Origin: a virus
Virus record (IMG/VR): IMGVR_UViG_3300035665_000231
Coordinates: 1 to 24,409 of that record
Length of the DNA stretch: 24,409 bases
Direction: 5' to 3' (one strand)
Shown here: piece after piece, positions 1-24,409 of the stretch
Layout of the letters: the number at the start of each line of letters is the position of its first letter
Position numbering within the stretch: the first letter of the stretch is position 1
Program-made: the position numbers and the translations under genes
Notes under the pieces: generated by a model
Told to the model about the DNA's origin: nothing
Databases searched by the model: none
Seen by the model: only the letters and a program-made list of their open reading frames with translations

Positions 1-1781
1 GCAATATTATCATTAATACCAATAGAATCCATAATTAAAAACGCATCACCTCTTTCTTCACAAATATCATTTGCGTATGATGTTATAGGTGAATGCAATG
101 CGTGTAACACACCTGGAATAGCAACGAGGTTAATATCAAATTCATCTGAATTAGATACTGTATCAAGTGCCTTCTTATAGGATGTATAACCATCTGCACC
201 AGTTGATGATATATTAAATCCTTGTGTATTTGCATTTGTTATATGAATACCGGTTTTCTTTTGAAGATTAGGTTTGTGACCATCAAATCCACCTTGGAAT
301 GGCAACATAAACTTACGAGTATCGAGTGAAGTATTACTTGTCAAATTAATAGATCCAGTGTATGGACTTGTTGCTGTTGGGAAATTTGCACCAACACTTT
401 GTGAATAATCTCCTAAATAGAAATCGGTATTAGATCCAGTTGTTTGTTTTGTTGAAACAGGAAGTGGTCTCAAATATGAGAAGTTATCTGTTTCACCAAA
501 ATCATAATCAAATCCAAAATATACTCGTTTGTTATATGAAGATGCTATAGTTTGACTTGTTACATAACTAACGGCAGTCGGTTGTGTGAATCCAGTTGGT
601 ATAGGTGAACTCAAAGCACGGAATCCAAAAGGAACGAGATTGGGAGAAGCAGCTGCATTTGCAACGGAATCCGCTGTTTCTACACGAATGTAATTTGATT
701 TGTTTGAATAATCACCATTAATAACAACCTTTCCTTCATCTGTAATTGTTATGTATCTGTCACCTATAACTCTACCAATATATCTTGGTGAATTAGGATC
801 AAGGTTACATCTGAATTGTTCTACAACATTTGGTCTAATATCTTCATCTTGTGTTGTAAAAGGTGTCTGTGGTAATTTAGATTGATCAACAAATCTAATA
901 ACTACGTCAAATTCACCATATTCAGAACCAGCAATTGTTCCAGCAGGTTTTATGTTTGCAATACCAACCTTTACTTCATAATTGGAATGAATACCATGAG
1001 AAAGTGTATGGAAACGGAAAAGATCCTGTGTAGTTGCACCAACTTTTTGAGATGTTACCCAAGGTGTAGATGCCTCTAAATAATCATTCGTGAAATCCCA
1101 ATCGGAAGGATTGGCAGAACCGGTTTCAATTATTATTCTAGTTGCAGGATCAGCAGCCAAAGATGCAGATGCCTTGTTTCCAAAAATTACATAGTTGTAA
1201 ACAGCATTAGTTCCGTATGGATTGTAACCGTATAAATCACCAATATATGATGTGCTATTCGGATCAATAGATGTGCTAAATGGTGTTCCGTTTTGATTTA
1301 TTGCATTAGTAAATGATGTATCATCTGTTAGAAATCCACCAGATACGGTCAATACAAAACTACCACTTGCATTTGCAGAAATAGTTGATTTTGCAAATAA
1401 TGAATCAGCGTCATCAGTATTAGAAACTACAAATGTTGGATGCAAAAATGTAATTAAAGACTTACCCCATGATCCCGTTGCAACTATTGCAAGTGGATGT
1501 TCTAGTGAATACCCTCCTGATCCCAATACACGAACTATGGTTGCACTTGGCGCATTATTTAGGTAATTTTTTACTGTGTAGGGTAAATATGATTGTTCAT
1601 ATGTACCACCAAATTTTGTTGTAAAGTCACCAAATCCGTTTACAACGGTAGGGACAAACGCAGGTCCTTTTAATGTTGGTCCTATAAGAGCTGCACCAAT
1701 TGCACCTATACCTTGTGGTAAAAAGGATAAGTCTTTCTCAATCGTAAACACTCCAGGACTTACAATTCTTTCAGTAGCCAC
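1..1781 (-). CDS. 18: Tail sheath protein, gp18-like (C terminus cut by window edge)
   Basis: The contractile tail sheath subunit polymerises around the tail tube and contracts to drive DNA injection. About 593 codons are open without a stop and run off the left edge, so the C terminus is missing. The start is GTG at 1781, preceded by GGAG six bases upstream; no ATG competes. The N terminus begins MATERIVSPGVFTIEKDLSF followed by a segment rich in Gly/Ala and 'IGPTLKGPAF', the typical opening of T4-type sheaths. The far end near the window edge contains CEERGDAFLIMDS, also characteristic of sheath proteins. T4 gp18 is 659 residues, so probably a modest part is missing. It lies downstream of its own terminator and candidate promoter, separate from the neck genes, which fits high-level late expression. 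Sequence and context agree; I am confident. Confidence 0.9.
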   Translation of the reverse strand, partial: MATERIVSPGVFTIEKDLSFLPQGIGAIGAALIGPTLKGPAFVPTVVNGFGDFTTKFGGTYEQSYLPYTVKNYLNNAPSATIVRVLGSGGYSLEHPLAIVATGSWGKSLITFLHPTFVVSNTDDADSLFAKSTISANASGSFVLTVSGGFLTDDTSFTNAINQNGTPFSTSIDPNSTSYIGDLYGYNPYGTNAVYNYVIFGNKASASLAADPATRIIIETGSANPSDWDFTNDYLEASTPWVTSQKVGATTQDLFRFHTLSHGIHSNYEVKVGIANIKPAGTIAGSEYGEFDVVIRFVDQSKLPQTPFTTQDEDIRPNVVEQFRCNLDPNSPRYIGRVIGDRYITITDEGKVVINGDYSNKSNYIRVETADSVANAAASPNLVPFGFRALSSPIPTGFTQPTAVSYVTSQTIASSYNKRVYFGFDYDFGETDNFSYLRPLPVSTKQTTGSNTDFYLGDYSQSVGANFPTATSPYTGSINLTSNTSLDTRKFMLPFQGGFDGHKPNLQKKTGIHITNANTQGFNISSTGADGYTSYKKALDTVSNSDEFDINLVAIPGVLHALHSPITSYANDICEERGDAFLIMDSIGINDNI

Positions 1782-1817
1782 TATTATCTCCGAAAAATTA
1801 AAGAATTAAATTCAAAT

Positions 1818-1824
1818 ATAAATA
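1818..1824 (-). promoter_or_regulatory. Candidate late promoter box TATTTAT for the tail sheath gene
   Basis: The coding strand reads TATTTAT, 36 bases before the GTG start of the sheath gene and just downstream of a terminator hairpin. The same heptamer recurs at comparable positions before seven other genes here. A promoter role is inferred. Its + strand complement, ATAAATA, resembles the T4 late promoter in the opposite direction. Confidence 0.45.
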
Positions 1825-1829
1825 TAATC

Positions 1830-1856
1830 AAAAAACATCAAACTATGAATTTGATG
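1830..1856 (-). terminator. Rho-independent terminator overlapping a stop codon
   Basis: On the minus strand CATCAAA pairs with TTTGATG (7 bp, 7-base loop), followed directly by six T. The stem contains the stop codon of the small coiled-coil gene at 1843. It separates that gene from the sheath gene. Confidence 0.7.
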
Positions 1857-2154
1857 GAATAAATTTACCAGAATCTAAATCCAAAACACCATCGCCGTAT
1901 TTTTCATTCAAACTCTCAACGAGTTCTTTTTCTTCCACCTGCAACTTACTGTAATCTTCAAAAAGCTTTGTTCTATATTCTTTCATACTTTCCAATCTTT
2001 TCGTTAAAAGGTGTAATTCTATTTCAACCTGTCCAATTTGTGCAGTTGTTCTTGCATAACCGTTTTGTAATTTTTTTACAAGTTGAATGTCTTCTTGTAA
2101 AAAATCTTTTTCTGTGTTTTGATTTGATGTCTGATTATCTGTAACTTCTGACAT
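1843..2154 (-). CDS. Small coiled-coil protein between gp15 and gp18 genes
   Basis: A 103-residue protein I do not recognise by name. It is charged and almost wholly helical: residues 20-85 have heptad-like hydrophobic spacing typical of a coiled coil, followed by a short conserved-looking tail (LNEKYGDGVLDLDSGKFIP). There is no signal peptide or membrane segment. The ATG at 2154 has a good ribosome site, AAGAGG, six bases upstream. It has its own candidate promoter at 2192-2198 and a terminator overlapping its stop codon, so it appears to be transcribed alone. Its place between the tail terminator and sheath genes suggests a tail assembly or chaperone role, but the sequence does not prove this. 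Confidence 0.75.
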   Translation of the reverse strand: MSEVTDNQTSNQNTEKDFLQEDIQLVKKLQNGYARTTAQIGQVEIELHLLTKRLESMKEYRTKLFEDYSKLQVEEKELVESLNEKYGDGVLDLDSGKFIPSNS

Positions 2155-2191
2155 ATAAAACCTCTTAAATTAATTTGATTAAATAACTAAT

Positions 2192-2198
2192 ATAAATA
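2192..2198 (-). promoter_or_regulatory. Candidate late promoter box TATTTAT
   Basis: The coding strand has TATTTAT 37 bases before the ATG at 2154, with an intervening Shine-Dalgarno. Spacing matches the boxes before the sheath, portal, 280-residue and 434-residue genes. Function is inferred from recurrence. Confidence 0.45.
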
Positions 2199-2200
2199 TG

Positions 2201-2233
2201 AAAAATAATATCTAAAATGTGTTAAATATTATT
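2201..2233 (-). terminator. Weak AT-only hairpin after gp15 gene
   Basis: AATAATAT and ATATTATT can pair (8 bp, 14-base loop), followed on the minus strand by five T. The stem overlaps the gp15 stop codon. With no G:C pairs it is a weak candidate; its position before the TATTTAT box matches the stronger terminators in this window. Confidence 0.35.
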
Positions 2234-3320
2234 ATTGTTTGTCTATTTCATTCGTGTATACACCGGCAGATTTTTTAACTACGGCATCTATTCTATCTTT
2301 TGTCAATGATTCATAATATTCTAAAACATCTTTTCCATCGTTATTTATCGGAGTATAATTATCTTCATCTTTACCAACTGGCAATTTGTCTGGTTTTGTT
2401 GGATCAACTTTATCATATTCATTTTTATTCGTTTCTTTTGGATTATGGTATGAATTTATTTTATCGGCTTCTGTTTGTATATCATTTATACTTCTAAATG
2501 CCTCCGATGTGAATACTATTTTATTTTCAGTAACAATTCGTTTAGTTGTAACTTCCCTAGCAACATCTTTTGGAATCAAATAACCATGAACAAGTAATTG
2601 AAAAGATGTTCTAACTAACCTATCCTGCCCGGTTGTGTTACTATCTTCAATAGTTGCACCATCTATGTTAGTTGAAAACTTAAATGAATTTCTATCACCA
2701 AAAGATTTTCCACCAAAATATATGAACTGCTCTATTATGTAATTTAATTGGTTTTGATACTCACACCAACCTATAAAATCATAAGTAATATCAACATAAT
2801 CAGGAATTGGAGTTAAAAAATATTCATTGGATTTTCTTTTATCATTCAACAAACTAAATTTATCATACGGATTTGTTGTATTATATTTCTGTTTCATTAT
2901 GTATGCAATTTGATTTGTTGTTGCAACTTTATTTCTACGCATTTCAGATTTAATTGCAACATTAGATCTACGAAAAGATAAAAGTGGAACCATTGTTTTT
3001 CCTTTTTTATCCTTTAAGAATCCATCTTTTTGTATCGATGCCCATTTTTCAGAATTTGCATAAATTGTTGGTACTTGTATTAAATCATTCGAGTCTTCAA
3101 CTTTTAACTGAATAGTATTATCAATAAAAGATTTTATTGCAAAATCTATATCATACAATGTTATACCAAGTGTTCTCGTTCTATCATTATCTCGTCTAAT
3201 TTGTGTATGTCTAGAATCACCCAAATCTATTCTGGGGTTTTGTACAGAATTTCTATCATCAATAAAACTATCACGAGTTCTACGAAGTGGTGGTTTTCTA
3301 TATTTGCTAGAGTTATTCAT
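2232..3320 (-). CDS. 15: gp15-like tail terminator / proximal tail sheath stabiliser
   Basis: T4 gp15 caps the finished tail and stabilises the sheath at its head-proximal end, forming the joint to the neck. This 362-residue protein is longer than T4 gp15 (272), mainly through a basic N-terminal extension (residues 1-50) and a charged C-terminal tail (after about 290). Matching features, in the same order as gp15, are a 'QVPTIYANSEKW' segment near residue 85, a 'YDFIGWCEYQNQLNYIIEQF' helix near 180, and 'RTSFQLLVHGYLIP' near 240, equivalent to the 'SLTFEVNGWMYP' region of T4. It follows the gp14 gene with stop and start sharing one base (TAATG), so they are translationally coupled. Order 13-14-15 as in T4 strengthens the call. 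Sequence identity is clearly low. Confidence 0.75.
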   Translation of the reverse strand: MNNSSKYRKPPLRRTRDSFIDDRNSVQNPRIDLGDSRHTQIRRDNDRTRTLGITLYDIDFAIKSFIDNTIQLKVEDSNDLIQVPTIYANSEKWASIQKDGFLKDKKGKTMVPLLSFRRSNVAIKSEMRRNKVATTNQIAYIMKQKYNTTNPYDKFSLLNDKRKSNEYFLTPIPDYVDITYDFIGWCEYQNQLNYIIEQFIYFGGKSFGDRNSFKFSTNIDGATIEDSNTTGQDRLVRTSFQLLVHGYLIPKDVAREVTTKRIVTENKIVFTSEAFRSINDIQTEADKINSYHNPKETNKNEYDKVDPTKPDKLPVGKDEDNYTPINNDGKDVLEYYESLTKDRIDAVVKKSAGVYTNEIDKQ

Positions 3321-3844
3321 TATATGTTACTCGGTATATCATTTACATTTAATTCTATATTAGACCTAAATTCTTCGATGTTAATTCTTGAACGTCTTGT
3401 CAGGTGTGTATTTGCAACAATAGAAACATTGTGTCCCCATCTTTCTGTTGCAAATGAATAATCAGGATTTTTACCACCAAAAAATTGATTTTCTTGAATA
3501 GAATCTATTTCCCAATAATCTCCATTGTATTCTATCACATCACCAACCTCAACAAAAACATCAACATCTTTTAAGTATTCTCTAATAAATGCAAAGTTAG
3601 CAGTTTGTTGATAATCTTGTCCAAATTCCGTTCCTTCATATGTTTGTGGTTGGTAGTCTATCAATGCAGGTATTTTTATAGGACTATGATATACTTTTTT
3701 ATCAGATTCATTGTATATGTTTGTTTTAGTGTTTTCAATAGACAGTTTATAGACAGCGACTTCGGTATCTATTATATCGTTAATCAATTCCATATTGAAT
3801 CTATGAACAAGTCCGGCATCCCTTTGTCCGTGAAATAATGGCAT
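3320..3844 (-). CDS. 14: gp14-like neck protein
   Basis: Head completion/neck protein that joins the filled head to the tail. It has 174 residues (T4 gp14 has 256). The C-terminal half has a strand-rich region, VGDVIEYNGDYWEIDSIQEN followed by FFGGKNPDY, which corresponds in position to the gp14 segment around '[28 protein letters not shown]'. The N terminus (MPLFHGQRDAGLVHRFNMEL) looks like the start of small neck proteins of marine T4-like phages. It lies five bases after the gp13 gene and overlaps the gp15 start by one base. Identification rests mostly on gene order plus this local resemblance; a generic head-tail connector is the alternative. Confidence 0.68.
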   Translation of the reverse strand: MPLFHGQRDAGLVHRFNMELINDIIDTEVAVYKLSIENTKTNIYNESDKKVYHSPIKIPALIDYQPQTYEGTEFGQDYQQTANFAFIREYLKDVDVFVEVGDVIEYNGDYWEIDSIQENQFFGGKNPDYSFATERWGHNVSIVANTHLTRRSRINIEEFRSNIELNVNDIPSNI

Positions 3845-3848
3845 GATA

Positions 3849-4979
3849 TTATCCTATGTAAATTGCTAAAGGTGTTCCATTAAGACTAGCAGCCAAAGAT
3901 TCTATTTCACTTCTTTTTGCTTCTAATAATTTACTTCGTGTCATATTATCAAGTGTTGTTCGTAATTGATCAATTAACATTTGTTTTTCTGCAGATGCTG
4001 CCGATAATAAATCAGCGGCATTCAGAGATGTTTCACCATTCGGTATAGGTATACTTCCATATTTCCCACGAATATAACCGAGCATTTCTTTTGCAAGTGC
4101 AAGTCCAAATGAATATATCCATGTTTTTCCTGGAGAATTTATTTGAGAATAAACCATATAATCATAAGGTGCGTTTGATATGTCAGAAACTTGTCCATCT
4201 GGATATTTTAATGGATTGCTTCTTTCTTCTTTTACAATATATTCTATCCATAATTTAAAATCGCGCGTTGGGACAGGAAATATACGAAGTTCATTATTTA
4301 TCAATTCAAATGTAAATGCAGATTTTCGCATCATATCATTAAATTCAATTGCCTGAACCCTTAGTAAATCCGCATACATAGGCATCAACATAAAAGATAC
4401 GCCGGTTGAATATGCACCAAAACCAAATGTATCTAACATTGCCTGATTACCTAAATAAGGATCATAGAATCTCATGGATGCAGGTGGTGAATAGTGATGA
4501 ACTCTTTTTATCTCTATTGAACCTGTTGGTGCCTTCACATCTCGAATCAATACATTTAAATCATATTTTTGTCTACCTGTTTGTATATCAATAGATGCAG
4601 AATGAAACTTAATATTACCGTTTGTAAAAGTTTCGCTGCCGTATTCGGTTGCAAGTTGTATCAAAGGTCCCAATCCAGTTGAAATATTTTTTTGTGTTAA
4701 ATTTGAATCAGTTGGTGAACCAATTATATTTAGCATATTTTGTTGTATATTAAATTGATTTACATTATACGAATATTCATATACTGCCTCTTCGATGCAA
4801 GTATAAAAATTAACTGACTGTAATTCTACATCAACGATGGGATAACCTAACCGTTTTGCACACCAATCTGCAAATGAATCGGCATCTCTTTGAAAATCAG
4901 CATCATTATCGAATGTTCCAAACGGTGTGCTTCCTGTTGTAAAGCTACTTGAACCCGGCCAAATTGGAATTTCTACCAT
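3849..4979 (-). CDS. 13: gp13-like neck protein (portal adaptor)
   Basis: In T4, gp13 binds beneath the portal after packaging and forms the neck with gp14. This 376-residue protein matches gp13 at both ends: residues 38-66 carry 'WCAKRLGYPIVDVEL...FYTCIEEAVYEY', like T4's [21 protein letters not shown] region, and the C terminus has a long helix (ALAKEMLGYIRGKYGSIPIP ... LLEAKRSEIESLAA) ending PLAIYIG, like T4's PFGILVG ending. The N-terminal 35 residues (Gly/Ser/Thr-rich) are additional. It starts immediately after the PhoH stop codon (TAA then ATG), with only a weak GAG ribosome site inside the PhoH end, suggesting coupling to phoH translation. gp14 and gp15 follow. The call is firm from sequence and order. 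Confidence 0.82.
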   Translation of the reverse strand: MVEIPIWPGSSSFTTGSTPFGTFDNDADFQRDADSFADWCAKRLGYPIVDVELQSVNFYTCIEEAVYEYSYNVNQFNIQQNMLNIIGSPTDSNLTQKNISTGLGPLIQLATEYGSETFTNGNIKFHSASIDIQTGRQKYDLNVLIRDVKAPTGSIEIKRVHHYSPPASMRFYDPYLGNQAMLDTFGFGAYSTGVSFMLMPMYADLLRVQAIEFNDMMRKSAFTFELINNELRIFPVPTRDFKLWIEYIVKEERSNPLKYPDGQVSDISNAPYDYMVYSQINSPGKTWIYSFGLALAKEMLGYIRGKYGSIPIPNGETSLNAADLLSAASAEKQMLIDQLRTTLDNMTRSKLLEAKRSEIESLAASLNGTPLAIYIG

Positions 4980-5729
4980 TTATTTCTCGTTTTTAGTTTC
5001 TTCAAAATACTTTAATATATCATCAACGATAGGATGGCGGTGATTTGTTTTTAATTCATAAACCCCCAATCCTTGTATTTTATCTTTCATATTAAATAAA
5101 TATGGAAGACCAGAATCTTTTTTCTGTTTTAAGTCTATTTGTGATATATCACCTGTAAGCATCATCTTTGAATTGATACCGAGACGGGATAATATCATTT
5201 CCATCTGTGCCTTTGTTACATTCTGTGCTTCATCAACAATAACACAAGCATTTACAAATGTTCTACCACGAAGAAATGAAATAGGAGCAATTTCTATTTT
5301 ATCTTCCACCATTAACTTTTCAATTTTTTCTTTATGATACAGTTGAAACATATTCGCCTGTATAGGAGACAACCAAGGATCCATTTTCTCTTTTATATTA
5401 CCCGGAAGAAATCCCAAATCTTCGTTAGACACAGTTGGTCTCGTAATTATTATTTTTTCAACTTCACGATAGAAAAAACATTCCAAAGCAATTTGTGTTG
5501 CCAATAGAGTTTTTCCAGAACCAGCTTTACCAACAAAAACCGAAATGTCATCACGAAGAGCATCTGCCTTTATTCTTTTTTGTTCTTCGTTCAATGTTAA
5601 TTGAAACTGTATTTTATTTTTTATGGTTTTTCTTCCTTTTTTTATTCCTGATGTATTTAGACTTGAACTTTCTTCTTCACTCAACAAATGTTCTCTATTA
5701 TCTGTTTCCTCGTTATGTTCAGAACTCAT
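4980..5729 (-). CDS. phoH: PhoH-like P-loop ATPase
   Basis: PhoH-family ATPase, 249 residues. Residues 41-245 form the ATPase core: Walker A GKAGSGKT at 67-74, the family block IIITRPTVSNEDLGFLPG at about 93-110, Walker B VIVDEAQN at 163-170, and sensor-type 'MMLTGDISQIDL' at about 189-200, ending with NHRHPIVDDIL. Residues 1-40 are charged and probably flexible. PhoH genes are common in marine phages, but their biochemical role there is unsettled; bacterial relatives are linked to RNA metabolism and phosphate stress. The ATG at 5729 has AGGAG five bases upstream. It sits between a GAF-like membrane protein gene and gp13, with no gap to gp13, so it is co-expressed with neck genes. The family assignment is secure; the role here is not. 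Confidence 0.94.
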   Translation of the reverse strand: MSSEHNEETDNREHLLSEEESSSLNTSGIKKGRKTIKNKIQFQLTLNEEQKRIKADALRDDISVFVGKAGSGKTLLATQIALECFFYREVEKIIITRPTVSNEDLGFLPGNIKEKMDPWLSPIQANMFQLYHKEKIEKLMVEDKIEIAPISFLRGRTFVNACVIVDEAQNVTKAQMEMILSRLGINSKMMLTGDISQIDLKQKKDSGLPYLFNMKDKIQGLGVYELKTNHRHPIVDDILKYFEETKNEK

Positions 5730-5737
5730 AATGGCTC

Positions 5738-6337
5738 CTATAATAATTTAGAAAGGGTGTCTCCCATAGATTTTACGTCTGCCTCAATCTTAGAAAATAT
5801 ATTATCTAATTTCTCTGGCTTATGGGTCCATTCAAAACCTACAATGGCAATAAATTCCGAACCTTTTTTTATCGGATATACTACCGCTGATTTAGACCCT
5901 CTCTGTGAAAAAAATGCTTTAGTTATTAAGTCCTCTATATTATCTACAACAGGATATACCGCCTTATGATTTATTACATCTTCTACAAAGTTGGAATAAA
6001 GTGACATCGGTAAGTTTTGATATTGTTTAAACTCCGTGCTAACACCTTCTTCGAGAGACTCGAATGATGTTGAGAGTTTGGTCATAGATTTGCCTGTTTT
6101 GTATTTACCACCGTTGTGTCTTTGAAGAATAAATGCACGCTGGCATTTATATTCTTCTAACAGTTGGTCTAATATGGTTTGGATTAGTTTAGAATGAGAA
6201 ATCTCTCGGTCAATTCTTCTTTGTTTATATTCACCGTATTTATACTTTAGAAACCAGGATAAGAAAACACCAAGTAGTGTTGCCATACTGGATACAACAA
6301 GTGATATGATGTCAATATATTGAATTTGATTTTCCAT
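5738..6337 (-). CDS. Membrane-anchored GAF-like sensor protein
   Basis: A 199-residue protein with one N-terminal membrane segment (residues about 9-31, IISLVVSSMATLLGVFLSWF), a basic stretch after it (KYKYGEYKQRRIDR), then a soluble domain of about 150 residues. The soluble part has the pattern of a GAF-like ligand-binding fold: a helix, 'CQRAFILQRHNGG', a long variable loop, then 'SKSAVVYPIKKGSEFIAIVGFEWT' strands and a C-terminal helix. The basic stretch after the membrane segment predicts a cytoplasmic soluble domain. I see no effector domain. It is followed eight bases later by phoH. No Shine-Dalgarno precedes the ATG, while a TATTTAT box ends only five bases before it, so a leaderless mRNA is possible. 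The ligand is unknown; GAF assignment is by pattern only. Confidence 0.68.
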   Translation of the reverse strand: MENQIQYIDIISLVVSSMATLLGVFLSWFLKYKYGEYKQRRIDREISHSKLIQTILDQLLEEYKCQRAFILQRHNGGKYKTGKSMTKLSTSFESLEEGVSTEFKQYQNLPMSLYSNFVEDVINHKAVYPVVDNIEDLITKAFFSQRGSKSAVVYPIKKGSEFIAIVGFEWTHKPEKLDNIFSKIEADVKSMGDTLSKLL

Positions 6338-6342
6338 TTGTA

Positions 6343-6349
6343 ATAAATA
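6343..6349 (-). promoter_or_regulatory. TATTTAT box abutting a start codon (possible leaderless promoter)
   Basis: The coding strand reads TATTTAT, then five bases, then the ATG at 6337. If the box is a -10 element, transcription would begin at or next to the start codon. No ribosome site is present, in agreement. It lies 16 bases after a strong terminator stem. Confidence 0.4.
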
Positions 6350-6360
6350 GCAAGTATAAA

Positions 6361-6389
6361 ATAAAAAAGGGTAACGTTTGTCACCCTTT
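6361..6389 (-). terminator. Rho-independent terminator after the 434-residue gene
   Basis: The minus strand reads AAAGGGTGAC, loop AAAC, GTTACCCTTT, then a T-rich tract. The stem is 10 bp including one G:U pair. It lies between the 434-residue gene (stop at 6413) and the GAF-like gene. Confidence 0.85.
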
Positions 6390-6412
6390 ATTAAAAATTA
6401 TTTTTGGTATCT

Positions 6413-7717
6413 TTACTTCAAATATAGAAGATTACCGTCTTGTATTTTGAATTTACCAGATGATTTGTATGACTCTTGTGTTGAACCACCTTCTTTCTCT
6501 GCACTATCTACTAAATTTATGAGTATATTTGCAATAGTCCAAAGTAAAAGGGCATTGTGTATCGCATCAACTACATTCTCTGAAAGTCCAAATCCTGGAA
6601 ACATTATGTCTTTTATCATTCCTGTTGCATACTTTGTAGCCATCTTTTTTACTACTATCTCTAAAAGTTCCCCAAATATAGTCCCAAGTAATTCAAATGT
6701 ATAAATTCCAGGACCTCCAAATATTTTTGTTGTGTTTGAAAATGAAGATAATAATTTTGGTCCTACCCATTTTCCTATAATCTGACCAAGTTTTGCGAAT
6801 GGTATGAATGCCCATTGTATGAGTTCTACTGCATAATGAACTACTTTTCTTAATGCTGGATTTTTTATTGCATCATCCAAATGTTCAACTGCATGAGCTT
6901 CTTTCAATGAATTTCTCTTTCTATTTCTTTTCAATAATTCACTAACAATATTGTAATTAGACAATAGTGAATTTTTCTTTTTTATTAAACCCTCCAATGC
7001 CGGTATTGTTTCTAAACCTTTTTCTGCTTCTTTTGAATCAATCTTTGGTTCTTCATCCACATTACCTTTACCACTTAAAACATCTTTTTCCCAAAATGGT
7101 TTTACTATCCATTTTTGATACCATTCGGTTGTCCACCATATTGAAGATTCTTTTAATTGTAACAATTCTTTTTTGAAATCATCATCAATTTTCAATTTTC
7201 CTTTTGAAGCCAAATCTTTTACCATATTCTGTGCATCAGCAATTGAAGCAGTTTTTGTCATATTACATAGTTTCAATAATCCATTTTTTGCAGAGTTTAT
7301 TACTTCTTGTACCAATTCTTTGAACTCTACCCAAATTGCTTTTAATTTACTCCAACCGCCTGTTATTGCATCTTTTGCCTTTTCACCTAATCCTTTCAAT
7401 CCATCCCAAATATCACCAAAGAATCCTTCTTTTAGTCTAATTTCCATTTCACTTGCCTTTGTAATGAATCTGATATTATTATCCAATTCATTTATCACAT
7501 TTTCATTTAATGATTTTGTTTTTGTTTTAGTGAACAAAATTTTCATTGCTCTTTGTTCATTCAATGTAAAAACTCTTGAATGGATTAATGAATCGATAGT
7601 AGTTTCATCTATGGATAATACATTATCAGTAACAGAATCTAGTCTATTCAGAATATTTTTTTCTGACATTACTTCGTTTATTATTGTTTTTAATGAATTT
7701 GTGTTTTTGTATTTCAT
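6413..7717 (-). CDS. Helical, amphipathic protein of unknown function; candidate internal head protein
   Basis: 434 residues, no recognised domain. Residues 1-97 are charged and helical and end in RLKE at 94-97, an (L/I)-x-E site of the kind cut by T4 gp21-type proteases. The following region (GFFGDIWDGLKGLGEKAKDA onward) forms amphipathic helices with regularly spaced Trp, Phe and Leu. Residues about 300-420 are hydrophobic, with possible membrane-inserting stretches (for example ALLLWTIANILINLV). The ATG at 7717 has only a weak upstream GGAAA. Its own box (7756-7762) and flanking terminators make it a single-gene transcript between capsid and neck genes. I infer a packaged or membrane-active virion protein, perhaps ejected with DNA; a scaffold-like role is also possible. 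Existence of the gene is certain, function is not. Confidence 0.8.
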   Translation of the reverse strand: MKYKNTNSLKTIINEVMSEKNILNRLDSVTDNVLSIDETTIDSLIHSRVFTLNEQRAMKILFTKTKTKSLNENVINELDNNIRFITKASEMEIRLKEGFFGDIWDGLKGLGEKAKDAITGGWSKLKAIWVEFKELVQEVINSAKNGLLKLCNMTKTASIADAQNMVKDLASKGKLKIDDDFKKELLQLKESSIWWTTEWYQKWIVKPFWEKDVLSGKGNVDEEPKIDSKEAEKGLETIPALEGLIKKKNSLLSNYNIVSELLKRNRKRNSLKEAHAVEHLDDAIKNPALRKVVHYAVELIQWAFIPFAKLGQIIGKWVGPKLLSSFSNTTKIFGGPGIYTFELLGTIFGELLEIVVKKMATKYATGMIKDIMFPGFGLSENVVDAIHNALLLWTIANILINLVDSAEKEGGSTQESYKSSGKFKIQDGNLLYLK

Positions 7718-7755
7718 AGTTAATTTCCGACTGTTTGATATAAAGTCAATTTACA

Positions 7756-7762
7756 ATAAATA
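7756..7762 (-). promoter_or_regulatory. Candidate late promoter box TATTTAT
   Basis: Located 38 bases before the ATG at 7717 and 16 bases after a terminator stem. The surrounding coding-strand sequence ACTTGATATTTATTG closely resembles that before the GAF-like gene (ACTTGCTATTTATTA). A promoter role is inferred. Confidence 0.5.
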
Positions 7763-7768
7763 TCAAGT

Positions 7769-7805
7769 AAAAATAAAAACCCCATGTAAAATACATGAGG
7801 TTTAA
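7769..7805 (-). terminator. Rho-independent terminator after the ParB-like gene
   Basis: The minus strand has AAACCTCATGTA, loop TTT, TACATGGGGTTT: a 12-bp stem with one G:U pair, followed by a T-rich tract. It lies 22 bases after the stop codon at 7827. Confidence 0.85.
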
Positions 7806-7826
7806 TTTCTTAACATTGAGATAAAT

Positions 7827-8843
7827 TTACTTCAATTTATTTTTTATTATTCTTTTCAAACTTTCTTCTACAAGTGGTCTCAATAAATTTGAAAGTTTTT
7901 CTTGTAGTCTTTGTTTTTTAACTTTCTTACCATAAGATTCTTGCAATCTTTTTTGATTCAATTTGTTGTACTCTTTAAGTTTCTTAACAACAGATTCTCT
8001 TAATGGTTTTTGACCACGACGCATACGATAGTATGATTCCATTTTGTCTTTAACATCAGGACTATATGGTGCTTTCAAATCAATTTCACCGGCAGCTATT
8101 GCCTTAGCAACATCATCTACTTCTTTGCCATTTATTACAGGCATTTCAATACGAGCAGGAGCACCAGGCATTATTTCTTTTGGTAGTTTATCCGCATTGG
8201 CCATAACTGATTGCTTACCCTTTTCAAAATCACCACCACCTAATGTTTCCATTGCCTTTGTTACATCTTCTGGCGCGGTTTTGTTTCCTTTATCATCTGT
8301 ATATCCTTTTTCTTTCCACTCATCAATCAATTTTTCAAAAACACCGCCTTTGAAATCTGCAATATTTCCCTTACCAGGATTTCCACCACGACCAAATTTA
8401 CCAACGGTTACAACATTCAATGCACTTACAAGTGCCTTTCCAGGAAGTTCTATCTGTGTTGCAGTAATACTTGCACCTGGATCACATAAATATGTTGCAG
8501 CCCATCTATGATGGCCGTCCATAATATAGTTATCAGCAGAAATTATAGATTCCAAATCTCCACCAGGACCACCACTAAATGGACCAACTTTGTTAATCAT
8601 ACCGATTGCCATTCCTAATGCCTTTTCAGGTATAATTTCTGTTTGTGCAGCTTTCAAAGCACTTGCAGGAACAGATACTTTTTTTCCAGCAGCAACATCA
8701 TCTTTCGTATCACCATCTTTTGTTCCACCTCCAATTGCTGCTTTTGCCGCATCTTTTGGAACTTTACTCAATCCTAAAACATCAGTTGTCCCAAGAATTT
8801 CATCGTCTTCAAACAGTCTTCTTTTTTTGTTAGTCTGTTTCAT
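7827..8843 (-). CDS. ParB/sulfiredoxin-fold-like protein in the head module
   Basis: 338 residues. The core is a ParB/sulfiredoxin-type motif DGHHRW at 109-114, with 'IISADNYIMDGHHRWAATYL' before a strand-helix segment up to about 150; in this fold the motif binds nucleotide or phosphate. Residues 20-60 are low-complexity Gly/Asp/Lys, 150-200 Gly-rich, and the last 60 are a very basic amphipathic helix (KKLKEYNKLNQKRLQESYGK) that could bind DNA. Residues 10-12 are LFE followed by DDE, a possible prohead-protease site. I chose ATG 8843 because TTAGGA lies seven bases upstream; an in-frame ATG 60 bases earlier lacks a ribosome site and adds a hydrophobic stretch unlike the rest. Single-gene transcript between two terminators. 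It could be a DNA-associated internal head protein; activity is unknown. Confidence 0.78.
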   Translation of the reverse strand: MKQTNKKRRLFEDDEILGTTDVLGLSKVPKDAAKAAIGGGTKDGDTKDDVAAGKKVSVPASALKAAQTEIIPEKALGMAIGMINKVGPFSGGPGGDLESIISADNYIMDGHHRWAATYLCDPGASITATQIELPGKALVSALNVVTVGKFGRGGNPGKGNIADFKGGVFEKLIDEWKEKGYTDDKGNKTAPEDVTKAMETLGGGDFEKGKQSVMANADKLPKEIMPGAPARIEMPVINGKEVDDVAKAIAAGEIDLKAPYSPDVKDKMESYYRMRRGQKPLRESVVKKLKEYNKLNQKRLQESYGKKVKKQRLQEKLSNLLRPLVEESLKRIIKNKLK

Positions 8844-8909
8844 AAATTTTCCTAATAATCTTAAAAATACAAATTTGTAAAAAAGAGTGATATGTTTGAA
8901 CACTCACAA

Positions 8910-8916
8910 ATAAATA
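8910..8916 (-). promoter_or_regulatory. Candidate late promoter box TATTTAT for the ParB-like gene
   Basis: The coding strand reads TATATTTATTTG, 66 bases before ATG 8843 and 22 bases after the capsid gene terminator stem. TTGAC lies just upstream. The leader is longer than at the other sites. Confidence 0.4.
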
Positions 8917-8930
8917 TATGTCAATATAAA

Positions 8931-8965
8931 AAAACAAAAAAGGAGTGAGAAAATCTCACTCCTTT
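8931..8965 (-). terminator. Strong terminator after the major capsid gene
   Basis: AGGAGTGAGA pairs perfectly with TCTCACTCCT over a three-base loop, extendable to 12 bp with flanking A:T pairs. On the minus strand it is followed by TTTTTGTTTT. It lies 22 bases after the gp23 stop codon and should end the head operon transcript. Confidence 0.92.
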
Positions 8966-8987
8966 ATTTCTACTAACCCAAAATGGT

Positions 8988-10649
8988 TTAGATGTCACCG
9001 AGAGAATCAATTTGGATAAGACCATAGAACTCTGGACGAACAATCTTCTTCGCATAGCGAGTCATCACGCCTTTTCTTGGTGTGAAGTTCGTTGGGTCAT
9101 ATACCAATGGTGTCATTACGAGTGGAATGTATGGAGCATACACAGCACCAGTTTCGAGGAATTGTGTTCCACGGAAACCAACTAATACTTGGTTTTCAAG
9201 CATATATGGATTCTTATAGACTGTGATACGGCCATTCAACTGACCAACTTTTTGAACACCCATTGCGAATTTCATACCTTCACCATCAACTGCATAGCCA
9301 GGCATTGATTCGAGTATTGTAGCAACTTGTGGAGAACATACGAGGAAGTTTGCACCACCACGAAGTGTTTTCTGATGAATTGCGTTTGATACTTTTTGAA
9401 TCTTTGTACCGAGTGTTTGGAACCATGTTTGTTGGTTAAACGCAGAAGCAGCAGCTTGATTGTTTGAATAATCATCGAACTTGCCAGTAGCACCATCGTA
9501 TGTGCGACCGATACGAGCAGACCATCTTTCTGTTGTTTGTGCATTCTTAATCAACATATCAAGAATTTCCAAATCAATTTCTTGTGAAATATATTCAGAC
9601 AACATTGATGTCAATTCAGCTTCTGCATCGATTGAGTGGTATGCATTCAAATCTTGTGCAAATTCAGGTGTCCATACTGCCTTCAACTTACGAGTTTTAG
9701 CAACGATGGATTCTGAACGCAATTCAAGATTGATTTCTGGAATTTCAAGTGATGCACCACCTAATTGATCCTCAAAGTCACCACGTTTTGTAGCAATAGG
9801 TTGCTTCTCGTAAGAGATAACTGCGTTACCAGGAACTGCAGAAGCGGAAACAACAAAAGTAACCTGTGTATTTGTTGTATTGGTTGTTGTATATTGTGGG
9901 AAATAACCCTTAATATTTGAACCAGAAATTTGGAAAGCACGAACTGCTTCAAAATCTGCCTCAGTTGTTCCAGCTGTTGAACCAAGAGAACCGGATGAAA
10001 CTGTAACTGTAAAAATTTGTCCAGCAGCAAGTGATGCAGAGTAAGCATTTTGGAACTCTGTGTCAAACTGATAAGCAGATGGAGTGTTGTGGTTTACTGA
10101 ACCAGTTGCACAAGTTGAATCATTAACAGTTGATGCATGAACATTCAATGATAAAGATGTAGCTTCGTTAATAGAATAACCAAAACGACCTGCACCATAA
10201 AGACCACCTGAAGGATCCGCATTTCTTGCATCTTTACCAGTTACACCAAATACTGAATCAGCTTGTGAATCTTTACCTTTATTTGCATCAAAACCAGGTT
10301 GTGCTGTACCATATTTGAAATCCAAATAGAATACAAGACCAGAAGGCAAGTTCATTGGTTGAACAGAAACGAAATCTTTCGCAGCAATTTCGGAGAAAAT
10401 ACGGCGAACCAATGGAAGTGCAACACCGGCCCATTCTTCTGAACCAGCTGCTGTACCTGTTCTATTTGATTCTTCAATAAGTTGTTTTGCTTGATTTTCG
10501 AGAAGTATTGCTATCGAGTTCTTCTCATACTCGTTTTTCAAATTATCAAGAAGACCAGTCTTTGCCCATTTATTGACAACTTGCTTGTTTTCTTTGATAA
10601 GTGCCTTATGGGGATTTCCAGAGGCATTCAATAAAGATTGTATACTCAT
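8988..10649 (-). CDS. 23: Major capsid protein, gp23-like
   Basis: 553 residues; forms the hexameric shell of the capsid with the HK97 fold. The N-terminal ~59 residues are a helical delta region ending QLIE, followed by ESNRTGTAAG: this L-I-E site fits cleavage by gp21, as T4 gp23 is cut after its 65th residue. Next come the conserved 'EEWAGVALPLVRRIF' and 'FVSVQPMNLPSGLVFYLDF' blocks. Residues about 160-270 are Ser/Thr/Val-rich and strand-forming, probably an insertion domain, and the C-terminal half (KAVWTPEFAQDLNAYHSIDA, GANFLVCSPQVATILESMPG, GFRGTQFLETGAVYAPYIPL) is classic T4-type capsid. ATG 10649 has AAGGA upstream. It follows gp22 by 19 bases and is ended by a strong terminator. No separate promoter box is visible, so it is probably expressed with gp22. 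Confidence 0.95.
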   Translation of the reverse strand: MSIQSLLNASGNPHKALIKENKQVVNKWAKTGLLDNLKNEYEKNSIAILLENQAKQLIEESNRTGTAAGSEEWAGVALPLVRRIFSEIAAKDFVSVQPMNLPSGLVFYLDFKYGTAQPGFDANKGKDSQADSVFGVTGKDARNADPSGGLYGAGRFGYSINEATSLSLNVHASTVNDSTCATGSVNHNTPSAYQFDTEFQNAYSASLAAGQIFTVTVSSGSLGSTAGTTEADFEAVRAFQISGSNIKGYFPQYTTTNTTNTQVTFVVSASAVPGNAVISYEKQPIATKRGDFEDQLGGASLEIPEINLELRSESIVAKTRKLKAVWTPEFAQDLNAYHSIDAEAELTSMLSEYISQEIDLEILDMLIKNAQTTERWSARIGRTYDGATGKFDDYSNNQAAASAFNQQTWFQTLGTKIQKVSNAIHQKTLRGGANFLVCSPQVATILESMPGYAVDGEGMKFAMGVQKVGQLNGRITVYKNPYMLENQVLVGFRGTQFLETGAVYAPYIPLVMTPLVYDPTNFTPRKGVMTRYAKKIVRPEFYGLIQIDSLGDI

Positions 10650-10668
10650 TTTGTTTTCCTTAAAAAAA

Positions 10669-11739
10669 TTATTTCAAACCTGCTAATTTACGTAAACGAT
10701 TTGCCATATCATCACCTTCATTCAAAATTGGTTTTGATGGGCGTGTGCTTGCTGTTGGTTTAGATGCAAAAGATTCCTTAATGGGTTTAACCTTTGTTGT
10801 TCTAAACGATTCGCTAAGTGTTGCAAAAATCAATTTGACTTCACGAAGACTTGATGCACGATCAAAGTTTTCGATAACAGTCATTTTTTGTTTTTCGCTA
10901 AGTGAATGTTTGCGGAAAAGTTTGTTAGAGAAGAGCAACTTTGAATTTAAAAGATTGACTTCATTGATTTTTGAACGCAAGAAAGAAATAACAGCATATG
11001 CTTCACGTAGTTTTGATTCTGCCATTTCCTTTTCTTTTGATTCTTCTTCAGCTTCTTCAACTTTTTCTTCATCTTCTTCTTCACGTAGAGCACGAAGAAC
11101 TTCTTTGATGTCTACTTCTTCTTCTTCTTCACCTTCTTCAACTGGAGCAGCTTCTTCTTCTTCACCTTCTTCCTCACGGAGAGCACGAAGAATTTCTTTG
11201 ATTTCAGCAACTTCTTCTGAATCTTCATCTTCTTCTTCAACTAATTGAACAAGTTTTTCAGATTTGTCTTCAGTGCTGTCATCTGAAGCAACTTTTGATG
11301 GTTTTGCGTTATCACTTTTTCCGATGTCAGATGAATCAATGTCTTCTTCTAATTGACGAATAATTTCCATCAATTCTTCATCCATCATTTCTTCGTCTTC
11401 GGCTTCTTCCATTGTTTCTTCTTCGCCTTCGGCTTCTTCCATTGTTTCTTCTTCGCCTTCGGCTTCTTCCATTGTTTCTTCTTCGCCTTCACCTTCTTCC
11501 ATAGCAGGTTCTTCATCTTCACCTTCGCTATAGAATCCGTATTCTTCTACAGGTGCTTCTTCTTCACCCTCACCTTCTTCCATTGGCTCTTCGGCTTCTG
11601 CCTCCTCTGCCAACTTTTGGGAAAGCATAGACTGCAAACGCGGAGTGAATGCTTCTTCCAATGCAAGTTTAGCATTTGCTAATGCTACTTCCTTGACGGC
11701 TTTTGCATCTGCAATAGCTTCTTTCAATAAATCATTCAT
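10669..11739 (-). CDS. 22: Prohead core scaffold, gp22-like
   Basis: Internal scaffold that shapes the prohead and is then degraded by gp21. It is 356 residues (T4 gp22 269). The N-terminal helix (MNDLLKEAIADAKAVKEVAL) leads into 'EEAFTPRLQSMLSQKLAEE', then about 190 extremely Glu-rich residues including a perfect threefold 10-residue repeat, and a conserved-looking C-terminal helical domain (SKINEVNLLNSKLLFSNKLF ... ATLSESFR) ending in NRLRKLAGLK. Many L-x-E and I-x-E tripeptides (LREEE twice, INEVN, LNEGD) offer protease sites. I chose ATG 11739 because GGAG precedes it; the in-frame ATG at 11751 overlaps that ribosome site. The length difference from T4 is in the acidic region. Neighbours gp21 and gp23 match the T4 order 21-22-23. 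Confidence 0.88.
   Translation of the reverse strand: MNDLLKEAIADAKAVKEVALANAKLALEEAFTPRLQSMLSQKLAEEAEAEEPMEEGEGEEEAPVEEYGFYSEGEDEEPAMEEGEGEEETMEEAEGEEETMEEAEGEEETMEEAEDEEMMDEELMEIIRQLEEDIDSSDIGKSDNAKPSKVASDDSTEDKSEKLVQLVEEEDEDSEEVAEIKEILRALREEEGEEEEAAPVEEGEEEEEVDIKEVLRALREEEDEEKVEEAEEESKEKEMAESKLREAYAVISFLRSKINEVNLLNSKLLFSNKLFRKHSLSEKQKMTVIENFDRASSLREVKLIFATLSESFRTTKVKPIKESFASKPTASTRPSKPILNEGDDMANRLRKLAGLK
11401..11490. repeat. Three perfect 30-bp tandem repeats inside the scaffold gene
   Basis: Units 11401-11430, 11431-11460 and 11461-11490 are identical, followed by a diverged partial copy. Each encodes ten residues of the EEAEGEEETM type. Perfect identity implies recent duplication or ongoing copy-number change in the acidic part of gp22. 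Confidence 0.95.
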
Positions 11740-11800
11740 AAAAATCTCCAACTATTTTTAGTGTTATTTGAAACACCAATTGCAATAAAAATATTATCGG

Positions 11801-11819
11801 ACTCTATAACGAATAGAGT
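11801..11819 (-). other. Hairpin in the leader of the scaffold gene
   Basis: ACTCTAT and ATAGAGT form a 7-bp stem with a five-base loop in the gap between the 42-residue gene and gp22. A T-rich segment follows only after several bases, so it is a poor terminator; it might be a processing or attenuation site. A near-match to the promoter box (TATTTTTAT, 11785-11793) lies just downstream. Confidence 0.4.
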
Positions 11820-11846
11820 ATTTCGTAAGTATAAGTATGTGGTAAG

Positions 11847-11975
11847 TTATTTTTTTTCTGTTTTTTCAGTTGATTTTTTAACAGGACCGTATTGAAACAG
11901 TGATTTAATATCATTTTCAGTATACATATAACGTTTATCACGGTCTTTTGTATCTATTTTCTTCTCATCTGCCAT
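11847..11975 (-). CDS. Small charged protein upstream of scaffold gene (42 residues)
   Basis: A 42-codon ORF with ATG at 11975 and TAA at 11847-11849. It starts MADEKKIDTKDRDKRYMYTE and ends in a Lys/Glu-rich tail (KKSTEKTEKK). A strong ribosome site, GAGGAA, lies six bases upstream, and the start overlaps the last 11 bases of the ADP-ribosyltransferase gene, indicating translational coupling. There is no membrane segment. T4 has small prohead core proteins (gp67, gp68) in this part of its head cluster, so a minor core protein is possible by position only. The centre (ENDIKSLFQYGPVKKS) looks like a genuine short conserved segment, which supports it being real. Confidence 0.68.
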   Translation of the reverse strand: MADEKKIDTKDRDKRYMYTENDIKSLFQYGPVKKSTEKTEKK

Positions 11976-13227
11976 AATTTTCCTCAACTAATATCTTATA
12001 GATGTTTCGTGTTTCATTAAAACCTTGAATAGTATATCTACAATTTCTTGGCAATGTAACTTCTGTTTCGTGACAATAATCATTTGAATGACACGGAAGT
12101 GTTAGTATAGATGTTCCCGCTGGAATTAAAAATTCAAATAATGGCATTCTTTTTTTACCAGCACCTTCACATATCAATGGATTCAATGATGTAGTTACAA
12201 AAGTTTTATCAATCCATTGACCTGCATCTATAAACATTTGCAATACATTTTCATTTTGAACTGATTTGTATGAAACTATATTATACTTTAACATCTGTGG
12301 TTGATCTAAAAAAGAATAATCCAATTCATTTATCGTAAATGCATTCATTGCACTATTGTATATCTTTTCCCTTTCATCGCCTTCTTTTGGTTTTCCCAAC
12401 TTTATTTGTGTTTCAATTTCTTTTTTTGCTAAAGACGGTTTTGAAAAACGTATTATATTGTTTATTTTTTCAGAATTTGTATAATAATGATTTAAAGCAA
12501 GTATGGTTTGTTTGTCTAATTTACCTTTACTTATCAAACTATGTTTAGAAACTGCAATCATTTCTATTTTTTTATACAATTTTGAAAACTTTATCTTATC
12601 ATCACCAATGCTTAAATCATACATATCAATTATGTCTTCATAGTCATATTGTAAAAGTTGATCACGAGTCTCCGGATATAAACTATCTGTTTTTATATCT
12701 AACTGTTGAGTATCTGATTTATTTAAAAACCCTACTGTTTTTAATCCAGTTTTTTCTTCATTCGGTTCCTTTTTAGGTTCTTCTTTTTTTTCTTCACCCG
12801 TTTTATCATCTTTTGGTTTTTCTTCATCGGATGATTTTTCTGTTTCAGATGAAGTTTCCTCTGCGGGTTTTTCTTCTGTTGGTGATTCTTTTTCTGCGGG
12901 TTTTTCTTCTTCTGGCTTATCGGTAGTAGAAGTATCGGTTGTTTTTGGTTCTTCCGCAGGAGTTTCTGCCGGAGCCGTATCTGCTGCAGGTTCTTCTTCT
13001 TCTTTTTTGGGAGACTTTGATGCAGATTTTTGATGTTTTGCTGGATCAAAATTCTTTTTACTTATGTAATAAGATTTTCCACTTTCTTTGTTTACCACTA
13101 ACATTTTATCTGGATTTTCACTTGCAGGTTTATCATCTTCTTCATATAAAGAAAAAGACCTTTCCAGGTTTTCAATAACTCTCCGTGTTTCTTCACGGAT
13201 TAGTTTTTCAAGACTAGCAAAGGTCAT
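11965..13227 (-). CDS. ADP-ribosyltransferase-like protein, candidate packaged effector (Alt-like)
   Basis: 420 residues. ADP-ribosyltransferases move ADP-ribose from NAD to a target; T4 Alt does this to host RNA polymerase after being injected with the DNA. Residues 190-415 fit the R-S-E type fold: helical N part with LALNHYYTNSEKINNIIR at 243-260, an aromatic-basic pair YK at 320-321, FVTTS at 343-347 (STS-like), and HETEVTLPR at 386-394 holding the E-x-E pair E387/E389. The first motif has Lys where Arg is usual. Residues 70-160 are a disordered Glu/Pro/Lys/Thr linker. The N-terminal helix (LEKLIREETRRVIENLERSF) ends LYE at 27-29 then EDD, a plausible gp21 site. ATG 13227 has GGAG five bases upstream; a longer reading from 13347 would overlap the bS21 gene and lacks support. 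Activity is untested. Confidence 0.78.
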   Translation of the reverse strand: MTFASLEKLIREETRRVIENLERSFSLYEEDDKPASENPDKMLVVNKESGKSYYISKKNFDPAKHQKSASKSPKKEEEEPAADTAPAETPAEEPKTTDTSTTDKPEEEKPAEKESPTEEKPAEETSSETEKSSDEEKPKDDKTGEEKKEEPKKEPNEEKTGLKTVGFLNKSDTQQLDIKTDSLYPETRDQLLQYDYEDIIDMYDLSIGDDKIKFSKLYKKIEMIAVSKHSLISKGKLDKQTILALNHYYTNSEKINNIIRFSKPSLAKKEIETQIKLGKPKEGDEREKIYNSAMNAFTINELDYSFLDQPQMLKYNIVSYKSVQNENVLQMFIDAGQWIDKTFVTTSLNPLICEGAGKKRMPLFEFLIPAGTSILTLPCHSNDYCHETEVTLPRNCRYTIQGFNETRNIYKILVEENYGR

Positions 13228-13237
13228 TTTATCTCCA

Positions 13238-13465
13238 TTAAATGTTTTCAGAATCCAATTTTCTTTGTCTTCTGATAGCAGCGTTTCTTTTTTCTGATTT
13301 CTTTTTTGATGGTTTAATATATTCCATACGACTTTTATATTCTTCAAGAATACCGGCTTCTTTTACTTTACGTTTAAAAACCTTAATCATCGTATCTATA
13401 TTCATTCCACCTGCTTTAACTTTTACATGAGCAGGATTTGATGTGGTATAAACTCTGTCTGACAT
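13238..13465 (-). CDS. rpsU: Phage-encoded ribosomal protein bS21
   Basis: 75 residues. Bacterial bS21 binds the 30S platform near the anti-Shine-Dalgarno end of 16S rRNA and helps initiation. Residues 13-67 match it along the length: VKVKAGGMNIDTMIKVFKRK, VKEAGILEEYKSRMEYIKPS, then KKKSEKRNAAIRRQRK. The basic C-terminal helix is kept; residues 1-12 differ from host forms. ATG 13465 has AAAGGA upstream. It lies in the head operon, 10 bases from the DUF3008 gene and 10 bases from the ADP-ribosyltransferase gene, so it would be made late with virion proteins. Phage bS21 homologues are known from metagenomic viruses; the usual inference is that they enter host ribosomes and bias translation to phage mRNA. 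Recognition is firm, effect is inferred. Confidence 0.92.
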   Translation of the reverse strand: MSDRVYTTSNPAHVKVKAGGMNIDTMIKVFKRKVKEAGILEEYKSRMEYIKPSKKKSEKRNAAIRRQRKLDSENI

Positions 13466-13475
13466 AACATTTCCT

Positions 13476-14075
13476 TTATTTATTTTTTATTTCATAAAAC
13501 GTTCCGAGTTGTTTACCTATATTCTCGTAGATAGACTCCAAGGTTCTTTGTAACTTAACTATCTTTTCTGATATTTTTTGAAATTCATTTACAGATTCTT
13601 TTAATCTTTTTGAATTTCTTCTGTGTGAAACGCCCTCAAACCAATCACCAGATTCTTCTACCATATTTTTACTAGCAAATTCAACCATTCTTTTTATTTC
13701 AGATACAACTTCTGGAAGTTGTTTTGAACGATGTACAACTTCTCTGTATTCATTATATCTTGAAATTGCTTCTATGTATTGTTGTTTTTGTTCTGATGTC
13801 AGAACCTTCATATTCATTTTCTCTTTCATCACTTCCTCAACAGCATCTGAAACCAATTGATTTATTTCTTCTCTCGTCATTGATTTTTTTGTTTCACCTA
13901 CTTTTTTTGGAAGACCTTTATGAGATGTTGATGCATATTTTTCTAGTTCTTTTTCAGACATTGAATTTGCCAATTGCTTTACAGTTTTACTAACATCAGA
14001 TGATGAAACTTTACCTCGTTTGTAAGCAAGTGCAAGTCCCATGAGTTTTTGTTGTTGAACACTCAATGCAGGCAT
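13476..14075 (-). CDS. DUF3008-type head-module protein
   Basis: 199 residues. The N terminus (residues 1-56: MPALSVQQQKLMGLALAYKR, then VSSSDVSKTVKQLANSMSEK and ASTSHKGLP) is a DUF3008-type domain, known from many phages without an assigned function. Residues 60-90 are a charged linker and 100-199 a helical domain containing EIKRMVEFASKN and SGDWFEGVSHRRNSKRLKES. That C-terminal domain resembles the end of the 167-residue protein on the other side of gp21, so both may share a head-core role. ATG 14075 lies two bases after the gp21 stop codon (gene order gp21 then this) and a GGGGAG ribosome site lies in the gp21 end. The bS21 gene follows after 10 bases. Being inside the protease-scaffold cluster suggests a minor prohead component. 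Confidence 0.8.
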   Translation of the reverse strand: MPALSVQQQKLMGLALAYKRGKVSSSDVSKTVKQLANSMSEKELEKYASTSHKGLPKKVGETKKSMTREEINQLVSDAVEEVMKEKMNMKVLTSEQKQQYIEAISRYNEYREVVHRSKQLPEVVSEIKRMVEFASKNMVEESGDWFEGVSHRRNSKRLKESVNEFQKISEKIVKLQRTLESIYENIGKQLGTFYEIKNK

Positions 14076-14077
14076 GA

Positions 14078-14749
14078 TTATCTCCCCTCAAATATACATT
14101 CACAAACATTTCCAATTTCACAAATAATATTTGTTATATTGTTGTGAATACGTTGTATTTTAGGATCAATTTTGGAAATTGTTGATGTAGAAATACCCTC
14201 TGTTATCAATCCTTCATTTATACCTTCACTCATACCTTCTGGATACATAAATGCACCATGAGTTGATGGGTTTGAAACAAAATCCCAACCAATCAATTCA
14301 AAATCATCTTGTACTTCAACTGTTCCTTCACTTATTTCTTCAACTGAACCCAATCCTCTTGATGATATTCCAAGACGAATACCTGCACCAAGAAGTTGTT
14401 TCAAAATGTTTCCAGATGGTGTTGGTAGAATTTCAACTGTACCAACAACATCATTTCCTTTCCAATCTACACCAAGAACATTATGAGAAACATTGCGAAG
14501 ATTTATCACAGATGAATCCGGATGGTCAAGTTCTCCAAGAGCACGGTTTTCTTTTATATTTGTTGCAGCATATTTTTTTACCTCACGCATCAAAATCTTT
14601 TTTGGGTAAACTCTACCATTTTGATTTTTTGCCTCAGCTCTTTGTAAAACACCCGAAACTATAACTTTACCATTATTTTTTCTTTCTGATTCTGCAATCA
14701 TTTTTGGATTTGCCGCAAAAAGTATAGTATCTACGAGTAGTTGTTTCAT
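14078..14749 (-). CDS. 21: Prohead core protease, gp21-like
   Basis: Serine protease that matures the T4-type prohead: it removes scaffold and trims capsid and internal proteins at (L/I)-x-E sites. 223 residues (T4 gp21 212). After an N-terminal helix come the strand GKVIVSGVLQRAEAKNQNGR, the catalytic histidine region ALGELDHPDSS with His76, and the serine region LGISSRGLGSV with Ser129/Ser130, in the herpesvirus-protease-like order His then Ser. The block 'ELIGWDFVSNPSTHGAFM' at 151-168 is typical of this family. The C-terminal 50 residues contain ITEG and FEGR, possible self-cleavage sites. I chose ATG 14749 because AGGTG lies six bases upstream; GTG 14758 overlaps the previous gene. One base separates it from the upstream stop codon, so it is coupled. 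Assignment is secure. Confidence 0.92.
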   Translation of the reverse strand: MKQLLVDTILFAANPKMIAESERKNNGKVIVSGVLQRAEAKNQNGRVYPKKILMREVKKYAATNIKENRALGELDHPDSSVINLRNVSHNVLGVDWKGNDVVGTVEILPTPSGNILKQLLGAGIRLGISSRGLGSVEEISEGTVEVQDDFELIGWDFVSNPSTHGAFMYPEGMSEGINEGLITEGISTSTISKIDPKIQRIHNNITNIICEIGNVCECIFEGR

Positions 14750-14750
14750 C

Positions 14751-15254
14751 TTAAGCACCTAATTCGTTTATTTTTTTAGTAATTCGATTTATTCTTTCTG
14801 ATATTTTTCGCAATCTAGTCATTGATTCCCCCCAAAGAGTTCTCTGATCAACATTCATTTCGGTTTTTAATTTGAGTGCATGTTCAACCACTCTCTCAAC
14901 TTCATATATTGTTCTATTGATATTTTTAATAGAATCATTTATTTTTCTATTACTACTACGAGTTTCATCTCTACGAAATTCATTATATGTTCCTTCGTTT
15001 ATTACACCCATTGCCTGTTTGTAGACCGACTCTGAATGTATTTTCTTTTTCTTTGGAACAACAGTATATCCCATAGTTTCTGCATTTTCTTTGCTACTTT
15101 TTTCAAACTCTTTTTCACTTGGAGCAAATGCATTAGGAGTTTCATATCCTGGAACAGAAGCAGTTGTGCTCATTTCATCCAATGTGAGTTCTTCCACAAA
15201 CTCACGATATTCTCCCGATTCTTTTAATTTTTTTATGAAAGATTCAACTGACAT
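14751..15254 (-). CDS. Conserved head-module protein of unknown function (167 residues)
   Basis: 167 residues without a recognised domain. Residues 20-45 contain LTLDEMSTTASVPGYETPNA, a motif I associate with unassigned proteins of marine T4-like phages near gp21. Residues 60-85 are basic (VPKKKKIHSES), and 95-167 are helical with IYEVERVVEHALKLKTEM and RLRKISERINRITKKINELG. This last part parallels the C-terminal domain of the DUF3008 protein, giving two related helical domains on either side of gp21. No membrane segment or signal peptide is present. ATG 15254 has AAGGT upstream, and the stop codon is one base from the gp21 start. I infer a minor prohead or core component from context only. 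Confidence 0.75.
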   Translation of the reverse strand: MSVESFIKKLKESGEYREFVEELTLDEMSTTASVPGYETPNAFAPSEKEFEKSSKENAETMGYTVVPKKKKIHSESVYKQAMGVINEGTYNEFRRDETRSSNRKINDSIKNINRTIYEVERVVEHALKLKTEMNVDQRTLWGESMTRLRKISERINRITKKINELGA

Positions 15255-15262
15255 ATGATACC

Positions 15263-15586
15263 TTATTTAGAAACTTGATTTTTTATTAAAGCATAAACAG
15301 GACCATTGGTATCTACTTTAACAGATGTAACAGATAATTCAAATATACGTTGTGAACCAGCAAGAACTGCAAGCGGAATATCACCACCTTTTGAAAGTGA
15401 TGCAGTTCCGGTTGTTGATGCAGGGACTATTAACCCGCCAACTCCAAAATTTGAACCTGTAAAATAAGTCGTTGTTCCACTTGAACAAGTTATAGATTGT
15501 AAAAATTTTCCAGGATGTCCTTTTCTTTCAAAATCGTTTGCTTGTGATGCGGGAAAATTATATGGGTGAATTTCATTTGATGACAT
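15263..15586 (-). CDS. Small strand-rich virion-type protein (107 residues)
   Basis: 107 residues. The N terminus (MSSNEIHPYNFPASQANDFE) leads into a likely beta-rich domain made of short hydrophobic/Gly/Ser/Thr segments: GKFLQSITCSSGTTTYFTGS, then IVPASTTGTASLSKGGDIPL, a FELSVTSVKV strand and a final VYALIKNQ strand. I see no catalytic motif, signal peptide or membrane segment. A ribosome site GGAG lies before ATG 15586, which shares one base with the stop of the upstream gene (TAATG), so expression is coupled. Size and composition fit a small structural or decoration protein, but no family is recognised. Position between portal and protease genes suggests a head or neck component. Confidence 0.72.
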   Translation of the reverse strand: MSSNEIHPYNFPASQANDFERKGHPGKFLQSITCSSGTTTYFTGSNFGVGGLIVPASTTGTASLSKGGDIPLAVLAGSQRIFELSVTSVKVDTNGPVYALIKNQVSK

Positions 15587-16428
15587 TATTTACTCCACGA
15601 TAAATCTTCTATTACACTATAATAACGAAGAAGTGCTGAAATATGATTTTCTTCTATCTTTTTTACATTCTGATATTCTTCTAAAAGGTTTACAATTTCT
15701 TGTAATTTTATTTTTAACGATTTATCATTTATTCTATGCATATTTTTTGTGAACAATCTTTTTATAGTTACCGCCTCCGTTTGAACAAGAGACTTTAAGT
15801 TATTGGTATTGCTAACATTCTCAATATATTCTCGCAACAACACCTTTTGTGATTCAGAAAGATTACTATATTTTGTGTTAAATTTTTCAACCAAATATTT
15901 GTATGCTAATAAACGAACTTCTTTTGGTTCGTTTATTATTCCACTACTCTCTGATATTACAGAATTTTTTATTTTTGATGTTATATTTTCAAGGATTGTT
16001 ATTCTTGATTTCGTAATTTCAACGGGATTATCTAGTTCATTATATTCAAAAATCTTGTATATTGATGCCAATAATTTGTAATTATTAACCTTTGTTTGAA
16101 AAAATGAATCTATTTCAAAATTTTCTTTGATAGTTTTAATCAATTCATATTTTTCATTCTGCAATTTATTTTTGTTTAACCCTCTACGAGCTTTTAATGC
16201 AGCTTCTATAAGCATATTTGCTTTAGTATCAGACTTAAATCTTTCATCAGAAAGAGTCTTATAGAGTCTATACTCTTTAATAAGCTCTGTATTCTTATTA
16301 AAAAATTTTTTCAATATCTGTATTGATACTGATTCATTTGAAGAAATGATGTCCGATGTTATTTGTCTTGTTAATAACTCGAACAACATTGCAGTATTTT
16401 TAAACTTTGAATGTTTTATTTTCTTCAT
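15586..16428 (-). CDS. Helical head-module protein downstream of portal (280 residues)
   Basis: 280 residues, nearly all helical and Lys-rich. It opens MKKIKHSKFKNTAMLFELLT and continues with RQITSDIISSNESVSIQILK; a middle block FFQTKVNNYKLLASIYKIFE looks well structured. I recognise the opening as one that recurs in unassigned proteins of T4-like marine phages but cannot give a function. No membrane segment, signal peptide or enzyme motif is seen. ATG 16428 has AAGGA four bases upstream, and a TATTTAT box lies 35 bases before it. It starts a run of tightly packed genes (107-residue, 167-residue, gp21, DUF3008, bS21) and so may be the first gene of that transcript. A scaffold, core or portal-associated role is inferred from position. 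Confidence 0.75.
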   Translation of the reverse strand: MKKIKHSKFKNTAMLFELLTRQITSDIISSNESVSIQILKKFFNKNTELIKEYRLYKTLSDERFKSDTKANMLIEAALKARRGLNKNKLQNEKYELIKTIKENFEIDSFFQTKVNNYKLLASIYKIFEYNELDNPVEITKSRITILENITSKIKNSVISESSGIINEPKEVRLLAYKYLVEKFNTKYSNLSESQKVLLREYIENVSNTNNLKSLVQTEAVTIKRLFTKNMHRINDKSLKIKLQEIVNLLEEYQNVKKIEENHISALLRYYSVIEDLSWSK

Positions 16429-16463
16429 TTTTCCTTATACCTGTTTGTGTACACTTTCATAGA

Positions 16464-16470
16464 ATAAATA
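16464..16470 (-). promoter_or_regulatory. Candidate late promoter box TATTTAT upstream of the 280-residue gene
   Basis: The coding strand has CTATATTTATTC, 35 bases before ATG 16428. It lies in the loop of a weak 6-bp inverted repeat (ACTTTC/GAAAGT). No strong terminator precedes it, so transcription from the portal gene may also continue through. Confidence 0.42.
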
Positions 16471-16479
16471 TAGAGAAAG

Positions 16480-18345
16480 TTACAATTCATCTAATAAATT
16501 GTTTTCATCGAGTAAATTTGGTTCATTTTCTTGTTTTATAGACCGTTTAAGACTTTCTGATATTATTTTTTTTGTTTTAATTTTAATACCAGACATACTA
16601 TCTATCAATTTTTCAACATTTTTATTTTCAAGGGATAGTGGTGAACCACCTTTACTATTAACCTTCGGTGAATTATTCACCTTTAATGTATTACCAACAT
16701 CTTTCATTCCAATAGGATCACGCCCAAATGGACTCTTATCCGTTCCATAGTTTAAGTTTTTAGCAGGTCTACCCGCACCTGGCCAACCACCTTCTGGAAC
16801 TTCAACATCATTTATTACTTTAGCACCACCACGAATCTGCATACTTGCAATATCGTGAGGAGTTCCGAAAGACTCTTTTGTTACAGCAGGATCATTTCCT
16901 TCATTTTCAATTTGTTTCTGACGGAATGCGTGTTTAATATCTTCAAGAACTTCATTCTTTTCAAATTCAGCTTCGTCTTCTGATAAATTGAATATGTTTG
17001 AATAAATATACTTCAATGAAAATAGTTTTTTCTCAATTAGTGTTCCAGCCAAATCCACTCTTTCTTTCATAAGAGCAACTTTTTCTTGTTCGTAGATAAT
17101 AGATGGACCGGTTAATCCCAACTCAAAGTTTACTAAATCTGCATTCTCATACCCCTGTGCATATAAATGAACAATGGCAATTTTTGTTAATTCAGAAACT
17201 ACAATTCTTTGTATTCTTTCTATTGTTCTGGCAAAACGAATATCAAGAGCTGCAAGTGTTGCCTTACCTTCTACCCTTTCATCATAGCCCAAATATGGTT
17301 TCGGAACTTTCAGAGCAGCGAATATTTTTGAACGTAAATACTCAATATCTTGTATAGAATCATATTGTAAACCAGCAAGTGTTTCAATGGTGGTTCCAGA
17401 TTGACCCCCACGAACTGGAAGATAAAAGTCTTCCAAAAGATTTTGCATATTAAAACGAAGATTATAGTCACCGGTCTGTTCATTGATGATAGGTGTTTTC
17501 TTCATTCTATTCATAAGATTGTTCATGTATTGATCTACTTCTGCCGGTGGGATGTTACCAATATCAACTTTGAATATCCTTTTTTCAGGCGCACGCATAA
17601 TACGATGTATCAACATCGCATCTTCCATTAGTAACAACTGTTTGAAAAGTTTTCTAGCACCTTCCAACATGGATTTACCATACGGTAAAAAGTTAGTATC
17701 ACCTAGAAGACGAAAATGAGCAATTTCATAATTCTGAAATTCCCCCTTACCGAGAGGACCCTCGTAGATAAATTTTGTCATATAGATATGTTCTGGATCA
17801 GTTCCTTCCTCTCTTTGCATTTCATACGGAGAAAATGGAACAACATTAGTTACACCCAATTCATCTTTTACATCAAGGTACAAATAAAAATCACCATATT
17901 TACAGAGATTACGAATCCACGGCCAAAGATTATATTCTATATTAAGAACATCATAAAAAAGGTTACGAAGTATTTTTCTTATATTATCATTATCGGTTCG
18001 TATGGTTAGTACATCACCTTGATCATTTTTTAGAGTGCTTTCATCTGAATATATGTCAAGAGCAGATGAAATAATGGCATCGGTGTCCATTGCCTCATAA
18101 TCGGTGTACAAGTCTATCTTTGTAGCAGAAAAAGAGTTATACTGGTTGTATACAGAAATAGGAGTTCCCTTTGTTCCATGCAATCGACCATATCTGTCAA
18201 TAACTTTTGATGTATGAGGGTTCCCATCACCTTGATACCTTGCAGTATCAACGACTTTTAATTTTTTACCACCAACATTACGAACAACAACATTAGTTGA
18301 AAAAAGTGTTTTTAACCTATCAAATAATGATTTTTTCTGTGCCAT
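16480..18345 (-). CDS. 20: Portal protein, gp20-like
   Basis: Dodecameric vertex ring through which DNA is packaged and ejected; it also nucleates prohead assembly. 621 residues (T4 gp20 524). Characteristic blocks include YTDYEAMDTDAIISSALDIY near 80-100, 'LFYDVLNIEYNLWPWIRNLC' near 125-150, 'LMEDAMLIHRIMRAPEKRIF' near 240-260, 'DFYLPVRGGQSGTTIETLAG' near 310-330, and 'KVPKPYLGY' near 350. The C-terminal 100 residues are Gly/Asn/Pro-rich and charged, probably disordered, with possible L-x-E sites. ATG 18345 has AGGTGA three bases upstream, and a TATTTAT box is 32 bases away. It follows the terminase gene after a 59-base gap, an order unlike T4, where sheath and tube genes lie between 17 and 20. 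Confidence 0.95.
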   Translation of the reverse strand: MAQKKSLFDRLKTLFSTNVVVRNVGGKKLKVVDTARYQGDGNPHTSKVIDRYGRLHGTKGTPISVYNQYNSFSATKIDLYTDYEAMDTDAIISSALDIYSDESTLKNDQGDVLTIRTDNDNIRKILRNLFYDVLNIEYNLWPWIRNLCKYGDFYLYLDVKDELGVTNVVPFSPYEMQREEGTDPEHIYMTKFIYEGPLGKGEFQNYEIAHFRLLGDTNFLPYGKSMLEGARKLFKQLLLMEDAMLIHRIMRAPEKRIFKVDIGNIPPAEVDQYMNNLMNRMKKTPIINEQTGDYNLRFNMQNLLEDFYLPVRGGQSGTTIETLAGLQYDSIQDIEYLRSKIFAALKVPKPYLGYDERVEGKATLAALDIRFARTIERIQRIVVSELTKIAIVHLYAQGYENADLVNFELGLTGPSIIYEQEKVALMKERVDLAGTLIEKKLFSLKYIYSNIFNLSEDEAEFEKNEVLEDIKHAFRQKQIENEGNDPAVTKESFGTPHDIASMQIRGGAKVINDVEVPEGGWPGAGRPAKNLNYGTDKSPFGRDPIGMKDVGNTLKVNNSPKVNSKGGSPLSLENKNVEKLIDSMSGIKIKTKKIISESLKRSIKQENEPNLLDENNLLDEL

Positions 18346-18377
18346 TTGTCACCTATTTTGTATACTGTAAACTTAAT

Positions 18378-18384
18378 ATAAATA
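18378..18384 (-). promoter_or_regulatory. Candidate late promoter box TATTTAT for the portal gene
   Basis: The coding strand reads CATATTTATATTAAG, 32 bases before the portal ATG and downstream of the terminase stop codon. The same extended sequence, CATATTTATATTA, occurs before the small coiled-coil gene at 2192-2198. No hairpin terminator is seen in this gap. Confidence 0.48.
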
Positions 18385-18404
18385 TGTAGTAAAAATTAGA
18401 AACG

Positions 18405-19997
18405 TTATTTTATTAACCATGTTAGGTCTTCGTTTTGACCATTCACGGTCATACTCCAACCATCGCGGTCATCACCGTATTGATATGATGGTTTAAGTGG
18501 TGTTGTTGATTTTCCCATGTAATCTAAACTCATTCTTGTCTTCATCAGTCCCTCTTGACGAAGTTTTATTGCGGTATCTCTAACCCAAAGACCAATCGCA
18601 AATGACATAACCAAGTCATCTTTATATCCATTTTGTGCCTCTGCCTTTGAACCATTCCAAACAAATACAAGAAGTTCTTCCGTCAATCTTGCAGATTTTA
18701 CTATCGGTGTTCTTTCACGGAAATATGTTTCCAATTTAGAAATAAGAAGTGGTCTTGTTTTTGCACTTGTTGTAAATCCAGGAACCATTTGTGATTTATC
18801 TTTTAAGTCATAACCTTTTGGTATCTGTATAGATGGATCGATATAACCGTCTTCTTTGTAAGTGTAATAAAGATTTGGATAACCTCTATCAATAATTTGT
18901 TGAATAACCGCCCAACCAACATTGGCATTTTCAACTACTAACATTGCATCATTGTATTCTGTGGCAACTGATACTAACATATTGCCATATGATTTTGTAT
19001 CAAGTTTTCCACGATATTCTGCAACTTGTTCTAAATTATCTATGTCAAGAACATGAAATGCTGAATTATCGTTTCCATCACCACGCGCAACATCGGCTAC
19101 AACAATGTAAGTTTTATTGGGATCAGGATAATCCCAAATCCAATAAGCATCCTCTGCACCACGTTTTTCTTTCGGTTCACAAACATAAGTTTCTCTATAC
19201 CATTGAACCAATTCACCATCAATCACAGAACGACCAGATGCAAGAAAGTTTCCATCACATTCTTGTTTTGCCAAATCTGGTCCGAGAAGATCATCTTGTT
19301 CGTCTCTCCACGATTGATCACGGTCTGGATGGACTTGCCATAATAATTCTATTGGATTGAATGAACTTTCTTTTAGTATTGCCTTTACCCATTGTTTATG
19401 ATAAAAGTTACCAACACCGTTTGGGGTAGAGTTAATAATTGCAGTTCCACCAGTTGCAAGTGTTTGTTGTGCGGATGCCCATATTTTATCTATATCATCA
19501 ATAAAGGCGGCCTCGTCTATAATAAGAAGCGAAAGTGCCTCAGAACGAGCAGAATCAGCAGCGGCAGAAACGGCTTTAATCTGTGAACCGTTCTTAAAAC
19601 GAAGTGACAATTTATTATCTTCTTGAACACCCGTTTTCAACCAACTTGGAAGATTATCATACATAACACGAACTTTTGTAACCAAGTTCTTCGCAGTCTC
19701 CTGTTTCGTTGCAATAACAAGAATGTTTTTATCTTGATTAAATAACATCAACCAAAGAGAATAACCAGCAATAAGTGTGGATATACCCAACTGACGAGAT
19801 TTAAGAACTATATTCCATCGATTATTGTTAAATTCTTTTACAACATCTTCTTGGAATGGATATAATTCAAATAGTATTTTGCCACGAGTTGGGTGTTGAA
19901 TCTTTGCATACCTTTTCATAAAATATACAGGATTACTTGCACACTTAGCAAATTCCTCTTTGATTATGTCTTTAAGATTTTTATTCGATTGACTCAT
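18405..19997 (-). CDS. 17: Terminase large subunit, gp17-like
   Basis: ATP-driven DNA packaging motor and headful nuclease. 530 residues (T4 gp17 610). ATPase: the P-loop region KSRQLGIST at 66-74 is a variant Walker A with Lys before Arg-Gln rather than in the usual GKT; Walker B LLIIDEAAF is at 157-165; coupling motif INSTPNG at 188-194. Nuclease (RNase H-like): acidic residues in VVADVARGDG (Asp302), VVENANVGW (Glu356) and KDDLVMSFA (Asp460/461). ATG 19997 is chosen because it overlaps the previous stop codon as ATGA; an in-frame ATG at 20048 lies inside the upstream gene and adds 17 poorly supported residues. No small terminase gene is apparent in this window. Identification is secure. 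Confidence 0.95.
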   Translation of the reverse strand: MSQSNKNLKDIIKEEFAKCASNPVYFMKRYAKIQHPTRGKILFELYPFQEDVVKEFNNNRWNIVLKSRQLGISTLIAGYSLWLMLFNQDKNILVIATKQETAKNLVTKVRVMYDNLPSWLKTGVQEDNKLSLRFKNGSQIKAVSAAADSARSEALSLLIIDEAAFIDDIDKIWASAQQTLATGGTAIINSTPNGVGNFYHKQWVKAILKESSFNPIELLWQVHPDRDQSWRDEQDDLLGPDLAKQECDGNFLASGRSVIDGELVQWYRETYVCEPKEKRGAEDAYWIWDYPDPNKTYIVVADVARGDGNDNSAFHVLDIDNLEQVAEYRGKLDTKSYGNMLVSVATEYNDAMLVVENANVGWAVIQQIIDRGYPNLYYTYKEDGYIDPSIQIPKGYDLKDKSQMVPGFTTSAKTRPLLISKLETYFRERTPIVKSARLTEELLVFVWNGSKAEAQNGYKDDLVMSFAIGLWVRDTAIKLRQEGLMKTRMSLDYMGKSTTPLKPSYQYGDDRDGWSMTVNGQNEDLTWLIK

Positions 19998-20365
19998 TGA
20001 ACTACCAACACTATTCCTAAGACGGAAGCGGCTCCGGTTAAGAACCACAGAAATTTATTATCATACCAACGTGGTTGTAATTCTTCATTTATCTTTTCAA
20101 GTTCTTTGCTTCTTTTTTGACAAGCATCAATAACTTGATCACGGTTTCTTAGTTGTTTGAGAAACATATCAGACCGAGATTGATATAAGTCTATTACAGT
20201 ATCTTGTGCATCAACCACCGTTTTTAAATAATCAACTGAATCTCTAATTAGTTGAATTTTATTTGCCAGTAAAGTTATTTCCGTTTTATTGAAACAGTAA
20301 ACTGAATCTTTCTCTGTAGCAAACAAATTTGAGGTCAAAAATATTAAAGCAAAAACATATTTCAT
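19994..20365 (-). CDS. Secreted/anchored coiled-coil protein, possible lysis (spanin-type) component
   Basis: About 123 residues: an N-terminal hydrophobic signal-like segment (MKYVFALIFLTSNLFA), then a polar coiled-coil region rich in Asp, Lys, Gln and Leu (LANKIQLIRDSVDYLKTVVD, QRSKELEKINEELQ), and a C-terminal membrane segment (FLWFLTGAASVLGIVLVV). There is no lipobox cysteine, so it is not a classic outer-membrane lipoprotein spanin. It follows another membrane-anchored coiled-coil gene with a near-overlap and overlaps terminase by four bases (ATGA). I prefer ATG 20365; GTG 20371 overlaps the preceding stop codon and gives two more residues. The pair resembles spanins or holin-associated proteins; it could also be an envelope protein of other function. 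Confidence 0.62.
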   Translation of the reverse strand: MKYVFALIFLTSNLFATEKDSVYCFNKTEITLLANKIQLIRDSVDYLKTVVDAQDTVIDLYQSRSDMFLKQLRNRDQVIDACQKRSKELEKINEELQPRWYDNKFLWFLTGAASVLGIVLVVQ

Positions 20366-20367
20366 AA

Positions 20368-20706
20368 TCACTCACTTAAAAATTTGTTGATATACTTAAT
20401 TGCATCATTTGAATTTTTTATGATAGGTTTTCTTTTTTTATTGAAAGATTTTTTAACATCTTCTAGATTATCTTTTTTTACATTCAATATAGAATCCATT
20501 ATGTCCGCACGTTTTTTCAATTCAATATAATCATATTGATATTTGTTTATCAATGCCTCCAAACTATCTTTTGTTTTTGTTGAAGACTTCATTTGTTCTT
20601 TTGAACGATTGTTGTCATAAACTACATAAACAAAAAGTATTGCAAATACAGAAATGGCAAAAATTTTTATGTAGTTGCCAATTCTTTTTTCCAAAACATT
20701 TTCCAT
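20368..20706 (-). CDS. Small membrane-anchored coiled-coil protein, possible inner spanin
   Basis: 112 residues. Residues about 13-29 are a membrane segment (IKIFAISVFAILFVYVVY) after a short basic head; the rest is a charged coiled coil (SLEALINKYQYDYIELKKRA and onward) ending KYINKFLSE. One N-terminal anchor plus a periplasmic coiled coil is the architecture of an inner-membrane spanin (Rz type), which joins an outer partner to disrupt the envelope at lysis. The partner would be the next gene, which overlaps it closely. ATG 20706 has AAAGGA upstream and follows the DUF5872-like gene by two bases. No endolysin or holin is recognisable in the window. The spanin call is by architecture only. 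Confidence 0.6.
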   Translation of the reverse strand: MENVLEKRIGNYIKIFAISVFAILFVYVVYDNNRSKEQMKSSTKTKDSLEALINKYQYDYIELKKRADIMDSILNVKKDNLEDVKKSFNKKRKPIIKNSNDAIKYINKFLSE

Positions 20707-20708
20707 TT

Positions 20709-21053
20709 TTAATCCTTTGTATACGTTGAAACCATTTTTGCTCTACCACGACCGGTAGCACCTTTTTTTCTCTTTCGTGTTACGGCACTTCTTTTTTGCT
20801 TGGATGACATAGAAGCAGCTTTTGATGCAGGAACGCATTTTGGATATGCTCTTTTGCCACCTTTTCTGGCTTTACTACCAGCAGAAGCGCCACATGGAGG
20901 ATGGCCACCACTTTTTTTCTTACGAGAAATATCAACCCATTTTTCTCTAAACCAACCGGTTAATCCACCACTGGGTTTTTTTCCTTCGATCAGAACCGAA
21001 CGAAAGTATTCTCTGATTATTTCTCTAACAATATTTTCTGTGCATTTATTCAT
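20709..21053 (-). CDS. DUF5872-like small basic protein
   Basis: 114 residues, strongly basic. After an N-terminal helix (CTENIVREIIREYFRSVLIE) the protein reads SGGLTGWFREKWVDISRKKK, then GGHPPCGASAG, YPKCVPASKAASMSSKQKRS and ends in a Lys/Arg/Gly-rich tail. The WVDI...PCG...YPKCVP pattern is that of DUF5872-type proteins found in marine phages and some bacteria; no function is assigned. The two Cys and one His could bind metal. The helix ends LIE|G, a possible prohead-protease site. I chose ATG 21053, the second of two close ATGs; no Shine-Dalgarno precedes either and a TATTTAT box ends four bases upstream. The basic composition suggests nucleic-acid binding, perhaps inside the capsid. Confidence 0.75.
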   Translation of the reverse strand: MNKCTENIVREIIREYFRSVLIEGKKPSGGLTGWFREKWVDISRKKKSGGHPPCGASAGSKARKGGKRAYPKCVPASKAASMSSKQKRSAVTRKRKKGATGRGRAKMVSTYTKD

Positions 21054-21057
21054 ACAC

Positions 21058-21064
21058 ATAAATA
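21058..21064 (-). promoter_or_regulatory. TATTTAT box abutting a start codon (possible leaderless promoter)
   Basis: The coding strand reads CTATATTTATGTGTATG, so the box ends four bases before ATG 21053 and its last bases form an alternative ATG. No ribosome site is present. The arrangement repeats that at 6343-6349. Confidence 0.38.
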
Positions 21065-21104
21065 TAGGTTTAATTATTTTTAATCAATATATGTAATTAG
21101 TATG

Positions 21105-21851
21105 TCAAGTCAATAAGTATCTAGCATATGGTATCTTAAATTTTTTCGATACTTCTAAATTTGCTCCGTGTGTTGATTCGCCATGTATCCAGTCTGATTG
21201 TGCATATTCATCTTCATTTAGTTTATATGTATTGAATATTGATTCAATTTTTTCTTGTATTTCTTCTTTTTTTTGTTTACGATATTCTGAAATATCGGTT
21301 TTGTAATTTGAATATATTTCCAACCAATTATCCCAACCAATTTTTGGTTCTTGCATAACATATGTGTATTTTGCATCAACTACTCTATCTTCCACAATTC
21401 GATCATCTATAAAAGTCAGTATGTCATCCAGAGAAAATGATCCATAAATTTCAGTTTGACGACCTGTAAAATTTATTTCATCCTCATAATTCGGTGGATG
21501 ATTGTGTACCGTTATCCCATCTTTTAGACTTAAAATAAAAGATCTAGTATCAGAGCTGATTACAACCTGTTCATTATCACCCTTTATTATTTTAAATTTA
21601 TCTTCCATTTTGTTAGTAATAAGTAAATGTTCAATAGGATTTTTTCTATATTTTTTTTCAAATTTTTTAATTATATCCATTTTTGATCCATATCCACCAA
21701 CTGGATATACACTTATTGCCTCTCGAATCAAACGTTTTTCATTTATATTTGCTTGATCATTAATATATGTTTCATCGATTACTTCATCTGAAATTAATTT
21801 TTTTGCTGCATTTTTTAAATACGAATCATTAATATTGATTGTTTCTGCCAT
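21105..21851 (-). CDS. HxHP/SxxD-motif protein, tandem paralogue 3
   Basis: 248 residues. Shares with the next two upstream genes a YPVGGYG block (49-55), a VHNHP motif (His116, His118), SLDD at 140-143, a KYTYVMQEPKIGWDNW segment at 161-176 and a C-terminal HGESTHGANLEVSKKFKIPY block at 223-242. HxH followed by SxxD is the arrangement of JAMM/MPN-type metal sites, though the spacing from HxH to Ser is longer here (an insertion of about 10 residues) and the third ligand Glu is not obvious. The N-terminal 45 residues are acidic and variable. ATG 21851 has only a weak GAG. It is the last of three same-strand genes with 21-24-base gaps, so they form one operon. Function unknown; a hydrolase or binding domain is a guess. 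Confidence 0.75.
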   Translation of the reverse strand: MAETININDSYLKNAAKKLISDEVIDETYINDQANINEKRLIREAISVYPVGGYGSKMDIIKKFEKKYRKNPIEHLLITNKMEDKFKIIKGDNEQVVISSDTRSFILSLKDGITVHNHPPNYEDEINFTGRQTEIYGSFSLDDILTFIDDRIVEDRVVDAKYTYVMQEPKIGWDNWLEIYSNYKTDISEYRKQKKEEIQEKIESIFNTYKLNEDEYAQSDWIHGESTHGANLEVSKKFKIPYARYLLT

Positions 21852-21874
21852 TTTATCTCAAACCATTTAGTAAA

Positions 21875-22612
21875 TTATCTATTATCAACATATCTTGCAT
21901 ATGGTATTCTATATTTTCGTGAAACTAAAAGATTTGCAACATGCAATGAATCTTCAAACCAAGATCTAGGATCGTTTTTACCAATTCCTTTTTCAGCCGC
22001 AAGTTTTAGTTTATTTCTATTTGCAATAAAAACTTGGTCAAAAAATTGATACAATGGGTTACCAGTAAAGTCTGGTGTTCCATTTACTAACTTATATTCA
22101 ATAGTTTCTGGATATTGATTTTTCCAAACATCCCACCCAACAACAGGTCTTTGCATTACATATGCATAATAATAATCAACCACTCTAAGTTCCAAATCTT
22201 CTTGTAATATAAAACTTGTTATATCATCAGGAGAAAAAGATCCACCATCTGCATTATTTTGTTTAGGGTGGTTATGTGTTGATATTCTATCTTCCAATCC
22301 TAAATATATTTTCGCTTCTTTTTGAGTTAATCCAGGTGTATTTGATTGATCACCTACTTTTTCTATCTTCCAAGAAACTCTTAGATTGGTATACAATGCC
22401 GTCTCTGTTAATTTGAATCTTTGTTTAATTTCAAAATCATTTATTACTCGAATATCTTTACCATATCCACCGACTGGATATACTTTTATGTCATCATCAT
22501 TTACAATATTCTGATTATTATTATCTGAAACTTGTTGTTCGTGTTCTTTATATGGTGTTGATAAAATTTCTATAAATTCTTCTTCTGGTATTTCACCATT
22601 AACATCGGCCAT
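21875..22612 (-). CDS. HxHP/SxxD-motif protein, tandem paralogue 2
   Basis: 245 residues, the most compact version of the shared domain. Order of blocks: acidic Asn/Gln-rich N-terminal 40 residues, YPVGGYGKDIRVINDFEIKQ at 45-64, STHNHPKQNN with His113 and His115, SFSPDD with Ser127 and Asp130, YYAYVMQRPVVGWDVW at 148-163, and a final SWFEDSLHVANLLVSRKYRI then PYARY. The HxH to SxxD distance (Ser 12 residues after the second His) is close to the JAMM signature. ATG 22612 has GAGAAG upstream. It lies between the other two paralogues. No signal peptide or membrane segment is present, so the product should be cytoplasmic or virion-borne. I know of no assigned function; JAMM-like hydrolase is inferred from the motif alone. 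Confidence 0.76.
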   Translation of the reverse strand: MADVNGEIPEEEFIEILSTPYKEHEQQVSDNNNQNIVNDDDIKVYPVGGYGKDIRVINDFEIKQRFKLTETALYTNLRVSWKIEKVGDQSNTPGLTQKEAKIYLGLEDRISTHNHPKQNNADGGSFSPDDITSFILQEDLELRVVDYYYAYVMQRPVVGWDVWKNQYPETIEYKLVNGTPDFTGNPLYQFFDQVFIANRNKLKLAAEKGIGKNDPRSWFEDSLHVANLLVSRKYRIPYARYVDNR

Positions 22613-22633
22613 ATTCTTCTCATATTAATACTT

Positions 22634-24079
22634 TTAAAAGTTTTTATTCAAAAGTTTATTCAACCATACTCGTATTGATCTAACATCAAAATCTACTGGT
22701 ATTTTATTTGTAAATTCTGCCTGCATAGCAACATCATATTCTTTCTTATACTTACCACGCAGTCTTAATTCTTCTACTGGAACGCGTTCATATTTATATC
22801 CATATTTTTTTGAAAGCACTCTATTTGCATAATGTATAGATTCACCCCAGTTATCATATTTTATGGAATCACTATAAATAGCATCAAGTTGCATTCGTTT
22901 TAAATCTTGAATTTGATCAAATTCAAGTTCAATTGCAATTCTTATTGCTGGGTTTATTCCAGTATCTTCTTTATTGAACGTCCCATCCGCTTTTCTTTTA
23001 CCCGCTTTACCAACTCTATACGTAGACCAACCACCTGCAGGCCTTTGTAATACATATGTATAAAATTTATTAGACACTCTCATTTCTGAAAGATTATTGT
23101 GAATAGCAAACCATATGTCCTGCGGAGAAAATCCAGATTTATTAATAACTCCATTACCTTCATCCCAAGGATGTACATGAGAAACTATAACATTTTGTCC
23201 TCTTTTCATTTTATCCCAATTAAAAGGATTCAATGGTGCAGCAGAAGCTGCAAATCCACCTTGTAAAAATAAAAGCTCATCCGGCAATCTTGGATCAATT
23301 GCAATCATATACTCTCTGTTTGATGATATATCCGCAACTCTAAATGTTGCTTCCCAATCTCTCATTAAAGGTATGTCAGTACCTCTACCATGCGGCACTG
23401 GATTTGATAAAGCTATGTCATAATTACTCAAGGATTTTCTTCTAGTTCCACCAACTATACCATACCATTTAACAGAAAGTGGAACAGGACTAGGAGCCGG
23501 TACGAGCACGGCTCTACCATTATATGTTCCATTTAATGTTAAATGAAACTCTAATAATGTGTCATAAAAAGAATCAACAAATTTTTTCCAATCTTTTATT
23601 TGCCAGACACTTTTTAAATTACCAGCAAAATCATAGTTACCAAATGCAACTGCATAGTATTCCACTCCAACAAAAGTTGGTTGTGGTGGTGGATTTGGAC
23701 TAACTTTTACACCTGGATTTTGTGATTGCGGATCAAAACTGATACACGGTGGTGAAGGAGGCATTGGTGTAAATTTTGAATTTACCCAATATTTAGTAAA
23801 ACCCTCTGCCATTATTTTATATGCACTATCAAATCTGAATCCTACACCAGGAGAATATGCGTCTTTTATATTAGCTGAAGTTTTTAATGATGTTTCAATT
23901 TTTTGTTTCAAAATATTTTTATCACCAGTCATTAAAACTGCACCAAACATGGTTTTACAACTTCCTTTACAAGCCAAATCATAAGCGTCCGCATAAGCAG
24001 ATGCAACCTGACCCACTGGTTTATTGTGAGGTTTGCCAACTTCTTTTGTTAATTTATCATAAAATATTTGATAGTTCAT
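22634..24079 (-). CDS. Two-domain protein: structural-type N terminus fused to HxHP/SxxD domain, tandem paralogue 1
   Basis: 481 residues. Residues 1-200 resemble a domain I have seen in T4-like marine phages: AYADAYDLACKGSCKTMFGA at 29-48, FTKYWVNSKFTPMPPSPP at 94-111 with a Pro-rich stretch to about 135, and 'FHLTLNGTYNG' at 178-188. Residues 205-450 are the shared domain: KWYGIVGGTRR, VSHVHPWDEG with His301 and His303, FSPQD with Ser318 and Asp321, FYTYVLQRPAGGWSTY at 339-354, and WGESIHYANRVLSKKYGYKY near the end. A charged tail follows. ATG 24079 has no clear ribosome site and lies four bases after the preceding stop, so translation may be coupled. The fusion suggests the shared domain is displayed on or packaged in the virion. 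Function is unproven. Confidence 0.76.
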   Translation of the reverse strand: MNYQIFYDKLTKEVGKPHNKPVGQVASAYADAYDLACKGSCKTMFGAVLMTGDKNILKQKIETSLKTSANIKDAYSPGVGFRFDSAYKIMAEGFTKYWVNSKFTPMPPSPPCISFDPQSQNPGVKVSPNPPPQPTFVGVEYYAVAFGNYDFAGNLKSVWQIKDWKKFVDSFYDTLLEFHLTLNGTYNGRAVLVPAPSPVPLSVKWYGIVGGTRRKSLSNYDIALSNPVPHGRGTDIPLMRDWEATFRVADISSNREYMIAIDPRLPDELLFLQGGFAASAAPLNPFNWDKMKRGQNVIVSHVHPWDEGNGVINKSGFSPQDIWFAIHNNLSEMRVSNKFYTYVLQRPAGGWSTYRVGKAGKRKADGTFNKEDTGINPAIRIAIELEFDQIQDLKRMQLDAIYSDSIKYDNWGESIHYANRVLSKKYGYKYERVPVEELRLRGKYKKEYDVAMQAEFTNKIPVDFDVRSIRVWLNKLLNKNF

Positions 24080-24083
24080 AGTA

Positions 24084-24392
24084 TTACGTTTTATCTATTG
24101 CACCTTTGCCACTCGAAGGCCATCCAAAACGGCAGCTCCAATATCTAGCTTTATGTCTTGGTCCAGGAGAATGACAACGGTGACGTGCACGGAATGATTT
24201 TCTACGAGCAGCATTACTCTTTTTAATTTTCATTGTCTTTTTACCACCTTCTCCTTTGTGCCCAAAATTTACTTTAACAATATTACCATTTGGTTTTTTA
24301 ACATAAACAGAAAACTTTTTTGGACCACCTGGAGTTCTGAAAGGTTTACCAAGAGAAACTTTTCTACCGCGATATTCAGCCTCATTCATCAT
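24084..24392 (-). CDS. Small basic 'YRGRK' protein, start possibly outside the window
   Basis: At least 102 residues, very basic. Features: YRGRKVSLGKPFRTPGGPKK near the start, SVYVKKPNGNIVKVNFGHKG, then ARRKSFRARHRCHSPGPRHK and ARYWSCRFGWPSSGKG. This pattern matches a small protein common in T4-like marine phages, without assigned function. The two Cys with nearby His residues might bind metal; the basic character suggests DNA or RNA binding. ATG 24392 and 24389 are both possible and neither has a ribosome site; the frame stays open to the right window edge, so the real start may lie beyond it. It is separated by four bases from the three-paralogue operon and may be its first gene. Confidence 0.72.
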   Translation of the reverse strand: MMNEAEYRGRKVSLGKPFRTPGGPKKFSVYVKKPNGNIVKVNFGHKGEGGKKTMKIKKSNAARRKSFRARHRCHSPGPRHKARYWSCRFGWPSSGKGAIDKT

Positions 24393-24409
24393 GTTTGGTT
24401 CATTTTCTT

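What the first reader, a model, noticed from the sequence alone, without database searches (positions are those of the whole stretch)
21105..24079. Three tandem, diverged genes sharing an uncharacterised HxHP...SxxD domain
Seen: three adjacent same-strand genes share, in the same order, a YPVGGYG-like block, an H-x-H-P motif, an S-x-x-D motif, a Y(T/A)YV(M/L)Q(R/E)P..GW segment and a C-terminal W/H-(E/D)S-x-H-x-AN block with K(Y/F) near a final aromatic/Arg region. Known: HxH plus SxxD is the JAMM/MPN metal signature. Inference: a phage-specific JAMM-like or related hydrolase/binding family expanded by duplication. Divergence this great between neighbours suggests different targets rather than gene dosage. 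Since JAB-type enzymes reverse ubiquitin-like conjugation in some bacterial immune systems, a counter-defence role is one speculative option; a virion-assembly role is another.
Basis: partly seen in the sequence, partly recalled or inferred. Interest (0 to 1): 0.82.

Follow-up and report, generated by a model that had tools for sequence, protein, structure and literature searches.

The report
Tripled phage JAMM-type metalloenzyme genes
A T4-like virus of bacteria carries three side-by-side, fast-changing genes for a zinc-enzyme-type domain (the JAMM fold, best known for removing ubiquitin-like tags); in many other phages the same domain sits at the end of a capsid protein where toxins delivered into bacteria are usually found, so it is probably an infection-stage enzyme weapon rather than plumbing.

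Summary
Genes A (21105-21851), B (21875-22612) and C (22634-24079), all minus strand, share a homologous domain (a profile built without them hits them at 6e-29, 3e-23 and 1e-20). The nearest known profile is RadC. No Pfam or NCBIfam family scores above its cut-off on A, B or C.

In 70 of 98 distinct relatives the domain sits C-terminally in a longer, usually MuF-type or portal-type head protein, the slot of phage-delivered effectors. It is often next to a small Cys-rich gene that elsewhere accompanies MuF proteins with HExxH metallopeptidase motifs. The tandem triplet is special to this T4-like clade. A, B and C diverge 2-8 times faster (dN/dS 0.15-0.58) than the flanking terminase, and a sister phage has swapped the cassette.

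Best explanation: infection-stage metallopeptidase-type effectors kept diverse by conflict with the host. Substrate, zinc binding and virion packaging are untested.

The parts
21105..21851 (-). Gene A: stand-alone JAMM-type domain protein, 248 aa; JAMM domain about residues 54-247
   Evidence: ORF; profile hit 6e-29; AlphaFold2 pLDDT 85, pTM 0.82; JAMM/MPN fold
21875..22612 (-). Gene B: stand-alone JAMM-type domain protein, 245 aa
   Evidence: ORF; profile hit 3e-23; closest paralogue of A
22634..24079 (-). Gene C: 481 aa, unique N-terminal module (about 1-210) plus C-terminal JAMM-type domain
   Evidence: ORF; profile hit 1e-20; N-terminal module stands alone in Microcystis phage Mel-JY01
21630..21632 (-). 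Gene A Glu74, JAMM glutamate
   Evidence: column present as E in 97/97 relatives with a residue there
21498..21506 (-). Gene A His116-x-His118, predicted metal ligands
   Evidence: 99/99 relatives; end of strand 112-117 in the model
21423..21434 (-). Gene A Ser140-x-x-Asp143, predicted catalytic Ser and metal ligand Asp
   Evidence: S 97/99 (T in 2), D 99/99; start of helix 141-149
22403..22405 (-). Gene B Glu70, JAMM glutamate
22268..22276 (-). Gene B His113-x-His115
22223..22234 (-). Gene B Ser127-x-x-Asp130
23312..23314 (-). Gene C Glu256, JAMM glutamate
   Evidence: residue 43 of the trimmed row, plus 213
23171..23179 (-). Gene C His301-x-His303
23117..23128 (-). Gene C Ser318-x-x-Asp321
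23450..24079 (-). N-terminal module of gene C (residues about 1-210), conserved with or without the JAMM domain; possible targeting or virion-association module (inference)
   Evidence: 4-member alignment A9; no solved relative by sequence
20709..21059 (-). Conserved flank gene g116 (basic 116 aa); marks one edge of the variable cassette
   Evidence: 91-100% identical in relatives where A, B and C vary or are replaced
24084..24409 (-). Conserved flank gene g102 (5' end cut by the window); marks the other edge of the variable cassette
   Evidence: 95-100% identical in relatives

Best explanation
A, B and C are catalytically complete members of an uncurated, RadC-related clade of the JAMM/JAB metalloenzyme superfamily used by tailed phages as an effector module. 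In most relatives the module is the C-terminal end of a MuF or portal head protein, so it is predicted to travel in the virion and act in the newly infected cell. In this T4-like phage it sits as a cassette of two stand-alone copies and one copy fused to a phage-specific N-terminal module, beside the terminase gene. The likely chemistry is zinc-dependent amide or isopeptide hydrolysis on a host protein or a protein-tag conjugate. The three copies evolve fast because their targets, probably host conflict or defence factors, vary. Shown: homology, complete motif, fold, gene context, lineage-specific tandem duplication, purifying but relaxed selection. Inferred: zinc binding, peptidase rather than nuclease chemistry, delivery, targets.
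For: Complete Glu...HxHP...SxxD set in all three genes and 95 of 99 relatives. AlphaFold2 model of A (pLDDT 85.3, pTM 0.82). VIA-align top rows: Pyrococcus JAMM1 Z 8.6 (rmsd 3.3 over 110 residues), bacterial BubCD 8.0, CBASS Cap3 7.2, RadC 7.0, and all 50 rows shown are JAMM/MPN family. Viral models: phage minor capsid proteins at 5e-10 and 1.8e-9. hhalign with RadC 90%, E 1.5e-6 against 1.2% for the reversed control, pairing Glu, HNHP and S..D correctly; one relative matches Pfam RadC at 4.5e-4. Of 68 long relatives scanned, 38 match Phage_Mu_F and 44 match PHROG minor head protein. A small Cys-rich gene abuts 35 of 63 long JAMM genes; of 79 partner loci 39 have JAMM and 30 an H[DE]xxH motif upstream. 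Strict HExxH occurs in 29 of 67 adjacent upstream ORFs against 7 of 244 other ORFs, so JAMM and a zincin-like peptidase motif seem interchangeable in that slot. TerL 91% identical while A is 62%, B 77-78% and C 39-43%; dN/dS 0.38, 0.15, 0.58 against 0.075. Sister phage L040 keeps the flanks at 95-98% but replaces the cassette. Literature: MuF proteins carry C-terminal effector or toxin domains (PMC5512222, PMC5576092, PMC11699363).
Against: In the window phage A, B and C are not fused to MuF and no packaging signal was shown; IRE|A in A fits a T4-type protease site but such motifs arise by chance, and B and C have none. The nearest profile is RadC, for which the literature predicts a nuclease-like role and no groove for a ubiquitin tail (PMC5512222). 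Foldseek itself gave no significant PDB match; support comes from VIA-align rows at middling Z. The small partner gene was not found in the window.
Confidence: 0.55

Rival explanations
1. Counter-defence deconjugases: the special case in which the substrates are ubiquitin-like conjugates made by host immune systems (CBASS Cap2/Cap3, Bil or Bub type), each copy reversing a different conjugate.
For: Structural neighbours include Cap3, BubCD, PfJAMM1 and a bacterial Ubl-deubiquitinase complex. Reversible conjugation of CBASS cyclases is established (PMC10097602, PMC11153139). Fast divergence and cassette replacement.
Against: Any JAMM fold would bring up the same structural neighbours. The closest profile is RadC, not Prok-JAB (hhalign 90% against 1.6%). 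Host unknown. No ubiquitin-like partner gene was noticed in the window (not searched for).
Confidence: 0.15
2. Nucleic-acid-processing effectors: a RadC-like JAB domain acting as nuclease or nucleotide hydrolase, as proposed for RadC and Tox-JAB toxins.
For: RadC is the nearest sequence profile. Published inference for RadC and Tox-JAB (PMC5512222, PMC3482391).
Against: Shares its genomic partner with MuF proteins carrying an HExxH metallopeptidase motif. RadC nuclease activity is itself an inference.
Confidence: 0.15
3. Virion assembly or maturation enzyme or structural protein, comparable in role to the JAB domain of lambda tail protein K, needed to build the particle.
For: Located beside terminase, portal and prohead genes. 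Mostly found in minor head or portal proteins. A phage JAB linked to tail assembly is known (PMC1779556).
Against: A close sister phage lacks A and B and has only a 27%-identical C-like gene with near-identical neighbours. Mel-JY01 has no JAMM match in its 190,001-base record. Divergence is far faster than in neighbouring head genes.
Confidence: 0.2
4. Interbacterial polymorphic toxins with immunity genes, as for MuF toxins Bxa and Apk2.
For: In 13 of the 35 partner-bearing long JAMM loci the small gene was called on the opposite strand just downstream, a layout expected of immunity expressed in lysogens. Many relatives are in Bacteroidales genomes, where MuF-Bxa with immunity proteins is established (PMC11699363).
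Against: The window phage has no such partner and looks like a T4-type phage. The partner also accompanies non-JAMM domains, so it is not a specific antidote.
Confidence: 0.1

Closest known systems
RadC clade of JAB domains (Pfam PF04002)
   Same: Glu...HNHP...SxxD order, HNH rather than HS/TH, profile similarity 90%; one relative hits PF04002 at 4.5e-4
   Different: Lacks the RadC HNHPSGxPxPS stretch; has its own E-x-R...Y...RP..GW and C-terminal H...Y-x-R blocks; found in phage head proteins
JAMM/MPN+ isopeptidases (PfJAMM1, AfJAMM, Rpn11, AMSH, CBASS Cap3)
   Same: Fold (Z 8.6 to PfJAMM1) and catalytic residue set; spacing from second His to Ser is 6-7 in 44 of 99 relatives (canonical 7)
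   Different: Middle residue N, not S/T; the window copies have a longer loop between HxHP and SxxD; no substrate evidence
Tox-JAB-1 and Tox-JAB-2 (DUF4329) toxin domains (PMC3482391)
   Same: JAB-superfamily toxin modules with Glu, HxH, Ser, Asp
   Different: Profile comparison with four DUF4329 sequences gave no support (0.9%); Tox-JABs are listed with RHS and secretion systems, not with MuF
MuF polymorphic toxins of temperate phages (PMC5576092, PMC11699363)
   Same: Most relatives are C-terminal modules of MuF head proteins, often beside a small conserved gene
   Different: The window phage has no MuF fusion and no partner gene; three copies in tandem in a T4-like genome
Lambda tail protein K JAB domain (PMC1779556)
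   Same: A JAB-superfamily domain in phage structural gene clusters
   Different: That JAB is joined to NlpC/P60 and neighbours the Ub-like protein I in tail genes; ours is a head or terminase-side clade with little Prok-JAB similarity

Membership tests
JAMM/MPN+ metalloenzyme superfamily | Upstream Glu, HxH, S-x-x-D all present | tested here: met
   E74/H116/H118/S140/D143 in A with equivalents in B and C; complete in 95 of 99 relatives
JAMM/MPN+ metalloenzyme superfamily | EXnHS/THX7SXXD spacing and middle Ser/Thr (PMC300881) | tested here: not met
   Middle residue is Asn (97/99); second His to Ser is 6-7 in 44 of 99 and longer in the rest, window copies included. RadC also has HNH, so this excludes the canonical subclass, not the superfamily
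JAMM/MPN+ metalloenzyme superfamily | MPN/JAB fold | tested here: met
   AlphaFold2 pLDDT 85, pTM 0.82; the 50 rows shown by VIA-align are JAMM/MPN entries, best Z 8.6. Foldseek alone had no significant PDB hit
JAMM/MPN+ metalloenzyme superfamily | Zinc coordinated by two His and Asp, Glu in second shell | not testable with these tools
   No model coordinates are returned; only sequence positions relative to strands and helix fit
JAMM/MPN+ metalloenzyme superfamily | Isopeptidase activity | not testable with these tools
   Needs an enzyme assay
RadC (PF04002) | Profile similarity over the JAB core | tested here: met
   hhalign 90%, E 1.5e-6, reversed control 1.2%; one relative at 4.5e-4
RadC (PF04002) | HNHPSGxPxPS stretch and curated model match by A, B or C | tested here: not met
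   A, B and C have no PF04002 match; they read HNHPPN..FSLDD, HNHPKQN..FSPDD and HVHPWDE..FSPQD
Tox-JAB-2 / DUF4329 (PF14220) | Profile similarity | tested here: inconclusive
   Two of 57 relatives weakly match (0.026); hhalign 0.9% with only four DUF4329 sequences
MuF polymorphic toxins | Domain C-terminal to a MuF head domain | tested here: not met
   Not in A, B or C; met in relatives: Phage_Mu_F in 38 of 68
MuF polymorphic toxins | Adjacent immunity gene | tested here: not met
   Small Cys-rich partner not found in the window; present beside 35 of 63 long relatives, immunity role unproven
Prok-JAB (PF14464; the Pfam family expected for lambda K-type JABs) | Profile similarity | tested here: not met
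   No Pfam match; hhalign 1.6% against 0.1% reversed control, with 14 Prok-JAB sequences

The most novel reading that the evidence does not exclude
The cassette encodes a set of virion-delivered or early deconjugating metalloproteases, each tuned to a different host ubiquitin-like immune conjugate, expanded by tandem duplication: phages would be turning the bacterial deubiquitinase fold against bacterial ubiquitin-like immunity.
Probability: 0.13. Interest if true: 0.88.

Novelty: new variant of a known kind. Interest (0 to 1): 0.62.

Why it matters
It adds an uncurated phage clade to the JAMM superfamily, with intact active sites, placed in the slot from which MuF phages are thought to deliver effectors, and shows it multiplied and fast-evolving at a cassette site in T4-like phages. 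It gives concrete genes for testing whether phages inject deconjugating or proteolytic metalloenzymes, and it exposes a small, widely shared partner gene that accompanies MuF proteins with either JAMM or HExxH metallopeptidase motifs.

Tried and rejected
Pfam, NCBIfam, PHROGs and PADLOC gave no accepted family for A, B or C. DUF4329 as the parent family: weak matches only. Prok-JAB as nearest profile: no support. T4 prohead protease sites as proof of packaging: one site in A (IREA), none in B or C, judged inconclusive. Structure by sequence for the C N-terminal module: none. An early idea that the small Cys-rich gene is a specific JAMM antidote was dropped because it also accompanies HExxH-motif proteins. 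The careful tree did not finish; the quick tree was used. Foldseek against PDB found nothing at E 0.001.
Full report
Observation. The window is a 24,409-base virus record from a T4-like phage: major capsid gp23 and a terminase large subunit whose best relatives are Microcystis phage Mel-JY01 (62.5%) and Flavobacterium phage immuto (54%). They are homologous beyond doubt: a profile built from 61 outside relatives hits A, B and C at 6.1e-29, 3e-23 and 1.1e-20. The YPVGGYG block is clear only in A and B.

The family. A DNA pattern based only on the FSxxD...GW spacing recovered 72 stretches in viral contigs and 14 in bacterial genomes; almost all carry HxHP upstream although the pattern did not ask for it. 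With further relatives a 99-sequence alignment was built. The residue set is E74, H116, H118, S140 and D143 in A's numbering: E in 97 of 97 rows with a residue there, both His and Asp in 99 of 99, Ser in 97 with Thr in the other two; complete in 95 of 99. The spacing from the second His to Ser is 6-7 residues in 44 relatives, close to the canonical 7, and longer in the rest, including the window copies (canonical motif in PMC300881).

Structure. The deep alignment gave a confident model of A (pLDDT 85.3, pTM 0.82) with helix, two strands, helix, strand ending in HxH, helix starting at SxxD, two strands, then C-terminal helices. VIA-align's best matches are Pyrococcus JAMM1 (Z 8.6, rmsd 3.3, 110 residues), Citrobacter BubCD (8.0), CBASS Cap3 (7.2) and RadC (7.0), and all 50 rows shown are JAMM/MPN proteins. 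Foldseek alone had no significant PDB hit; against viral models it finds phage 'minor capsid proteins' at 5e-10 and 1.8e-9. By profile the nearest known family is RadC (hhalign 90%, E 1.5e-6, reversed control 1.2%), not Prok-JAB (1.6%); one relative matches Pfam RadC at 4.5e-4. Zinc-site geometry could not be measured because coordinates are not returned.

Context elsewhere. Of 98 distinct non-window relatives, 70 carry at least 120 residues before the domain. Of 68 such proteins scanned, 38 match Phage_Mu_F in Pfam, 44 match PHROG minor head protein, and others match portal families. MuF proteins are virion components whose C-terminal domains are thought to be delivered effectors or toxins (PMC5512222, PMC5576092, PMC11699363). 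A small gene (about 58-90 aa, CxxC...C...IPxxIWxG...H...GD) directly abuts 35 of 63 of these long genes, 22 called on the same strand and 13 on the opposite strand. A wider search shows the small gene beside JAMM domains in 39 of 79 loci and beside an H[DE]xxH motif in 30; strict HExxH is in 29 of 67 adjacent upstream ORFs against 7 of 244 other ORFs. JAMM and a zincin-like metallopeptidase motif therefore look interchangeable in that slot, which favours peptidase-like chemistry, but this is inference. The small gene was not found in the window.

The tandem array. Of the 46 surveyed records outside the window clade with a match (virus records and one phage record), 43 show one match; the window-clade records show three, L040 and L062 one, and one record (L167) five domains in two adjacent genes; G229's two matches are overlapping pieces of one gene. 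In the quick tree the window-clade domains group together (SH-aLRT 85), A with B (94), window C with its orthologue (82). So the triplet arose within this T4-like lineage.

Rates and replacement. Between the window and L011, TerL is 91% and g116 91% identical, but A is 62%, B 77-78% and C 39-43%. dN/dS is 0.38, 0.15 and 0.58 for A, B and C against about 0.075 for TerL and 0.072 for g116: the genes are under purifying selection yet change 2-8 times faster. In sister phage L040, TerL (98.7% over the part held) and g116 (98.3%) are near identical, but the cassette holds one 27%-identical C-like gene plus an unrelated gene. The N-terminal module of C occurs without JAMM in Mel-JY01. Such a variable cassette between constant neighbours fits a conflict-driven role better than core assembly.

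Mechanism. Most likely, A, B and C are zinc-dependent hydrolases acting in the infected cell, probably on protein or protein-conjugate substrates, kept diverse by changing targets. Shown: homology, motif, fold, context, duplication, selection. Inferred: metal, chemistry, delivery, targets. The chief rivals are an assembly enzyme, a RadC-like nuclease, and a toxin with immunity. The deconjugase counter-defence reading is the most novel that is not excluded; it rests on structural neighbours (Cap3, BubCD) that any JAMM fold would bring up.

Novelty. The JAMM superfamily and MuF-borne effectors are both known. The clade is uncurated (no accepted Pfam or NCBIfam match for A, B or C), and the paper searches made here found no paper describing MuF-linked JAMM domains. 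It is filed as a new variant of a known kind.

Noticed in passing
L042, L154, L173, L105, L160 and about 75 further loci (L235-L313); small gene next to MuF genes: A 58-90 aa Cys-rich protein family (CxxC...C-A-F...IPxxIWxG...H...GD) with no Pfam match abuts MuF genes carrying either JAMM domains or HExxH motifs; sometimes called on the opposite strand just downstream, as an immunity gene might be.
   Followed up: partly
L167:2-3947: A phage with five JAMM-domain matches in two adjacent genes, joined by repeated GSGNWAHTGLEDVHGGSDPGGG linkers, with the small Cys-rich domain fused at the start of the second gene and present again downstream.
   Followed up: partly
L040:1936-2805: In the sister phage the cassette site holds an extra 289 aa gene with a DGGGSST motif that by eye recalls phosphodiester glycosidase (NAGPA-like) proteins; not tested.
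   Followed up: no
window 11965-13347: 460 aa ORF with an acidic low-complexity middle and a C-terminal part that by eye recalls ADP-ribosyltransferases (FVTTSLNP...); Pfam gave only a low-complexity match.
   Followed up: no
window 7827-8903: 358 aa protein with a DGHHRW motif matching PHROG 2859 (5e-8), ParB-like by eye, between capsid-region genes.
   Followed up: no
window 20709-21059: Basic 116 aa protein with an N-terminal helix ending in LIE|G, which resembles a T4-type capsid targeting sequence and prohead protease site.
   Followed up: no
L097:866-2413: An Acidobacteria MAG protein of this family has HNHA instead of HNHP, keeping both His.
   Followed up: no
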